Part shown: piece by piece, positions 1-64,000 of the stretch
How positions within the stretch are numbered: the first letter of the stretch is position 1
Layout: each line of letters opens with the position of its first letter
Source of the DNA: Duganella sp. Leaf126
GTDB lineage: Bacteria > Pseudomonadota > Gammaproteobacteria > Burkholderiales > Burkholderiaceae_D
Length of the DNA: 64,000 bases
NCBI RefSeq assembly: GCF_001423125.1
Contig: NZ_LMNW01000034.1
Span: 507-64,506 of the forward strand
Direction of reading: 5' to 3'
Program-made: the position numbers and the translations under genes
The notes under the pieces: model-generated
The model's database searches: none
Seen by the model: only the letters and a program-made list of their open reading frames with translations
Told to the model about the DNA's origin: nothing

Positions 1-1562
1 AAATCGATCAGCACTTCCTGGCCGACGCGGGGCAGGGCGTTGCTGCCCCAGTTGGCGCCGGCGATCGGCGCCATCGGCGTGGCCACGCGTACCCAGGTGC
101 CGGCGCGATCGTCGCCGGGGTGGCTTTGCGCGCCGCGCTGCCAGTGGAACTGCACCTTGATGCGGTGGTCGCGGTCGGTGTGGATCGGCGTGTCCGCCGG
201 TCCCACCACGATCGCGGTCTGCTGGCCGTGGATGGTCGGACGCGGGTGCAGCAGGCGGCCATGGGCGTCGGCACCGCTGCTGCGGTAGGGGATGTTATTG
301 CGAATGGCGTCGATGCGGTTGCGGTAGAGCGGCCGCTGGCCTATTTGCTTGCCCACCGCGTGCAGACTGGTGTTTTCCTCCAGTTCCAGCACGGCATCGA
401 GCATACCCTGGCCCAGGCGCTGCATCAGCCCCGCCTTCATGTCGGCGCTCAGGTTGTTGTGCATCAGGTGCACCACGCGCACGACCAGGAGGCTGCGCTC
501 GTCGTCGCTGGCGGCCAGGTCGAACTGGGCCTGGCCGGTCAGCGCAAACGTGGTGCCGGGCGCCAGCGTACGCACGGTGCCGGCGCCGACGTACACTTCG
601 CGCGCTGCGTCGAGCGCCTGCAGTTGGTTGTCGGCGATGCGCTGGCCTTGCTCGCGCGACGGGTAGGCATAGGCGCCCGGGTGGTCGCGGCTGAGCAGCG
701 GCATCGGCGCGCCGTCACCGCCGGCGCCGGTGGCCGAGGCGGTCACGGTCCGGGTGTCGAGTGCGCGGTAGTCCCAGCTGCCCAGTTCGATGGCATTGGT
801 TTGCAGGCGCAGCTCGGCACGCCAGCGGTCCATGCTGTCCTGTTGCATGGTCGCGCCTGGCTGGGTGTAAGCGATGGTAGCCTGCGCGTTTGGTTTGAAG
901 CTGCCGTTATGGTCGGCAATCACCATCGTGTGGCTGCCGAGCCCGGGGCTGGCGCTGTCGCCGCTGTGCTCGAAATAGTGGAACAGGCCTTCCTCGTGCA
1001 TCAGTCTTTCGGCGAAGGCCAGGTCGCTTTCCTGGTACTGGGTGGTGATGCTGCGTTTCGGATAACTGGCCCGGTCGAGGATGTCGAAGCGCCAGGCCGG
1101 TGCCAGTTTGCCTTGCCCCTGGTAGGCGGCGAAGACGGTGTCGAGGATGTCGAACACCGTCACGTCCTGGAAGATGCGGCTGTCGCGGCCGGTGGCCAGG
1201 AAGGCGGTCCATGGCGCGATGGTCAGGTTGTAGCGGGCGAAGCCGCCGTTGGCGCCAGCCATTTCCACTGCCGTCACATGACCGTGAAAGGGGCGCAGCT
1301 GCTCGCGGCTGGCGGCTGTCATCAGTTCGATCAGGACCGGCTGGCCGATCAGCGCCTTGAGCGCGATGTCGGCATCGAGCGAAAGCGCGGCCACCTTGAA
1401 ACTGAAACCGCTGCTGAGACCTTCTTCGCCGCGCACGCATTCGGCCAGCAGCTTGTCCGGGCCGAGCGGAGTGTGCAGCTGAATGATCCGGTTGGTCTGG
1501 GCGTAGCCGGCAAACAGCGATCCGGGATCGCCTGACAGGGTAAAAGGCGTTGTTTGCGACAT
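1..1562 (-). CDS. vgrG: Type VI secretion spike protein VgrG (3' end outside window)
   Basis: The frame runs leftwards from an ATG at 1560-1562 and stays open to base 1, so about 520 residues are present and the C-terminus is missing. The protein begins MSQTTPFTLSGDPGS and has the Rhs/VgrG (gp27-gp5) layout. The first about 380 residues are the gp27-like hub, with recognisable stretches such as RFDILDRASYP, QYQESDLAFAERLMHEEGLFHY and FEHSGD. The gp5 OB-fold begins near residue 450 (HRIKVQFHWQRG, GTWVRVATPMA, GANWGSNALPRVGQEVLIDF). VgrG trimers tip the Hcp tube of the type VI secretion system and carry effectors, which may be encoded off the left edge. No other T6SS gene is in the window, so this may be an orphan vgrG island. 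The family is certain; the subtype is not. Confidence 0.93.
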   Translation of the reverse strand, partial: MSQTTPFTLSGDPGSLFAGYAQTNRIIQLHTPLGPDKLLAECVRGEEGLSSGFSFKVAALSLDADIALKALIGQPVLIELMTAASREQLRPFHGHVTAVEMAGANGGFARYNLTIAPWTAFLATGRDSRIFQDVTVFDILDTVFAAYQGQGKLAPAWRFDILDRASYPKRSITTQYQESDLAFAERLMHEEGLFHYFEHSGDSASPGLGSHTMVIADHNGSFKPNAQATIAYTQPGATMQQDSMDRWRAELRLQTNAIELGSWDYRALDTRTVTASATGAGGDGAPMPLLSRDHPGAYAYPSREQGQRIADNQLQALDAAREVYVGAGTVRTLAPGTTFALTGQAQFDLAASDDERSLLVVRVVHLMHNNLSADMKAGLMQRLGQGMLDAVLELEENTSLHAVGKQIGQRPLYRNRIDAIRNNIPYRSSGADAHGRLLHPRPTIHGQQTAIVVGPADTPIHTDRDHRIKVQFHWQRGAQSHPGDDRAGTWVRVATPMAPIAGANWGSNALPRVGQEVLID

Positions 1563-1704
1563 CGATAAAGTACTCCGGTGTGACAACCGCTGGCGCAATG
1601 CGGTCCTGGCGATAGAATCCAGGCAACATTACACCCTAGAAAATAGTCGCTGACAAGAGCGATTCGATTGACGCCAGCCAGGCCCGCGCGCGGTTGGAGC
1701 GGGC

Positions 1705-3336
1705 CTATCTGGCCAATCCTGCCGACAAGGTTGCCGCCAGCACGCTGGGCGTGTAGGGCTTGCGCACGAACTGCACGGGCAGGTTGCCGAGCCGCTCCGG
1801 CTCGCCGATGAAGCCGCTGGTCAGGATCACCGGCAGGGCCGGGTGGCGCGCGAGGATCTGTTTTGCCATTTCCACGCCGTCGATCGAACCGGGCATGCGC
1901 ACGTCGGAAAAGACCAGGTCTATCTGGTCCAGCGGACTTAGCATGGCTTGGTCGGCGTCGTGGGCGATGCAGACCCGGCAGCCGAGCGACGCCAGCATTT
2001 CAGTCGCATATTCGGCCACGAAGATATCGTCTTCCACGCACAGCACCTTGAGCCCGGCCAGCGCTTCCGGCGCCACTCTGGCTTCGTCGGAGGCCGCCGT
2101 CGGGCCCGTCGCATCGGTAGCTGCGCTGGCCGGCAGCACGATGCAGACCGTGGTACCTTCGGGCGAACTGCGCAGGTAGGCGGCGCCGCGGCTCTGGTGG
2201 GCATAGCCGTACACCTGCGACAGCCCGAGCCCGGTACCCTTGCCCAGCGGCTTGGTGGTATAAAACGGCTCAAATGCCTGGCGGGCGACGGCCGGCGACA
2301 TGCCGTGGCCGGTGTCGCGCAGGGCGATCTGCACGAAGCGCCCCTTGAGCGCTTCGAGCTCGGGAAAATCGTTGTCGGGCAACTCCAGGTTCGCGATTGA
2401 CAGGGTGACCGCGCCGCCGGCGACCATGGCGTCGCGCGCATTGACCACCAGGTTCAGGATGGCGATTTCGAGCTGGGCCAGGTCGGTTTGCACCAGCCAT
2501 GGCGTCTGCGCGACCTCCACCTTCAGCGTCATGTCGCGTCCGAGCGAATGGCGCAGCAGGTCGGCCATCGACAGCAGGTGCTCGTCGAGCCGCACGTCGC
2601 TCAGCTGCATCGGCTGGCGGCGCGAGAACGACAGCAGCTGCTGCGTCAGCCGCGCGCCCTGGTCGGCCGCGCGCAGGATGCTGTCGACCGGCTTATTCAG
2701 TGCCGGCATATCCTTGCCCAGCATCCGGACCAGGTGGCTGGCGCCCACGATCACCTGCAGCAGGTTGTTGAAGTCATGGGCCACGCCGCCGGTCAGGCGA
2801 CCCAGCGATTCGAGGCGGCGCGCTTCCAGCAGCGAGGTTTCCACCTGGCGCCGCTCGCGGATCTCGCGGGCCAGCTCGACGGTGCGCTCGTCGACACGCT
2901 GTTCCAGTTCGGCAGCGTGCGCGCTCAGCTGCGCCAGCTGGTCGCGGACCTGGTATTGCAGCTGGCGGTTGGAATGGGCCGAGACCAGCGCCAGCATCAG
3001 CGCTTCGCGGCGCAGCGGCCGGGTGATCAGCGTCACATTGCCGAGCCGTTCGATGACGGTGACGGCGCCGCCGGGCAGCAGGGCGTTGCCATCGGCCAGT
3101 GCCAGAATGGGCAGGTTCGACCACAGCGGCTGGCGCTGCAGCTGCTGCACCAGCTTGTCTGCGGAGCAGCGCGTCAGGCCTTCTTCGGTGGCAATCGCCA
3201 GCCAGGCTTCCTCGTTGAGGGCGGCCGTAAAATCGGCGCACGTCGTGCAGATCAGCGGCTGCAGGTGCAGCAGCTTGAGCAGCGTTGCCAGGATGTCGGC
3301 ATCGCGGCCGACGGGCGCGAAGATGGCGACATGCAT
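1705..3336 (-). CDS. Hybrid histidine kinase with degenerate N-terminal receiver and C-terminal receiver
   Basis: 543 residues, cytoplasmic, with no membrane segment. Residues 1-120 look like a receiver fold (MHVAIFAPVG start, RPLRREAL near the end) but lack a convincing phospho-acceptor aspartate. A coiled coil follows at about 125-170. The HisKA box is LTGGVAHDFNNLL with His187, typical of the HWE-free AHDFNN subgroup. The HATPase domain carries NARDAM (N box), DTGHGM (G1) and GTGLGL (G2). A C-terminal receiver (about 425-540) has VEDD, the acceptor Asp in FSDVRMPG, and the conserved Lys in FVRKPY. The start is one base after the stop of the upstream KaiC-like gene, so the two are almost certainly co-transcribed and the KaiC-like protein may modulate this kinase. 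It is a transmitter/receiver hybrid with no DNA-binding output, so a partner regulator must act elsewhere. Confidence 0.9.
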   Translation of the reverse strand: MHVAIFAPVGRDADILATLLKLLHLQPLICTTCADFTAALNEEAWLAIATEEGLTRCSADKLVQQLQRQPLWSNLPILALADGNALLPGGAVTVIERLGNVTLITRPLRREALMLALVSAHSNRQLQYQVRDQLAQLSAHAAELEQRVDERTVELAREIRERRQVETSLLEARRLESLGRLTGGVAHDFNNLLQVIVGASHLVRMLGKDMPALNKPVDSILRAADQGARLTQQLLSFSRRQPMQLSDVRLDEHLLSMADLLRHSLGRDMTLKVEVAQTPWLVQTDLAQLEIAILNLVVNARDAMVAGGAVTLSIANLELPDNDFPELEALKGRFVQIALRDTGHGMSPAVARQAFEPFYTTKPLGKGTGLGLSQVYGYAHQSRGAAYLRSSPEGTTVCIVLPASAATDATGPTAASDEARVAPEALAGLKVLCVEDDIFVAEYATEMLASLGCRVCIAHDADQAMLSPLDQIDLVFSDVRMPGSIDGVEMAKQILARHPALPVILTSGFIGEPERLGNLPVQFVRKPYTPSVLAATLSAGLAR

Positions 3337-3337
3337 A

Positions 3338-4771
3338 TCAGCGGCTGCTCCCCGACATCAGCATCCGCTCCGCTCCGATCGCTTCGTCGCTGATCACGAA
3401 ACCATCCTCCACCAGCTGGAATTGCCGGATATCGAGGCTGTGCTGGCTGTGACGCTTCTTCAGCACCGAGATGGCCTTGCCGATCGCTCCGCCTTTTTCC
3501 GTGTAGCTGAGCGAGATGATGTTGTCGGTGATGAGCGACAGCGCATCCGGCTCGCGGGTGGTGTCGAGCGGGGCAGAATGGGCGCCCACGATAATCAGGA
3601 TCACGCCCATGTTCGACAAGTAGGAAAACAACTCGTTCATCTGCAGCAGCAGCGAACGCTCTTCGCGGATCAGGTCGAGGTAGGAATTGATGCTGTCAAT
3701 GATCACCACGCGCACATTGTCGTCTTCGACCCGGCGCCGCACGCGCCAGATGAAGGCGCCGCCCGAAATGCGCGAAGGATTGATGCGGGTGATCAGCAGA
3801 CCTTTCGGCGTGCCTTGATCGTCGCTGACGCCGAAACGTTCGATCATCCGCGAACGCAGTGTGATCTCGGCTTCATCGAGGGCAAAGTATGCAGCCTTGT
3901 CGCCGCCCTTGACTGCCGCCAGCGCGTATTGCAGCGCGACCGTGGTCTTGCCGACGCCGGTCGGACCGATGATCATGGTGGACGTGCCGTCCACCAGCCC
4001 TCCGCCGGCCAGCTGGTCCAACGACGGTACGCCGCTGTCGAGCGTGCGCGGCTTGTAGTCGCGGTGGTGTTCTTCGGCGATCAGGCTGGGGAATACATAG
4101 ACATCGTCTTTTTCGATCGCAAAATCATGGCTGCCGCTCTGGTAGTCGGCTCCGCGCAGCTTGACGATCTTCAGCACCCGCCGCGCTGCGCCGTACGACC
4201 GCTCCTTCTGTTCGAGCGTGATGGCGCCATGCACCGCGCTCTGCAGCTCGAATTCGTGGTTCAGCGAGGTCAGGTCGTCGAGCAGCATCACGGTGGCGCC
4301 CACCTGCGTGAGGCGGTCGCGCAGCGCGATGATCTGGCGGCGGTAATGGGAGCTGTCGCGTGCCAGCAGGCGCACCTCGGCCATCGAATCGACGACGATC
4401 AGTTCCGCCTTGCTCGCTTCCACGCGCTTGGCAATGGTGTCGACCAGCCGCGACAACTCTGCGTCGCTTGGCAGCATGATGGTCTGCTCCTCGTACTCGT
4501 GCGGCGCGATCAGGTCGGGTTCATAGATCTCCACCCCGTCAAGGCTCCAGCCATGGCTGGCCGCCGTGTCCTGCAGTTCGCGCGCCGATTCCGACAGGGT
4601 GACATACAGGCAGGAAGCGCCGCGCGCGGCGCCGGCGATCAGGAAGCGCATCCCGATCGTGGTCTTGCCGGCGCCGGGCCGGCCTTCGAGCAGGTGCAGC
4701 CGGCCGGGCAGCAATCCGCCGCGTAACACAGCATCGAGTTCTTGCACACCGGTGGGGATTCGGGAATTCAC
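3338..4771 (-). CDS. KaiC-like double-RecA ATPase
   Basis: 477 residues with two tandem RecA/KaiC domains. The first Walker A is GRPGAGKTT (30-38), followed by LIVVDS as Walker B. The second Walker A is GPTGVGKTT (269-277), with VRVVIIDSINS as Walker B. Cyanobacterial KaiC is about 519 residues and autophosphorylates on neighbouring Ser431 and Thr432. By eye, the matching stretch here is DALSLITDNII, which keeps the Ser (S412) but has Leu in the Thr position. No kaiA or kaiB is nearby. KaiC homologues in heterotrophs usually act in stress or two-component signalling rather than in a true clock, and the histidine kinase 1 bp downstream supports that. The start ATG at 4769-4771 opens MNSRIPTGVQELD, the usual beginning of this family. 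Confidence 0.9.
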   Translation of the reverse strand: MNSRIPTGVQELDAVLRGGLLPGRLHLLEGRPGAGKTTIGMRFLIAGAARGASCLYVTLSESARELQDTAASHGWSLDGVEIYEPDLIAPHEYEEQTIMLPSDAELSRLVDTIAKRVEASKAELIVVDSMAEVRLLARDSSHYRRQIIALRDRLTQVGATVMLLDDLTSLNHEFELQSAVHGAITLEQKERSYGAARRVLKIVKLRGADYQSGSHDFAIEKDDVYVFPSLIAEEHHRDYKPRTLDSGVPSLDQLAGGGLVDGTSTMIIGPTGVGKTTVALQYALAAVKGGDKAAYFALDEAEITLRSRMIERFGVSDDQGTPKGLLITRINPSRISGGAFIWRVRRRVEDDNVRVVIIDSINSYLDLIREERSLLLQMNELFSYLSNMGVILIIVGAHSAPLDTTREPDALSLITDNIISLSYTEKGGAIGKAISVLKKRHSQHSLDIRQFQLVEDGFVISDEAIGAERMLMSGSSR

Positions 4772-4980
4772 GGTATTTACACTTTCAAGTTTGCATTATT
4801 TCATCATACCCACTTTAGCGGCGAAGCCGCGTTCGTTCCGAGAGGAAACGCACAGAACGCGAGGTTCGGCGTCCTGCCGTAGACATGGTGGAACGCCCGC
4901 CGGTCAGTGGGCGACGGGGTCGCGCCTGACTATAATGGCGTCTTGCCACCTGCCATGCCATTTCCGAAAGAGCAATCACC

Positions 4981-5871
4981 ATGTTTGAGATCAGCCAGCT
5001 GCGCTGTTTTGTCGCCGTCGCGGAAGAGCTGCATTTCAGCCGGGCAGCCCTGCGTTTGAACATGACGCAGCCGCCCCTGAGCCGGCAGATCCAGCTGCTC
5101 GAACACAGCGTCGGGGCGCAGTTGCTCGACCGCAGCAGCCGCGTGGTGCGGCTGACCGCAGCGGGCAAGGCGTTTTTGCCGGAGGCGGCGCGCATCCTGC
5201 GCCTGTCGGAAGAGGCGGGACTGATGGCGCGCCGGGTGGCCAAGGGCGAGCAGGGCAGCCTGGCGATCGGCTTCACGTCCGCCTCCGGCTACACCCTGCT
5301 GCCGGAAGTGGTGCGCCGCCTGCGCCAGCGCACGCCCAGCATTGCGCTGACCCTGAAGGAACTGGTCAGTACGGCCCAGGTGGAGGCGCTCAATGCCGGT
5401 CAGCTCGATCTGGGGCTGATGCGCGCGCACACGGTGCAGAGCGAGCTGCTCAGCCTTCCGATCAGGACCGAGGGGCTGTTGCTGGCGGTGCCGCAGGCCG
5501 AAGCCGACAGCTGGCCGCAGCAACCCACGCTGGCCTGCCTGCACCAGCGGCATTTCATCATGTATTCACCGTACGAGGCGCGGCCGTTCTACCAGATGCT
5601 GAGCGCCCGTTTCGAGCAGGAGGGCGTGGCGCCGGACGTGGTCGAGCATATCGGCCAGGTCCACACGATGCTGGCGCTGGTCAGCGCCGGCCTGGGCGCA
5701 GCGCTGGTGTCGGAATCGTGCGCCAGGCTGCAGTTCGACGGCATCGTGTTTCGCCGCATGCAGACCGAACCGGTCAGCACGGTCTGCACGTTCCGGCGCG
5801 ATAACGACAATCCCATCCTGCAGATGTTCATCCGCGATATCCTGCCGACCTTCGAGGCCGGCAGCGCCTGA
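4981..5871 (+). CDS. LysR-family transcriptional regulator
   Basis: 296 residues. The N-terminal winged helix-turn-helix is clear (FVAVAEELHFSRAALRLNMTQPPLSRQI, residues 10-37), followed by the linker helix and a two-lobed periplasmic-binding-protein-like effector domain from about residue 90. LysR proteins of this type bind a small metabolite and activate catabolic or resistance genes. The ATG at 4981 has GAAAGAG about 10 bases upstream. The gene faces away from the KaiC-like gene across a 209-bp gap, and its 3' end lies 4 bp from the 3' end of glucarate dehydratase. It could regulate gudD, but there is no shared divergent promoter to support that, so the target is unknown. Confidence 0.92.
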   Translation: MFEISQLRCFVAVAEELHFSRAALRLNMTQPPLSRQIQLLEHSVGAQLLDRSSRVVRLTAAGKAFLPEAARILRLSEEAGLMARRVAKGEQGSLAIGFTSASGYTLLPEVVRRLRQRTPSIALTLKELVSTAQVEALNAGQLDLGLMRAHTVQSELLSLPIRTEGLLLAVPQAEADSWPQQPTLACLHQRHFIMYSPYEARPFYQMLSARFEQEGVAPDVVEHIGQVHTMLALVSAGLGAALVSESCARLQFDGIVFRRMQTEPVSTVCTFRRDNDNPILQMFIRDILPTFEAGSA

Positions 5872-5875
5872 CGCT

Positions 5876-7219
5876 TCAGCGGACCAGGCAGGGCCGCTTG
5901 TTGTCGAACTGCCAGCCCGGTACCAGGAATTGCATGGCGGCGGCATCGTCGCGGGCGCCAAGGCCCATGTTCCTGTAGGCCTGGTGGGCCTTTTCCAGTT
6001 CCGCTTCGTCGAGTTCGATGCCCAGGCCCGGCCTGGCCGGAAGATGTACCATGCCGCCTTCGATCTTCAGCGGTTCGCGCGTGAGCCGCTGGCCGTCCTG
6101 CCAGATCCAGTGGGTGTCGATGGCGGTGACCTTGCCCGGCGCCGCCGCGCCGACATGGGTGAACATGGCCAGCGAGATGTCGAAGTGGTTGTTCGAATGC
6201 GAGCCCCAGGTCAGGCCGAACATCTGGCACAGCTGGGCCACCCGTACCGAGCCCTGCATGGTCCAGAAATGCGGATCGGCCAGCGGAATGTCGACCGACT
6301 GCAGCGCGATCGAGTGGGCCATCTGGCGCCAGTCGGTGGCGATCATGTTGGTGGCGGTCGGCAGGCCGGTGGCGCGGCGGAACTCGGCCAGCACTTCGCG
6401 GCCCGAGTAGCCGTTCTCGGCGCCGCACGGATCTTCGGCGTAGGCCAGGATGCCGTGCTTGTCGCGGCAGACGCGGATCGCCTCGTCAAGCGACCAGGCG
6501 CCGTTCGGGTCAAGCGTAATGCGCGCCTCGGGAAAGCGCTCGTGCATGGCAATGATGGCGTCCATCTCGGCATCGGCCGACAGTACGCCGCCCTTCAGTT
6601 TGAAGTCGTTGAAGCCATAACGTTCGCGCGCCGCCTCGCACAGGCGCACCACCGCTTCCGGTGTCAGCGCCTCTTCGTTGCGCAGGCGGAACCAGTCGTT
6701 GTCGGCCCCGGGTTCGCTGCGGTAGGCCAGGGTGGTCTTGTTGCGGTCGCCCACGTAAAACAGGTAGCCCAGCATTTCGACCGCCTGGCGCTGCACGCCT
6801 TCGCCCAGCAGCGCGGCCACCGGCACGTTCATGAACTGGCCCAGCAGGTCGAGCAGCGCCGATTCCACCGCCGTCAGGGCGTGGATGGTGGTGCGCAGGT
6901 CGAAGGTTTGCAGGCCGCGGCCGCCGGCATCGCGGTCGGCAAAGGCCTTGCGCATCTGGTTCAGGATGCCGTTATAGTCGCCCAGGGTCTTGCCGACGAT
7001 GAAGACGCGGGCGTCTTCGATGGTCTGGCGGATCTTTTCGCCGCCCGGCACTTCGCCGAGGCCGGTATTGCCGGCGCTGTCGGTCAGGATCACGATGTTG
7101 CGCGTGAACCATGGGCCATGGGCGCCGCTGAGGTTGAGCAGCATGCTGTCCTGGCCGGCAACGGGCACCACGCGCAGGTCGGTCACGGCGGGGGCATGGG
7201 AAACGGTGTTGGTGTTCAT
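5876..7219 (-). CDS. gudD: Glucarate dehydratase
   Basis: 447 residues, the usual length for GudD of the enolase superfamily. It dehydrates D-glucarate (and L-idarate) to 5-keto-4-deoxy-glucarate in sugar-acid catabolism, in the cytoplasm. The N-terminal capping domain contains TGLGEVPGG and the family stretch [18 protein letters not shown]. The catalytic KxK is in [11 protein letters not shown], a metal-binding Asp is in TLDPNGAW, and the general-base His is in [13 protein letters not shown]. The start [20 protein letters not shown] fits family members. No kdgD, garL or transporter neighbour is present, so the rest of the pathway must lie elsewhere. The long 511-bp upstream region holds a strong palindrome that could be the operator. 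Confidence 0.94.
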
Positions 7220-7730
7220 ATCATCCTCGGGTAGTCTGGAAGGGAAATCAGGGGCAGCGACTTGACCAGTGTAACGCGCCGGATGTCGCCCACCGGCAGC
7301 AGGTAGCCCACGATGGCCAGTGCGGCATTGCCGCCCGCGTCGTGCTGGGGCGCGCGGGGCCAGGACCTGCCGCGGTGCTCGATGTCGTCATGGTCTCCGT
7401 TATGACAGTGCGATGCTGCAACGATGATAGACGCACATCCATGCCTGCGCAAATTAAACACTGGATGCATCGATTCATTATTTGAATGGATGCGTGGCTG
7501 CGTTCGCCATGCTGTCGCCCTGCAGCGTAGTCTGCCTCTGACACAGTCCCAAGCATTTACGGCCGGTCTTGGCGTTCCCGGATTGATACCATCTTTTTAA
7601 CATTTTTGGGTATCCGGAGCGCCGTTCAGTACTTCGCCACCCTACGTCCGCAGCTGTGCCCAGGGGCCGGCCTCGCTCAACGGCGACGCGACCGTGCGCC
7701 CGGGTGTCCGGCAATCTCAGGGAGAGCATC
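7220..7730. other. Intergenic region between gudD and the glycosyltransferase
   Basis: This 511-bp stretch separates two divergent genes and should hold both promoters. A minus-strand frame ends in gudD's start region and encodes [21 protein letters not shown] over about 7216-7345. It has a protein-like composition but no start with a ribosome-binding site and no recognised family; it may be a gene remnant or chance. The AT-richer part (about 7430-7490) contains the palindrome listed separately. No tRNA or small-RNA structure was recognised. Confidence 0.4.
7467..7493. promoter_or_regulatory. 27-bp palindrome, candidate operator for gudD
   Basis: Two 11-bp arms, GCATCGATTCA and TGAATGGATGC, are separated by 5 bp (TTATT) and match at 10 of 11 positions when reverse-complemented. 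The site lies about 250 bp upstream of the gudD start in the most AT-rich part of the gap. Size and spacing suit a dimeric repressor or activator. The protein that binds it is not known. Confidence 0.4.
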
Positions 7731-8963
7731 ATGCAAACCGTCGTCGTCTTCTGTCATCTGCGCTGGGATTTCGTGTACCAGCGGCCCCAGCACCTGCTGA
7801 CACGGCTGGCCCGGCACTACAGGATATTGTTTGTCGAGGAGCCGGTGTTCGATGCTGCCGGGCCGCGTCTGCACACCTATGAGCCGGCGGCCAATATCAC
7901 CGTGTGCCAGCCGCACACGCCGCTGCTGGCGGTGGGCTTCCACGATGACCAGATACCGGTGCTGCAGGCGCTGCTGGGCACGCTGGTGCCCGATGGTGCA
8001 GAGCCGATCGTCTGGTTTTATACGCCGATGGCGCTGCCGCTCCTGGCCGGCCTGCGCCCGGCACTGGTCGTGTACGACTGCATGGATGAACTGTCTGCAT
8101 TCAGGAATCCGCCGCGCCAGCTGCTGCAGCGCGAGAGCGCCTTGCTGGTCATGGCCGACCTGGTGTTTACGGGCGGACCCAGCCTGTACGAGGCCAAGCG
8201 TCCGCGGCACCCCGATGTCCATTGTTTCCCGAGCAGCGTCGATACCGCGCATTTCGCCCGCGCGCTCGACCGCAGCAACAGCCATCCGCTGCAGGCAGGC
8301 ATCCCGCACCCGCGCCTCGGGTTCTACGGCGTGATCGACGAGCGCTTCGATATCGCGCTGATTGCCGCCATGGCCGACGCCCACCCGCACTGGCAGCTGG
8401 TGCTGGTCGGACCGGTGGTCAAGATCGCGCCAGCCGACCTGCCGCAACGCCCCAACATCCACTACCTGGGCCAGCAGGCCTACCAGGCCTTGCCGCAGCT
8501 GCTGGCCGGCTGGGACGTCTGCCTGCTGCCGTTCGCCCTCAACGCAGCGACCCGCTTCATCAGCCCGACCAAGGTGCTCGAATACATGGCCGCCGAACTG
8601 CCCATCGTCAGTACCGCCATCACCGACGTGGCCGAGCCCTACGGCGACATCGTCGCCATCGGGCACGATCACCGGCAGTTCATCGCCCGCTGCGAGGCGG
8701 CCCTGCAGCTGGCGCCGGAAGGCCACATCGAAATGGCCGCCCACATGCGGGGCGTGGTGGCGCGCACGGCGTGGGACGAGACGGTGGACCGGATGCGCGC
8801 GCTGATCGACCGCCGGGCCAGGGCGGACGACACCGCCGGCAGTGCCGCCCCGCGCGTGGCGGAGCCGGACGGCGGCAACCGCGACCCCGCCAACGTCAAG
8901 CTGCTGCCCGCCCGCGCCCAGGTGCGCGGTGGACGCGGCGCCCGTTTGACGGCGACGCCCTGA
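7731..8963 (+). CDS. Glycosyltransferase (GT-B fold, family 1-like)
   Basis: 410 residues from the ATG at 7731, preceded by GGGAGAG at a 5-7 base spacing; the frame is open further upstream but has no better start. The N-terminus MQTVVVFCHLRWDFVYQRPQHLL is typical of a glycosyltransferase group in which residues 10-20 contain WDFVYQRPQHL. The C-terminal GT-B lobe contains PNIHYLGQQAYQALPQLLAGWDVCLLPF and the donor-site region SPTKVLEYMAAELPIVST. It probably transfers a sugar onto a cell-surface polysaccharide or glycolipid. It stands alone, divergent from gudD and convergent with the cytochrome gene. Donor and acceptor cannot be told from sequence. The last about 40 residues are a basic low-complexity tail. 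Confidence 0.88.
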   Translation: MQTVVVFCHLRWDFVYQRPQHLLTRLARHYRILFVEEPVFDAAGPRLHTYEPAANITVCQPHTPLLAVGFHDDQIPVLQALLGTLVPDGAEPIVWFYTPMALPLLAGLRPALVVYDCMDELSAFRNPPRQLLQRESALLVMADLVFTGGPSLYEAKRPRHPDVHCFPSSVDTAHFARALDRSNSHPLQAGIPHPRLGFYGVIDERFDIALIAAMADAHPHWQLVLVGPVVKIAPADLPQRPNIHYLGQQAYQALPQLLAGWDVCLLPFALNAATRFISPTKVLEYMAAELPIVSTAITDVAEPYGDIVAIGHDHRQFIARCEAALQLAPEGHIEMAAHMRGVVARTAWDETVDRMRALIDRRARADDTAGSAAPRVAEPDGGNRDPANVKLLPARAQVRGGRGARLTATP

Positions 8964-9067
8964 TTCGGCGCGGCAGCGGCGCCTGCATGGCGGTCGGCAT
9001 GATGACGCTGCGCGCGACGGCGGCAGGAGCAAGAGCGGCCGTGCCCGGACCGGGAACGCGCGGTAAA

Positions 9068-10456
9068 TTAGCGTGGAGCAGCCCCTTTGTTGCCAGGCGC
9101 GGCCTGCGCGCGGCCGAACAGGAAGCTGAAGCCGGTGGCAAATTTTGCCTGCGGGTCGGCGACCTTGCCATACGCATGGCAGGCCATGCAGCTGCGCTGG
9201 GCCGCATTTTGCGCCTGGGTGACCTGCATATAGGTCTCGATCACCGGGTTGAGCAGCTGCTGCGTATTGGGCGGGCCGGCCGGCGTCGTCAGCGACAGCG
9301 GCGCGTTCTGCGGCTTGGGCGGCGTAGCGGAATACGCACCACGTGGCCACTGTGTATTGATCAGCTTGTAATACTGCCAGGGCGCCTTGGCCGCGCCCGC
9401 GCCGATCAGGCCCTGCGCATACTTTGTCACCGCTGCCGCGTCGCTGTCGTCGGGCCAGACCTGCGTCACCTGGGTGACGGCCGGCACCTGCTTGCCGTTG
9501 ACCTTGACGGGGGTGTTGGACACGGCATTCGACGCAGGATTGTAGAAGCTGTAAGTGATTGCAGGCTGGGCCTGGTTGGCGAGCGGTGCGTTGTCCACCT
9601 GCGCGAAGGTCGCCCACAGGCCCGCACTATTGCCCTGCGTATCGGAACCGCCACCTGCAAACACGTGCAGCCCGACCAGGCCAACGGTCTGGACACTGCC
9701 CTTGCCGCCGGGCGGGATCACGTAGGCGCTGGTGGTGAAGAAGCGCCCGCTGCTGGTCTCGGCGCCAGACAGGATTTTCCAGGCCGCCTTGATCTCGAAC
9801 GAACCGACCGGCGGCGCGATCGCCCTGGTCGCTGCATAGGCGGACTGGGATTTCAGTTCGTACAGGCGGTTGCCGACGATGTAGTCGTACAGCGTCTTGT
9901 TCAGCGCGACCTCGTAGTACACGGGATTGGTCTTCTGGTCGTACAGCACCAGGCCGTCGACCTGCTCGAGGTCCTGCAGCCGGGCCTGCCGGTCGGTAAA
10001 CTTGACCACGTGACGCAACACGCGCAGCTTGCCGGAGCGAACTTGCGCTGCAACGGCAGGCGGGACATCGGCACCGACCGCCGCCTGGCCCCACGGCGCC
10101 GGCTGCTGCCCGTTCGGCAGGAAAACCTGGTCGGGCGAGATAAAGGTCTGCCACACCGTGGGCTGCGGCGCGCCGAACGGCGCCTGCTGGTCCGGCACGC
10201 CTGCCTGACCAGCCCTGGCCGGCCAGTTAAGGTAGAAAAAGTTCTGCCAACTATTGCAGGAAGCAATGCGATTGATGAAGCCGCCATTGCTGTCCGGTGG
10301 CGAGGCGGTGTGCGGCGCCAGCGTCAGCAAGTTCTGCTGAAGTTCACTCATGCACACGTTTGCCGGACCGGCACTGCCGGTCTGGGCCATGCACGGCATC
10401 ACGCACGCCGCGCCCAGCAAGGTACCGAGCGCCACCCGTAGATCATTTGCATTCAT
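9068..10456 (-). CDS. Secreted c-type cytochrome family protein
   Basis: 462 residues. The chosen ATG (10454-10456) has GGAGG 7 bases upstream and opens a Sec signal peptide (MNANDLRVALGTLLGAACVM...CMAQ), so the protein is exported. One heme-binding CXXCH motif, SCMACHAYG, lies near the C-terminus (about residue 428). The central region contains conserved-looking stretches (NSWQNFFYLNWPA, KFTDRQARLQDL, SFEIKAAWKIL, YKLINTQWPRGAYS), but no named domain was recognised. Proteins with this layout are annotated only as cytochrome c family. It is divergent from the peroxidase/cytochrome b561 pair, so the three may share a stress-responsive promoter region and an electron path. Confidence 0.8.
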   Translation of the reverse strand: MNANDLRVALGTLLGAACVMPCMAQTGSAGPANVCMSELQQNLLTLAPHTASPPDSNGGFINRIASCNSWQNFFYLNWPARAGQAGVPDQQAPFGAPQPTVWQTFISPDQVFLPNGQQPAPWGQAAVGADVPPAVAAQVRSGKLRVLRHVVKFTDRQARLQDLEQVDGLVLYDQKTNPVYYEVALNKTLYDYIVGNRLYELKSQSAYAATRAIAPPVGSFEIKAAWKILSGAETSSGRFFTTSAYVIPPGGKGSVQTVGLVGLHVFAGGGSDTQGNSAGLWATFAQVDNAPLANQAQPAITYSFYNPASNAVSNTPVKVNGKQVPAVTQVTQVWPDDSDAAAVTKYAQGLIGAGAAKAPWQYYKLINTQWPRGAYSATPPKPQNAPLSLTTPAGPPNTQQLLNPVIETYMQVTQAQNAAQRSCMACHAYGKVADPQAKFATGFSFLFGRAQAAPGNKGAAPR

Positions 10457-10668
10457 GCGACAGCCTCCGAGAGTAGGGGTAGGGGACAAAGACGTCCAGT
10501 CATGTTGACTCCAGGAACCTTAGCACGGTGAAATGCGACAGAAATGCGCACTCTGTCACAGCGCACACCACACTTGTCGAAATGCACAGCTTTTGCGGAA
10601 GCGTTATGATCGCGGTCAATCCGACTACACCCCGTCGTCAGCCATCGTTGCCAGGAGAGCCAACCGAC

Positions 10669-11751
10669 ATGTCCACCCCCAATCCGCGCCGCGGCTCCAT
10701 GCTGCTGCTGTTACCGATCGCCGCGATCGTCGCCGTGCTTGCCGCGCTGTTTGCGTGGGTCGGCGGCTGGTTCGGCAACCACCAGCTGACACCCCAGAAA
10801 ATGATGGATTTCGCCCAGGCGTCGGGCAAGCAGCAGCCCGGGTTCCGGCGTGCGCACAGCAAGGGCGTGTGCTTTGCCGGTACCTTTGCGGCCGCTCCCG
10901 GTGCAGCCACGCTGTCGAAGGCGCGCGCCTTCTCGCAGCCATCGATTCCCGTGATCGGCCGTTTCTCGGCGTCGTCCAACAACCCCTACACGCCCGACGG
11001 CGCCTCGCCGGTACGCGGCATGGCGGTGCAGCTGAAGACCAATGACGGCCAGGAATGGCGTATCGCGATGAACAGCTTCCCGTTTTTCGCCGCGTCCACG
11101 CCGCAGGCCTTCCAGGCCATGAACGAGGCGGGCAAGCCCGACCCGGCCACCGGCAAGCCCGATCCGGAAAAAATGAAAGCCTTGCTGGCCGCCCATCCCG
11201 AAATCGCCGCCTTCATGGCGTGGGCCAAGTCCGCGCCCAAGTCCGACAGCCTGGGCAACACCCGCTTCAATGGCGTCAACGCCTTCCGCCTGACCAATGC
11301 CCAGGGCGAGCAGCGCATGGTGCGCTGGTCGATGCGTCCGCGTCTGCCGGTCGTCGCCCTCACGCCCGAGCAGCTGAAGACGGCCGATCCCGATTTCCTG
11401 ATGAAGGACCTGGACCGGCGCCTGGCGAACGGTCCGCTGGTGTGGGACCTGGTGGCGCAGATCGCCGCACCGGGCGACCCGGTCACCGACCCGTCCAAGG
11501 CCTGGCCCGATTCGCGGCCCGAAGCGACGATCGGCACGCTGACCATGGTGCATGCCGAACCGCAGGCCACCGGTCCCTGCCGCGACCTCAATTTCGATCC
11601 GTTGATATTGCCTGATGGCATAGCGGGTAGCGACGATCCCGTGCTGCGCGCGCGCTCGGCCGCGTACTCGGTCTCGTTCAACCGTCGCGAGCGCGAAATC
11701 GCCGAAGGCAAGTCCGCCTATCCTGTCAACCCGCACGGGAGCGCCCGATGA
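10669..11751 (+). CDS. Catalase-related peroxidase (SrpA-like), membrane-anchored
   Basis: 360 residues from ATG 10669, preceded by CAGGAGAG. A single N-terminal membrane segment at about 11-31 (MLLLLPIAAIVAVLAALFAW) anchors it or directs export. The rest is the short catalase-like fold: GFRRAHSKGVCFAGTF near residue 65 carries the distal His, and VIGRFSASSNNPYTPD, RGMAVQLK, FNGVNAFRLTNAQGE, FLMKDLDRRL and FDPLILPDGIAGSDDPVLRARSAAYSVSFNRR follow the family order. Such catalase-related peroxidases use heme b and an organic or cytochrome reductant. The 3' end overlaps the cytochrome b561 gene by 4 bp (ATGA), so the two proteins are made together and b561 is the likely electron donor. Confidence 0.9.
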   Translation: MSTPNPRRGSMLLLLPIAAIVAVLAALFAWVGGWFGNHQLTPQKMMDFAQASGKQQPGFRRAHSKGVCFAGTFAAAPGAATLSKARAFSQPSIPVIGRFSASSNNPYTPDGASPVRGMAVQLKTNDGQEWRIAMNSFPFFAASTPQAFQAMNEAGKPDPATGKPDPEKMKALLAAHPEIAAFMAWAKSAPKSDSLGNTRFNGVNAFRLTNAQGEQRMVRWSMRPRLPVVALTPEQLKTADPDFLMKDLDRRLANGPLVWDLVAQIAAPGDPVTDPSKAWPDSRPEATIGTLTMVHAEPQATGPCRDLNFDPLILPDGIAGSDDPVLRARSAAYSVSFNRREREIAEGKSAYPVNPHGSAR

Positions 11752-12284
11752 ACCGTCCACGTCACTTCAATCTGCTCGCCCGCGTGCTGCACTGGTCGAT
11801 GGCGCTGGCCATCCTGGCGATGCTGTTCGTTGGCGCCGGCATGGTCGTCTCGCTGCAATACCGCGCGTCGCTGCTGGACCTGCACCGCCCGCTCGGCATC
11901 GCCATCCTGCTGCTGGCGATCGTGCGACTGGTCAATCGCCTGACCCGGCCCACGCCGCCACTGCCGGCCGATTTGCCGGCCATCCAGAAATTCGCGGCCC
12001 ATGCCTCGCACTGGCTGCTGTATGCGCTGATGCTGGCCATGCCGCTGATCGGCTGGGCCATGCTGTCGGCCGGCGGTTATCCGATTCCGCTGTTCGGCAG
12101 CGTGCACCTGCCAGCCATCCTGCCGCACAGCCCCGAGGTGTACGGCATGCTGCGTCCGCTGCACACGGTGCTGGCCTACGTGCTGTTCGCTACCATCCTG
12201 GCCCACCTCGGCGCGGCGCTGTTCCACGCCTGGGTGCGGCGTGACGCGGTATTCGGCCAGATGGCGCGCGGCGACGGCCAGTAG
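11748..12284 (+). CDS. Cytochrome b561
   Basis: 178 residues with four hydrophobic segments (about 15-35, 45-62, 85-105, 142-162). The heme-coordinating histidines expected of bacterial b561 are visible: LLARVLHWSMA (His15), LLDLHRPLGIAIL (His46), RPLHTVLAYVL and ATILAHLGAALFHAW. It is an inner-membrane di-heme protein that passes electrons from quinol or reductants to periplasmic partners. Its start overlaps the stop of the catalase-like peroxidase by 4 bp, a translational-coupling arrangement seen for SrpA/b561 pairs. It ends 12 bp from the convergent GGDEF/EAL gene. Confidence 0.92.
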   Translation: MNRPRHFNLLARVLHWSMALAILAMLFVGAGMVVSLQYRASLLDLHRPLGIAILLLAIVRLVNRLTRPTPPLPADLPAIQKFAAHASHWLLYALMLAMPLIGWAMLSAGGYPIPLFGSVHLPAILPHSPEVYGMLRPLHTVLAYVLFATILAHLGAALFHAWVRRDAVFGQMARGDGQ

Positions 12285-12296
12285 GCCGCCGTCGGC

Positions 12297-14936
12297 TCAG
12301 GCTGCCGGTCGCAGCAAATTCGACTGTGCGGCCAGCAGCGCCGAGACCTGGTCGGGGCGCGACGGGCGCGCGAACAGATAACCCTGCACCTGGTCGCAAC
12401 CGTTATTCTTCAGGAAGTCGAGCTGGGCCTGGGTTTCGACACCTTCCGCGATCACGCGCAGCGTCAGTTCGTGCGCCAGCGCGATGATGGCGCGGGCGAT
12501 GGCCTGGTCTTCGGGGTTGCCAGCCAGGTCGGCGACAAACGATTTGTCGAGCTTGAGCGTGGTAATCGGGAACGATTTGAGCGACGACAGGCTCGAATAG
12601 CCGGTGCCGAAGTCGTCGATCGACATCGACAGCCCCATCTGCTGCAACGCGCGCATGGTGGACACTGCCTTGTCGAGGTCGCGCATGATCAGGCTCTCGG
12701 TGATTTCCAGCTCCAGCAGGGCCGGCGTCAGGCCGCTGCGCTCGAGCGCTGCGGCGATATCGTGCAGCAGCGTGGCATCGTCGAACTGGCGCGCCGAGAC
12801 ATTGACCGACATCACCAGCGGCGGCAAGCCCATCTGCTGCCAGGCCGCGCTCTGGGCGCACGCCGTGTCCAGCACCCAGCGGCCGATATCGAGGATGATG
12901 CCGGTTTCCTCGGCCAGCGGAATGAACTCGGCCGGCGAGACGGCGCCGCGCGTCGGGTGCTGCCAGCGTACCAGCGCTTCCACGCCGAACAGGGCGCCGG
13001 TGCGGATATCGAATTTCGGCTGGTACACCACCTGCAACTGTTGCGTATCCACCGCCGCCCGCAGGCTTTCGACCAGCGCCAGTTTGTCTTCCGCGTGCGC
13101 ATGCATGGCTTCCGAATACAGCCGGCATTGGTTCTTGCCCGCGTTCTTGGCGCTGTACATGGCGACGTCGGCGCGGGTGAGCAGGGCGCCGGCGCTTGCG
13201 CCATGCTGCGGATAGACGGCCGTGCCGGTGCTGCAGCTAATGCGGATCGCGTGGCCGTCGACCTCGACCGCCTGGCGTACCGCTGCCGTCAGCTGGCCGA
13301 GCATGGCCAGGCACTGGTCGAGTTCGTCGTGCCGGGCCGGCATCACGATCACGAATTCGTCGCCGCCGAAACGCCCGAGGGTATCCTGGGCGCGCAGGTA
13401 GCTCAGCATGCGCGCGGCGATGGCCGACAGCACGGCGTCGCCGGCGCCGTGTCCGAGGCCGTCGTTGATCATCTTGAAATCGTCGAAGTCGATGAACGAT
13501 ACCAGCACCAGGTCGCCGCGTTGGCCGGCCGCGGCCTCGGCCACTGCCGCCTCCAGCCGCGCCTGCAGCAGCGCGCGGTTGGGCAAGCCGGTCAGGGCGT
13601 CGTGCTGGGCCATGTGCAGGATTTTTGCTTCGGCCGCCTTGCGCTCGCTGACATCGCGCACGATCGCGACCACGCCGCCTTCCACTCCCACCAGCTGCTC
13701 ATGGAACCACTCGCCCCGGAAGCGGGCCACCGTGTTCCTGATCTCCCGTTCGTGCACGCCGCCCTGCGTGGCCGCGCGCACCAGCTTGTCGAACACGCCG
13801 TTGTCCATCGTCTCCGGCAGCACGCCGAGCAGCAGGGCGTTGTGCAGTGCGTGCCGGCTGGCGCCGGTCATGAACTCGGCCTGGCGGTTGGCTGCGGCGA
13901 TGCGGAAGTCGACGATGGTGTTGGTCTGGTCGTACACGCTGTGGAACACGAAGAACGCATCCTGGTTGCTCTCGGAGGCCGCTTCGTAGGTTTGCTGGGC
14001 CATGCGGATGCTGCGCCGGGTCTTTGCGCCCTGGCGGTTCCAGCCCCAGAACGCGGCGGCCACGGCCAGCACGGCCAGCGACGCCCCGGCCGCCTGCCAC
14101 AGGTGGGCGCGGCGGCGCGCCGCGAAGCCGCTCATCTGCTCGGCCTTGCCGAGACCGGCCGTGGCGGACAGGTGCACGCGGCCGATGCGGTGCACGGCCG
14201 TGTAGCGCTCGACGCCGTCGCCCATCGCGGCCAGCGATGTGTTGTCGCCGATCCGCAGCGCCAGGATGGTGCCGTCTTCGCCCGACAGCGCCAGCATGCC
14301 GTCGCGGCCCAGGCGCGACAGCTCGTAGCTGCTGGTGAAATACCCGGCATCGACGGTCAGCATGGCAACGCCGGCGAAATGGCCGGCGCTGTCGGTCAGG
14401 CGCTTGGTAAAGCGCACCGAGGCGGGGCGCTGTCCGCCGTCGTGGATGGCGCCGACCATGACCCGGTCCGACGGGTCGGCGCGGTGCCGCAGGAAAAATG
14501 GCTGCGCCGCCAGCGACGTCAGCGCTGCTGGCGCCACCGCTGACGGGTAGGTATCGACCAGGCGGCCGTCGCTGTCGATGACGCTGACGGCAAACACGAT
14601 GGCTGGCGGCAGCAGGTCTTCGTTACGCATCGCCTCCAGGGCGTTGGCGGTGCCGTTGACCCGCACCGCATAGTTGACCGTCTTGAGGGTTTGTTCGATG
14701 CCGCCGACATTGCGCGCAATTTGCGCCTCGTAGGTGTCGACCAGGTCGGCCAGCGACGCCTGCACCGCGCGCACGGTAGTGTCGCGTTCGATATTGATGA
14801 AGTGCCAGGTCGCGCCCCAGATCGCCAGCAGCAGCGCCACCGTCAACAGCGGCAGCGGCAGGCCGGACCAGAACCGCCACTCGGTGCGCTGGCCCAGCAG
14901 CTCGAGGCTGGCGTTGCCTACCTTCATCGTTGGCAT
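12297..14936 (-). CDS. Membrane GGDEF/EAL protein with periplasmic Cache-type sensor and PAS domain
   Basis: 879 residues. The first membrane segment is at about 26-45 and the second at about 283-302. The roughly 240-residue periplasmic loop between them reads as a double-Cache sensor (RDTTVRAVQASLADLVDTYE, VDTYPSAVAP, FAGVAMLTVDAGYF). A PAS domain covers about 320-435. The GGDEF domain keeps the active site GRFGGDEF and the inhibitory I-site RAQD just before it. The EAL domain keeps EALVRW, NVSARQ, EITES, IDDFGTG, KLDKSF and AEGVET, so both c-di-GMP synthesis and breakdown are possible from sequence. It starts 1 bp after the small binding-protein gene and is the last gene of a unit with that gene and a porin, which suggests it senses a ligand they handle. 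Confidence 0.93.
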   Translation of the reverse strand: MPTMKVGNASLELLGQRTEWRFWSGLPLPLLTVALLLAIWGATWHFINIERDTTVRAVQASLADLVDTYEAQIARNVGGIEQTLKTVNYAVRVNGTANALEAMRNEDLLPPAIVFAVSVIDSDGRLVDTYPSAVAPAALTSLAAQPFFLRHRADPSDRVMVGAIHDGGQRPASVRFTKRLTDSAGHFAGVAMLTVDAGYFTSSYELSRLGRDGMLALSGEDGTILALRIGDNTSLAAMGDGVERYTAVHRIGRVHLSATAGLGKAEQMSGFAARRRAHLWQAAGASLAVLAVAAAFWGWNRQGAKTRRSIRMAQQTYEAASESNQDAFFVFHSVYDQTNTIVDFRIAAANRQAEFMTGASRHALHNALLLGVLPETMDNGVFDKLVRAATQGGVHEREIRNTVARFRGEWFHEQLVGVEGGVVAIVRDVSERKAAEAKILHMAQHDALTGLPNRALLQARLEAAVAEAAAGQRGDLVLVSFIDFDDFKMINDGLGHGAGDAVLSAIAARMLSYLRAQDTLGRFGGDEFVIVMPARHDELDQCLAMLGQLTAAVRQAVEVDGHAIRISCSTGTAVYPQHGASAGALLTRADVAMYSAKNAGKNQCRLYSEAMHAHAEDKLALVESLRAAVDTQQLQVVYQPKFDIRTGALFGVEALVRWQHPTRGAVSPAEFIPLAEETGIILDIGRWVLDTACAQSAAWQQMGLPPLVMSVNVSARQFDDATLLHDIAAALERSGLTPALLELEITESLIMRDLDKAVSTMRALQQMGLSMSIDDFGTGYSSLSSLKSFPITTLKLDKSFVADLAGNPEDQAIARAIIALAHELTLRVIAEGVETQAQLDFLKNNGCDQVQGYLFARPSRPDQVSALLAAQSNLLRPAA

Positions 14937-14937
14937 C

Positions 14938-15393
14938 TTATTTTCCTACCGTCAGAACGACCTGGACGCTGTCGTCCAGCGCAGCGCTGTCGATGTAGCC
15001 GATCAGCGTCGGGTTGGCGGCCACCAGGCGCCGCATCGCGGCACTGCTGGCCATTTCGCGCGGCGGCAGGCCACGCCCGGTGAACACCATCTTGGTCCAG
15101 TAGGCGCGCACCAGCGCCGGCGACATGGCGCTGACCTTGCTGTAAAAGTGCTCGCGCAGCGGCGAGTCGATCGACAGGTCGAGCGGCATCACGCTGTCGC
15201 CGTTGGGGAAGCGCTCGGTTTGCGCGAGGAAAATATCGGACACCTGGCTGGCGCTCAGCTGCAGCGGCGGGCGCTTGGCCGAGACGATGACCACCAGTTC
15301 GGCTGCCGCATCGGCGCAGGTGAAGGTGATGGCCAGCGCCAGCGCGGCCAGGCATGCTTGCAGAGACGGAAAAGACCGTTGACGGAGTTTCAT
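14938..15393 (-). CDS. Small periplasmic phosphate-binding-like (PstS-like) protein
   Basis: 151 residues with a signal peptide (about 1-30, ending ADAAAE). The mature part, VVIVSAKRPPLQLSASQVSDIFL, FPNGDSVMPLDL, REHFYSKV, YWTKMVFTGRGLPP and NPTLIGYIDSAALDDSVQVVL, follows the pattern of the short PBP-like proteins annotated as phosphate ABC transporter substrate-binding. It is half the length of true PstS (about 320 residues) and has no pstCAB genes nearby. It lies between a porin and a Cache/GGDEF/EAL protein, 10 and 1 bp from them, so it is more likely a sensory binding protein than a transporter part. The ligand is not known. Confidence 0.8.
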   Translation of the reverse strand: MKLRQRSFPSLQACLAALALAITFTCADAAAELVVIVSAKRPPLQLSASQVSDIFLAQTERFPNGDSVMPLDLSIDSPLREHFYSKVSAMSPALVRAYWTKMVFTGRGLPPREMASSAAMRRLVAANPTLIGYIDSAALDDSVQVVLTVGK

Positions 15394-15403
15394 GTCGCCG
15401 TCC

Positions 15404-16666
15404 TCAGAAAACGAAGTCGAGCATCGCGCTCACCACGTGCACCGGGTCGGCGGTCCGGAAACCCGGTTGCACATTGATCAGCGAGCCATTGCTCTGGCCT
15501 TCAGGGCGCAGGCGGTCGTACTGGACTTTCAGGCTGTAATCGCGCGCGACATCCCAGCGCACGCCGGCGCTGACCGTGTGCTGGACGGTGATCGTGCGCA
15601 GCAAGCCGTTCAGTTCCGCGTTCAGGCCGCTCGCGAGCGGCGCCAGCGCGGCCGGGTAGGACGACACCGGCAAGCCCGGGTCGGACAAGGCCTGGTGCGA
15701 GCGTGCGCCGGAATAGGTGACGTACGGGGTGAACGCCCGCCAGCGGTAGCCGCTGCTCAGGTAGTACACCGATTTGTTGCCGAGGTAGGAGCGCGTGTTG
15801 AGGCGCCCGGTTTCACCCATCAGGAACCAGGAGCCGGGATCGTAGGTAAACCCGATCGCCGCCACCGAGGTGCGGGTGGCGGCCACGTCGTAGCGGTGCG
15901 CCAGCGCCGTACCGGGAGCGCCGAACTGGCTGAAGGCATCGAACAGCGGCTTGGCGATATCGACCGTCAGCGCAGCAGTCATTACGCTGGCGCGCACGGT
16001 CAGGTTATTCGTGGTAGTGGTATTGGACACGCCGACCAGCTGGCGGGCAGTGGCGTGCGAACCGTTGCCCGTGCGCACCTGGGTGCGGCCGAACGAACCC
16101 TGGCTGACATTCTTGACGCCGCCTGCGCGCCAGCTGTAGCTGACATCGACGCCGTCGCTGTTGGAGATCGGCAGTCCGCCATAGACCTCGATCGGCGGGC
16201 GTACCCAGGGCAGCGCGTAGCTGGCCTTGCGATAATCGCCGAGCAAAAATATCGGCAGCGCGGTGCGGCCGATCCTGACGCTGAGCTCGGGCGAGATCCG
16301 GTAGCGCAGGTTGGCCCATTCCACCTTGGGCACGAAGTCGTTATCGAGGTTGCGTTCGGAAATCACCTGCAGCACGGCCGACCAGTCCGCGCCCGATTCG
16401 TAGTTGACCTGGCCGGCCAGCCGGCTGTCGACGTCGTAACTGTAGCGTTTGGTGTAACCGGCGCGGCCGGGGTTGATGACGTTCGATGAAAAATCCGACT
16501 GCCGGTCGCTGGAGTGGACGACGCCGGCGCTGCCATAGCCGGCGAAGCTCCAGTGCTGGCCGGGCATGTCGTCGGCCGCCTGGGCGGCGGCGCCGGCGGC
16601 GTGGGCGCCCGCCAGCAGCGTGGCGAGGCGCAACAGTCGAATCAGAGAGGGTGGGTGGCTGGCCAT
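15404..16666 (-). CDS. Outer-membrane porin-like beta-barrel protein
   Basis: About 420 residues from the ATG at 16664-16666; an in-frame ATG at 16678 is equally possible, and neither has a strong ribosome-binding site. A signal peptide is visible (LIRLLRLATLLAGAH...AQAAD). The mature chain has alternating amphipathic beta-strands and ends in aromatic Phe (MLDFVF), the usual outer-membrane barrel signature. Stretches such as WANLRYRISPELSVRIGRT, SNSDGVDVSYSW and YSLKVQYDRLRPEGQ resemble barrel proteins found upstream of PstS-like/GGDEF modules. It lies 55 bp after the halogenase and 10 bp before the PstS-like gene. The substrate cannot be read from sequence. Confidence 0.8.
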   Translation of the reverse strand: MASHPPSLIRLLRLATLLAGAHAAGAAAQAADDMPGQHWSFAGYGSAGVVHSSDRQSDFSSNVINPGRAGYTKRYSYDVDSRLAGQVNYESGADWSAVLQVISERNLDNDFVPKVEWANLRYRISPELSVRIGRTALPIFLLGDYRKASYALPWVRPPIEVYGGLPISNSDGVDVSYSWRAGGVKNVSQGSFGRTQVRTGNGSHATARQLVGVSNTTTTNNLTVRASVMTAALTVDIAKPLFDAFSQFGAPGTALAHRYDVAATRTSVAAIGFTYDPGSWFLMGETGRLNTRSYLGNKSVYYLSSGYRWRAFTPYVTYSGARSHQALSDPGLPVSSYPAALAPLASGLNAELNGLLRTITVQHTVSAGVRWDVARDYSLKVQYDRLRPEGQSNGSLINVQPGFRTADPVHVVSAMLDFVF

Positions 16667-16721
16667 GATTTGATGCATTTTTGCAATAACTATTGTCTTG
16701 CATTCTAGCATCGGTTTGCGC

Positions 16722-18218
16722 CTAGGGTGTGTCCGATTGGAAATGTCGCTCGACATACGCCTGGTGACCGGGCAGCTTGGCAACCGTGTCGCCGATGCCG
16801 GTGCGGATGTCCGCGAGGAAGGCGGCCAGCTCGGTTGCGCCCATGACGTCGGCGGTGGGGTGGTGGGCGCAGGGCATCAGGCCCTGGCCCAGCATCACCT
16901 GCACCCACGAGTTTTCTGAAAATAGCTCGTTTTGGTGGCGGAATACCTGGCCGGCGCCGCCGAACAGGTCGATCCGGTGCTGGAGTGCGTCGGGCACGGC
17001 CATGTCGCGGGCCGCGCGCCAGTAGGGCGTGTCGTCGCGCTCGGTCACCTTGTAGTGGAGGATGATGAAATCGCGGATGGTGCGGATGTCCTCGGCGGCC
17101 TGGCTGTTGAATTCCTCTACCATGGCCGGCCGGATGCCGGCGCCGGGGAACAGTTGCAGCAGGCGCACGATGGTGCGCTGGATCAGGTGGATGCTGGTCG
17201 ATTCGATCGGTTCCAGGAAGCCGGACGCCAGCCCCAGGCCGATCACGTTGCCGGCCCACACCTGGCGCCGCTGGCCCGGGGTGAAGCGGATCACGCGCGG
17301 TTCGGTCAGCACCTCGCCCTCGAGATTGGCCAGCAGCGCCGCGCGCGCTGTGGCGTCGTCGGCATAGCGGCTGGCATAGACGATGCCGTTGCCGGTGCGG
17401 TGCTGGAGCGGGATGCGCCATTGCCAGCCCCAGTCGTGGGCGATGGCGCGCGTGTACGGCACGGCCGGGCCGACCGACGCGGTCTGGACGGCGATGGCGC
17501 TGTCGTTGAACAGCCACTGCGACCAGTCGTCGTACGGCACGCCCATGGTCTGCCCCAGCAGCAGCGAGCGGAAACCCGTGCAGTCGAGGAACAGGTCGGC
17601 TTCGAGCCGGCGCCCCGAATCGAGCGCCAGCGCGGCCACGTCGCCGCTGGCCGGATCGCGCTCGACCGCGGCGATCTTGCCTTCGACCCGTTCGATGCCG
17701 AAGTGCTCGGCATAACGGCGCAGATAGCGCGCGTAGCGCCCGGCGTCGAGATGGTAGGCATACACGAGGCCGTCGTCGGGCAGGTGGCCGAAGCGCAGCG
17801 CCCGCGCCGCTTGATGTTCGAGGCTGTAATCGCCATAGTCGCCGGCAACGCCGGCTGCGCGGCCCTTGTGCCAGAAATGGTGGAAGCCGGCCGTCCAGTG
17901 ATCGGTGCCGGTGGCGCCGAATGCATGCATATAGTGCTGGCCGCGTGCGCGCCAGTGCTCGAAGCTGATGCCGAGCTTGAAGGTGGCCGAGGTGGCCTTC
18001 ATGAAGGCGCGCTCGTCGATATCGATCAGCCGGTGGAATTGCGCCAGGCTGGGGATGGTGGCCTCGCCGACGCCCACGGTGCCGATGTCGTCGGACTCGA
18101 CCAGCGTGATGTCGAGCACCTTGCCCAGGGTGCGGGTGAGGGCGGCGGCGGCCATCCAGCCGGCGGTGCCGCCGCCGGCGATGACGACCCGGCGTACCGG
18201 GCGCAGTGATTGTGACAT
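16722..18218 (-). CDS. Flavin-dependent tryptophan-halogenase-family protein
   Basis: 498 residues from ATG 18216-18218, preceded by AGAGAGGA. It has the FAD-binding GGGTAGW near the N-terminus (residues 15-21), GVGEATIPS, the catalytic-type Lys in ATFKLGISFEHW (K81), and the halogenase-defining WxWxIP motif (WQWRIPLQHR). LEPIESTSIHLIQ contains the Glu expected to assist chlorination. These enzymes use FADH2, oxygen and halide to halogenate indoles or other aromatics. No tryptophan-derived biosynthetic genes or flavin reductase are adjacent; the next gene is a porin. Many such genes in Oxalobacteraceae and Caulobacter relatives have no known substrate. Confidence 0.9.
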   Translation of the reverse strand: MSQSLRPVRRVVIAGGGTAGWMAAAALTRTLGKVLDITLVESDDIGTVGVGEATIPSLAQFHRLIDIDERAFMKATSATFKLGISFEHWRARGQHYMHAFGATGTDHWTAGFHHFWHKGRAAGVAGDYGDYSLEHQAARALRFGHLPDDGLVYAYHLDAGRYARYLRRYAEHFGIERVEGKIAAVERDPASGDVAALALDSGRRLEADLFLDCTGFRSLLLGQTMGVPYDDWSQWLFNDSAIAVQTASVGPAVPYTRAIAHDWGWQWRIPLQHRTGNGIVYASRYADDATARAALLANLEGEVLTEPRVIRFTPGQRRQVWAGNVIGLGLASGFLEPIESTSIHLIQRTIVRLLQLFPGAGIRPAMVEEFNSQAAEDIRTIRDFIILHYKVTERDDTPYWRAARDMAVPDALQHRIDLFGGAGQVFRHQNELFSENSWVQVMLGQGLMPCAHHPTADVMGATELAAFLADIRTGIGDTVAKLPGHQAYVERHFQSDTP

Positions 18219-18387
18219 GTCTCGGAATCCTCTCTGCGTGGAGATGGTTGTTATCGTGATGGCAAGCCGGATTCTACACGCAGCATTGCACGGCGTCAGC
18301 ATCGCCGTCCGCCCCGCGATCGCCCGGCCAGTGCGCAGGCACGTTACATGTTAGAAAGCCGACGTGTAATCGTGACAAGCCGTGGTA

Positions 18388-18407
18388 CCGTGTGTTTTTT
18401 TACACGG
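18388..18407 (+). promoter_or_regulatory. Stem-loop over the ribosome-binding site of the LOV kinase
   Basis: CCGTGT and ACACGG are perfect 6-bp complements separated by an 8-base, T-rich loop. The right arm runs into the Shine-Dalgarno GGAG at 18406-18409, so folding of the leader would partly hide it about 9 bases before the ATG. This could tune translation. It is a sequence observation only; no conservation was tested. Confidence 0.3.
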
Positions 18408-18417
18408 AGCGGATGAC

Positions 18418-19785
18418 ATGACGATCGGCAAACCAGTGCGCCTCCAGGGTCCCCAGGGGCACCACGCCCCGGCCGCTGGCGCCAGCGGGCTCGGGGCCGA
18501 CGGCGAACCGGATGGCAGCAGCGCTGATACGCTGGGCACCCCCGGCATCGAGCACTGGCAGGCGACCTACGTCAGCAAGGATGGCCTGGAGCAACGCGGC
18601 AATGTCTTCTTTGCCGCCATCGAGATGACGCGCATGCCGATGATCATCACCAATCCGCGCCGGCCCGACAATCCCATCGTGTTTGCCAACAGCGCCTTCG
18701 TCGAACTGACCGGCTACCCGCAGTCCGCGCTGCTTGGGCGTAACTGCCGCTTCCTGCAGGGACCCGACACCGATCCCGGGACGGTGGCCGAGATCGGCCG
18801 CGCCATCCGCGCGCAGCGCGCGGTTGCGGTCGATATCCTCAATTACAAGGCCGACGGCACGCCGTTCTGGAACGGCCTCTACCTCGGCCCCGTGTTCGAC
18901 AGCGACGGCAGGCTGCTGTACTACTTTGCCTCGCAGCTCGATATCACCGAAAAAACCAGGCAGCTGCAGTCGTCGCTGCAGTCGCAGAAAATGGAGGCGA
19001 TCGGCGCCCTGACGGCCGGACTGGCGCACGATTTCAACAATCTGCTGCACGTGGTCAGCGGCAACCTGGAACTGGCCACGCGCCAGCTGCACGGCGCCGA
19101 GGTGGCGATCGAAGCGCTCGCACGCAGCCGCAGCGCGCTCGACAAGGCGACCCGTCTGACCCAGCAACTGCTGACGTTCGCACGCAAGCAGCACCTGCAG
19201 CCGCGCCTGGAATCGCTGAACCAGATCGTCCTGGCATTGACCGACATGCTGGCGCCCACGCTGACGCCGGCGGTCAGCCTGCGACTGGACCTGGCGCCCG
19301 GTCTGCCCCAGTGCCGGGTCGATGCCGACCACCTGCAGACCGCCTTGCTCAACCTGGTCAAGAACGCGCGCGAAGCGCTGGCCGACGGGGGCACGATCAC
19401 GGTGTCCACCCGCCTGCTGCGGTCCGATCCTGGGTCGGCGCCGGCAGAGGAGCGCGAGCAGGCTGCTGCCGACACCGCGCTGCGCTACGTGGAATTGGCG
19501 ATCCGCGATGACGGACCCGGCATGACGGACGACATCATGCGCCGCGCGACCGAACCGTTCTTCACCACCAAGGGCCCGGGCACCGGTCTCGGCCTGGCAA
19601 TGGTGCACGGCTTTGCCGAGCAATCGCAGGGCAAGCTGCTGATCGCCAGCACGGTCGGCAACGGCACGACCATCACGCTGCGCTTCCCGGCAGTTGCGGC
19701 GGACTATGCCGACGGCGCAGGCGCCCGCAGCGGCCACGATGGCGCTGCCGCCGGGGCCGACAGGCGCAGGGAAGAAGGTGATTAG
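18418..19785 (+). CDS. LOV-domain blue-light sensor histidine kinase
   Basis: 455 residues from ATG 18418 with GGAG upstream. Residues about 60-180 form a LOV domain with the hallmark flavin-adduct motif GRNCRFLQG (Cys110), followed by ILNYKADGTPFWN and the YYFASQLDITE end. LOV domains bind FMN and form a cysteinyl adduct in blue light. The kinase core has GLAHDFNNLL (His204), NAREAL, DDGPGM and GTGLGL. The protein has no membrane segment. Close relatives are hybrid kinases with a C-terminal receiver. Here translation meets TAG at 19783-19785, yet the same frame stays open afterwards through a long linker into a receiver domain ending at 20772. The interruption may be a recent nonsense change, a readthrough site, or a real split into two proteins. 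Confidence 0.92.
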   Translation: MTIGKPVRLQGPQGHHAPAAGASGLGADGEPDGSSADTLGTPGIEHWQATYVSKDGLEQRGNVFFAAIEMTRMPMIITNPRRPDNPIVFANSAFVELTGYPQSALLGRNCRFLQGPDTDPGTVAEIGRAIRAQRAVAVDILNYKADGTPFWNGLYLGPVFDSDGRLLYYFASQLDITEKTRQLQSSLQSQKMEAIGALTAGLAHDFNNLLHVVSGNLELATRQLHGAEVAIEALARSRSALDKATRLTQQLLTFARKQHLQPRLESLNQIVLALTDMLAPTLTPAVSLRLDLAPGLPQCRVDADHLQTALLNLVKNAREALADGGTITVSTRLLRSDPGSAPAEEREQAAADTALRYVELAIRDDGPGMTDDIMRRATEPFFTTKGPGTGLGLAMVHGFAEQSQGKLLIASTVGNGTTITLRFPAVAADYADGAGARSGHDGAAAGADRRREEGD

Positions 19786-19938
19786 GATCGCAGCCAGCGC
19801 AGCAGCAACGCACGCAGCGAGGCGCGCGCGGAGGCGGGGCGCCGGCAACGTGACGACGAGCGCAGCGCGGAAAGCAGCGAGGAGAGCAGCGAGGAAAGCA
19901 GCGAGGAGAGCAGCGAGCCCGGAGGAAAGCAGCGCAGC

Positions 19939-20772
19939 GTGCAACGCGGTGACCAGGGCAGCGACGAGGCCAGCGAGCCCGGCGGAAAGCAGCGGAAAGT
20001 GCAACGCGGTGACCAGGGCGAAGACACGGACAGCGACCAGCACAGCAACGCGGGCAGTGACCAGTGCAGCGACGCGTCTAATGACTTGGGCAGCGACGCG
20101 GACAGCGACCAGCGTAGCGACGCGAGCAGTGACCAGTACAGCGATGCAGCCAGCGACCAGCGCAGCGACGCGAGCAGTGACCAGTACAGCGATGCAGCCA
20201 GCGACCAGCGCAGCGACGCGAGCAGTGACCAGTACGGCGACGCGGCCGGCGACCAGCGGCTCGACGCGAGCAGTGACCGGCGCAGCAACGCGATCAGGGA
20301 CGCGCGCAGCGGCGGGGACGGAAATGACCCTGGCCGGCAGCGCCGCGAAGATGGCAACCACGGACGTGACCACGTTGGTGGCAACCAGGCCGGTTCCGAA
20401 CATAGCCGCTGGCGCGCCAAGCGCATTCTGATCGTCGATGACAACCCCGAGATCCTGCTCGTCACCACCGAGTTCCTGGCGGCGCAAGGCTACACGGTGG
20501 AGGTTGCGTCCAGCGGCGAGCAGGCGCTGGAACTACTGGCGGCGGGACGGCCGATCGACCTGCTGTTCACCGACATCGTGATGCCAGACGGAATGAACGG
20601 CATCGACCTGGCGCGCGCGGTCGCGCGTCGCTACCCGCACATAAAGCTGCTGGCGGCAAGCGGATACATGGACCAGTTGCCGCCGCAGCAAGCCGGGTTG
20701 GTGCTCGAAATCATCCCCAAGCCGTTCCGCTTCGACATGCTTGAGGAAAAGGTCAGGCGGCTGGTGCAGTAA
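19939..20772 (+). CDS. Repeat-rich linker plus receiver domain, in frame with the LOV kinase
   Basis: 277 residues if begun at GTG 19939, which has GGAGGA 12 bases upstream; there is no in-frame ATG until inside the receiver. Residues 1-155 are hydrophilic and low in complexity, rich in Ser, Asp, Gln and Arg, with a 16-residue repeat. Residues about 158-277 are a receiver domain: ILIVDDNPEILLV (acidic pair), LLFTDIVMPDG (phospho-acceptor Asp), LLAASGY and EIIPKPFRFD (conserved Lys). The frame is the same as that of the kinase upstream and no other stop lies between 18418 and 20772 except TAG 19783. The product may be a separate response regulator, or the C-terminal part of a 784-residue hybrid kinase. 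Confidence 0.7.
   Translation: MQRGDQGSDEASEPGGKQRKVQRGDQGEDTDSDQHSNAGSDQCSDASNDLGSDADSDQRSDASSDQYSDAASDQRSDASSDQYSDAASDQRSDASSDQYGDAAGDQRLDASSDRRSNAIRDARSGGDGNDPGRQRREDGNHGRDHVGGNQAGSEHSRWRAKRILIVDDNPEILLVTTEFLAAQGYTVEVASSGEQALELLAAGRPIDLLFTDIVMPDGMNGIDLARAVARRYPHIKLLAASGYMDQLPPQQAGLVLEIIPKPFRFDMLEEKVRRLVQ
20113..20280 (+). repeat. 48-bp tandem repeat in the kinase-receiver linker
   Basis: Three full 48-bp copies (20113-20160, 20161-20208, 20209-20256) and half a fourth encode the 16-residue unit SDASSDQYSDAASDQR. The first two differ by one base. Looser SD/SE-rich repeats extend back to about 19860. The unit length is a multiple of three, so copy changes keep the frame. Confidence 0.9.
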
Positions 20773-21036
20773 CGGTGCAGTAGATGCCGGCTTCACTTAT
20801 GCAAGTCGCACCATTGCCAAAATGGCGAATATTATTGCATTTTAGAACGTTATTAAGTATGATAACCGTGTGGCGCGGAAAGCCGTGCCACGCTGTTCCG
20901 CCTGCTCCAAAAGCCGAGCTTGCGTTGTAGTTTCTCTCCCCGGCCTCCGATCCGCCGTCGCCATCCCACCCTTATTGAAACCGACAGTGGCAGCGGCGTT
21001 GCATGCTGCGCGACCGTCATGCGACAGGAAAAAATT

Positions 21037-22659
21037 ATGAACAATCAAGGCCTCAACATGGGCATCGGCACCCGCCTGTACGCCGGCTTCTCGCTGATCG
21101 TGGTGATCATGGTCACCCTGCTGACGGTTGCCTACTTCAACTTCTCCAAGCTGAACCAGGCCAACGACTGGAACGACCACACCTACAAGGTGCTTGACAG
21201 CGGCCGCGCCATGCTGGAAAACCTGATCAATATGGAGACGGGCGAACGCGGCTTTGCCCTGACCGGGGCCGAGGCCTCGCTCGAGCCTTTCGTCGGCGGC
21301 AAGGAGGGCTTCAAAAAAGCATGGACCGAAGCCAGGTCGCTGACGGCCGACAATGCGCAGCAGCAGGAGCGCCTGAAGAAGCTCGAAGACGCCGAGCAGC
21401 AATGGCGCACCACGGCCGCCGAGCCGGCCATCGCGCTGCGCCGCGCCAGCGGCCAGGGCGGGGCCGGCATGGAGGCGGTGATCGCTTTCGAGCAAGCCAA
21501 CAAGGGCAAGGCGCTGATGGACCAGATGCGCTCGATCCTGTCGGAGATGGCGGGCGCCGAGCGCGTCCTGCTCGACGAGCGCGCCAGCAAGGCCGCATCG
21601 CTGCAGGACGCCACCAAGCTGACGCTGGTCGGCGGCGGTACACTGGCGGTGGTGCTGGCCATCTTCCTGGCACTGATGCTGGCGCGCATGGTGCTGCAAC
21701 CGCTGCGCGCCATCCTGCTCGCGACCGAAGACTTGCGCAGCGGCGAGGGCGATCTCACCTACCGGCTGCCGGTGCTGTCGGCCGAATTCGGCCAGGTGGC
21801 GATCTCGCTCAACGGCTTTATCAAGAAGCTGCACGACATCATCCACGAAGTGCGGCGCGGGACCGAAACCATCGCGTCGGCCAGCCAGCAAATTGCCACC
21901 GGCAACCTCGATCTGTCCGCGCGCACCGAACAGCAGGCCAGCTCGCTCGAGGAAACGGCATCGTCGATGGAGGAACTGACCTCCACCGTCAAGCAAAATG
22001 CCGACAACGCCCGCCAGGCCACCGCCATGGCCGGCAGCGCGGCCGAAGTGGCCGTGCGCGGCAGCACCGTGGTTACCCAGGTGGTCAACACCATGACCGC
22101 CATTAACGAATCGGCGAAAAAGATTGCCGACATCATCGGCGTGATCGACGGTATCGCGTTCCAGACCAACATCCTGGCCCTGAATGCGGCTGTTGAGGCG
22201 GCCCGTGCCGGCGAACAGGGCCGCGGCTTTGCAGTGGTCGCCAGCGAGGTGCGCAACCTGGCCCACCGCTCGGCCGGCGCCGCCAAGGAAATCAAGGTGC
22301 TGATCAACGACTCGGTGGACAAGGTCACCACCGGCACCGAGCTGGTGGGCACCGCCGGCGCCACCATGGACGAGGTGGTCGGCAGCGTGCGGCGCGTGAC
22401 CGATATCATGAGCGAGATCAGCGCTGCCAGCACCGAGCAGGAAGCGGGCATCGTGCAGGTGAACCAGGCCGTCAGCGAGATGGACAGCGTGACCCAGCAA
22501 AATGCCGCCCTGGTCGAAGAGGCGGCGGCCGCCTCCGAATCGATGCAGGACCAGGCTCGCCAGCTCGAGCAGCTGGTCAGCGTCTTCAAGCTCGACGGCA
22601 TGGCGCAGCAGCACACGCCCGGCCCGGCCCGTCGCCCGGTCCCGGCCCTGGCGGCCTGA
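21037..22659 (+). CDS. Methyl-accepting chemotaxis protein with CHASE3-type sensor
   Basis: 540 residues from ATG 21037, preceded by AGGAA. Membrane segments lie at about 13-33 and 190-212, with a periplasmic domain between them reading as CHASE3 ([15 protein letters not shown], then [15 protein letters not shown]). HAMP follows ([28 protein letters not shown]). The signalling tip is classical: [12 protein letters not shown]-type stretch [40 protein letters not shown]. Methylation helices are rich in Glu and Gln pairs. It belongs to the 36-heptad class and would signal through CheA/CheW encoded elsewhere. It ends in [13 protein letters not shown] without a CheR-tethering pentapeptide. Immediately downstream, one frame off, is a 27-bp repeat array that ends at a stop, so the native tail may have been longer. 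Confidence 0.93.
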
Positions 22660-22685
22660 CCGTCGCACCGACGCTGGCGCTTGCC

Positions 22686-23063
22686 GCCAGCGTCTCTGCC
22701 TTGGCGCCTCTCGCCAGTGTCTCCGCCTCGGCGCCTGCCGGCAGCGTCTCTGCGTTGACGCGTGCCGCCAGCGTCTCTGCGTTGGCGGCTCTCGCCAGCG
22801 TCTCCGCCTCGGCGCCTGCCTACACCGTCTCCGCGTTGGCGCCTGCCGGCAACGTCTCTGCGTTGGCACCCACTGCCAGCGTCTCTGCGTTGGCGCCTGC
22901 CGCCTGCATCTCCGCCTTGGCGCGTGCCGCCAGCGTCTCTGCGTTGGCGCCTGCCGCCTGCATCTCCGCCTTGGCGCGTGCCGCCAGTGTCTCTGCCTTG
23001 GCACCCGCTGCCAGCGTCTCTGCTTTGGCGCCTGCCGCCTGTATCTCCGCCTTGGCGCCGCAG
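22686..23063 (+). repeat. Fourteen 27-bp tandem repeats after the chemoreceptor
   Basis: Exactly 14 units of 27 bp. In the plus frame starting at 22686 each unit encodes nine residues of the type ASVSALAPA, and the last unit is followed at once by TAG (23064-23066). Frames on both strands are largely open because the unit lacks stops; on the minus strand the unit reads AKAETLAAG. The array begins 26 bp after the chemoreceptor stop. It may be a frame-shifted C-terminal tail, a separate short protein (a TTG at 22701 could start it) or non-coding sequence. Units are contiguous, so it is not a CRISPR array. Confidence 0.9.
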
Positions 23064-23066
23064 TAG

Positions 23067-23570
23067 CCGCCGCGCCGCGCATTCCCAGCAAGATCCGCGC
23101 TGCCCCGGCGCCGCCGGAGCCGACATTGTCCCCGACCGGCCGCCCGCCATCGAACAGCCATCAGCCGGGCCAATTCTCCGCGATTCGAATGAAATCGGTT
23201 TCAGCGAGAGCGGCCGGTGCCATCACGCCTAGTCAAGCAAAGTCGACAAAACGCCGGAAAAACGCACGGTTTTTGGTATTTTTACTACGTCCAATGAGAA
23301 ATACTCAACTTACCGTTGACGAGGCTTTTGCAAGTGACGTAACTTCGCAGGCTGGCAAAGCGAATTCGTAATCGCAGTTGGTGAAAAACATAATCAAACC
23401 GCTAGTTACGGTTGGCTGAGGGCGCGATAATCGATCCTCGCCCCGACTCGCAGGTGGCTTTGACAACGTTTTCAACAGCGTGATTGAGCGCTGCGAGCGT
23501 TCAAGCCGGACCCGGTGACAGCCTGGCACGCGTTACACTGCGCAAATAATTTCAACTTATAAGGAATACC
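23067..23570. other. Intergenic region before the sugar transporter
   Basis: About 500 bp with no convincing gene. Base composition falls from about 23220 onward, suggesting promoter DNA. It contains the LacI-type operator at 23461-23474. A short plus-strand stretch encoding MRNTQLTVDEAFASDVTSQAGKANS ends at 23371 and has no ribosome-binding site. No terminator-like hairpin with a T-run was found. Confidence 0.5.
23461..23474. promoter_or_regulatory. LacI-family operator-like palindrome
   Basis: TGACAACGTTTTCA is a 14-bp palindrome centred on AACGTT with one mismatched pair, the form bound by LacI-family sugar repressors with a central CG step. It lies about 97 bp before the GTG start of the FucP-like transporter, a sensible place for repression of sugar uptake. 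No LacI-type gene is in the window. Confidence 0.5.
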
Positions 23571-24824
23571 GTGGCATTCATCAACACCAGCCAGCCGGCA
23601 GCGGCAGCGCAAGCGACACCAGCAGCAGCAAGCACCAGTTACAGCGGCGCGCTGTCCATGGTCACCATGCTGTTCTTCATGTGGGGCATGATTACCGCGC
23701 TCAACGACGTACTGATTCCGCACCTGCGCGCCGTCTACACGCTCAGCTACGTGCAGGCGATGCTGGTGCAATCCTGCTTTTTCGGCGCCTATTTCCTGAT
23801 CTCGCTGCCGGCCGGTGCACTGGTGCGGCGCATCGGCTACCAGCGCGGCGTGGTAGTCGGCCTGACCACGGCCGGCATCGGCTGCCTGATGTTTTACCCG
23901 GCCGCGCAGGCCGGCTTCGGCCTGTTCCTGGCGGCGCTGTTCGTGCTGGCCGGCGGCATCACCACCTTGCAGGTGGCGGCCAATCCCTACGTCACCGTGC
24001 TCGGCCCAGCCGCGACCGCGTCCGGCCGGCTGACGCTGACCCAGGGCTTCAACTCGCTCGGCACCACGGTCGGCCCGGTGGTCGGCGCCTGGCTGATCCT
24101 GTCGGACGCCACGTCGGCCGGCGCGGACGCGGTCAAAGTGCCTTACCTGCTGCTGGCGGGCACGCTGCTGGCGCTGGCCGGCGCCTTCGCCCTGGCCAAA
24201 CTGCCGCAGGTCGGCGCCACCGACGATGCCGGCGAGCGCACGCCGCTGCGGCAGCTGGTGCGCAGTCATCCGCGCCTGCTGTTTGCGGTGCTGGCGATTT
24301 TTCTGTATGTCGGCGCCGAAGTGGCGATCGGCAGCTTCATCGTCAACTTCCTCGGCGAACGCCATATTTCCGGCCTGAGCGTCGCCAGTGCCGCCCACTA
24401 CGTGAGCTTCTACTGGGGCGGCGCCATGGTGGGCCGTTTCGTCGGCGCGCTGGTGATGCGCCGGGTGCGCGCCGGTCTGGCGCTGGCCGTCAGCGCGGCC
24501 ATGGCCGTGGCGCTGGTGCTGGTGGCGGTGCTGGGCAGCGGACCGGTGGCGATGTGGGCGATCCTGGCCGTGGGCCTGTGCAATGCCATCATGTTCCCGA
24601 CCATCTTCAGCATGGGCCTGCATCAGCTCGGCGCTGGCGCCGGCCAGGCGGCCGGCCTGCTGTGCATGGCAATCGTGGGCGGCGCCGTGGTGCCGGTCGG
24701 GCAGGGCATGCTGGCCGACATCGTCGGCGTGCAATGGTCGTTCCTGCTGCCCGCCGTGTGCTATCTGCCGATCCTGTGGTTCGGCGCCCGCTATGTCAAT
24801 CTTTTCCGCGAAAAGGCCGCGTAA
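23571..24824 (+). CDS. FucP/GluP-family sugar:H+ symporter (MFS)
   Basis: 417 residues with about 12 membrane segments. The GTG start at 23571 has AAGGAA 6 bases upstream. The family is indicated by SMVTMLFFMWGMITALNDVLIPHL, QSCFFGAYFLISLPAG, GGITTLQVAANPYVTVLGP and LTLTQGFNSLGTTVGP, all typical of the fucose/glucose-galactose/N-acetylglucosamine transporter branch. It is an inner-membrane symporter for a hexose or amino sugar. A LacI-type operator upstream suggests sugar induction. The next gene encodes a GH6 glycosidase 73 bp away, so the pair may take up products of beta-glucan breakdown, but the sugar is not certain. Confidence 0.9.
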   Translation: MAFINTSQPAAAAQATPAAASTSYSGALSMVTMLFFMWGMITALNDVLIPHLRAVYTLSYVQAMLVQSCFFGAYFLISLPAGALVRRIGYQRGVVVGLTTAGIGCLMFYPAAQAGFGLFLAALFVLAGGITTLQVAANPYVTVLGPAATASGRLTLTQGFNSLGTTVGPVVGAWLILSDATSAGADAVKVPYLLLAGTLLALAGAFALAKLPQVGATDDAGERTPLRQLVRSHPRLLFAVLAIFLYVGAEVAIGSFIVNFLGERHISGLSVASAAHYVSFYWGGAMVGRFVGALVMRRVRAGLALAVSAAMAVALVLVAVLGSGPVAMWAILAVGLCNAIMFPTIFSMGLHQLGAGAGQAAGLLCMAIVGGAVVPVGQGMLADIVGVQWSFLLPAVCYLPILWFGARYVNLFREKAA

Positions 24825-24897
24825 TGCCTTAACCGTGTCACCGTAGTGCCCGCTAGTGGGGACCTAGTCTTTCCATAAAAAATCAAAGGAGACAAAG

Positions 24898-25854
24898 ATG
24901 AAAAGCGTTAAATCACCAAGCAAGTTGCTGCACGCACTGCGCCTCGGCGCGGTGTTGGGCGCGGGGCTGGGGGCCTGCGCCGCCGCCCTGGCGGCCGACC
25001 CGACGCTGTATGTCGATCCGCAGACGACCGCTGCGGTCTGGGCCCGCAGCAATCCCAGCGACGGCCGCTCGGGCGACATCGCCAGCCGCATCGCCAGCCA
25101 GCCGCACGCCAAGTGGTTCGGCGACTGGAGTGGCAACATCGCCACGGCGGTGGGCAATTATGTGGGCACGGCGGCAAGCCAGGGCCGCACGCCGGTGCTG
25201 GTGTCGTACAACATCCCCGCGCGCGACTGCGGCCAGTACAGCGCCGGCGGCGCCAACTCGCTGCAGGGCTACCGCGACTGGATCCGTGCGTTTGCCGGCG
25301 CCATCGGCAACCGGGCGGCGATCGTGATCCTCGAACCGGACGCGCTGCCGCAGCTCGACTGCCTGGACGCGACCGGCAAGGCCGGGCGGCTCGACCTGTT
25401 CCAGTACGCCACCACGCAATTTGCCACGCTGGCGCCGCGCGCCTATGTCTACCTCGACATCGGCAACAGCGCCTGGCTGGCGCCGGCCGAAGCGGCCACG
25501 CGGCTGGTCAATGCCGGCGTCTCGAAAGTGCGCGGTTTCTCGCTCAACGTCTCCAACTACCGCACTGACGGCGAGAGCAACCCGTACGGCATCGCGGTTG
25601 CCAACGCGCTGCGCCAGCGCGGCCTGAACAAAACCTTCGTGGTCGATACCAGCCGCAACGGCAACGGCCCTGACGGCAGCAAGTGGTGCGACCCGACCGG
25701 CCGCAAGCTGGGCGTGACGCCGCGTTACAACAGCGCCACCAGTTCGCCGGAAATGACGCTGTGGATCAAGGCCCCCGGTGAAGCGGACGGCTGCGCAGCA
25801 GCGGCCGGGACCTTCCTGCCCGAGTATGCCTACAAGATGATTTACGGTTATTAA
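24898..25854 (+). CDS. Secreted glycoside hydrolase family 6 (endoglucanase/cellobiohydrolase type)
   Basis: 318 residues from ATG 24898 with AAGGAG upstream. A signal peptide covers about 1-33 (ending ALAADP). The GH6 fold is clear: LVSYNIPARDCGQYSAGG contains the catalytic-acid region (Asp in ARDCGQ), and AIVILEPDALPQLDC contains the second conserved Asp. SLNVSNYRTDGESNPYG, KTFVVDTSRNGNGP and LWIKAPGEADGC complete the family pattern. GH6 enzymes invert beta-1,4-glucan bonds. There is no carbohydrate-binding module or long linker, and the length is near the minimal catalytic domain. It follows the sugar symporter by 73 bp and is probably co-transcribed. Confidence 0.93.
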   Translation: MKSVKSPSKLLHALRLGAVLGAGLGACAAALAADPTLYVDPQTTAAVWARSNPSDGRSGDIASRIASQPHAKWFGDWSGNIATAVGNYVGTAASQGRTPVLVSYNIPARDCGQYSAGGANSLQGYRDWIRAFAGAIGNRAAIVILEPDALPQLDCLDATGKAGRLDLFQYATTQFATLAPRAYVYLDIGNSAWLAPAEAATRLVNAGVSKVRGFSLNVSNYRTDGESNPYGIAVANALRQRGLNKTFVVDTSRNGNGPDGSKWCDPTGRKLGVTPRYNSATSSPEMTLWIKAPGEADGCAAAAGTFLPEYAYKMIYGY

Positions 25855-25935
25855 GCACTGCGGCGCGGGTGCCATCATGACGGCAGCCGCGCCGCGCCGC
25901 TTCGATGCGACTTGCCCGGCTTGCCTGACGGGATG

Positions 25936-27681
25936 CTAAGCCTGGCGTTGCAGCCACTGCTGCAGCGCCAGGCTGTCGAGCGGGCGGCTGTACAGATAGC
26001 CCTGGCCCTTGTTGCAGCCCTGCGCGCAGGCCACTGCCGCCTGTTCGGCCGTCTCGATCCCCTCGGCCACCGTGTTCATGCCCAGGCTGTGGGCGACCAT
26101 GACGGTCGCTTCGATCAGCACCTGGTGGTGGCGGCTGGTCGCTGCCAGGGTGACGAACGAGCGGTCGATCTTGACCGTATCGACCGGCAGCAGGTGCAGG
26201 CTCGACAGCGACGAATAGCCGGTGCCGAAATCGTCGAGCGCGAGCTTGACCCCCAGCTGCTTGAGTCCATGCAGCTGCTGCTGGATATCGGCGCCTTGCG
26301 CGGCCAGGCTTTCCGTGATTTCCAGTTGCAGCGCAGGCGCCGGCATGCCGCTGGCAGCCAGTATGCCTGCTACCTTGCCGCAAAAATCCGGCTGCACCAG
26401 CTGGGCGCGCGACAGGTTCACCGCCATTAGTTGCGGCGCACGTGGTCCGAGCTGCCGCTGCCAGTCCATGAAGTCGTGGCATGCCCTGGCCAGGACCTGC
26501 TCGCCCAGCTGGTCGATCAGCCCCGTACTCTCGGCGATCCCGATGAATTCGACCGGTCCCACCATGCCGCGCACCGGATGGCGCCAGCGCACCAGCGCCT
26601 CCACGCCGGCGCCCGGATCGATGGCGCCGTCCGCCAGCAAGCCGACGACCGGCTGGTAAAGATTAAACAATTCCTCGCGCTCGACGGCCAGGCGCAGGTC
26701 CGCTTCCAGGCAGCCGCGCTGCAGGACTTCGTCGCGCATGTGCTGCGCGAAGCGGACCAGCCGGTTGCCGCCCTGGGCTTTCGCCACCGCCACGGCGATG
26801 GCGGCGTGCCGCAGCAGGTCATCGGCGTCGCGGGTGCCGGCGTCGAGCGTCACCATGCCCAGGCTGAACGAGAACGTCAGCTCGTGGGCGCCCACCCGGT
26901 ACGGCAAGCCCAGCCGCTCCAGCAGGCGCGCCGCGACCAGCGCGCCGGTATCGCCGTCGCGCAGGCCGTCGAGCACGATGGCAAACTCGTCGCCGCCGAT
27001 GCGGGTCGCAATTTCGGCGCCAGCCCCCGCGCCTGATCCCGTACCGACTCCCGCAGCCACCGCCTGGCCGGTACGGCTGGCGGTGCGCAAGGTGGCGCGC
27101 AGCCGTTCCGCCACCAAGGCAATGACCTGGTTGCCGACCTCGATGCCATGGGCATCGTTGATGTGCGCGAAGCGGTCGATGTTGATCAGCACCACCGCGC
27201 AGTGATCGTCGGCCGCGGCGCGCGCCCGTACAGTCATCTGCTGCAGCAGGGCCAGCGCGCCGGCGCGGTTGGGCAGCTGCGTGAGCGTGTCCACCCGGGC
27301 GGCGCTGGCCAGCAGGCGCTGTTCGCGGTCCACCTCGTGCGAGGCGTCGACCAGCACGGCCATCAGGCGCTGCTGGTCGATTTTCAGCAGTCCCAGCGCC
27401 AGCACCGTGGCATGATCGACCACCATGCGCTTGCCTTCGCAGATGACCCCTTGCGGCGCGCCGAACGCCGCGCACAGTGCCGGCAGATCGGGGGCGTATG
27501 CTTCCAGCACCCGGAACAGGTTGCTCAGGTCGGCATCGCGGGCGAGCGGCATCAGCAGGCGCGACGCCATCGGGTTCAGCATCTCGATGTCGCCGTCCTG
27601 CTGCAACTGGATCAGCGCCACCGGCGCCCGGTACATGAACTGGATCAGTGCTTCGTAAGCGAGGTCGCCGTCACTGCCCAT
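25936..27681 (-). CDS. PAS-GGDEF-EAL c-di-GMP protein, third gene of the PYP operon
   Basis: 581 residues, no membrane segment. Residues 1-115 are a PAS-like domain (YEALIQFMYRAPVALIQLQQDG...MLNPMASRLLMPLARDADL) clearly related to the N-terminus of the neighbouring cyclase. The GGDEF domain keeps RIGGDEFAIVL, but the I-site RxxD is replaced by RTGQ and a 15-20 residue Gly/Ala/Val-rich insertion separates it from the active loop. EAL motifs are complete: VEALVRWRHP, NLSRAQL, EITES, LDDFGTG, KIDRSFV, AEGIET, QGYLYSRP. The likely main activity is c-di-GMP breakdown, perhaps with feedback-insensitive synthesis. It overlaps the upstream cyclase gene by 11 bp. Confidence 0.92.
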   Translation of the reverse strand: MGSDGDLAYEALIQFMYRAPVALIQLQQDGDIEMLNPMASRLLMPLARDADLSNLFRVLEAYAPDLPALCAAFGAPQGVICEGKRMVVDHATVLALGLLKIDQQRLMAVLVDASHEVDREQRLLASAARVDTLTQLPNRAGALALLQQMTVRARAAADDHCAVVLINIDRFAHINDAHGIEVGNQVIALVAERLRATLRTASRTGQAVAAGVGTGSGAGAGAEIATRIGGDEFAIVLDGLRDGDTGALVAARLLERLGLPYRVGAHELTFSFSLGMVTLDAGTRDADDLLRHAAIAVAVAKAQGGNRLVRFAQHMRDEVLQRGCLEADLRLAVEREELFNLYQPVVGLLADGAIDPGAGVEALVRWRHPVRGMVGPVEFIGIAESTGLIDQLGEQVLARACHDFMDWQRQLGPRAPQLMAVNLSRAQLVQPDFCGKVAGILAASGMPAPALQLEITESLAAQGADIQQQLHGLKQLGVKLALDDFGTGYSSLSSLHLLPVDTVKIDRSFVTLAATSRHHQVLIEATVMVAHSLGMNTVAEGIETAEQAAVACAQGCNKGQGYLYSRPLDSLALQQWLQRQA

Positions 27682-29026
27682 GGGTCACTCCCGCCACCAT
27701 GCCTGACGCCTGCCAGGCGGCAACGCGGTTGCGGCCGCCGCGCTTGGCCGCGTACAGGGCCTGGTCGGCGCGCTTGATCAGCTGGTCCAGGTCCTCGATG
27801 CCGTCGCCCATGGTCGCCACGCCGATGCTGACCGCGTACGCGATCGATGCCTGCTCGTAGCTTGCCGGCTCGCGTTGCACCAGCGCGCGCAGCCGCTCGG
27901 CCACCGCCAGCGCATCGGCCAGCGCCACGGAAGGCAGCAGGATGGCAAATTCTTCGCCGCCGATGCGGGCGACGATGTCGACCTGGCGGCAGGCCTTTTT
28001 CATGGTCGCGGCCAGGTGGCGCAGCACGGCGTCGCCGGCCGGGTGGCCATGGCAGTCGTTGACCGCCTTGAAATGGTCGGCGTCCACCATCAGCAGCGAG
28101 ACCGGGCGCGCAGCCTTGCGGCGTCGCATCAGTTCCAGTTCGGCTGCTTCGAAAAATGCGCGCCGGTTGGCCAGGCCGGTCAGGTAGTCGCTGAACGTGG
28201 CCTTGCGCAAGCCTTCGCTGATATCCTGTTTGTCGGAAATGTCGCGGATGATCATGCAGTAGGCCGGCTCGTCGTCGCAAGGCGGCGCGTCGGCGCAGCG
28301 GCCGGGCAGGGGCGCGATCATGATGCTGGCCCAGAAGCGGCTGCCGTCGGCGCGCAGGCGCATGCCTTCATCGAGGATCCAGCCGTTGTCGTCCGCTTCG
28401 CGCAGGCGGTCGAGCTGGTGGGCGTCGGTGGTCGATTCCGGCGGGTAGAAGACATCGTAGCCGCGTCCGACGATGCCGCCGGCATCGTAGCCGGTCACGC
28501 GCGCGATGCTGTCGTTCCACGCCTCGACCCGTCCCTGACCATCCAGGCTCAGCAATGCGTAATCGGTAATATTGCTCATGATGGCATTGAGCCAGGCATC
28601 GGTCTTGCGCAGCTGGCGCTCGCGCCGCTCCTGCAGCGTGATGTCGCTGAGCACCACCATCAGGCGGTCGGCGCCGAGCTTGAGCATGCTTAGCGACAAG
28701 ACCTGCGGGCCGTTGCTGCCGTGGTCGGCGTGCAGGAACAGCCGCGTGGCGTCGCAAATCTGGCCCTGGTCGGCATCGAATGCCGCGCATTGCTGGCGCA
28801 GGTCGGGCACCACCGGCGCCAGCCCCTCGAACAGGTTGGTCAGTTCGCCATCGCGACACAGCGGCAGCAGCAGCTGGGCCGAGAGCGGATTGAGCATCTG
28901 GATGGTGCCGTCCGCGCTCAGCTGCACCAGGCCGACCGGCGCCATGTACAAGAACTGCAGCAGCGCCTCGTAATCCTGGCAGTCCTGGCCGTCCCGGTCG
29001 TCGTTGTGAAGGCCCACGATGTTCAA
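27671..29026 (-). CDS. PAS-PAS-GGDEF diguanylate cyclase, second gene of the PYP operon
   Basis: 451 residues, soluble. The first PAS-like domain (about 18-125) is a paralogue of that in the next gene (YEALLQFLYMAPVGLVQLSADG, MLNPLSAQLLLPLCRDGEL). A second PAS domain lies at about 140-265 (ITDYALLSLDGQGRVEAWN, RVTGYDAGGIVGRGYDVFYPPES), with a PAC tail CMIIRDISDK. The GGDEF domain has TGLANRRAFFE, the I-site RQVD and active site RIGGEEF, so it should make c-di-GMP under product inhibition. Its ATG overlaps the stop of the PYP-like gene (ATGA), and its own end overlaps the following GGDEF/EAL gene by 11 bp. The three are translationally coupled, so light sensed by PYP may control c-di-GMP. Confidence 0.93.
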   Translation of the reverse strand: MNIVGLHNDDRDGQDCQDYEALLQFLYMAPVGLVQLSADGTIQMLNPLSAQLLLPLCRDGELTNLFEGLAPVVPDLRQQCAAFDADQGQICDATRLFLHADHGSNGPQVLSLSMLKLGADRLMVVLSDITLQERRERQLRKTDAWLNAIMSNITDYALLSLDGQGRVEAWNDSIARVTGYDAGGIVGRGYDVFYPPESTTDAHQLDRLREADDNGWILDEGMRLRADGSRFWASIMIAPLPGRCADAPPCDDEPAYCMIIRDISDKQDISEGLRKATFSDYLTGLANRRAFFEAAELELMRRRKAARPVSLLMVDADHFKAVNDCHGHPAGDAVLRHLAATMKKACRQVDIVARIGGEEFAILLPSVALADALAVAERLRALVQREPASYEQASIAYAVSIGVATMGDGIEDLDQLIKRADQALYAAKRGGRNRVAAWQASGMVAGVTHGQ

Positions 29027-29412
29027 GCTCTTTCCACCAGCACGAAAGCGAGCTCGCTTTCCGGCTGGGACAGCAGACGCAGCTTGACCTTGGTCGGGCG
29101 CATGCGCAGCGTCAGCACGTAGTTGAGGGTCTCGTCGAGCGGTGCGCCGTCCTGCCGTGCATCGGCAAAGCGCTGGGCGACCAGGTCATTGTTCATGCAG
29201 GGCGCCACGGCCACGAAAACATCGAGCCCCAGTACCCGCTCCGGCCGCAGCCCGGCCGCCTGAGATTCGAACTGGTTGTAGCGCTGCACCCGGCCGTCGC
29301 GGTCGAAGCCGATCACGCCAAACCGCAGCACGTCGAGCTGCTCGGCGTCGCTGTGGGCCAGCAGGTTGGCCAGGTCGGGGTGGTCGTAGGGCAGGTCGGC
29401 AGCGAGCGTCAT
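29023..29412 (-). CDS. pyp: Photoactive yellow protein (PYP) homologue
   Basis: 129 residues from ATG 29410-29412, with TGGAAG upstream; Halorhodospira PYP is 125. The alignment by eye runs full length: LDVLRFGVIGFDRDGRVQRYN matches the PYP LDGLAFGAIQLDGDG...QYN pattern. Key sites are kept: chromophore Cys72 in VAVAPCMNND (Cys69 in PYP), Tyr45 and Glu49 in RYNQFES (Tyr42, Glu46), and Met104 in RMRPTKVKL (Met100 in QMTPTKVKV). Thr50 and Arg52 of PYP are Ala and Leu here, which may shift absorption or cycling. PYP binds p-coumaric acid through the Cys and responds to blue light. No tyrosine ammonia lyase or coumarate ligase is in the window. It is the first gene of an operon with two c-di-GMP enzymes. 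Confidence 0.88.
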   Translation of the reverse strand: MTLAADLPYDHPDLANLLAHSDAEQLDVLRFGVIGFDRDGRVQRYNQFESQAAGLRPERVLGLDVFVAVAPCMNNDLVAQRFADARQDGAPLDETLNYVLTLRMRPTKVKLRLLSQPESELAFVLVERA

Positions 29413-29460
29413 GTGTATCTTCCAGTTGGTTACAGAGTGCAACGATAACACCTGCGTTTC

Positions 29461-29482
29461 ATTTCCAAAGGGAAATTGTCAA
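29461..29482 (-). promoter_or_regulatory. Palindrome and possible -35 box upstream of pyp
   Basis: ATTTCCAAAGGGAAAT (29461-29476) is a 6-bp inverted repeat with a 4-bp spacer. Next to it, TTGACA reads on the minus strand at 29477-29482, about 65 bp before the pyp ATG. No good -10 lies 17 bp further on, so the promoter is tentative. The palindrome would sit between -35 and -10, where a repressor could act. Confidence 0.3.
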
Positions 29483-29674
29483 TCGTGCGACGAAAAGTTT
29501 GCGTGCTCGCGTCGTGCAGCGCTGCTGTGGAGCGGGACAGCGCGCTGCCGCACTGAAAGTGAATTGAAAGCTTCCAGCCTTTAAAGTATTCACGTCGCTT
29601 ATGTTGCATATGCGAGAAAACTATAACCCCGGCGCCGACATGGCGCCGGTGACGATATGCTTGGAGGAAATTAA

Positions 29675-31207
29675 ATGCTGACCGTGCTTGCTTATTCGAT
29701 GGTCGTTGTCTTCATGTTCCTGATCATGACCAAGCGCCTGCCGGCGCTGGTGGCGCTGATCCTGGTGCCGGTCATCTTCGGTGTCATCGGCGGCTTCGCG
29801 CCCGAACTGGGTCCGATGATGCTCGCCGGTATCAAGCAGCTGGCGCCGACCGGCGTGATGCTGATGTTTGCCATCCTGTACTTCGGCGTGATGATCGACG
29901 CCGGCCTGTTCGATCCGGTGGTCAGGCTGATCCTCAAACTGGTCAAGGGTGACCCGATGAAGATCGTGGTCGGCACGGCCGCACTGACGATGATCGTCTC
30001 GCTCGACGGCGACGGCGCCACTACCTACATGATTACCGTGTCGGCCATGCTGCCGCTGTACCAGCGCCTGGGCATGAGCCGGCTGGTGATGGCATGCGTG
30101 ATCATGCTGGCCGGCGGCGTGTTCAACATCCTGCCGTGGGGCGGACCGACTGCCCGCGCCGCCAGCGCGCTGGGCGTGGACGTGGGGCAGATCTTCGTGC
30201 CGATGATCCCGGCCATGATTGCCGGCATTTGCTGGGTGCTGTTCGTCGCGGTGATGCTGGGCCGCAAGGAGCGCAAGCGCCTGGGCGTGCTGGAACTGCA
30301 ACCGCTGGGCGCGAAAGCGGCAAAAGCGGCCAAGGTGCAGGAGCAGGCGCAGGCCGCCGCGCAGGCAGCGCAGCAGCAGGCGTACGAGCAGCCGCTGCAG
30401 GCCAATGCGGCAATGGGCGGCTACGCCCCGGCGGGCGGCGCCATGCAGTTCGGCCACAGCGACGGCGCTCGGTTCGTGGCCCGCCGCGCCAGCGGCGACC
30501 GCAAGGTGGTGCACCTGAACTGCCCGCCGGACGTGGTGCCGTGCGACGATATCAAGGTCGGCGACCCGAACACCGCGCGCCCCAAGCTGATCTGGGTAAA
30601 CTTCCTGCTGACCGTGGCGCTGATGGCGATGCTGGTGCTGGCCGTGCTGCCGCTGCCGGTGCTGTTCATGATCGCGTTTGCCATTGCCATCATGATCAAC
30701 TATCCGAACATGGAAGAACAGAAAGAGCGCATCACGGCCCATGCCGGCAACGTGCTGCCGGTCGTGTCGCTGATCTTTGCCGCCGGCATTTTCGTCGGTA
30801 TCCTGCAAGGCACCAAGATGGTCGATGCCATTGCCGCCAGCGTGATCTACGCGATTCCCGACTGGATGGGCCCGCACCTGGCCATCGTCACCGGCGTGCT
30901 CAGCATTCCATTCACGTTCTTCATCTCCAACGATGCGTTCTACTTCGGCATCGTGCCGATCCTGGCCAAGGCCGCTGCCGCGTACGGCATCACCGGCGCC
31001 GAAATCGGCCGGGCCTCGATCATCGGCCAGCCGGTGCACCTGCTCAGCCCGCTGGTCGCCTCGACCTACCTGCTGGTCGGCATGGCGAAAGTCGAGTTCG
31101 GCGACCACCAGCGCTACACGCTGCTGTGGGCGATCTCGGCCTCGCTGGTGATGCTGGCGGTGGCGCTGGTCTGCGGCGTGGTGCCCTTCATGGGGGCGGC
31201 AGGCTGA
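29675..31207 (+). CDS. CitMHS-family citrate:cation symporter with an enlarged central loop
   Basis: 510 residues from ATG 29675, with a strong GGAGGAAA upstream. About 12 membrane segments are arranged in two halves. Family marks include MFAILYFGVMIDAGLFDPVVR, VSLDGDGATTYMIT and GGVFNILPWGGPTARAASALG in the first half, and ISNDAFYFGIVPIL and QPVHLLSPLVASTYLLVGM in the second. CitMHS proteins import metal- or proton-coupled citrate. Usual length is about 430-440; the extra 70-80 residues form a soluble loop at about 195-305, rich in Ala and Gln, then DRKVVHLNCPPDVVPCDDIKVGD. It is divergent from the PYP operon. No TctDE-type sensor pair is adjacent. Confidence 0.92.
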   Translation: MLTVLAYSMVVVFMFLIMTKRLPALVALILVPVIFGVIGGFAPELGPMMLAGIKQLAPTGVMLMFAILYFGVMIDAGLFDPVVRLILKLVKGDPMKIVVGTAALTMIVSLDGDGATTYMITVSAMLPLYQRLGMSRLVMACVIMLAGGVFNILPWGGPTARAASALGVDVGQIFVPMIPAMIAGICWVLFVAVMLGRKERKRLGVLELQPLGAKAAKAAKVQEQAQAAAQAAQQQAYEQPLQANAAMGGYAPAGGAMQFGHSDGARFVARRASGDRKVVHLNCPPDVVPCDDIKVGDPNTARPKLIWVNFLLTVALMAMLVLAVLPLPVLFMIAFAIAIMINYPNMEEQKERITAHAGNVLPVVSLIFAAGIFVGILQGTKMVDAIAASVIYAIPDWMGPHLAIVTGVLSIPFTFFISNDAFYFGIVPILAKAAAAYGITGAEIGRASIIGQPVHLLSPLVASTYLLVGMAKVEFGDHQRYTLLWAISASLVMLAVALVCGVVPFMGAAG

Positions 31208-31280
31208 CCTGACGCGCCACATCGCGTCCACTGTTCGCCGCCGTACCGTGCGGCGCAGCGCCTTGTGCGATAGTGGCGCG

Positions 31281-31466
31281 ATGCATATCAAACAAGCACG
31301 CCGCACCGACACCCGCCAGGCCTCCATCGTCCGCCAGGGCCTGGACTGGGCGCTGACCTACGGCCAGCGCAGCGCCGCAGCATTCCTGCTGGCGCGCCAG
31401 GTGCCGCGCGCGGTGGTCGAACGTATTTTCTCTGCCGCCACGCGCCAGGAAGACCAGCCCCGATGA
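31281..31466 (+). CDS. Small basic protein of unknown function, coupled to the hydrolase
   Basis: 61 residues (MHIKQARRTDTRQASIVRQG...RQEDQPR) if begun at ATG 31281; an in-frame start at 31248 is possible. It contains no recognised domain. The main support is its end: TGA at 31464-31466 overlaps the ATG of the alpha/beta hydrolase (ATGA), the kind of coupling seen in real gene pairs. The second half, YGQRSAAAFLLARQVPRAVVERIFS, could form an amphipathic helix. It could equally be a leader for translation of the hydrolase. Confidence 0.55.
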   Translation: MHIKQARRTDTRQASIVRQGLDWALTYGQRSAAAFLLARQVPRAVVERIFSAATRQEDQPR

Positions 31467-32440
31467 GTCTGGTGTTTTCTGCCGGGACCGTGGACCAGAT
31501 GCGCAGCTTCAACCGCAAGCTGGCCTGGGCGCCCCGTTTTAAAATCAGCAATCGCGTGATGCCGTTCCTGATCCAGTCGCTGTTGCGACTGTCCCAGCTG
31601 GCGCCCGCCGTGCGCCTGCTGGGGCAAGGCGTGCGCATTGCTCGCCACACGGCGCAGTCTGACGGCGTGCAGGTACCGGTACGGCTGCTGCGCACGGCCA
31701 GTCCGGCAAAAGCGATAAGGGCGGTAGTGCTCGATTTTCACGGTGGCGGCTGGGCCATCGGCAACGCGCAGATGAACGACCGGCTCAACGCGGAACTGGT
31801 GCAAGCCTGCGACGTGGCCGTGGTGTCGGTCGATTACCGCCTGGCCACCGCTGCGCCGCTGGCCGCCATCATGGACGACAGCCTGGCTGCCGCGCGCTGG
31901 CTGCTGGCCGGCGGGCTGCCGGAAGTGGCCGGTTTGCCGGTCTTCGTGCTCGGCGAGTCGGCCGGCGGCCACCTGGCGGCAGCCACGCTGCTGCAGCTCA
32001 AGACCTGGCCGGCGCTGCTCGCGCGCATTGCCGGCGCCATTCTCTATTACGGCGTGTACGACCTGGCCGGCACGTCAGGCGTGCGCGCGGCGGCGGCCGA
32101 CACGCTGGTGCTGCACGGGCCGTCGATGGCCGCCTCGCTGCGCCTGCTCACGCCGGACCTGACCGACGACCAGCGCCGCACCGCGCCGCTGTCGCCGCTG
32201 TACGGCGACCTGGCCGGCATGCCGCCGGCCATCCTGTTTGCCGGCACCCGCGATCCCCTGATGGAGGACACCACCCTGATGGCGCAGCAGTGGGGCGCTG
32301 CGGCGCCGGTCGAATGCCACGTGCTGCCCGAGGCGCCGCACGGTTTCATCCGGTTCCCGGTGGCCATGGCGGCGCAGGCGCGTGCCCGGGTCCACGCCTG
32401 GATCGGCGAACGGCTGACCGCCCGCACGCCTGCTCTCTAG
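31463..32440 (+). CDS. Alpha/beta hydrolase of the hormone-sensitive-lipase (HSL) type
   Basis: 325 residues. The oxyanion-hole motif HGGGW (LDFHGGGWAIGN, about residue 95), the nucleophile GESAGGH (about 158) and the acid-His pair in GTRDPLMED and APHGFIRFP are all present, typical of HSL-type esterases. It is predicted to be soluble and to hydrolyse short-chain esters; the substrate is unknown. It overlaps the small gene before it by 4 bp and is followed 67 bp later by the pyruvate:quinone oxidoreductase gene. Confidence 0.92.
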   Translation: MSLVFSAGTVDQMRSFNRKLAWAPRFKISNRVMPFLIQSLLRLSQLAPAVRLLGQGVRIARHTAQSDGVQVPVRLLRTASPAKAIRAVVLDFHGGGWAIGNAQMNDRLNAELVQACDVAVVSVDYRLATAAPLAAIMDDSLAAARWLLAGGLPEVAGLPVFVLGESAGGHLAAATLLQLKTWPALLARIAGAILYYGVYDLAGTSGVRAAAADTLVLHGPSMAASLRLLTPDLTDDQRRTAPLSPLYGDLAGMPPAILFAGTRDPLMEDTTLMAQQWGAAAPVECHVLPEAPHGFIRFPVAMAAQARARVHAWIGERLTARTPAL

Positions 32441-32507
32441 CAGAGGCGCAGCGTCCCGGTGGTCGGCTACACTGTTTTTTATTAACGTTTTGCGAGGAGT
32501 GACGACC

Positions 32508-34229
32508 ATGAGCGGTACCGCGGCAGATTATCTGGCAAGCACCCTGGCCCAGGCGGGCGTCAAGCGCATCTACGGCGTGGTGGGCGATTCGCTCAACGCC
32601 CTGACCGACGCGTTGCGCCGCCAGCAGGCGATCGACTGGGTGCACATGCGCCACGAAGAAGGCGCCGCCTTTGCGGCAAGCGCCGAAGCCCACCTGACGG
32701 GTGAGCTGGCTGTCTGCGCCGGCAGCTGCGGTCCCGGCAACCTGCACCTGATTAACGGCCTGTTCGACTGCCAGCGCAGCGGCGTGCCGGTGCTGGCGAT
32801 CGCCGCCCACATACCGAGCACCGAGATCGGCATCGACTATTTCCAGGCCACGCACCCAGAAAGCCTGTTCAGGGAATGCAGCCATTACGTCGAGCTGGTC
32901 TCCAACCCGGCGCTGCTGCCGCAGATCCTGCACCGCGCCATGCGCATCGCCGTGGCCCGGCGCGGCGTGGCGGTGGTGGTGATCTCGGGCGATATCGCCA
33001 CTGCCAGCCTGTCCGCTGCGGCGCCGCAGTGGCTGCTGCCGACGGCGCCGGCCATCGTGCCGCCTGAGGCCGAGGTGACGCAGCTGGCCGACATTCTCAA
33101 TAGCGCCGAGCGGGTCGCGCTGTTCTGCGGCGCCGGTTGCGCCGGCGCCCATGCCCAGGTACTGGAACTGGCGCGCACGCTGCAAGCGCCGATCGTCCAC
33201 ACGCTGCGCGGCAAGGAGCACATCGAATACGACAATCCCTACGATGTCGGCATGACCGGCCTGGTCGGCTTTGCGTCCGGCTACAAGGCCATGAAACGCT
33301 GCGACACGCTGCTGGTGCTGGGCGCGGACTTCCCGTACCGCCAGTTCTTCCCCGAGCACGCGCGCATCGTGCAGGTGGACGTGCGGCCCGAGGCGCTCGG
33401 CAACCGCTGCCCGCTCGCGCTTGGCGTGCTCGGGGATGTGCGCGAAACGCTGGCCGCCCTGCAGCCGCTGCTCACCGCCAGGACCGACGGCAGCTTCCTG
33501 GCCAGCGCGCAGGAAGACTACGTCGAAGCGCGCCGCGATCTCGACAAGCTCGCTGCCCTCGACGAAGGGACGCGCCACATCCATCCGCAAGCGGTGACCC
33601 GCATCGTCAGCGACCTGGCAGCCGACGATGCGATCTTCACCTGCGACGTCGGCACGCCGATCGCCTGGACCGCACGCTACCTCAAGCTGAACGGCAAGCG
33701 ACGGCTGGTGGGCTCGTTCAACCACGGTTCGATGGCCAACGCCATGCTGCAGGCGATCGGCGCCCAGGTCTCGCACCCGCAGCGCCAGGTCATTTCATTC
33801 TCGGGCGACGGCGGCTTCGCGATGATGATGGGGGAGTTCCTGACGCTGCTGCAACTGAACCTGCCGGTAAAGATCGTGGTGCTCAACAACGGCACACTGG
33901 GCTTCGTCGAAATGGAGATGAAGGCCAACGGCTACCCGGACGTGGGCTGCGAACTGAAAAACCCGAACTTCGCCGCCATGGCCGAAGCGATGGGCGTCAA
34001 AGGCATCCGCGTGGAAGATCCGCAGCAGCTCGAAAGCGCGATCGCCGCTGCGCTGGCGCACCAGGGGCCGGTGCTGGTCGATGTCGTCACGCCGCGCCAG
34101 GAACTGATCATGCCGCCGAAAACCACGATGGAAGAAGCCGGCAACTTCGGACTGTTCATGATGAAGGCCGTACTCGACGGCCGCGCCGGTGAACTGATCG
34201 ACCTGGCCAAGGTCAACCTGTTACGCTGA
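32508..34229 (+). CDS. poxB: Pyruvate dehydrogenase (quinone), PoxB
   Basis: 573 residues from ATG 32508 with GAGGAG upstream. It is a TPP-dependent enzyme of the acetolactate-synthase/POX fold: the N-terminal PYR domain (GVKRIYGVVGDSLNALTDAL, HMRHEEGAAFAA with the catalytic Glu), a central FAD-binding domain, and the PP domain with the TPP motif SGDGGFAMMMGEFLTLLQLNLPVKIVVLNN. PoxB oxidises pyruvate to acetate and CO2 and passes electrons to ubiquinone at the membrane. The membrane-binding C-terminal helix region includes FGLFMMKAVLDGRAGELIDLAKVNL. In E. coli poxB is RpoS-controlled in stationary phase; no such signal was identified here. An Old Yellow Enzyme gene follows after 13 bp. Confidence 0.94.
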   Translation: MSGTAADYLASTLAQAGVKRIYGVVGDSLNALTDALRRQQAIDWVHMRHEEGAAFAASAEAHLTGELAVCAGSCGPGNLHLINGLFDCQRSGVPVLAIAAHIPSTEIGIDYFQATHPESLFRECSHYVELVSNPALLPQILHRAMRIAVARRGVAVVVISGDIATASLSAAAPQWLLPTAPAIVPPEAEVTQLADILNSAERVALFCGAGCAGAHAQVLELARTLQAPIVHTLRGKEHIEYDNPYDVGMTGLVGFASGYKAMKRCDTLLVLGADFPYRQFFPEHARIVQVDVRPEALGNRCPLALGVLGDVRETLAALQPLLTARTDGSFLASAQEDYVEARRDLDKLAALDEGTRHIHPQAVTRIVSDLAADDAIFTCDVGTPIAWTARYLKLNGKRRLVGSFNHGSMANAMLQAIGAQVSHPQRQVISFSGDGGFAMMMGEFLTLLQLNLPVKIVVLNNGTLGFVEMEMKANGYPDVGCELKNPNFAAMAEAMGVKGIRVEDPQQLESAIAAALAHQGPVLVDVVTPRQELIMPPKTTMEEAGNFGLFMMKAVLDGRAGELIDLAKVNLLR

Positions 34230-34242
34230 TCGAGGAGCACCC

Positions 34243-35376
34243 ATGTCCGATCCACGCTTATTCACCCCGCTGCAGGTGCGCGAGCTGACCCTTCAGAACC
34301 GCATCGTCATCGCGCCCATGTGCCAGTACTCGGCCATCGACGGCTGCATGACCGACTGGCACCAGATGCACCTTGGGCAGCTGGCCCAGTCGGGCGCCGC
34401 GCTGCTGACCATCGAAGCGACCGCGGTGCTGCCGGAAGGGCGCATCAGCTATGGCGACGTCGGCCTGTACGACGACGCCAACCAGTCCGCCATGGCCACC
34501 GTGCTGGCATCGATCCGGCGCTGGTCCGACATGCCGGTGGCGCTGCAACTGAGCCACGCCGGCCGCAAGGCATCGACGCAGAAGCCGTGGGACGGCGGCG
34601 GCCAGATCGCGCCGGGCCAGCCAGGCGGCTGGGCCACCGTGGCGCCGTCGGCAGTGGCGTTCCGCGACGATGACGTGGCGCCGGCGGCGCTGGACCGGGA
34701 CGGCATGCGCCGCATCCGCGAGGCCTTTGCCGCCGCCGCCCGCCGCGCTGCCGCCATCGGCATCGACGTGATCCAGATCCACGCGGCGCACGGCTACCTG
34801 CTGCACCAGTTTTTGTCGCCGCTGTCGAACCGGCGCAGCGACGAGTACGGCGGTTCGCTCGCCAACCGGGCCCGCTTCCCGCTCGAGGTGCTCGACGCGG
34901 TGCGCGCAGCGTTTCCGGTCGAACGCGCGGTGAGCGTGCGACTCTCCGGCACCGACTGGGTGCCCGGCGGCTTCACCATCGACGAGGCGCAAGCCGTCTG
35001 CACGATGTTCGAGGAACATGGCGCGGACGCCATCCACGTTTCCAGCGGCGGCCTGCACCCGGACCAGGCCATTGCGGTCGGTCCCGGCTACCAGGTACCG
35101 CTGGCGCGCGCCATCAAAAGCGTGGTGGGCGTGCCGGTGGTCGCGGTGGGCCTGATCACCGAACCGCTGCACGCCGAAGCCATCATCGCCAACGGCGACG
35201 CCGACCTGGTGGCGCTGGCCCGCACCGTGCTGTACGACCCGCGCTGGCCATGGCACGCGGCCGCCGCGCTCGGCGCCCGGGTGCACGCCGCCAACCAGTA
35301 CCTGCGCTGCCAGCCGTCGCAGTACCGGCAGCTGTTTGTGCCACCTGCACAGCAGACGGAACCAGATTCGAGATAG
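34243..35376 (+). CDS. Old Yellow Enzyme-family NADH:flavin oxidoreductase (YqjM-like)
   Basis: 377 residues, FMN-binding TIM barrel. The thermophilic-like/YqjM class is indicated by LFTPLQVRELTLQNRIVIAPMCQYSA (with the Cys that tunes FMN), WHQMHLGQLAQSGAALLTIEATAV, and QLSHAGRKAS (active-site His). DVIQIHAAHGYLLHQFLSPLSNRRSDEYGGS is the family signature. These enzymes reduce activated C=C bonds of enals, enones or nitroesters with NAD(P)H. It lies 13 bp after poxB and is likely co-transcribed; the physiological substrate is unknown. Its start has GAGGAG upstream. Confidence 0.93.
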   Translation: MSDPRLFTPLQVRELTLQNRIVIAPMCQYSAIDGCMTDWHQMHLGQLAQSGAALLTIEATAVLPEGRISYGDVGLYDDANQSAMATVLASIRRWSDMPVALQLSHAGRKASTQKPWDGGGQIAPGQPGGWATVAPSAVAFRDDDVAPAALDRDGMRRIREAFAAAARRAAAIGIDVIQIHAAHGYLLHQFLSPLSNRRSDEYGGSLANRARFPLEVLDAVRAAFPVERAVSVRLSGTDWVPGGFTIDEAQAVCTMFEEHGADAIHVSSGGLHPDQAIAVGPGYQVPLARAIKSVVGVPVVAVGLITEPLHAEAIIANGDADLVALARTVLYDPRWPWHAAAALGARVHAANQYLRCQPSQYRQLFVPPAQQTEPDSR

Positions 35377-35422
35377 TAAGATAGTAAAATTGCCCATCAC
35401 GTCAACAGGATGGGAAAACCCA

Positions 35423-38400
35423 GTGGAACCAGCAGAAACTCCGGCGGCGGCTGCCGTCGTCGATGGGGGCGGTGTCGCCAGCGGCCACGCTGCCAACGCT
35501 GCCAACGCCGCCAACGCCGCCAACGCCAATTACGCGATCGACGTCGCGCATTCCGACAAGCTGAACCTGGCGGACTTCCAGAACGCGGTGCCGCTGCTGC
35601 GCGAACTGGCGGTGGTCAACCACAGCGACCGCGAGACCGGCCCGCTGCAGCTGCGGCTGGTATCGCATCCCCCGTTCATCCAACCGGCGATCTGGCGCAT
35701 CGACGCTGGCGCACCCCGGGCGCGCCATGCCATCGTCGAGCGCGACGTGCAGCTCGACGGCGTGCTGCTCGCCCAGCTGACCGAAGCCGAGACCGCGACC
35801 ATGACGTTCACGCTGGTCGAACATGCGGCCACGGCGCAGGAGCGCGTGCTGGCCACGGCGGTCCGGCAGGTCGGACTGCTGCCGCGTAACCAGTGGGGCG
35901 GCCTGTCCCATCTGCCCGACCTGGTGGCCGCTTTCGTGCAGCCGAATGCGCCGGCCATCGACCGCCTGCTCAAGCAGGCGGCGCAGGTGCTGCGCGACGC
36001 CGGCAAGCAGCCGGCGCTCGACGGCTACCAGGGCGGCGCCCGCCGCGCCTGGGAACTGGCGTCTGCGCTGTGGACGGCAGTTGCCGGTCTCGGCCTCGAT
36101 TACGCCTTGCCGCCGGCCAGTTTCGAACACCGTGGCCAGAAAGTGCGCAGCGCCGACCAGCTGATGGACGGACGCATCGCCACCTGTCTCGACCTGGCGC
36201 TGCTGTTCTGCTCGGCGCTGGAACAGGCCGGGCTCCATCCGGTCATCGTCTTCACCAGGGGACATGCGGCAGCTGGCGTCTGGCTGCGTCCCGATGAATT
36301 TTCCAGCGTGGTGGTCGATGATGTGACGGCCATCCGCAAGCGCCTGCGCCTGCAGGAACTGGTGCTGTTCGAGACCACGCTGGCAACGGCGCGGCCGACG
36401 CCGTCATTCAGCCATGCCACCGGTATCGGCGCAGGCCTGCTGGCCGAAGCGGTGCAGGACCAGTTCGAGCTGCTGGTCGATATCCGCCGCGCCCGGCTGC
36501 AACGGATCAAGCCGCTGGCCAGCATCGACAGCGCCGGCCTGGCAGCGCCCGGCGATGCCGCGATCACTGCGACCGCCGCCACCTTCGACGACGGCGCGCC
36601 CGACCTGCGTGACGAGGCTGTCGCGCCGGCGCCCGCGCTCGATCCGCGCGACCGCCTGGCGCGCTGGCAGCGCAAGCTGCTCGACCTGTCCCTGCGCAAC
36701 AACCTGCTCAATTTCAGGAGCGGCAAGAAGACACTGCGCCTCGATGCGCCCGAGCCGGCTGCGCTCGAAGACGCCTTGTCGGACAATGGACCGATCCGGC
36801 TATTGCCGCGACCGGAGCTGATGGAAGGGCGCGACCCGCGCGACCAGGCGCTGCACGAGCAGCGCACGCGCGAGGACCTGCGGCGCCAGCACGCGCTCGA
36901 CGCACTGGCGCGGCGCGAAGTGTTCGTCAGCATCGACGCTGCGGAACTCGAAACCCGGCTGGTCGAGCTGTATCGCAGCGCCCGCACCACCTTGCAGGAG
37001 GGCGGCGCCAACACCCTGTTCCTGGCGCTCGGTTTTCTGAACTGGACCCGCGACGACAAGGCCGGACAGCGGTACAAGGCGCCGCTGATCCTGGTGCCGG
37101 TGTCGCTGCAGCGCAAGAGCGCGCGGGCGGGATTCACGGTCAGCCTGCACGAAGACGAACCGCGTTTCAATCCCACCCTGGTCGAGATGCTGCGGCAGGA
37201 TTTCCAGCTCAATCTCGGCGTGCTCGATGGGCCGCTGCCGCGCGATAGCGCCGGACTCGACGTGGCGCAGATCTGGCGCACGGTCTCGCACGCGGTGCGC
37301 GATATCAAGGGGTGGGAGGTGTCGGACGAAGTGGTGCTGGCGCCGTTTTCGTTCGCCAAATACCTGATGTGGGTGGACCTGTCCCAACGCACCGACCAGT
37401 TGCGCGCCAGTCCCGTGGTGCGCCACCTGATCGACACGCCGCGCGAGCCGTACCGGGCCGACCCGCTGCCGGACGCGGCGGCGCCGATAGCGTTCCCGCT
37501 GCCGCAGCGGCTCGATGCCGATTATGCGCCGGACCAGATCTTTTGCCCGCTGCCGGCCGACTCGTCGCAGCTGTCAGCCGTGATGGCCGGCGCCAAGGGC
37601 AAGGACTTCGTCCTGATCGGCCCGCCCGGCACCGGCAAGAGCCAGACCATCGCCAACCTGATCGCCCAGTGCCTGGCCGAAGGCAAGCGGGTGCTGTTCG
37701 TGTCGGAAAAGATCGCCGCGCTCGACGTGGTGTACCGGCGGCTGCGCGAAGTGGGGCTCGGCGAATTCTGCCTCGAACTCCATTCGAGCAAGGCCCGCAA
37801 GCTCGACGTGATCAGGCAGCTGCAACAGGCGTGGGACGCGCGCGGCGACGCCGATCCCGCGCAGTGGCATGCGCAGGCGCTCAAGCTCAAGCGCCTGCGC
37901 GATGACCTCAACCGCTACGTCGAACGGCTGCACCACCGGCACTGCAACGGTTTGAGCATCTTTGCGGCGATCGGCAACGTGGTCGAGGGCGATGCCGGCG
38001 CCGTGCCGCAGGTCGCGCTGGGCTGGGCCGATGCCGACGCCCACGACCAGCATGGCCTGGACGCCCTGCGCGAATTGAGCGCGCGCCTGCAGGCCAATGC
38101 GGCAGCGGTCGGTGTGCAGCAGCTGCAGGAAGGACCGTTGACGGCAATCGGCCAGACCGAGTGGACGCCATCGTGGCAGCAGGCGCTGGTCGCCGCCGTG
38201 CGCGAGACGATGGCGGCAGCCGACGCCGTGCAGCAGGCGCTGCTGCACGTGTCCAGCGCCACCGGACTGGCCGGCCTGAGCAGCGGACCGCGCGCGCGGC
38301 TCGCCATTGCCGGCCTGCTGCAGGTGCTGCCCGCCGCCTATGGCCAGCAGTGGAGCTTCGCCTTCCGTCCGGAAGGACGCGCCGCGCTGGGCCGGCTGCG

Positions 38401-41400
38401 CCGCAACCTGGCGGCGCTTGCCTCCGATGGCGGGCAGGGGCAAGGACAATATCGCGCTCAGTTCGGTATCGCCGATATCCATCATGCCGGCCGCCAGCGC
38501 GAAACCGACGGCGCGCGCCTGGCTGGTACATACCTTGCCTCCGGCACGCAAGCGGGTGGGGCACTGTTTGACGCCACTGCGATCACACAGCCCGTCCACG
38601 CCGACGTGACCTCGTCCGGTACGCACCAGGTGAGCCAGACCGGACTGCATCGCGGCACGGCCCAAGCCATGCCCGATGGCAGCAATGGCGGCACGGCCCA
38701 AGCCATGCCCGATGGCAGCAATGGCAGCACGCTACACGCCCATGCCCACGCCCACGCCGACGCGGCCACGGCCGACGCGCCCACGGCCGGCGCGGCCCCG
38801 TTCATGCAGCGCATGACGCCAGGCGGCGTACCCGACAGCCTGCCAACGAGTGCCCGGGCCGAACCGTCGTCGCCATCGCTGCACGGTGGCCGCGACAGTC
38901 TCGGCGGGGCAGCCTGGCTGCAGGCAGCCAGCGTGCGCAGCAAGACGGTTCACGCGCTGCTGTCCGAGCGCGCCACCGTGATGGCGGCGCTGGGCAAACC
39001 GTGGGCGGCCGACATCGTGGCCGAGCTCGAGCGCGGATTGCAGCTGCTCGACGAGTACAAATCCGTCGCCGCCACACTGGCGCAGCGCTACGGCGAGCAG
39101 GTCGAACAGCTCGACGTGCAGCAGCTGCAGCGCAGCTGGCGCGAGGCCGAGGCCAGCATCTGGCCGCTGTCGTGGTGGCGCAAGCGCGGACTGACGCGCA
39201 CCCTGGCGGCCTTTCTGCGGGGCATGGACCAGCCCGACGTGGCCCAGGACCTCGGCCTTCTGGCGCGCGTGCGCGAACTGCGGGCCGACATCGAGCATTG
39301 CTGGACCGAACTGGACAACAGCGCGTCAGCCGTGGCGCGCGTCGCCGCGTTCGAAGCAGCAGTGTCCGAGGCCATCGCGGCGCTGGCTGCGCCGCATGAA
39401 GATGGCAGTGCTCTTGACGCTTGGGGCAGCAATGGCCGCGGGCTGTCGGCATCGCACGATGATGGACGTGCGCTGAACGCGCAGCAAAGCGATGGCCATG
39501 CGCAGAACCGGCTGCACAGCGACGGCCCTGCGCAGAACGCGCCGAACAGCGATGGCCGTGAGCTAAATGCGGCCTACGGCAATGGGCGCGCGCTGAACGC
39601 GCAGCAAAGCGATGGCCGTGCGATGTCCGCATCGCATGATGATGGCCGCACCCTGAACGCGCAGCACAGCGATGGCCGTGTGCAGAACAGGCCGCATAGC
39701 GACGGCCCTGCGCAGAACGCGCCGAACAGCGATGGCCGTGAGCTAAATGTGGCCTACAGCGATGGGCGCGCGCTGAAGGCGCAGCAAAGCGATGGCCGTG
39801 CGATGTCCGCATCGCACGATGATGGCCGCACCCTGAACGCGCCGCACAGCGATGGCGGTACGCTCTTCGCGTCGCACGATAGTGGCCGCGCCCCGGCTGC
39901 GCCTGGCGACGACAGTGCCGCGCTGCGCCAGGCGGTCGAGATGCTGGTTGGCGACGGCAACACGCAGCTTGCGCCGGGCGGTGCGGTCGCTGCGGCCGGC
40001 AAACGCTATGCCGGCGCGTTGGACACTTTGCATGCTGCGCTGGACAAGCTGGTACGGATCGGCGTGATGCGGCCGGACGGCGTGTCGCCAGCGCAGCAAC
40101 CGCCGGCCGACATGGCATTCGATGTGCTGCCGCTGGACCAGCTGATGCTGCGCTGCAGCTGCCTGCTGGCCGCCGAAGCGCGCCTGAAAAGCTGGTGTGC
40201 CTGGCGCAAGGTGCAGCGTGAGGCGCAGTCGCAGGCACTGGGGCCGCTGGTGGCCGCCATCGAATCGGGCGCCGTGTCGCCGGCGCAGGCCGTACCTGTC
40301 TTCGAGATCAACTACAGCCGCTGGTGGCTCAACCGTGCAGTGGACGGCGACGACGTGATCCGCAGCTTCGTCTCGGCCGAGCACGAACGGCGGATCGGCG
40401 ACTTCCGCGCGCTCGACCGCCAGTTCACCGAGCTGACCCGCAGCTGGATCCGGGCGCAGCTGTGTGCCGGTCTGCCGCGCACCGACGAGGTGACCCGCCA
40501 TTCCGAATGGGGCGTGCTACGCCACGAGATCGGCAAGAAAAAGCAGCATCTGCCGCTGCGCGAGCTGATGCACAGCATTCCGACCGTGCTTGGCAAGCTG
40601 GCGCCGTGTCTGCTGATGAGTCCTTTATCGATCGCCCAGTATCTGGCGGCCGACAGCACCGCCTTCGACCTGGTGGTGTTCGACGAAGCGTCGCAGATTC
40701 CCGTGTGGGACGCCATCGGCGCCATGGCGCGCGGCAGGCAGGTGGTGATGGTCGGCGATCCCAAGCAGTTGCCGCCCACCTCGTTCTTCGACCGCGCCGA
40801 CGCGGAAGACGACGAGGAGGTCGATGTCGACCTCGAAAGCATCCTCGACGAATGCATGGGCGCCAACCTGCCGACCATGAACCTGGCCTGGCACTACCGC
40901 AGCCGTAATGAATCACTGATCGCGTTTTCCAACCACCGCTACTACGGCGGCGACCTGGTCACGTTCCCGTCGCCGGTGGCCGACGACCGCGCGGTCAACT
41001 TCCACCACGTGGCCGGCGTGTACGACAAGGGCGGCGCGCGCACCAACCAGCGTGAAGCGCAGGCGCTGGTGGCCGACATCGTCGCCAGGTTGCGGTCGCC
41101 GGGTTTCAGGCAGTCGAAGCTGACCATCGGCGTGGTCACCTTCAACACCGAGCAGATGCACCTGATCGAAGACTTGCTCGATGAAGAGCGGCGCAAGGAT
41201 CCGGCGCTGGAACCGTATTTCCTCGACACGGACCTCGAACCGCTGTTCGTCAAGAACCTCGAATCGGTGCAGGGCGACGAGCGCGACATCATTTATTTTT
41301 CGGTCACGTACGGCCCCGATCAGAGCGGCAGCGTATCGATGAACTTCGGTCCGCTGAACCGCGATGGCGGCGAGCGCCGCCTGAACGTGGCGATCACGCG

Positions 41401-41938
41401 CGCGCGCCAGGAGCTGCGGGTGTTCTCCAGCCTGCGCGCGGAACAGTTCGACTTGACCCGCACCCAGGCGGCCGGGGTGCGCGACTTCAAGCATTTCCTG
41501 GCGTTTGCCGAACGGGGACCGCGCGCCCTGGCCGAAGCCGATCACGGCAGCCTGAAAGGCGCCGAGAGCCCGTTCGAAGCCGCGGTGGCGGCCGCGCTGG
41601 CGGCGCGCGGCTGGCAGGTACACACGCAGATTGGCGCATCGTCGTTCCGGATAGACCTGGGCATCGTCCATCCGGATGCGCCGGGCGTGTACCTGTGCGG
41701 CGTCGAATGCGACGGCGCCACCTACCACCGCTCGGCCACCGCGCGCGACCGCGACCTGCTGCGCGAACAGGTGCTGCGCGGGCTGGGCTGGGAGATCGTG
41801 CGCATCTGGTCCACCGACTGGTGGATCGACCGCAGCGGCACGCTGGACCAGGTGCACGGCCAGCTGGAACGGCTGCTGGCGGAGAGCCGGCGACAACGCA
41901 GCGCTGAAACCGGCCAGCCGGCAGCGCCGGTGGCTTAG
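35423..41938 (+). CDS. Giant DUF4011 SF1 helicase with transglutaminase-like and Vsr/MTES_1575-type nuclease domains
   Basis: 2171 residues from GTG 35423 (GGGA upstream); TTG 35390 is another in-frame start. Order: beta-rich N-terminus (about 40-180); transglutaminase-like domain with GRIATCLDLALLFCSALEQAGL and GHAAAGVWL (about 250-290); DUF4011 core RWQRKLLDLSLRNNLLNFR (about 412-430); helicase with Walker A GPPGTGKSQT (733-742), DEAS Walker B (about 1753) and GDPKQLPPTSFF; motifs WHYRSRNESLI and VQGDERD, ending NVAITRARQEL; then a REase domain (about 2045-2150) with SPFEAAVAAAL, FRIDLGIV, GVECDGATYH. The middle carries low-complexity repeats. COG1112 helicase-nucleases of this kind often occur near defence genes and may act against foreign DNA; that role is inference. 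No other defence gene is adjacent. Confidence 0.88.
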   Translation: MEPAETPAAAAVVDGGGVASGHAANAANAANAANANYAIDVAHSDKLNLADFQNAVPLLRELAVVNHSDRETGPLQLRLVSHPPFIQPAIWRIDAGAPRARHAIVERDVQLDGVLLAQLTEAETATMTFTLVEHAATAQERVLATAVRQVGLLPRNQWGGLSHLPDLVAAFVQPNAPAIDRLLKQAAQVLRDAGKQPALDGYQGGARRAWELASALWTAVAGLGLDYALPPASFEHRGQKVRSADQLMDGRIATCLDLALLFCSALEQAGLHPVIVFTRGHAAAGVWLRPDEFSSVVVDDVTAIRKRLRLQELVLFETTLATARPTPSFSHATGIGAGLLAEAVQDQFELLVDIRRARLQRIKPLASIDSAGLAAPGDAAITATAATFDDGAPDLRDEAVAPAPALDPRDRLARWQRKLLDLSLRNNLLNFRSGKKTLRLDAPEPAALEDALSDNGPIRLLPRPELMEGRDPRDQALHEQRTREDLRRQHALDALARREVFVSIDAAELETRLVELYRSARTTLQEGGANTLFLALGFLNWTRDDKAGQRYKAPLILVPVSLQRKSARAGFTVSLHEDEPRFNPTLVEMLRQDFQLNLGVLDGPLPRDSAGLDVAQIWRTVSHAVRDIKGWEVSDEVVLAPFSFAKYLMWVDLSQRTDQLRASPVVRHLIDTPREPYRADPLPDAAAPIAFPLPQRLDADYAPDQIFCPLPADSSQLSAVMAGAKGKDFVLIGPPGTGKSQTIANLIAQCLAEGKRVLFVSEKIAALDVVYRRLREVGLGEFCLELHSSKARKLDVIRQLQQAWDARGDADPAQWHAQALKLKRLRDDLNRYVERLHHRHCNGLSIFAAIGNVVEGDAGAVPQVALGWADADAHDQHGLDALRELSARLQANAAAVGVQQLQEGPLTAIGQTEWTPSWQQALVAAVRETMAAADAVQQALLHVSSATGLAGLSSGPRARLAIAGLLQVLPAAYGQQWSFAFRPEGRAALGRLRRNLAALASDGGQGQGQYRAQFGIADIHHAGRQRETDGARLAGTYLASGTQAGGALFDATAITQPVHADVTSSGTHQVSQTGLHRGTAQAMPDGSNGGTAQAMPDGSNGSTLHAHAHAHADAATADAPTAGAAPFMQRMTPGGVPDSLPTSARAEPSSPSLHGGRDSLGGAAWLQAASVRSKTVHALLSERATVMAALGKPWAADIVAELERGLQLLDEYKSVAATLAQRYGEQVEQLDVQQLQRSWREAEASIWPLSWWRKRGLTRTLAAFLRGMDQPDVAQDLGLLARVRELRADIEHCWTELDNSASAVARVAAFEAAVSEAIAALAAPHEDGSALDAWGSNGRGLSASHDDGRALNAQQSDGHAQNRLHSDGPAQNAPNSDGRELNAAYGNGRALNAQQSDGRAMSASHDDGRTLNAQHSDGRVQNRPHSDGPAQNAPNSDGRELNVAYSDGRALKAQQSDGRAMSASHDDGRTLNAPHSDGGTLFASHDSGRAPAAPGDDSAALRQAVEMLVGDGNTQLAPGGAVAAAGKRYAGALDTLHAALDKLVRIGVMRPDGVSPAQQPPADMAFDVLPLDQLMLRCSCLLAAEARLKSWCAWRKVQREAQSQALGPLVAAIESGAVSPAQAVPVFEINYSRWWLNRAVDGDDVIRSFVSAEHERRIGDFRALDRQFTELTRSWIRAQLCAGLPRTDEVTRHSEWGVLRHEIGKKKQHLPLRELMHSIPTVLGKLAPCLLMSPLSIAQYLAADSTAFDLVVFDEASQIPVWDAIGAMARGRQVVMVGDPKQLPPTSFFDRADAEDDEEVDVDLESILDECMGANLPTMNLAWHYRSRNESLIAFSNHRYYGGDLVTFPSPVADDRAVNFHHVAGVYDKGGARTNQREAQALVADIVARLRSPGFRQSKLTIGVVTFNTEQMHLIEDLLDEERRKDPALEPYFLDTDLEPLFVKNLESVQGDERDIIYFSVTYGPDQSGSVSMNFGPLNRDGGERRLNVAITRARQELRVFSSLRAEQFDLTRTQAAGVRDFKHFLAFAERGPRALAEADHGSLKGAESPFEAAVAAALAARGWQVHTQIGASSFRIDLGIVHPDAPGVYLCGVECDGATYHRSATARDRDLLREQVLRGLGWEIVRIWSTDWWIDRSGTLDQVHGQLERLLAESRRQRSAETGQPAAPVA
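35492..35527 (+). repeat. 9-bp tandem repeat at the start of the helicase gene
   Basis: Four near-identical 9-bp units (GCCAACGCC type) encode an Ala-Ala-Asn run near residue 24-35. The unit is a multiple of three and keeps the frame. A region this close to the start may vary in length between strains. Confidence 0.85.
38654..38725 (+). repeat. 36-bp direct repeat in the helicase gene
   Basis: Two identical adjacent 36-bp copies, 38654-38689 and 38690-38725, encode GTAQAMPDGSNG twice. A His-Ala stretch (HAHAHAHADAAT) follows. The block sits in a low-complexity insertion between helicase motifs at about residues 1078-1120. Confidence 0.88.
39400..39905 (+). repeat. 30-bp repeats in a 180-bp higher-order duplication inside the helicase gene
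   Basis: About 16 units of 30 bp encode decapeptides of the form SDGRALNAQQ. Six units form a 180-bp block that is duplicated in tandem: 39488-39667 and 39668-39847, sharing the same order of unit variants (AQNRxH, PAQNAPN, RELNxAY, RALxAQQ, RAMSASHD, RTLNAxH). The array spans about residues 1327-1495, in the insertion between Walker A and Walker B halves of the helicase. All units keep the frame. Confidence 0.92.
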
Positions 41939-42030
41939 TGCCAACGCAGCGCTGAATCCGGTCAGCCGGCGATAGTCTGGCGTCAACGCAGCACTGGATC
42001 CGACCAGCAGGCAGCACTGGCGGCACAGCT
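41894..42030 (+). repeat. Degenerate direct repeats across the helicase stop codon
   Basis: CAACGCAGCGCTGA starts at 41894 (in the gene) and again at 41942, and CAACGCAGCACTGG at 41984. Each is followed by a similar CCGGxCAGCCGGC stretch. The last 15 codons of the helicase have thus been copied about twice into the downstream spacer, with spacings of 48 and 42 bp. The spacer from 41939 to 42200 holds no other recognised feature. Confidence 0.75.
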
Positions 42031-42200
42031 GGTGGCCGCGACCGCGCCGGAAGTGCAGGGCGGGGCGGCGTGGCCGCGTGCGGCCGCTCAACCGTGCGTG
42101 GCTGGCGCGGCCCGGATGCTAGACTTTGTGGCCATGCCCGATGTGCCGATCTGCACGTAGCGCAGCGCACGCGGGCGCCCACTTTGCATACGAGGTCCAT

Positions 42201-43853
42201 TTGCCCAAGCGCTTACTTCACACCCTGCTGCTCTGGCTGATGCTGGCAGTGAACATGTCCGTAGCATTCGCCGCTGCGCCCAAGGCCGCCGACGACAAGG
42301 CCGACACACCGGCCGACACCCTGGGCCGCGAAACGCCGCGCTCCGCCGTGGCCGGCATGATTGCCGCGCTGGCCGAACTCGATTACGACCGCGCCGCGCT
42401 GTACTTCGACATCCCCGAGCCGGCCAACAACCGGCAGCAGCTGGCAGCGGCCACCCAAGCCCGCAATTTTCACGCGCTGCTCGACGAAAAGGGTTCGATC
42501 AAGCCGTTTGCCGCGCTGTCGAACCAGGAGTCCGGCAAGCTCGATGACGAGCTCGACGCCGACCAGGAAGACGTGGGCGAGGTCACGCTCAAGGACAAGA
42601 AAATCCCGATCCTCATGACCCGCAGCGCCGACGGCGATCCGCGCGTCTGGCGCATTTCCAGGGAAACGCTGGACCAGATCTCGGCCGCCGCCCGCCGCGT
42701 GCCGCTGCCGGCGCCGCCGGCCAAGGACGATACGCTGGTCGGCGGCGCGCCCCTCAAGGACTGGGCCACGCTGGTGGGCCTGGGCGTGGCCATCTTCGGC
42801 GGCCTGTGGATCGTCTCGGTGCTGCTGGTGGCTGCCGTGCGCCGCATGATTGCCGACCCGGCCGGCAGCAGCCCTTACCGCTTCTTCGAAGCCGCGCTGC
42901 CGCCGTTCAGCCTGCTAGTTGGCGTGTTCGTGTTCTATACCTGGGCCGACCAGTTGCCGGTCTCCATCGTGGCGCGCCAGACCTTGCTGCGCTATACGGG
43001 CATCATCACGGCCATCGCCCTGGTGTGGTTCGGCCTGCGGCTGGTCGATGGCGTGGCAGACCTGGCCATCACGCGCATGCAGCGTCACCAGCGCCGGCAA
43101 GTCGTCTCCGTGATTATCCTGGTGCGGCGCGCGGTCAAGTTCCTGCTGCTGGCATTCTCCGTGATCGCCATCCTCGATACCTTCGGCATCGATGTCACGA
43201 CCGGTATCGCCGCCCTCGGTATCGGCGGTATTGCACTGGCGCTGGGCGCCCAGAAGACCGTGGAAAACCTGGTCGGCAGCGTGACCCTGATCGCCGACCG
43301 GCCCTTGCAGGTCGGCGACTTCGTCAAGGTCGGCGACGTGGTGGGCACGGTCGAAGACGTCGGCATCCGCTCGACCCGCATCCGGACCGGCGAACGCACC
43401 GTGGTGACCGTGCCCAATGGCGACCTGTCGGCGCGCCAGATCGAGAACTACGCCGACCGCGACCGCTTCCTGTTCAACCCGGTGATCGCGATCGGATACC
43501 GCACGCCGTCGGCCAAGTTGCGCGAAGCGATATCGATCGTCCAGCAAGTCATCGGCGGTAACGCCAACATGGCCGAAGGCGGCCGTGCGCGGCTCGGCAA
43601 CATCAGCGACCGCGCTTTTCATATCGAGACCTATGCGTACATCAACGTCAAGGAATTCGATACCCAGGTCATCATCCGCGAAGAACTGCTGCTGACCATC
43701 TATGAACGGCTGGAGGCGGCCGGCATCGACCTGGCGTTCCCGACCCAGACCGTGGTGTATGCGGACCAGCACGGCCACCGCGATGACCAGGAGCAGGAGC
43801 AGGACCGCAAGGCCGCAGGCCGTCAGTCGCCGGCGGGCGCCGGCGGCGCATAG
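42201..43853 (+). CDS. MscS-family mechanosensitive ion channel
   Basis: 550 residues from TTG 42201, chosen because GAGGT lies 5 bases upstream and a signal peptide follows (LLHTLLLWLMLAVNMSVAFAAAP); the frame is open upstream to 42126. A soluble domain at about 35-190 precedes membrane segments at about 205-228, 245-265, 280-300 and 320-345. The pore helix and MscS core are clear: TTGIAALGIGGIALALGAQKTVENLVGSV, then LQVGDFVKVGDVVGTVEDVGIRSTRIRT and TVPNGDLSARQIENY. It opens under membrane tension to release solutes. The extra N-terminal domain is common in larger MscS homologues. The C-terminal tail is polar. Confidence 0.92.
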   Translation: MPKRLLHTLLLWLMLAVNMSVAFAAAPKAADDKADTPADTLGRETPRSAVAGMIAALAELDYDRAALYFDIPEPANNRQQLAAATQARNFHALLDEKGSIKPFAALSNQESGKLDDELDADQEDVGEVTLKDKKIPILMTRSADGDPRVWRISRETLDQISAAARRVPLPAPPAKDDTLVGGAPLKDWATLVGLGVAIFGGLWIVSVLLVAAVRRMIADPAGSSPYRFFEAALPPFSLLVGVFVFYTWADQLPVSIVARQTLLRYTGIITAIALVWFGLRLVDGVADLAITRMQRHQRRQVVSVIILVRRAVKFLLLAFSVIAILDTFGIDVTTGIAALGIGGIALALGAQKTVENLVGSVTLIADRPLQVGDFVKVGDVVGTVEDVGIRSTRIRTGERTVVTVPNGDLSARQIENYADRDRFLFNPVIAIGYRTPSAKLREAISIVQQVIGGNANMAEGGRARLGNISDRAFHIETYAYINVKEFDTQVIIREELLLTIYERLEAAGIDLAFPTQTVVYADQHGHRDDQEQEQDRKAAGRQSPAGAGGA

Positions 43854-43881
43854 GCGCACAGTGCTTGGATGCTGAAGCGCG

Positions 43882-43908
43882 CGGCCGCACCGCCTTCGGC
43901 TGCGGCCG
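43882..43908. terminator. GC-rich stem-loop after the MscS gene
   Basis: CGGCCGCA and TGCGGCCG form a perfect 8-bp stem around an 11-base loop, 29 bp after the mscS stop. No T-run follows, so it is at best a weak or factor-assisted terminator. The rest of the 303-bp spacer to 44156 holds a TATAAT box and nothing else recognised. Confidence 0.3.
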
Positions 43909-44090
43909 GTGTCAATGGTGCCCAGGCGCTCGACCGGTGCCGCAGCGCACACTGCGGGCGGTGCAGCGCCGGCTGCCAGCAGGGGGCGCTGCCTGGAGAA
44001 CGAGGCGATGACGGGCCGTAAGCCGGAGCGGGACGCCCACTGCGCTGCAATGTCTGCCTTTATGCGGATATCATTCGTGGCAACACTGCC

Positions 44091-44096
44091 TATAAT
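44091..44096 (+). promoter_or_regulatory. Possible -10 box for the metallo-hydrolase gene
   Basis: A perfect TATAAT lies 61 bp before the ATG at 44157. The -35 region at a 17-18 bp distance (GATATC/TATCAT) is a poor match to TTGACA, so it would be a weak or activated sigma-70 promoter. Confidence 0.35.
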
Positions 44097-44156
44097 TCCT
44101 GGCGTGGATGTACGGTGCATCTGCATGCCAACCAGGCGCCAACGGAGAGAAACCAG

Positions 44157-45122
44157 ATGAAAAATTTACGGGATGTGACACCGATGATGAAGGCGCTGAC
44201 CGCCGCCGTGCTGGGTATCACGGTGCTGGCGGCGCAGGCCGCCGCGCCGCTGGCCAAGCTGACCACGCCCGGCTTTGCGCGGGTGATGGTCGGCGACTTC
44301 GAAGTGACCCCGCTGAACGACGGCACGGCCGACCTGCCGATGGTGGACCTGCTCCACAACGACAAGGACAGGACCCAGGCGGCCCTGAACAAGGCCCACC
44401 TGGGTTCGCCCACCACTACGTCCACCAACGCTTTCCTGATCAATACCGGCAGCAAGCTGGTGCTGGTGGATACGGGCGCCGGCACGCTGTTCGGTCCCAC
44501 GCTGGGCAAGCTGGTGGACAACCTGAAGGCGTCCGGCTACCGGCCCGAGCAGGTGGACGACATCCTGATTACCCACTTCCACCCGGACCACGTGGGCGGC
44601 CTGATGGCCGATACCAAGGTGGCGTTCCCGAACGCCACCGTGCACGCCGACCGGCGCGACGCCGACTACTGGCTCGATGCGGCAAGGATGGCCAAGGCGC
44701 CCAAGGACGTGGCAGGCTTCTTCCAGGGCGCGCAGGTGTCGCTGACGCCGTACATCAAGGCCGGCAAATTCAAGGCGTTCGACAGGAACGGTGAAGTGGT
44801 GCCCGGCATCAGCTCGTATGCGAGCTATGGCCACACGGCCGGCCACACGTCGTACGTGGTCGAGAGCAAGGGCAAGAAGATGGTGGTCGTAGGCGACCTG
44901 ATCCACGTCGCTGCCGTGCAGTTCGATCATCCCGGCGTGACCATCGGCTTCGACAGCGATCCCAGACAGGCGGCAGCCGCGCGCGCTGCCGTGTTCGGCA
45001 AGATCGCGCGGGAGGGCGACCTGGTCGCAGCCGCCCACCTGCAGTTCCCCGGCATCGGCTACATCGCCGAGAACGGCAAGAGCTGGACCTGGACCCCGGC
45101 CAACTACACCTTGCGTCCCTGA
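44157..45122 (+). CDS. Secreted metallo-beta-lactamase-fold hydrolase
   Basis: 321 residues from ATG 44157 with GGAGAGA upstream. A signal peptide (MMKALTAAVLGITVLAAQAAAP) points to the periplasm. The metal-binding motif is THFHPDHVGG (about 138-147), with further ligands in SYGHTAGHTSYV, VVVGDLIHVAAVQF and AAAHLQFPGIGYI. This pattern fits the quorum-quenching-lactonase/glyoxalase-II-like group of periplasmic MBL proteins common in Proteobacteria; the substrate is not known. Its 3' end overlaps the 3' end of the convergent hybrid kinase by 19 bp. Confidence 0.9.
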   Translation: MKNLRDVTPMMKALTAAVLGITVLAAQAAAPLAKLTTPGFARVMVGDFEVTPLNDGTADLPMVDLLHNDKDRTQAALNKAHLGSPTTTSTNAFLINTGSKLVLVDTGAGTLFGPTLGKLVDNLKASGYRPEQVDDILITHFHPDHVGGLMADTKVAFPNATVHADRRDADYWLDAARMAKAPKDVAGFFQGAQVSLTPYIKAGKFKAFDRNGEVVPGISSYASYGHTAGHTSYVVESKGKKMVVVGDLIHVAAVQFDHPGVTIGFDSDPRQAAAARAAVFGKIAREGDLVAAAHLQFPGIGYIAENGKSWTWTPANYTLRP

Positions 45123-47773
45123 TCGTCAACGTCCGCCGCCAGGCGGGCCAGCGCGGCATCGAGCGCCCGGCGCAGCGCCGGCAGCTGATCGTCCGCGTCG
45201 GCGAGCCGGCCGGCGTCGGCCAGCGCTTCGATCTGGCCGCAGCACGCCGACACCTCGGCAGCGCCAAGGAAGGCAGCCGCGCCGCGCAAGCTGTGGGCAG
45301 CCAGCGCCACGGCGTCGCCATCGCCTTGCACCAGTCCCTGTTCCATGACCCGCAACAGCCGCGGACCTTCGGCAGCAAACGCGGCGCGCAGGGCGGCGCG
45401 CAGCCGCGGTGGCGGTGCACTGTCGCCGCTGCTTTCGCCTGCGCGATCGCGTCCACCATGGCTTGAAACGCGCTCGGCATGCTCGCGCGATGCGCTGCCA
45501 TCGTTGCAGTTGCCATCAATGCTGCCGACATTGCCATCGATGTCTTCGCGGCTTGCGCCGCTTGTGCTGCCGCTGTTGCATGCGTCGCCACCACTGCCTG
45601 TGCGGGCCCTGTCGGTTCCTGCGTGATGTCCGGTCCCTGGCCTTGAAACGCTGGCAGCGCGGTGGCCTGTCGCGCGCAGCGTGCTGACATCGCTGCTTGC
45701 GCTGCTGCCGGCGTCGCCGGCGTGGCCGGGGTGGGGCCCTCCGGGCGGGGCTGCTGCGCGAGCGTCGGTCGATGCGCCCCCTGCATGGGCTGCAAGCGGA
45801 ACACCGTTATCGGCGAGCGCGTCCGCCGCCGTCACGCCGAACAGGGCATCCAGTGCTGCCAGCCGTTCGTCCGGCGCCTGCGCACCGGCCAGCGGCTTGC
45901 CCAGTGCCTGCAGCGTTGCCAGCTGGCGCCCGATTTCGGCGTGCAAGCCGGCTTCGTCGATGGGTTTGGCCAGGAAGCCGCTGGCGCCGGCTGCCAGGAA
46001 GCGCTGCCGTTCTTCGGCCGTGGCATTGGCGGTGAGCGCAATCACCGGTATCTGCGGATTGCGCACACCATCCATGCCGGCGCGCAGCCTGCGCAGCGCG
46101 GCGAGGCCGTCCATGCGCGGCATGCGGCCATCCATGATCACCAGGTCGTAGTCGTGCGCTGCCAGCTGCTCGAGCGCGGCGATGCCATCGGCAGCGATCG
46201 TGATGGCATGGCCCATGTCTCCCAGCAGTTCGCGCAGGATGATCTGGTTGGTGCTGCCATCTTCCGCGCACAGCACGGCCAGCCGGGCAGCGTGCGGCCC
46301 CGGCGCCGGCGCTGCTGTCTGCGCGGTGCGATCGGGCACCGCTGCGCTGCGCGCCAGCGGCAGATGGACGCGGAACACGCTGCCCACGCCCGGTTCGCTG
46401 TCGGCCTCGATCCGTCCGCCCATGGCAGCCGCGATGTGCTTGCAGATCGCCAGGCCCAGACCGGCGCCGCCGTATTTGCGGGCAGTGCCGGGGTCGGCCT
46501 GCTCGAATTTCTGGAACAGGCGGGCCAATGCGTCGGCAGCGATGCCGATGCCGCTGTCGCGCACGCTGAGCATGAAGCCGCCGGCGGGGGCGCCGTCGAG
46601 CGTGGCGGCCAGGCTGACCTCGCCGTGCTCGGTGAATTTGATGCCGTTGCCCACCAGGTTGACGATGATCTGGCGCACCCGGACCGGATCGCCGAGCCAC
46701 CAGACCGGCAGTCCGGGATCGAGATCGGCGGTGAGCGCGATGCCCTTGGCGTCGGCCCGGTCGGCCAGCAGCTCGACCACCTCGTGCAGCAGAGCGGGCA
46801 AATCGAACGCCAGGGTTTCGAGCGGCATCTTGCCGGCTTCGAGCCGCGAGAAATCGAGGATGTCGTTGATGATCTGCAGCAGCACTTCCGCATTGTTGAG
46901 ACTGACGCGCAGCTTGCCGGCCGTCCCGGCCGCGAGACCGCGGTCTTTCAGCGCCGAGCGCAGCATGCCGATCACGCCGCCGAGCGGCGTGCGGATCTCG
47001 TGGCTGATCATGGCCAGGAAATCGCTCTTGAGCTGGTTGGCCGCTTCGGCCGCCTGTTGCGCAGCCTGCGAGGCAGCCTGGCGCGCCTGCGACTCGCGCA
47101 AATCCGCTTCGCGCTGCTGCAAGGCCAGGATATGCGTGCGCTGGCGCTCCAGTGCGCCTTGCAGCCCATGCAGCAGATAGGTGCACGAGACGGTCAGCAC
47201 GGCGCCGATCAGCAAGAAGTTGATGGTGAGGATGGTCCAGTGCGCCAGCGGGCTGAGCGACAACACGGCGATGCCGTTGTCGATGCCGCCTGCCATGCCG
47301 GCCGCGAACAGCGTGGCGCCGCACCAGAGCAGCACCGAGAGCGAGGCGCGGCTGCCGATCAGCACCGTGCACAGCACCGGCGTGGCCAGCAGATAGATCT
47401 GCGACAGCGGTCCGATGGTGAATAACAACACCAGCGCCATCAGGTACACGATCAGCAGCAGCGCTGCGGAGCGCCAGCGGTAGGGCAGGCGGCGCTGGAA
47501 ATTGAGCACCGCGACCCCGGCAACCGCCAGCACATCGGCCGTGACCAGCAGCCAGTGGCCCTGCCGCGCGCCACCCCACATGCTGGGCGCGACCACCAGC
47601 AAGCCCAGCCAGAAGGCGGCGCTGCACAGGCCATCCAGCAGGCGGCCGCGCCAGCCTTGCAGATCGAGGTCGCCATGGCGCGGCCCGTCGATCCGACGCT
47701 GCAAGGCGATGGATAACGCGCGGAGCGGTCGTCGGTCTGCCAAGGTAAGCTCGCGTTCGGTTGAAAGGTTCAA
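45104..47773 (-). CDS. Membrane hybrid histidine kinase with receiver and HPt domains
   Basis: 889 residues if begun at TTG 47771-47773; a TTG ten codons later is also possible, as there is no early ATG. About six membrane segments (50-210) form a MASE-like sensor. A coiled coil at about 215-250 leads to HisKA with FLAMISHEIRTPLGG. The HATPase domain has NLVGNGIKF, DSGIGI and GAGLGL. The receiver (about 505-625) has CAEDGSTN, VIMDGRMPRMDG and FLAKPID. A low-complexity linker, rich in Ser, Gly, Asp and Arg (about 670-790), precedes a C-terminal HPt domain with AAHSLRGAAAFLGA. This BarA-like layout makes a complete phosphorelay except for the output regulator. It shares 19 bp at its 3' end with the metallo-hydrolase gene. 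Confidence 0.9.
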   Translation of the reverse strand: MNLSTERELTLADRRPLRALSIALQRRIDGPRHGDLDLQGWRGRLLDGLCSAAFWLGLLVVAPSMWGGARQGHWLLVTADVLAVAGVAVLNFQRRLPYRWRSAALLLIVYLMALVLLFTIGPLSQIYLLATPVLCTVLIGSRASLSVLLWCGATLFAAGMAGGIDNGIAVLSLSPLAHWTILTINFLLIGAVLTVSCTYLLHGLQGALERQRTHILALQQREADLRESQARQAASQAAQQAAEAANQLKSDFLAMISHEIRTPLGGVIGMLRSALKDRGLAAGTAGKLRVSLNNAEVLLQIINDILDFSRLEAGKMPLETLAFDLPALLHEVVELLADRADAKGIALTADLDPGLPVWWLGDPVRVRQIIVNLVGNGIKFTEHGEVSLAATLDGAPAGGFMLSVRDSGIGIAADALARLFQKFEQADPGTARKYGGAGLGLAICKHIAAAMGGRIEADSEPGVGSVFRVHLPLARSAAVPDRTAQTAAPAPGPHAARLAVLCAEDGSTNQIILRELLGDMGHAITIAADGIAALEQLAAHDYDLVIMDGRMPRMDGLAALRRLRAGMDGVRNPQIPVIALTANATAEERQRFLAAGASGFLAKPIDEAGLHAEIGRQLATLQALGKPLAGAQAPDERLAALDALFGVTAADALADNGVPLAAHAGGASTDARAAAPPGGPHPGHAGDAGSSASSDVSTLRATGHRAASVSRPGTGHHAGTDRARTGSGGDACNSGSTSGASREDIDGNVGSIDGNCNDGSASREHAERVSSHGGRDRAGESSGDSAPPPRLRAALRAAFAAEGPRLLRVMEQGLVQGDGDAVALAAHSLRGAAAFLGAAEVSACCGQIEALADAGRLADADDQLPALRRALDAALARLAADVDDQGRKV

Positions 47774-47873
47774 GCGCGCGATTTTACTACCTTTTATTCC
47801 CGGAATTGTGTAACGGCCGGTGATTTTATCGGACGCTGCGGCTGGCGCCCTGTGGCGCCAGCACCGTCACGGC

Positions 47874-49181
47874 TCAGTGATCGGTATGCAGATACGACGG
47901 CGACTTCGGCAGGCGCGTGCTGACCAGGAAGGCAATCACCATCATCAGCGTCACGTACACGAAGAACCAGTTCTCGTGGCCCAGGTTCTTGAAGGCCAGG
48001 CCGACAAATTCGGCCGAGCCGCCGAAGATGGCGTTGGCGATCGCGTACGAAAAGCCCACGCCCAGTGCGCGCACTTCGGGCGGGAACATTTCCGCTTTCA
48101 CCAGCCCGCTGATCGAGGTGTACAGGCTGACGATGGCCAGGGCCACCGTGATCAGCACGAACGCCAGCACCGGGCTGTCGTTGCCGCGCAACATGGCAAG
48201 GATGGGATAGGTCGCGATTGCGCCCAGGGCGCCGAACAGCATCATCGAATGGCGCCGGCCGATGCGGTCGGCCAGCATGCCGAACAGCGGCTGCATGCAC
48301 ATGTAGAGGAACAGCGCGCCGGTCATCACCACGCTGGCGGTCTTGGCCGGCATGCCGGCGCTGTTGACCAGGTATTTCTGCATATACGTGGTAAAGGTAT
48401 AGAAAATCAGCGAGCCGCCGGCCGTGTAGCCGATCACGGTCAGGAACGCTGCGCGGTGATGCTTGAAGATGTAGGCCAGCGTACCGGCGCCCTCGTTTTT
48501 CAGGTCGGCCGCCTTGCTGGTCTCGTGCAGCGTGCGGCGCAGCAGCAGCGACACCACGGCCGCGATCGCCCCCAGCACGAACGGGATGCGCCAGCCCCAG
48601 GCCTTCAGCTCCGCCTCGGTCAGGAACACTTCCAGCACCACCACCGTCAGCACCGCCAGCAATTGGCCGCCGATCAGGGTCACGTACTGGAACGACGAGA
48701 AGAAGCCGCGCCGCCCGCGCAGCGCCACTTCGCTCATGTAGGTGGCGGTGGTGCCGTATTCGCCGCCCACCGACAGGCCCTGGAACATGCGCACGATCAG
48801 CAGCAGGATCGGCGCCGCCACGCCGATCGAGGCGTAGGTGGGCAGCACGGCAATGGCCAGCGAGCCGCCGCACATCATCATCACCGAGATCATCATCGAC
48901 TTCTTGCGGCCCACGCGGTCTGCGATGCGGCCGAACAGCCAGCCGCCGATCGGGCGCATCAGGAAGCCCACCGCGAACACGGCGGCCGACTTCAGGAACT
49001 CGGTGGTCGGGTGGCCGCTGGGGAAGAACTGGCTGGCGAAGTAGATCGACGCGAACGAATACACGTAAAAGTCGAACCATTCGACCAGGTTGCCGGACGA
49101 GGCGCTGATGATGGCAAAGATGCGCTTGCGTTTTTCTTCTGGCGTGTAGTGCGGGTGGGGTGGTTGTGCTGTGGCTGTCAT
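47874..49181 (-). CDS. MHS-family (KgtP/ProP-like) organic acid:H+ symporter
   Basis: 435 residues from ATG 49179-49181 with GGGAG upstream. Twelve membrane segments. MHS-family marks: [65 protein letters not shown] and [25 protein letters not shown]. The closest characterised relatives carry 2-oxoglutarate, other dicarboxylates or osmolytes. The gene is alone between the hybrid kinase (100 bp) and a divergent small gene. Confidence 0.92.
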
Positions 49182-49369
49182 GGTGCTCCCGTTGTTGTTG
49201 TCGATGTACCGCCTGCTGTGCAAACGGCCAATGTTGCTTATTGTAAAACATCTTTTTTGACCACGGGTGTCGCATTGAACGGGCGAGGTCGGGACCGCGG
49301 TTATGCAGCGCACGTTGTGCCACAGCGGCGGACTGTATTGTGAATCGATCTACAACCAGGAGTCTGACC

Positions 49370-49714
49370 ATGAATCTCAGCAAGCTTGCCGAACACCTCA
49401 GCAGTTACGCCGCCGCCGCCGCACAGCAACCGAACGACGCAGCCGCCACGGCGGAAGACCCGCTGTCGCGGCGCGTCAAGCAGCTGCTGCAGCAGACCGG
49501 TTCCCGCCTCGCGCAAAACGAGTTGCGCGAATGGGGCAAGCTGCTGCTGACGCAGGCGCCGGCGGTAAAGCCGCCGACACAGGGCGGGCATGGCAAGCAT
49601 GGCAAGCATGGCAAGCACGGCGCTGCCGGCGGGATCGACAAGCGCCTGGTGAAAAAAACGGCGGTGGCTGCCGTGGCGCTGGGCGTCGGCTACTACCTGC
49701 TCAAGCGCCGCTAG
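49370..49714 (+). CDS. Small basic protein with a KHG-repeat hinge and C-terminal hydrophobic helix
   Basis: 114 residues from ATG 49370, with CAGGAG upstream. Residues 1-60 are mixed polar (MNLSKLAEHLSSYAAAAAQQ, KQLLQQTGSRLAQNELREWGKLLL). Residues about 75-90 hold a Gly-Lys-His repeat (9-bp units, GGCAAGCAT). The end, KRLVKKTAVAAVALGVGYYLLKRR, is a single short membrane-type helix flanked by basic residues. No known family was recognised. It is divergent from the MHS transporter. Confidence 0.7.
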   Translation: MNLSKLAEHLSSYAAAAAQQPNDAAATAEDPLSRRVKQLLQQTGSRLAQNELREWGKLLLTQAPAVKPPTQGGHGKHGKHGKHGAAGGIDKRLVKKTAVAAVALGVGYYLLKRR

Positions 49715-49762
49715 GTTTCGCCCGCCAGCTTTGACTTCGCTGCGCGCTGGCTGGCGCAGTCG

Positions 49763-49891
49763 CCCGTTGCCCGTTGCCCGTTGCCCGTTGCCCGTTGTAT
49801 TACGCCCGTTGCACGACGCCCATTGTACGACGCCTGTTGCACAACGCCTGTTGCACGACGCCTGTTGCACGACGCCTGTTGCACGACGCTG
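49763..49891. repeat. Intergenic 7-bp and 14-bp tandem repeats
   Basis: Five 7-bp units CCCGTTG (49763-49797) run into seven 14-bp units (49794-49891) of the type GTTGCACGACGCCT. The 14-bp unit is a diverged double of the 7-bp one. Neither is a multiple of three. The array lies between the small protein gene and tadG, within 60 bp of the tadG start, and fills half of the 232-bp spacer. The units are contiguous and carry no spacers. Confidence 0.92.
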
Positions 49892-49946
49892 ATTTTGCAT
49901 TGCGCGGTCGCAAAGCCGGAGATTTGTTGCGACTTAAAATTTCGCA

Positions 49947-51419
49947 ATGGAAACTTTTAATCCGATCGGCAGCCGGCACCAGGGCGGCGTCACCGCGCTG
50001 ATGTTCATCATGACCGTGGTCGGTCTGCTGGCCCTGTCAGGCATGGTGCTGGACGTGGGACTGCTGTACCACCGGCGCCAGGAACTGGACCTGATGGCGC
50101 GCACGGTGGCAGTGGCGGCTGCCGGCCAGCTCAATGGCAACAGTGCAGGCATCGACAAGGCGCTCGAGCAGGGCGCCGATGCGCTGCGCAAGCTGAGCTA
50201 CCGTTACGGTACGCGGACGCCCGCGTGGCGCGACGACATGCTGTCGTTCGGCCCTGCGGCAGACGGCAGCTGGCGCGATGCGGCAGGAGCCCGCTCGGGA
50301 CCGGCCGGCCTGACCCACGTGCGCGCCGATACCGCCAGGCTCGATGCGCCGGTGGGCTCGGTCACGCTGTTCATCATGCGCCTGCTGTCGCCGCGCTTTG
50401 CCTCGATGGCGGTCGCCACCACGGCAGTGGCGGCACGCACCGGCATCGACGTGCTGCCGCTGGCGCTGTGCGCGATGTCCAGCCAGCCCGGCGCGGCGCG
50501 CACCAATCCGGGACCGCCGGTGACGGTGGAGCTGGTGGAATACGGTTTCCGGCGCGGGGTCGCCTACGATCTGATGCAGCTCAATCCGCACGGTATCGAT
50601 CCTGCCAACTTTCTGGTCGATCCATTCCGCGCGCCGGGCCAGGCCGGCGCTGCATCGGCAGCGGCAGCCGGCACCCCTGCCGCGTCGGCAGTGGGGCCGT
50701 ATGTGTGTACCGGACAACTGGCGTTCGCCCCGCTGCTGGCCGGGGCCGCACTGAAGGTGGCGCAGCCGTTCCCGCTGGCGCTGCTGTACCGGCAGCTCAA
50801 TTCCCGCTTCGGCCAGTACGACAGCAGCGTGTGCAGTGCTGCCACGGCCATGGTGGACCGCAACCCGAAGTCCTACCAGCGCGACCAGGCGGTACCGTGG
50901 ATGAGCGCGATGCCCGACGAGCAGGGCGCGCAGACCACGACCACCGGCAACCAGCGCCGCACCATTGCCGACCTGGCCGCGCCGCCCGCCGGCGTGCAGG
51001 CCAGGATGTACGGTCCGCTGTGGGCCTATGCGCGCGCGGTACCGTTCAGCGCCTGGTCGGCCGGCGCCGATGAACCGGCAGGCGGGTATCCGAGCTTCGG
51101 TCCCGGCGACTGGGCCAGCCTGTACGGGCCGTCCGCGCCGGCGGCCAAGAATTATCCGGGCGCCACGCCCTACCTGAGCACCAGCGGCGCCAATTACCAG
51201 TTGCCGCCGGTCGGCCAGAAGGGACAGAGCAACCGCCGCGTGCTGCATGTTCCGCTGCTGGCTTGCCCGGTAACGGGGTCCGGTTCCGCGTCCGCCTCGA
51301 TGCTGGCGGTCGCCAAGTTCCTGATGACGGTGCCGGCCACCCCGACCGCACTGTATGCCGAATTCGGCGGCCTGGCGCCGGTGTCGGCGCTGGGCGGCCC
51401 GGTGGAGCTGGTCCGGTGA
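49947..51419 (+). CDS. TadG-like Flp pilus assembly protein
   Basis: 490 residues. The N-terminus has the TadE/TadG signature: RHQGGVTALMFIMTVVGLLALSGMVLDVGLLY, a single membrane anchor at about 15-40, followed by HRRQELDLMARTVAVAAAGQLNG. The rest is periplasmic, long and Gly/Pro-rich. TadG-like proteins act as minor pilins or assembly factors of tight-adherence (Tad) pili. The ATG at 49947 has no obvious Shine-Dalgarno sequence. The gene's stop overlaps the GTG start of the tadE-like gene (GTGA). No tadA, tadB, tadC or cpaE genes are in the window. Confidence 0.8.
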   Translation: METFNPIGSRHQGGVTALMFIMTVVGLLALSGMVLDVGLLYHRRQELDLMARTVAVAAAGQLNGNSAGIDKALEQGADALRKLSYRYGTRTPAWRDDMLSFGPAADGSWRDAAGARSGPAGLTHVRADTARLDAPVGSVTLFIMRLLSPRFASMAVATTAVAARTGIDVLPLALCAMSSQPGAARTNPGPPVTVELVEYGFRRGVAYDLMQLNPHGIDPANFLVDPFRAPGQAGAASAAAAGTPAASAVGPYVCTGQLAFAPLLAGAALKVAQPFPLALLYRQLNSRFGQYDSSVCSAATAMVDRNPKSYQRDQAVPWMSAMPDEQGAQTTTTGNQRRTIADLAAPPAGVQARMYGPLWAYARAVPFSAWSAGADEPAGGYPSFGPGDWASLYGPSAPAAKNYPGATPYLSTSGANYQLPPVGQKGQSNRRVLHVPLLACPVTGSGSASASMLAVAKFLMTVPATPTALYAEFGGLAPVSALGGPVELVR

Positions 51420-51991
51420 GCGCCGTGCGCAGACCGGGCGGGCTGGTGACGGCCGAGTTTTCCGTGGTGCTGCTGCTGTTCCTGCTGTTTACCTGCGGTG
51501 TGCTGGAAGTAGGGCGCGCCATGTATCTGGTCAATGCGCTGCGCATGGTCACCCAGCGCGCGGCGGCAGCTGCCGCCCGGACCGATTTTTCCGATCCCGC
51601 AGCATTGCAGGCCGTGCGCCAGCAGGCCGTGATGCGCAGTACGCCCGGCACCCTGGTGATGGGCGCGCCGGTCAGCGACGCCCACGTGCGCATCGACTAC
51701 CTGTCGCTGTCCGGGCCGGCGGGCGACACGATGCAGCCGGTGTCCGCGGCCGACATGCCGGCCTGCCCGGTCAACAACCGCATCGCCTGCATGAAGGATC
51801 CGTATGGCGCCGGCTGCATCCGGCTGGTGCGCGCGCGGCTGTGCGACCCTGCCGTGAGCGACCGCTGCCAGGGCACCGCCTACCGCGCCCTGTTCCCGCT
51901 GGTGCGCCTGCCGATGGCGCTGCCGGTGTCCACCGCCATTGCCAGCGCCGACACGCTGGGCGCCTCGCCCGGCGACGGACCGTGTCCCTGA
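51416..51991 (+). CDS. TadE-like minor pilin/assembly protein
   Basis: 191 residues from GTG 51416, which overlaps the tadG-like stop. The N-terminal TadE pattern GGLVTAEFSVVLLLFLLFTCGVLEVGRAMYL, with the Glu at the pseudopilin processing site (TAEFSV), is followed by one membrane helix. The periplasmic part has several Cys residues (ACPVNNRIACMKDPYGAGC), which may form disulphides. With TadG it forms the Tad pilus minor-pilin pair, co-translated with the gene before it. Confidence 0.85.
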   Translation: MSAVRRPGGLVTAEFSVVLLLFLLFTCGVLEVGRAMYLVNALRMVTQRAAAAAARTDFSDPAALQAVRQQAVMRSTPGTLVMGAPVSDAHVRIDYLSLSGPAGDTMQPVSAADMPACPVNNRIACMKDPYGAGCIRLVRARLCDPAVSDRCQGTAYRALFPLVRLPMALPVSTAIASADTLGASPGDGPCP

Positions 51992-52021
51992 ACGGTGGGC
52001 CTGGCCTGGCCTGGCCAGCGC

Positions 52022-52417
52022 TCAGGCGGGCGGCAACTTCGCCACCACCTTGATCTCGAACTGGAAACCGTACAGCCAGGTCACGCCCACGCCGGTCAGC
52101 GTCGGGTACGGCGCGTCGCCCCAGTACGCGGGCAGCACCTGCCACACGGTGTCGATGGTGCGTTCCGGGTCCACCATGAACACGGTAACGTCCACCACGT
52201 CGTCGAACGTGCAGCCGGCCGCCGCAAGCACCGCGTTCAGGTTGTCGAACGCCAGGCGTATCTGCGCCGCCAGGTCGGGTTCGGGGGAACCATCGTCGCG
52301 GCTGCCGACCTGGCCCGAGACAAACAGCAGGCCATTGGCGCGTACCGCCGGCGAATAACGGTTACGTTCATACAGGGCCCGACGGCCTTCGGGGAATACC
52401 ACGTCGCGTTTCGGCAT
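52022..52417 (-). CDS. RidA (YjgF/YER057c/UK114) family protein
   Basis: 131 residues from ATG 52415-52417, with AAGGAG 7 bases upstream. RidA deaminates reactive enamine/imine intermediates such as 2-aminoacrylate in the cytoplasm. The fold is shown by YSPAVRANGLLFVSGQVG, QIRLAFDNLNAVLAAAGCTFDDVVDVTVFMVD and YPTLTGVGVTWLYG. The Arg expected near residue 105 of RidA (usually R in xxRx in the PARxxxxVxxL motif) is not present, since this region reads APYPTLTGVGV. It is therefore a RidA paralogue of the Rid2-7 type, possibly without imine deaminase activity. It is divergent from a LysR gene. Confidence 0.9.
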   Translation of the reverse strand: MPKRDVVFPEGRRALYERNRYSPAVRANGLLFVSGQVGSRDDGSPEPDLAAQIRLAFDNLNAVLAAAGCTFDDVVDVTVFMVDPERTIDTVWQVLPAYWGDAPYPTLTGVGVTWLYGFQFEIKVVAKLPPA

Positions 52418-52521
52418 CTCGATCTCCTTGAAAAGCAACAAGTGTAAAGTCCGCCGCCTGCATGATAAACAGCGATAATGCGGCATCACTATTTGTAATT
52501 CTCAATCAATCGAGGAACACC

Positions 52522-53451
52522 ATGGATCGTTTCGACGCCATGCAGGCCTACGCGCGGGTGGTGGAAGCGGGCAGTTTTACCCGCGCTGCCGCCACGCTGG
52601 GCATCAGTCGCACCAGTGCGACGCAGCTGGTCCAGCAGCTGGAGGCGCGACTCGGCGTCAAGCTGCTCCACCGTACCACGCGCCGGGTCACCGTGACGGC
52701 CGACGGCGCAGCCTACTACCAGCGGGCGATCCGCCTGCTGGCCGATCTCGACGAACTCGAGGCCGGCCTGTCGCAGGCCGCGACAGCGCCCCGGGGCAGG
52801 CTCAAGGTGGACGTACCGAGTCCGCTGGCGCGGATGATACTGATGCCGGCGCTGCCTGCCTTTCACGCACGCTACCCGGAACTGCAGATCGAGATGGGGG
52901 TGAGCGACCGCGCCGTCGATATCATCGGTGACAACGTCGATTGCGTGGTGCGCGGCGGTGTGCTGGCCGATCAGTCGCTCAGGTCCCGTCATGTCGCCGA
53001 CCTGCAACTGGGGCTGTACGCGGCGCCGGACTACCTGGCCCGCGCCGGCATCCCCGGCCATCCGCGCGAGCTGGAAAACAGCCACCATCGGATTGTCGGC
53101 TTTCTGTGGGGACGCGCCGGCAAGACCTATCCGGTGACGATGCGGCGCAACGCGCAAAGCCTCGACATCGACGGCCGCTACGTGGTGGCGGTGGACGATG
53201 GCAACGCCTACCTGGCTGCCGGACTGGCCGGCATGGGCGTGCTATGGCTCCCGCATTACATGGCCCTGCCGCACCTGGCCAGCGGCGAACTGGTGGCGCT
53301 GCTGGACGACTGGCAGCTGGCGCCGATGCCGCTGCACATCGCGTTTCCCTCCCACCGCTATGTGAGCACCCGGCTGCGGGTATTCATCGACTGGGTGGTC
53401 GAACTGATGGCCGAGCATGCACCGGTGGTGCGGCCCACCCGAACCGGGTAA
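52522..53451 (+). CDS. LysR-family transcriptional regulator
   Basis: 309 residues from ATG 52522 with GAGGAA upstream. The helix-turn-helix is typical of the DsdC/AaeR-like branch: MDRFDAMQAYARVVEAGSF, TRAAATLGISRTSATQLVQQLE, LLHRTTRRVTVTADG. The effector domain follows (LKVDVPSPLARMILMPALPAFHARYPELQIEM). It is divergent from the ridA-like gene, with a 104-bp spacer that should hold both promoters, so it may control it. LysR proteins often repress themselves and regulate the divergent gene. Confidence 0.92.
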   Translation: MDRFDAMQAYARVVEAGSFTRAAATLGISRTSATQLVQQLEARLGVKLLHRTTRRVTVTADGAAYYQRAIRLLADLDELEAGLSQAATAPRGRLKVDVPSPLARMILMPALPAFHARYPELQIEMGVSDRAVDIIGDNVDCVVRGGVLADQSLRSRHVADLQLGLYAAPDYLARAGIPGHPRELENSHHRIVGFLWGRAGKTYPVTMRRNAQSLDIDGRYVVAVDDGNAYLAAGLAGMGVLWLPHYMALPHLASGELVALLDDWQLAPMPLHIAFPSHRYVSTRLRVFIDWVVELMAEHAPVVRPTRTG

Positions 53452-53499
53452 GCCGGCGTCCGCGGGGGAAGGAGGGATGGGACTGGCGCTGCACGGCAT

Positions 53500-53521
53500 T
53501 AATGAGATATGATTCTCATTA
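53500..53521. promoter_or_regulatory. Fur-box-like palindrome before the ABC exporter
   Basis: TAATGAGA and TCTCATTA are perfect 8-bp inverted arms around TATGAT (22 bp in all). The arms match the AATGAGA/TCTCATT core of betaproteobacterial Fur sites, but the spacing is one base longer than the 19-bp consensus. The centre lies about 65 bp before the start of the ATPase gene. Iron-regulated expression is inferred. Confidence 0.5.
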
Positions 53522-53575
53522 GTAAACGCAACCATGTTGCGATTATCACGTTTGCCATTGTTCCGGGAGTACCGC

Positions 53576-54385
53576 TTGACCACTGATCGTCCCTATCTGC
53601 CCGCACCGGGCGCCACCTCCGCCGGCGATCCGGTGCTCGACGCGTCGGCCGTGGTGGCCGGCTATGGCGGCAAGACCATCTTGCAGCAGCTCGATTTGCA
53701 GGTCCATGCCGGTGAAATCTACGCGCTGCTCGGCGCCAACGGCGCCGGCAAGACCACCACCGTCAGCCTGTTCCTCGGATTCGTGGCGCCCGTTGCCGGC
53801 ACGGTCAGGGTGGTCGGTCACGATCCGGTTGCCGCGCCGGCGCAGGCGCGCCGGCACCTGGCCTATATTCCGGAAAATGTCGCCCTGTACGAGCACCTGA
53901 GCGCCCGCGAAAACGTCGCTTACCTGCTGCACCTGGCGGGCCAGCAGGAAAACGACGCCGTCATCGGCGCTGCGCTGGCGGCCGCCGGCCTCGATGCCGC
54001 GGCGTTCGACCGCCGCGTGGGCGGCTTCTCGAAGGGCATGCGGCAAAAGGTGGCGATCGCGCTGGCGCTGGCGCGCAAGGTGCCGGCGCTGCTGCTCGAC
54101 GAGCCGACGTCTGGCCTCGATCCGCAGGCCACGGCCGAATTCAACCGCCTGCTGGGCGTGCTGCGCGCCCGGGGCGTGGCGATCCTGATGGTGACCCACG
54201 ACCTGCTCAGCGCCGCCGACGTGGCCGACCGTATCGGCTTCCTCGAGGCGGGGCGCCTGCGTGAGGAGGTGGCCGCCGCAGGCGCCGACCGCTTCGACGT
54301 GCGCGCGCTGCACCGGCGCTACGCTGCACCATCGTCATCCTTGGCACCCTTGGCATCCTCGGCACAACCCGTGCAGGTGGCGTGA
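53576..54385 (+). CDS. ABC transporter ATP-binding protein
   Basis: 269 residues from TTG 53576, chosen for GGGAG 6 bases upstream; an ATG at 53534 is in frame but has no ribosome-binding site. Walker A is GANGAGKTT, the signature is VGGFSKGMRQKVAIALALA, Walker B is ALLLDEPTSGLD, and the H-loop is VTHDLLS. It is the cytoplasmic ATPase of an ABC-2 type exporter whose two membrane subunits follow at once with overlapping start/stop codons. Confidence 0.92.
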   Translation: MTTDRPYLPAPGATSAGDPVLDASAVVAGYGGKTILQQLDLQVHAGEIYALLGANGAGKTTTVSLFLGFVAPVAGTVRVVGHDPVAAPAQARRHLAYIPENVALYEHLSARENVAYLLHLAGQQENDAVIGAALAAAGLDAAAFDRRVGGFSKGMRQKVAIALALARKVPALLLDEPTSGLDPQATAEFNRLLGVLRARGVAILMVTHDLLSAADVADRIGFLEAGRLREEVAAAGADRFDVRALHRRYAAPSSSLAPLASSAQPVQVA

Positions 54386-55824
54386 CCATGGCCGTTTCCA
54401 TCACTGCGCGCATCGCCCGCGAAGAATGGCGGGCGCTGGTGCGCGACCGCGCCGCTGTCGTCGGCCTGCTGCTGTTGACGGTGCTGATGCTGGTCGCTGC
54501 GCTGACCGCCTACGAACAGCAGCGCGGCGCCAACGCCGAACGGGCGCGCTACCAGGCGCAAGCCAACCACGAATTCCAGGCCCAGCCCGACCGCCATCCG
54601 CACCGCATGGTCCATTACGGCCACTTCCTGTTCCGGCCCGTGAATCCACTGGCCGCCTTCGATCCCGGCATCGACGGTTACACGGGCAGCACGCTGTTCG
54701 TCGAAGGGCACCAGCAGAACAGCGCCAACTTCGGCGACGTGCGCCAGACTTCGCTGCTGCTGCGCTTCGGCCAGCTGACCCCGGCCTTCGTGCTGCAGGT
54801 GCTGGCGCCGCTGTTGCTGGTGTTCTTCGGCCACGCGGCGGTCGCGCGCGAGCGCGAGTCCGGCACCTTGCGGCTGCTGCTGGCGCAAGGCGTGGCCAGC
54901 CGCCAGCTGGTGCTGGGCAAGCTGCTGGCGCTGTGCGGCTTTACCGGCGTGATGCTGGTGCCGGCGCTGGCCGGCCTGGCCTGGATGGCGGCCGGCGGCC
55001 ATGCACCGTGGCTGCCGGTGCTGCTGCTGGCTGCCGCCTACGGCGGCTGGTTGCTGCTGTGGTCGGTGGGCGTGGTGCTGGTGTCCACCCTGTTTGCGCG
55101 CGGCCGCGACGCCTTTCTGGTGCTGCTGGCCGTGTGGGCGGTGACGGTGATCCTGCTGCCGCGCTGGGTGCCGGACCTGGCCAGCAGCGCCATCGATCTG
55201 CCCACGCGGTACGAAAACATGATCCGCGTCCAGCGCGACTACCTGGCGCTGGGCGACTCGCACAATCCGCAGGATCCGCAGTACGCGGCGTTCCGCGACA
55301 GTCTGCTCAGGCAGTACCACGTCACCCGCGTGGAAGACCTGCCGGTGAACCTGAAAGGGCTGATCAGCATGGAAGGCGAGCGCAGATCGACAGAATTGTT
55401 CAACCGCTATGCGGCGGCCGGCATGGACCGGCAGCAGGCGCAGAGCCGCCTGTTCGACCACGCCGGCTGGCTCAGTCCCGCGCTGGCCTTGCGGCGCCTG
55501 TCGATGACCGTCTCCGGCACCGATCTGGCCAGCTTCCGCAGCTTCCTCGAGCAGGGCGAGGCCTACCGCTACGCACTGGTCCAGCGCCTGAACACGCTGC
55601 ACGCGGAAGAAGTCCATTACGCCGACGACGGCAAGCCCGGCAAGGAAAACCGCATCGCCAGCACGCACTGGAAAGGCTTCCCGCCGTTCCATTACCGTGC
55701 GCCGCCGCTCGATGATGTGCTGGCGCGTGCAGCGCCTGCCGGCGCCGCGCTGATCGTGTGGATCCTGGTGCTGACCGGCGCAACCTGGTGGCTGGCCGGC
55801 CGCCTGGGGAGGATCGCACGATGA
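54382..55824 (+). CDS. ABC-2 type transporter permease (DUF3526-like), first subunit
   Basis: 480 residues from GTG 54382 (overlaps the ATPase stop as GTGA; ATG 54388 is an alternative). One membrane segment is near the N-terminus (about 24-42), then a large periplasmic loop (about 45-150 includes HRMVHYGHFLFRPVNPLAAFDPG and GHQQNSANFGD), and four or five helices at about 150-275, with another long loop and a final helix near the end. This layout is that of DUF3526 permeases, which occur in pairs with an ATPase next to TonB-receptor or iron-responsive genes. Its substrate is not known. Confidence 0.85.
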   Translation: MTMAVSITARIAREEWRALVRDRAAVVGLLLLTVLMLVAALTAYEQQRGANAERARYQAQANHEFQAQPDRHPHRMVHYGHFLFRPVNPLAAFDPGIDGYTGSTLFVEGHQQNSANFGDVRQTSLLLRFGQLTPAFVLQVLAPLLLVFFGHAAVARERESGTLRLLLAQGVASRQLVLGKLLALCGFTGVMLVPALAGLAWMAAGGHAPWLPVLLLAAAYGGWLLLWSVGVVLVSTLFARGRDAFLVLLAVWAVTVILLPRWVPDLASSAIDLPTRYENMIRVQRDYLALGDSHNPQDPQYAAFRDSLLRQYHVTRVEDLPVNLKGLISMEGERRSTELFNRYAAAGMDRQQAQSRLFDHAGWLSPALALRRLSMTVSGTDLASFRSFLEQGEAYRYALVQRLNTLHAEEVHYADDGKPGKENRIASTHWKGFPPFHYRAPPLDDVLARAAPAGAALIVWILVLTGATWWLAGRLGRIAR

Positions 55825-57224
55825 ACGGAAATTCACTGGCGACCTGGCTGGCCTTCGAGTGGCGCCTGGTCGTGCGCGCGCGCCTGTCCCTGGCGGCCCT
55901 GCTGCTGTTGCTGCTGCTGTCGGCCGTCTCCGTGTGGTCCGGGCTGCAGGAGACGGCGCGCCAGCGCGCCACCATCGCCCGCCTGGCCGGCCTGCAGGCG
56001 CAGGACGCGGCCGTCGCCACCCAGCGCAATGCCACCGGCGGCGATGCCGGCAATGCCGCCTACTACACCTATCACCATACCTGGGATGCGCCGCAGGATG
56101 CGGCCTTCCTGGCGCTCGGCCTGCGCGACGTGGCGCCGTACGCGCTGCGCATCCGTGCGCTCGGCCTGCAGGCCCAGCTCTACGAGGGCGAAAGCTTCAA
56201 CCCGGAGGTGGCGCTGCCGGGCCGCTTCGATTTTGCCTTCGTGCTGATCTACCTGTCGCCGCTGTTCGTGATCGCGCTGCTGCACGACCTGGTCTCGGGC
56301 GAGCGCCAGTCGGGACGGCTGCGCATGCTGGCCGCCATGCCCGACGGCGCGCGCCTGTGGCGCCGGCGCGTGGCGCTGCGCTTTGCGCTGCTGCTCGGAT
56401 GCCTGGCCTTGCCGCTGCTCGCTGGCGCGCTGTGGTCCGGCCTGGGCGCCGGCGCGACCGTGCTGGTGCTGGCGGTGTCGGCCAGCTACCTGGCGTTCTG
56501 GATCGGCGTCTCGCTGCTGGTTGGCGCGCGCGGGTGCGGCTCGGTCACCAACGCCACGGTGCTGATGGGGACATGGGCCGTGCTCACGCTGGTGCTGCCC
56601 ACGCTGGCCAACGTGGCGCTGACCCGCGCCATCCCCGTGCACCAGGGCGTGGACCTGATGCTGGCGCAGCGCCAGACCGTGCACGGCGCGTGGGAAGTGC
56701 CGCGCGAGGACACCATGCGCAGGTTTTATGATGGCCATCCGCAGTGGCGCAACAGCGCACCGTTGACGCCAGGCTTCCAGTGGAAATGGTATTACGCGTT
56801 TCACCAGCTCGGCGACGAGAGCGTCGCCGGCCAGGTGGCGCACTACCGTGCCGGTCTGCTGGCGCGCCAGGACTGGACCGACCGCCTGGGCTGGCTGATG
56901 CCGGGCGTGGGCGTGCAGGCCGTGCTGCACCGGCTGGCCAACACCGACCTGCCGGCGCAACTGGCCTACCAGCAGCGCATCGCCAGCTTCCACCAGGCGC
57001 TGCGGCATTTCTACTACGGCTATCTGTTCACCGGCAAGCCGTACGGACCGGCCGAGGCTGCGCGGCAGCCCATATTCACCCCCGCCAGCGGCCGTGTCGC
57101 GCTGCCGTGGCAGGCGGCAGGCGTGGTGTGTCTGGTGGCGTCGCTGATGCTGGGGGCGGGGGTGAGGAGTTTGCGGCGGCTGTCACGTCCTGCGCGGCTG
57201 GCGGGCGGAGGGCAGGCGCGCTGA
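55821..57224 (+). CDS. ABC-2 type transporter permease (DUF3526-like), second subunit
   Basis: 467 residues from ATG 55821, overlapping the stop of the first permease (ATGA). It resembles that subunit in layout: an N-terminal helix (LSLAALLLLLLLSAVSVWS, about 20-40), a periplasmic loop with YYTYHHTWDAPQDAAFLALG, then helices at about 135-290 and a C-terminal helix. The two permeases presumably form a heterodimer with two copies of the ATPase. The operon thus has three genes with two overlaps of 4 bp, and a Fur-like site in front. Confidence 0.88.
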   Translation: MNGNSLATWLAFEWRLVVRARLSLAALLLLLLLSAVSVWSGLQETARQRATIARLAGLQAQDAAVATQRNATGGDAGNAAYYTYHHTWDAPQDAAFLALGLRDVAPYALRIRALGLQAQLYEGESFNPEVALPGRFDFAFVLIYLSPLFVIALLHDLVSGERQSGRLRMLAAMPDGARLWRRRVALRFALLLGCLALPLLAGALWSGLGAGATVLVLAVSASYLAFWIGVSLLVGARGCGSVTNATVLMGTWAVLTLVLPTLANVALTRAIPVHQGVDLMLAQRQTVHGAWEVPREDTMRRFYDGHPQWRNSAPLTPGFQWKWYYAFHQLGDESVAGQVAHYRAGLLARQDWTDRLGWLMPGVGVQAVLHRLANTDLPAQLAYQQRIASFHQALRHFYYGYLFTGKPYGPAEAARQPIFTPASGRVALPWQAAGVVCLVASLMLGAGVRSLRRLSRPARLAGGGQAR

Positions 57225-57315
57225 GGCGACACCGTATCCGGTTTTTGCCAGCTTGCTGCATTTTCCATCAACCTTGTTTTATAATGCCCACCCCGCAAGG
57301 TTGGAAGGGCAGGAG

Positions 57316-59052
57316 ATGAACGACAGCGACTTGCGCGAAATGTTGACACGGCATTTCGCCGTCGAACAGGTGGAGGCGCATGTGCTGCAGCAGCTGGCAG
57401 ACATGGTGCGCGACTGGCTGACGCCCGCGGGCAGGTCGCCGTATCCCGTCACGCCCATCGACCAGCTGCTGCCGCTGTTTTCGAGCCTGGCGCCGCCGGC
57501 CGACGGGATGGCGCCGGCCCAGGTGCTGGAGACGCTGCAGCACAAGCTGCTGCCCCATACGGCGCGCCTGAACCATCCCAAGTTCATCGGCCACATGACC
57601 CAGGCGCTGCCGTGGATGACGGTGCTGGTCGAGGCGCTGGCTGCCGCCCTGAACCAGAACCAGGTCAAGATCGAGACCGCGTACGCCTCGACGCTGATGG
57701 AAAAACAGGTGCTCGGCTGGCTGCACCGCATCGTCTTCGGCGCCCATGACGCCGTCTATGCGGACGCCATGCGCGCGAAAAACCAGGCGCTCGGCAATAT
57801 CGTCAGCGGCGGCACCATGGGCAACCTGACTGCGCTGGCGGTCGCGCTCGAGCGCGCGCTGCCCGGCGTGCGCAAGCACGGCCTGTTCGCGGCGCTGCAG
57901 CAGTCGGGCCTGCGCGGGCTGGCGGTGATTGCCTCGGCCCGCGCCCATTACTCGCTGAAAAAGGCGCTCGGCACGCTGGGCCTGGGCGAAGATGCCCTCT
58001 ACCGGGTGCCGGTGGACGCCGACAACCGCATCGACCTGGCGGCGCTCGAAGACACCATCGCTGCGCTCAGGCGCGACCGCATCGGCATCGTCGCCATCGT
58101 CGGCATCGCCGGCACCACCGAGACCGGCGCCATCGATCCGCTCGCCGCGCTGGCGGCGATCGCGCAGCGCGAGCGCACCTGGTTCCATGTCGATGCCGCC
58201 TGGGGCGGGGCGCTGCTGATGGCCGAGCGGTTCCGGCCGCTGTATGCGGGCATCGAGGCGGCCGATTCGGTGGTGATCGACGGTCACAAGCTGTTCTGGG
58301 TACCGATGGCGCAGGGCATGGTGCTGTTCCGCGATCCGTCCAGCCTGGACCGGCTCAGGCACCATGCCAACTACATCATCCGCAGCAATTCGGGCGACCT
58401 GGGCCAGACTTCACTGGAAGGCTCGCGCCGCTTCGACGCGTTGAAACTGTGGGTGTCGCTGACCCTGCTGGGCCAGCGCGGCTACGCCACGCTGCTCGAG
58501 CACGCGGCCGGCCTGGCCGGCGCCATGCGCGCGCTGCTCGCCGGTCAGCCCGATTTCGAGCTGACCAGCGACTCGGACAACTTCATCCTGACCTACCGCT
58601 ACCTGCCGCCGGCGCTCGGCCAGCGCCTGGCGCAGCTGCTCGCTGCCGGCCGCGCCGACGAGGCGACCATCGTCAACCGCGCGATCAACGCACTCAATGC
58701 GCGCCTGCAGGAGCGGCAAAAGGCCAATGGCCACAGCTTCGTGTCGCGCACGGTGCTGGAACGGGCGCCGTTTGCCGATGGCATCACCGTGCTGCGCGTG
58801 GTGCTGAGCAATGTGTACACCACGCCGGCCCACCTGCGCGAGATCGTTGCCGAGCAGCGCCAGCTGGGCGCTGCATTAGCTGAACACATGGCTGAACACG
58901 CGGCTGAAAACATGGCTGAAGACATTGCCGGCAGCACGCCTGACAATGAGGCGGACAACGTAGCCGGCAACGAGGCGGACAACGTAGCCGGCAACGAGAC
59001 GGACGACGCAGCCGACCAGGTGTCCGGCCACAGGCCTGCCGTCGCGCCCTGA
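57316..59052 (+). CDS. panP: Group II PLP decarboxylase, PanP-like (putative aspartate 1-decarboxylase)
   Basis: 578 residues from ATG 57316 with GGAAGGG upstream. It is a fold-type I PLP enzyme: NHPKFIGHMTQALPWM, LNQNQVKIETAYASTLMEKQVLGWLH, SGGTMGNLTALAVA, GIAGTTETGAIDPLAALAAI and FHVDAAWGGALLM lead to the PLP lysine in VVIDGHKLFW (Lys325). These stretches match the PanP branch, which in some bacteria replaces PanD to make beta-alanine from aspartate for pantothenate and CoA. Other substrates (glutamate or aromatic amino acids) cannot be ruled out. The last about 50 residues are low-complexity acidic repeats, EADNVAGN, that are not part of the enzyme. The stop abuts the convergent DUF1264 gene. 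Confidence 0.82.
   Translation: MNDSDLREMLTRHFAVEQVEAHVLQQLADMVRDWLTPAGRSPYPVTPIDQLLPLFSSLAPPADGMAPAQVLETLQHKLLPHTARLNHPKFIGHMTQALPWMTVLVEALAAALNQNQVKIETAYASTLMEKQVLGWLHRIVFGAHDAVYADAMRAKNQALGNIVSGGTMGNLTALAVALERALPGVRKHGLFAALQQSGLRGLAVIASARAHYSLKKALGTLGLGEDALYRVPVDADNRIDLAALEDTIAALRRDRIGIVAIVGIAGTTETGAIDPLAALAAIAQRERTWFHVDAAWGGALLMAERFRPLYAGIEAADSVVIDGHKLFWVPMAQGMVLFRDPSSLDRLRHHANYIIRSNSGDLGQTSLEGSRRFDALKLWVSLTLLGQRGYATLLEHAAGLAGAMRALLAGQPDFELTSDSDNFILTYRYLPPALGQRLAQLLAAGRADEATIVNRAINALNARLQERQKANGHSFVSRTVLERAPFADGITVLRVVLSNVYTTPAHLREIVAEQRQLGAALAEHMAEHAAENMAEDIAGSTPDNEADNVAGNEADNVAGNETDDAADQVSGHRPAVAP
58948..58995 (+). repeat. 24-bp direct repeat in the panP-like tail
   Basis: Two identical 24-bp copies (58948-58971 and 58972-58995) encode EADNVAGN twice, with a diverged third (ETDDAADQ). 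They extend the C-terminus beyond the catalytic domain and keep the frame. Confidence 0.85.
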
Positions 59053-59829
<777 letters not shown>

Positions 59830-60025
59830 GACGGATCTCCTCGGAGAACGGAAACGGACATGCAGTCTAGCGACGCCTGGCCGGCACCGGCGCCACCTTT
59901 ATGTATTGCAATTTATGCAGTCGCGCCGCATCAACAAACCGTGTCTGTGAGGAAATAAGATTACCACCGTCCAGATTTACTGAATTACAATCGATTTTGC
60001 TACCGACCCTGCATAACGCCTCCAG

Positions 60026-62308
60026 ATGAACGTCGATCCACAGTTATTTATCCTGTTTTCGCTTGGAATCGACATCTTCCTGTGCCTGGTACTGGTCACG
60101 GTGTGGTGGCGGCACAACGACGAACTGCAGGCGCCGGCGTGGGCCATCGGACAGATCGCCCTGACCGCCGGCACCGTGTTCTGGCGACTCGGGCCGGCGT
60201 TCGGGCCGAGGATGCCGGCCGTGGCGCTGATGCTGGTCGTCAGCGTGGCGGGCTTCTGGGCCGGCACCGAGTTTTTCCTTGGGAAACTCGACCAGGCCAG
60301 GCTGCGCCGGGCAATCGCGGTCACCGCGCTCCTCGGCCTGGCCTGCTACGCGCTGTTTGCCGTCGCCGACGACGCTTTCGTCACCACCACCACGGTTGCC
60401 CTCAGTTACGCCATCACGTTCATCTGGGTGGGCTGGCGCCTGCTCAGCCACCGCACCGGCTACGGCGTGCTCGGATGGGTGTGCGTGCTGCGCGGCCTGT
60501 TCAACCTGGCCAATGCCCTGCAGCTGGTGCCGACCAGCTTCGAACTGTGGCTGGTGGCGTCGCTGCTGGTCAAATCGGCATCCATCCTGTGCCTGATCCA
60601 CGCGGTGCAGGACAAGATCCAGAAGCGCTACACCCATGCCATCGACAGCCTGAGCAAGGGTTTCCTCGTGTACGACCGCCAGGGGGTGATCCGCACCGCC
60701 AACGAGCGCTGCGCCCGCTTATTGCGGGCGCCGGCGGTGCGCCAGCTGATCGGCAGCAATATTGCCGACTGGACCACGGGGCTGACCCGCAGCGAGGTCG
60801 AAGACCACTTCCAGCGCTTCGCTGCGGCCACCGCCTATCCCTACGTGGAAACCAGGGTGTTCCGCCAGGGCGCGCCCGACGAGCTGCCGGTCGAACTGAT
60901 CGCCTCGCCGCACTACGAGCGCGGCCAGCTGCACTGCATGATGCTGGTGATGGACATTACCGACCGCAAAAAGAAAGATGATGAACTGTATCGCGCCGCC
61001 CATTACGACAGCGTGACTGGCCTGCTCAATCGCCACGGCCTGACGATCGAGCTCGACAGACAACTCGTGCAGGCCCGGCAGTCCGGTCTCGTGTGCGCGG
61101 TACTGTTCATCGACATCGACAAGTTCAAGCGGATCAACGATTCGTTCGGCCACGCCACCGGCGACCTGTTGCTGCAGCAGCTGGCCGAACGCTTGCGCGG
61201 CTGCATCGGTGAACACGACCTGCTCGGCCGTTGCGGTGGCGACGAGTTCGTGGTGGTGTTGCCCGGCCTGGCGCCGGAGCAGGCGTCGGCGCAGGCGGCT
61301 GCCTGCGGCGAGCGGGTGTTGGGTGCGCTTGGCGCCCGGTTCGACCTGGCGCAGCACGCGATCACCGTATCGGCCAGCATCGGCGTGGCGTGCCAGGACA
61401 GCGACGGCATGGCAGCCGACACCCTGGTGCGCAACGCCGACATCGCCATGCACGACGTCAAGAAGTCGGGCCGGGGCGACATGCGCTTCTATGACGAAGG
61501 CATGAGCGCCTATGCGCGGGAAGCGCTGGTGATCGACGGCGCGTTGCGGGGTGCGATTCCGAACGGCGAACTGCGCCTGGTCTACCAGCCCATCGTCGAT
61601 GCCCGTACCGGCCGCATGGACAAGGTGGAAGCGCTGCTGCGCTGGCACAGCGCCACGCTCGGCAACGTGGCGCCCGATCGGTTCATCCCGGTGGCCGAGG
61701 ACAGCGGCCTGATCATCGACCTCGGCGCCTGGGTGCTGGCCGAGGCCTGCCGCCAGCTTGGCGCCTGGCGCGAGGCGCTGCCGCAGCTGGCGGTCAGCAT
61801 CAACGTCTCGGCCCGGCAACTGCTGGAACCTGCGTTCGTCGGCCTGGTGCAGCGCGCGCTGGCCGAGCACGGCCTGGCACCGCAACAGCTGGAACTGGAG
61901 CTGACCGAAAGGGTGCTGATCGGTACCGGCGGACAGGTGCACGCGACGCTGGCGCAGCTGCGCGCGCTGGGCGTGAGCATCTCGCTCGACGATTTCGGCA
62001 CCGGTTATTCGTCGCTCAGCTACCTGACCCGCTTCGAGATCGACACCATCAAGATCGACCGCAGTTTCGTCACCGGCATGGTGGACTGCCCGCGCAGCCA
62101 GGCGCTGGTGGCCACCATCGTGGCGCTGGGGCAAAGCCTGGGGCTGCAGCTGGTGGCCGAGGGCGTGGAGACTGCCGACCAGGCCAGCTCGCTGGGCGCG
62201 ACCGGCTGCCATTATCTGCAGGGCTACCATATTTCACGGCCGGTGCCGGCCGACGCGCTGCTGCGCTTTGCCGGGACATCGCTGCCGGCCGCCGAAGCCG
62301 GCCATTAG
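60026..62308 (+). CDS. Seven-helix membrane PAS-GGDEF-EAL c-di-GMP protein
   Basis: 760 residues. Residues 1-200 form about seven membrane helices, an MHYT/MASE-like sensor without a periplasmic domain (LFSLGIDIFLCLVLVTVWW, IWVGWRLLSHRTGYG). A PAS domain (about 205-310) with DITDRKKKD follows. GGDEF keeps GRCGGDEFVVVL, but the I-site position reads GEHD, without Arg, so product inhibition is unlikely by that site. EAL motifs are complete: KVEALLRW, NVSARQL, ELTERV, LDDFGTG, KIDRSFV, AEGVET. It is divergent from the DUF1264 gene, with a 196-bp spacer holding TACAAT at 59988 as a possible -10 box. The start ATG has only a weak ribosome-binding site. Confidence 0.93.
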   Translation: MNVDPQLFILFSLGIDIFLCLVLVTVWWRHNDELQAPAWAIGQIALTAGTVFWRLGPAFGPRMPAVALMLVVSVAGFWAGTEFFLGKLDQARLRRAIAVTALLGLACYALFAVADDAFVTTTTVALSYAITFIWVGWRLLSHRTGYGVLGWVCVLRGLFNLANALQLVPTSFELWLVASLLVKSASILCLIHAVQDKIQKRYTHAIDSLSKGFLVYDRQGVIRTANERCARLLRAPAVRQLIGSNIADWTTGLTRSEVEDHFQRFAAATAYPYVETRVFRQGAPDELPVELIASPHYERGQLHCMMLVMDITDRKKKDDELYRAAHYDSVTGLLNRHGLTIELDRQLVQARQSGLVCAVLFIDIDKFKRINDSFGHATGDLLLQQLAERLRGCIGEHDLLGRCGGDEFVVVLPGLAPEQASAQAAACGERVLGALGARFDLAQHAITVSASIGVACQDSDGMAADTLVRNADIAMHDVKKSGRGDMRFYDEGMSAYAREALVIDGALRGAIPNGELRLVYQPIVDARTGRMDKVEALLRWHSATLGNVAPDRFIPVAEDSGLIIDLGAWVLAEACRQLGAWREALPQLAVSINVSARQLLEPAFVGLVQRALAEHGLAPQQLELELTERVLIGTGGQVHATLAQLRALGVSISLDDFGTGYSSLSYLTRFEIDTIKIDRSFVTGMVDCPRSQALVATIVALGQSLGLQLVAEGVETADQASSLGATGCHYLQGYHISRPVPADALLRFAGTSLPAAEAGH

Positions 62309-62349
62309 GAGTCGGGCGGCAGGAGCGCCCGGTCCGGCGGCGCTGCGCG

Positions 62350-63348
62350 CTAGCGCACGCCGGAGCCGCCGTCGGCGCCCGGACCGCCATCGATGCGGCG
62401 GCTGCCGAGCGTGGTCGCGTATTCGTGGGTGAACAGGGCGCCGAAAAAGAAGATCTGCGCCGAATAATAAATCCAGGTGATCAGGGCGACGATCGAGCCG
62501 GCCGCGCCATAGGAGCTGCTGAAGTCGCCATGCCCGAGGTACAGCCCGATCAGCAATTTACCGACCAGGAACAGCAGCGCGGTCAGGATGGCGCCGACGA
62601 TCACGTCGCCCCAGGCAATGCGGGTGGCGGGCAGGAATTTGTACACGAAGGCGAACACCACGGTGATGATCGCCACCGACAGCGCCGCAAACGCGTACTG
62701 CAGGATCTTGCCGGGATCGGTCGGGTCGGCCCAGCTGCTCTGGAACGCGGCCAGGCCGGCATTGATCGCCAGCGACATCATCAGCATCAGCGCCAGCACC
62801 ATCAGCAGGCCGAACGACAGGAAGCGCTCGCGGACGAACAGCCAGACACCCGAGCCTTGCGACGGCGGTATCTGCCACAGCTCGTCCAGGCTTTCCTTGA
62901 GTTCGGCAAACGCGCTGGTGGCCGTGACCAGCACGATCACGCCGGAGATGATACTGGCGGCGACGCTGCCGTCGGTCTGGCGGGCGCCGGCAATGATCAC
63001 CTTGAGCGCTTCGCTGCCCTGGCTGCCGGTCAGGCCGCCAAGTTCGGTCAGCAGCGCCGTGCGCACCACGTCCTCATCGAAGAACAGGCTGGCCAGCGCA
63101 ACGACCAGCATCAGCATCGGCGCCAGCGAAAACAGCACGTACAAGGTCAGTGCCGCGCCCTTGCTGGCCGCGCGCCGGTCCAGCCATGCGGTGGCAGCGG
63201 CCTTGGCCATCTGCGCCACCGCGTACAGGTAGGCTGACAGGCCGCCGTGCTTGACGCGCAAGGCGATCTCGCGGCGGCGGCGGGCGACGGGATCGTCTGC
63301 GCCGCTCTGGTGGGGGGAATCCGGGTGCGCGAGCGTGGTGCTGGTCAT
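62350..63348 (-). CDS. YihY/BrkB-family integral membrane protein
   Basis: 332 residues with six membrane segments. The family pattern GAALTLYVLFSLAPMLMLVVAL, GLTGSQGSEALKVII, LWQIPPSQGSGVWLFVRERFLSFGLLM, KFLPATRIAWGDVIVGAILTALLFLVGKLLIG and AAGSIVALITWIYYSAQIFFFGALFTHEYA is typical. These proteins were once called RNase BN, wrongly; their function is not clear, though some affect serum resistance or lipid transport. It is convergent with the GGDEF/EAL gene (41 bp) and divergent from the oxidoreductase gene. Confidence 0.92.
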   Translation of the reverse strand: MTSTTLAHPDSPHQSGADDPVARRRREIALRVKHGGLSAYLYAVAQMAKAAATAWLDRRAASKGAALTLYVLFSLAPMLMLVVALASLFFDEDVVRTALLTELGGLTGSQGSEALKVIIAGARQTDGSVAASIISGVIVLVTATSAFAELKESLDELWQIPPSQGSGVWLFVRERFLSFGLLMVLALMLMMSLAINAGLAAFQSSWADPTDPGKILQYAFAALSVAIITVVFAFVYKFLPATRIAWGDVIVGAILTALLFLVGKLLIGLYLGHGDFSSSYGAAGSIVALITWIYYSAQIFFFGALFTHEYATTLGSRRIDGGPGADGGSGVR

Positions 63349-63494
63349 GGTGTCGGGGAATGGATATCAGGATGCACCATGGTGGCCGTCGTGCCATTCT
63401 GCGGTCGGTGCGCACGCGCACGGAAGGCTGGACGGCGCGGCCTCACACTGGCTTGCACCATCCTATCCATCTTCCCACTCAGCCAGGAACACCG

Positions 63495-64000
63495 ATGACC
63501 GAGAACACGCACGCCGAACCCTATCCCCATCCCGCCGGCGGCTGGGGATCCGTCAAGGAAGTCAGCACGATCTTGCTGGAGCAGGGCGTGCTGTTCAAGG
63601 GCGGCAACCTGATGCTGCACCAGAACAAGACCGACGGCTTTGCCTGTGTCGGCTGCGCCTGGGCCAAGCCGGCCAATCCGCACCCGTTCGAGTTCTGCGA
63701 AAGCGGGGCCAAGGCCACGGCCTGGGAAATCACCAGCAAGCGCGTCGCGGCCGACTTCTTCGCCCGCCATACGCTGACCGAACTGCGCACCTGGTCGGAC
63801 CTGCAGCTCGAATCGGCGGGGCGCCTGACCGTGCCCATGCGATGGGACCCGGAGAGCGACCGCTACGTGGAAGTAGCGTGGGAAACCGCGTTCGACGAGA
63901 TCGGGCGCGAGCTGAAGGCGCTGGCGCCGACCAGCACCGTGTTCTACGCATCGGGCCGGGCCTCGCTGGAAACGTCGTATATGTACCAGCTGGCTGCCCG
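63495..64000 (+). CDS. FdhF/YdeP-family molybdopterin oxidoreductase (3' end outside window)
   Basis: The first 168 codons are present, from ATG 63495 with AGGAA upstream, and the frame is open at base 64000. The start MTENTHAEPYPHPAGGWGSVKEV and the stretch GFACVGCAWAKPANPHPFEFCESGAKA, with the Cys residues of an N-terminal Fe-S site, then WEITSKRVAADFFARHTLTEL and WETAFDEIGREL, are those of the YdeP-type formate-dehydrogenase-like proteins, which bind bis-MGD. YdeP is linked to acid resistance in E. coli; the reaction is not known. The neighbouring fdhD accessory gene often follows, beyond the edge. Confidence 0.88.
   Translation, partial: MTENTHAEPYPHPAGGWGSVKEVSTILLEQGVLFKGGNLMLHQNKTDGFACVGCAWAKPANPHPFEFCESGAKATAWEITSKRVAADFFARHTLTELRTWSDLQLESAGRLTVPMRWDPESDRYVEVAWETAFDEIGRELKALAPTSTVFYASGRASLETSYMYQLAA

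Follow-up and report, generated by a model that had tools for sequence, protein, structure and literature searches.

Apparent interruption of a LOV hybrid histidine kinase gene by a nonsense codon beside an expanded repeat linker in Duganella sp. Leaf126

The receiver-less architecture of LOV histidine kinases is functional in Caulobacter (LovK) and Brucella (LOV-HK). In Caulobacter, LovK and LovR constitute a known pair of separate kinase and receiver (PMC4844311). LOV-HK-REC hybrids, including those of Massilia, Sphingomonas, Methylobacterium and two genomes of the genus studied here (G032 and G074), join the kinase to a receiver by a linker of at most ~45 residues. We analysed a stretch of 64,000 nucleotides from Duganella sp. 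Leaf126 (hereafter, the window) that contains a locus with the same domain order and frame as these hybrids; its kinase is 43-73% identical to theirs and its receiver is homologous, whereas the linker occupies ~240 positions and the receiver is separated from the kinase by a TAG codon. The predicted 455-aa product shares the architecture of LovK and Brucella LOV-HK but, unlike them, groups by sequence with the hybrids; the loss of its receiver would be secondary. If the window receiver is expressed, the kinase and a single-domain receiver would act like the Caulobacter LovK/LovR pair; unlike that pair, the window receiver has no good start or promoter that we could see. No publication on such a split was found in a literature search.

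Translation of the 785 codons from 18418 to 20772 on the forward strand revealed one internal stop and a terminal TAA, in agreement with the first-pass annotation, which had described a single in-frame TAG preceded by a complete LOV-HisKA-HATPase kinase and followed by repeats and a complete receiver. Both halves of that description were borne out by domain and motif searches (Table 1). The LOV domain retains the motif GRNCRFLQ, matching the GxNCRFLQ pattern of the photo-active cysteine, and codon 18745-18747 specifies its flavin-binding Cys; its first phmmer matches among solved structures were blue-light photoreceptor kinases and phototropin LOV2 domains, and blue-light-activated histidine kinases were among the best PDB sequence matches of the kinase. 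The phospho-acceptor motif AHDFNN (His at codon 19027-19029) and the ATPase glycine boxes are likewise intact. After the stop, 206 repeat-rich codons lead to a receiver carrying the motifs VDD, FTD and PKP, with the acceptor Asp at codon 20572-20574, and this domain shares 65-69% identity with the C-terminal ends of the hybrids in G032 and G074. One receiver Gly that is otherwise invariant in a comparison of 35 proteins is Asp in the window. Asp at that position is common in other receivers.

Table 1. Features of the LOV kinase locus, in window positions
Feature	Position	Strand	Evidence or remark
LOV histidine kinase, 455 aa, intact	18418..19782	+	Pfam; 71-73% identical to G032/G074 orthologues
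LOV (PAS_9) domain	18661..18951	+	Pfam PF13426, 4.1e-18; phmmer
HisKA dimerisation/phospho-acceptor domain	19003..19194	+	Pfam PF00512
HATPase_c catalytic domain	19321..19692	+	Pfam PF02518, 1.2e-19
TAG, sole internal stop of the frame	19783..19785	+	Absent from all relatives
Tandem-repeat expansion of inter-domain linker	19854..20319	+	TRF; absent from orthologues
GTG, best candidate separate receiver start	19939..19941	+	CGGAGGA 12 nt upstream
Receiver domain, intact	20404..20769	+	Pfam PF00072 (Response_reg), 1.3e-17; homology to orthologous hybrids

The first-pass annotation had placed a receiver at this position in known LOV hybrids and had proposed an alignment with related strains. Among the 35 related LOV kinases that we compared (from Oxalobacteraceae, Sphingomonadales, Methylobacterium, Pseudomonas and others), 34 continue through a short linker into the receiver in one open frame, none of them with a stop between the two parts, and one has no receiver. 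A search of 75 genomes of the genus yielded two orthologues, those of G032 and G074, each of which is encoded by one unbroken frame (579 and 582 aa) and whose receivers align to the window from SRWR onward; a receiver-only search of the same genomes found these two hybrid loci as its sole other matches at E<=1e-30, and no closer orthologue was found at E<=1e-165 in a family-wide search of 246 genomes. Genes for an MFS transporter and a GH6 protein lie near the G074 orthologue as they do in the window, so that this orthologue probably occupies the same locus as the gene studied here. The kinase and receiver do not share a frame by chance, because they are fused in the orthologues. That 34 relatives encode the receiver in frame with the kinase strongly supports descent of the locus from an ancestral LOV hybrid kinase that was cut in this lineage, and the interruption appears private to the window genome among the genomes compared. 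The earlier suggestion of a hybrid cut by a new nonsense codon thus gains strong support from orthologues and a paralogue that are continuous. This paralogue (L105, at ~198-200 kb of C12, another contig of the window genome) is a 55% identical hybrid that is open over 614 aa; given this intact second LOV hybrid, loss of the window receiver need not abolish hybrid LOV signalling. Another locus, L041, was considered as a second split case and rejected, as a downstream receiver was not seen there.

The long linker, which the first-pass annotation had overlooked, is itself new and has grown severalfold: the orthologous linkers in G032 and G074 are Pro/Ala-rich stretches of about 26-33 residues, whereas that of the window consists mostly of tandem units of 12, 24/48 and 60 bp, all multiples of 3. 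A second forward frame is also open across the linker, and openness alone is no evidence of coding, since this strand contains little T and every unit length is divisible by 3. By synonymous codon usage, the repeat linker matches the gene frame (+0.15 per codon) but neither of the other forward frames, consistent with past translation in the gene frame; this signal is supportive only, because the repeat copies are not independent. Translation of the array in the +1 frame (open from 19694 to 20431) was rejected on the same measure. Codon-position differences among the repeat copies indicated no clear frame, and no close copy of the linker DNA was found elsewhere in the genome. The short stretches flanking the array are ambiguous as to frame: the 31 codons preceding the TAG (GC3 = 0.68) and the 29 codons directly upstream of the receiver (GC3 = 0.59) fit the gene frame poorly in synonymous codon usage, and the stop may therefore stem from a history of small indels rather than from one base change.

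Relaxed selection on the window receiver left no sign in branch lengths or in pairwise nonsynonymous differences. In a tree of the 35 proteins, the terminal branch of the window receiver was 1.78 times as long as that of its kinase, against a factor of 1.83 over all tips, and the nonsynonymous proportion of the receiver relative to the kinase was 1.6-fold for window-G032, 1.4-fold for window-G074 and 1.7-fold for G032-G074. With ~50 changes on the receiver branch, we estimate that a loss confined to about the final quarter of that branch would escape this comparison. Therefore, either the stop arose recently or some receiver continues to be produced.

We regard it as probable that an ancestral LOV-HisKA-HATPase-REC hybrid of about 560 aa was interrupted by a nonsense codon, with expansion of the linker and with the output of the receiver reduced or lost. 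The linker has lengthened in this lineage, to about 240 positions from an original length of about 26-33, as units of 12, 24 and 60 bp were duplicated in tandem; the nonsense codon would have arisen just upstream of the array. The main product today would most likely be the 455-aa LOV kinase without a receiver, and there is probably little receiver, if any, produced for instance when ribosomes re-initiate weakly at GTG 19939. The interruption is likely to be recent, the stop being young enough for the receiver not to have decayed; the closest orthologues, at only ~72% identity, are a coarse reference for its timing relative to the repeats. A functional fission, in which one mRNA yields both a LOV kinase lacking a receiver and an independent 277-aa receiver that starts at GTG 19939 with a repeat-rich N-terminus, in the manner of LovK/LovR, would also explain a receiver that is intact and free of excess changes, and the separate Caulobacter pair offers a precedent (PMC4844311). 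The CGGAGGA preceding this GTG pairs well with the anti-Shine-Dalgarno sequence (-9.5 kcal/mol; -9 kcal/mol or better is reached by 3.5% of start-like codons between 18500 and 22600). However, its 12-nt spacing is long, the motif belongs to the repeat unit, whose second copy is weaker, the start lies 153 nt beyond the TAG, a search for promoter-like sites near the receiver gave none, and no relative shows a split of this kind; we therefore consider such a fission unlikely. The first-pass annotation had named GTG 19939 as the sole possible receiver start: its strong ribosome-binding match stands, but GTG 19999 and TTG 20086 are further, weaker in-frame candidates. That a fission has been caught in the act, the minisatellite repeat supplying the ribosome-binding site and start of the receiver, is also rather doubtful.

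An error of sequencing or assembly, leaving the real gene as an intact 784-aa hybrid with a long repeat linker, would account for the continuity of all relatives and for a receiver without decay, and the assembly is a draft of 35 contigs in which the TAG lies ~70 bp from a tandem array of a type poorly resolved by short reads. The TAG itself, however, was placed by TRF in unique sequence outside the array, and single-base consensus errors are rare in good draft genomes, which makes an error improbable. The first-pass annotation had also raised low-level read-through of the TAG, and a selected two-product system, in which a little long hybrid accompanies the short kinase, could draw on the slight leakage that occurs at any stop and on a frame that is open up to the receiver with codon usage fitting the gene. 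No support emerged for this: the orthologues lack the TAG, no tRNA with a CUA anticodon occurs among the 73 RF00005 matches of the genome, and RNA folding 3' of the TAG gave no structure beyond shuffled controls (z -0.17). Read-through of this kind is thus highly improbable, and a recoded TAG was rejected in view of the same tRNA matches.

Interruption of genes by nonsense codons is otherwise common, and the present case is neat but ordinary. The interrupted LOV hybrid offers a clear case from nature of a possible route from hybrid to receiver-less kinase, with intact relatives available for comparison, and could reveal the role of the attached receiver in a light-sensing kinase.

Minisatellites whose period is a multiple of 3 seem abundant in the window genome: nine such arrays lie in the 364 kb sampled (window included), compared with one in 300 kb of G074. 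An array of 14 units of 27 bp (window 22675-23059) begins 16 bp after the stop of a neighbouring chemotaxis receptor gene, and the G032 receptor, which is 81% identical, stops at the equivalent position and has no array. Further minisatellites occur at 39427-39891 of the window and at L168 17864-18599, L175 14083-14387 and L179 4872-5069; some lie inside genes, for example that of a CheA-like kinase.
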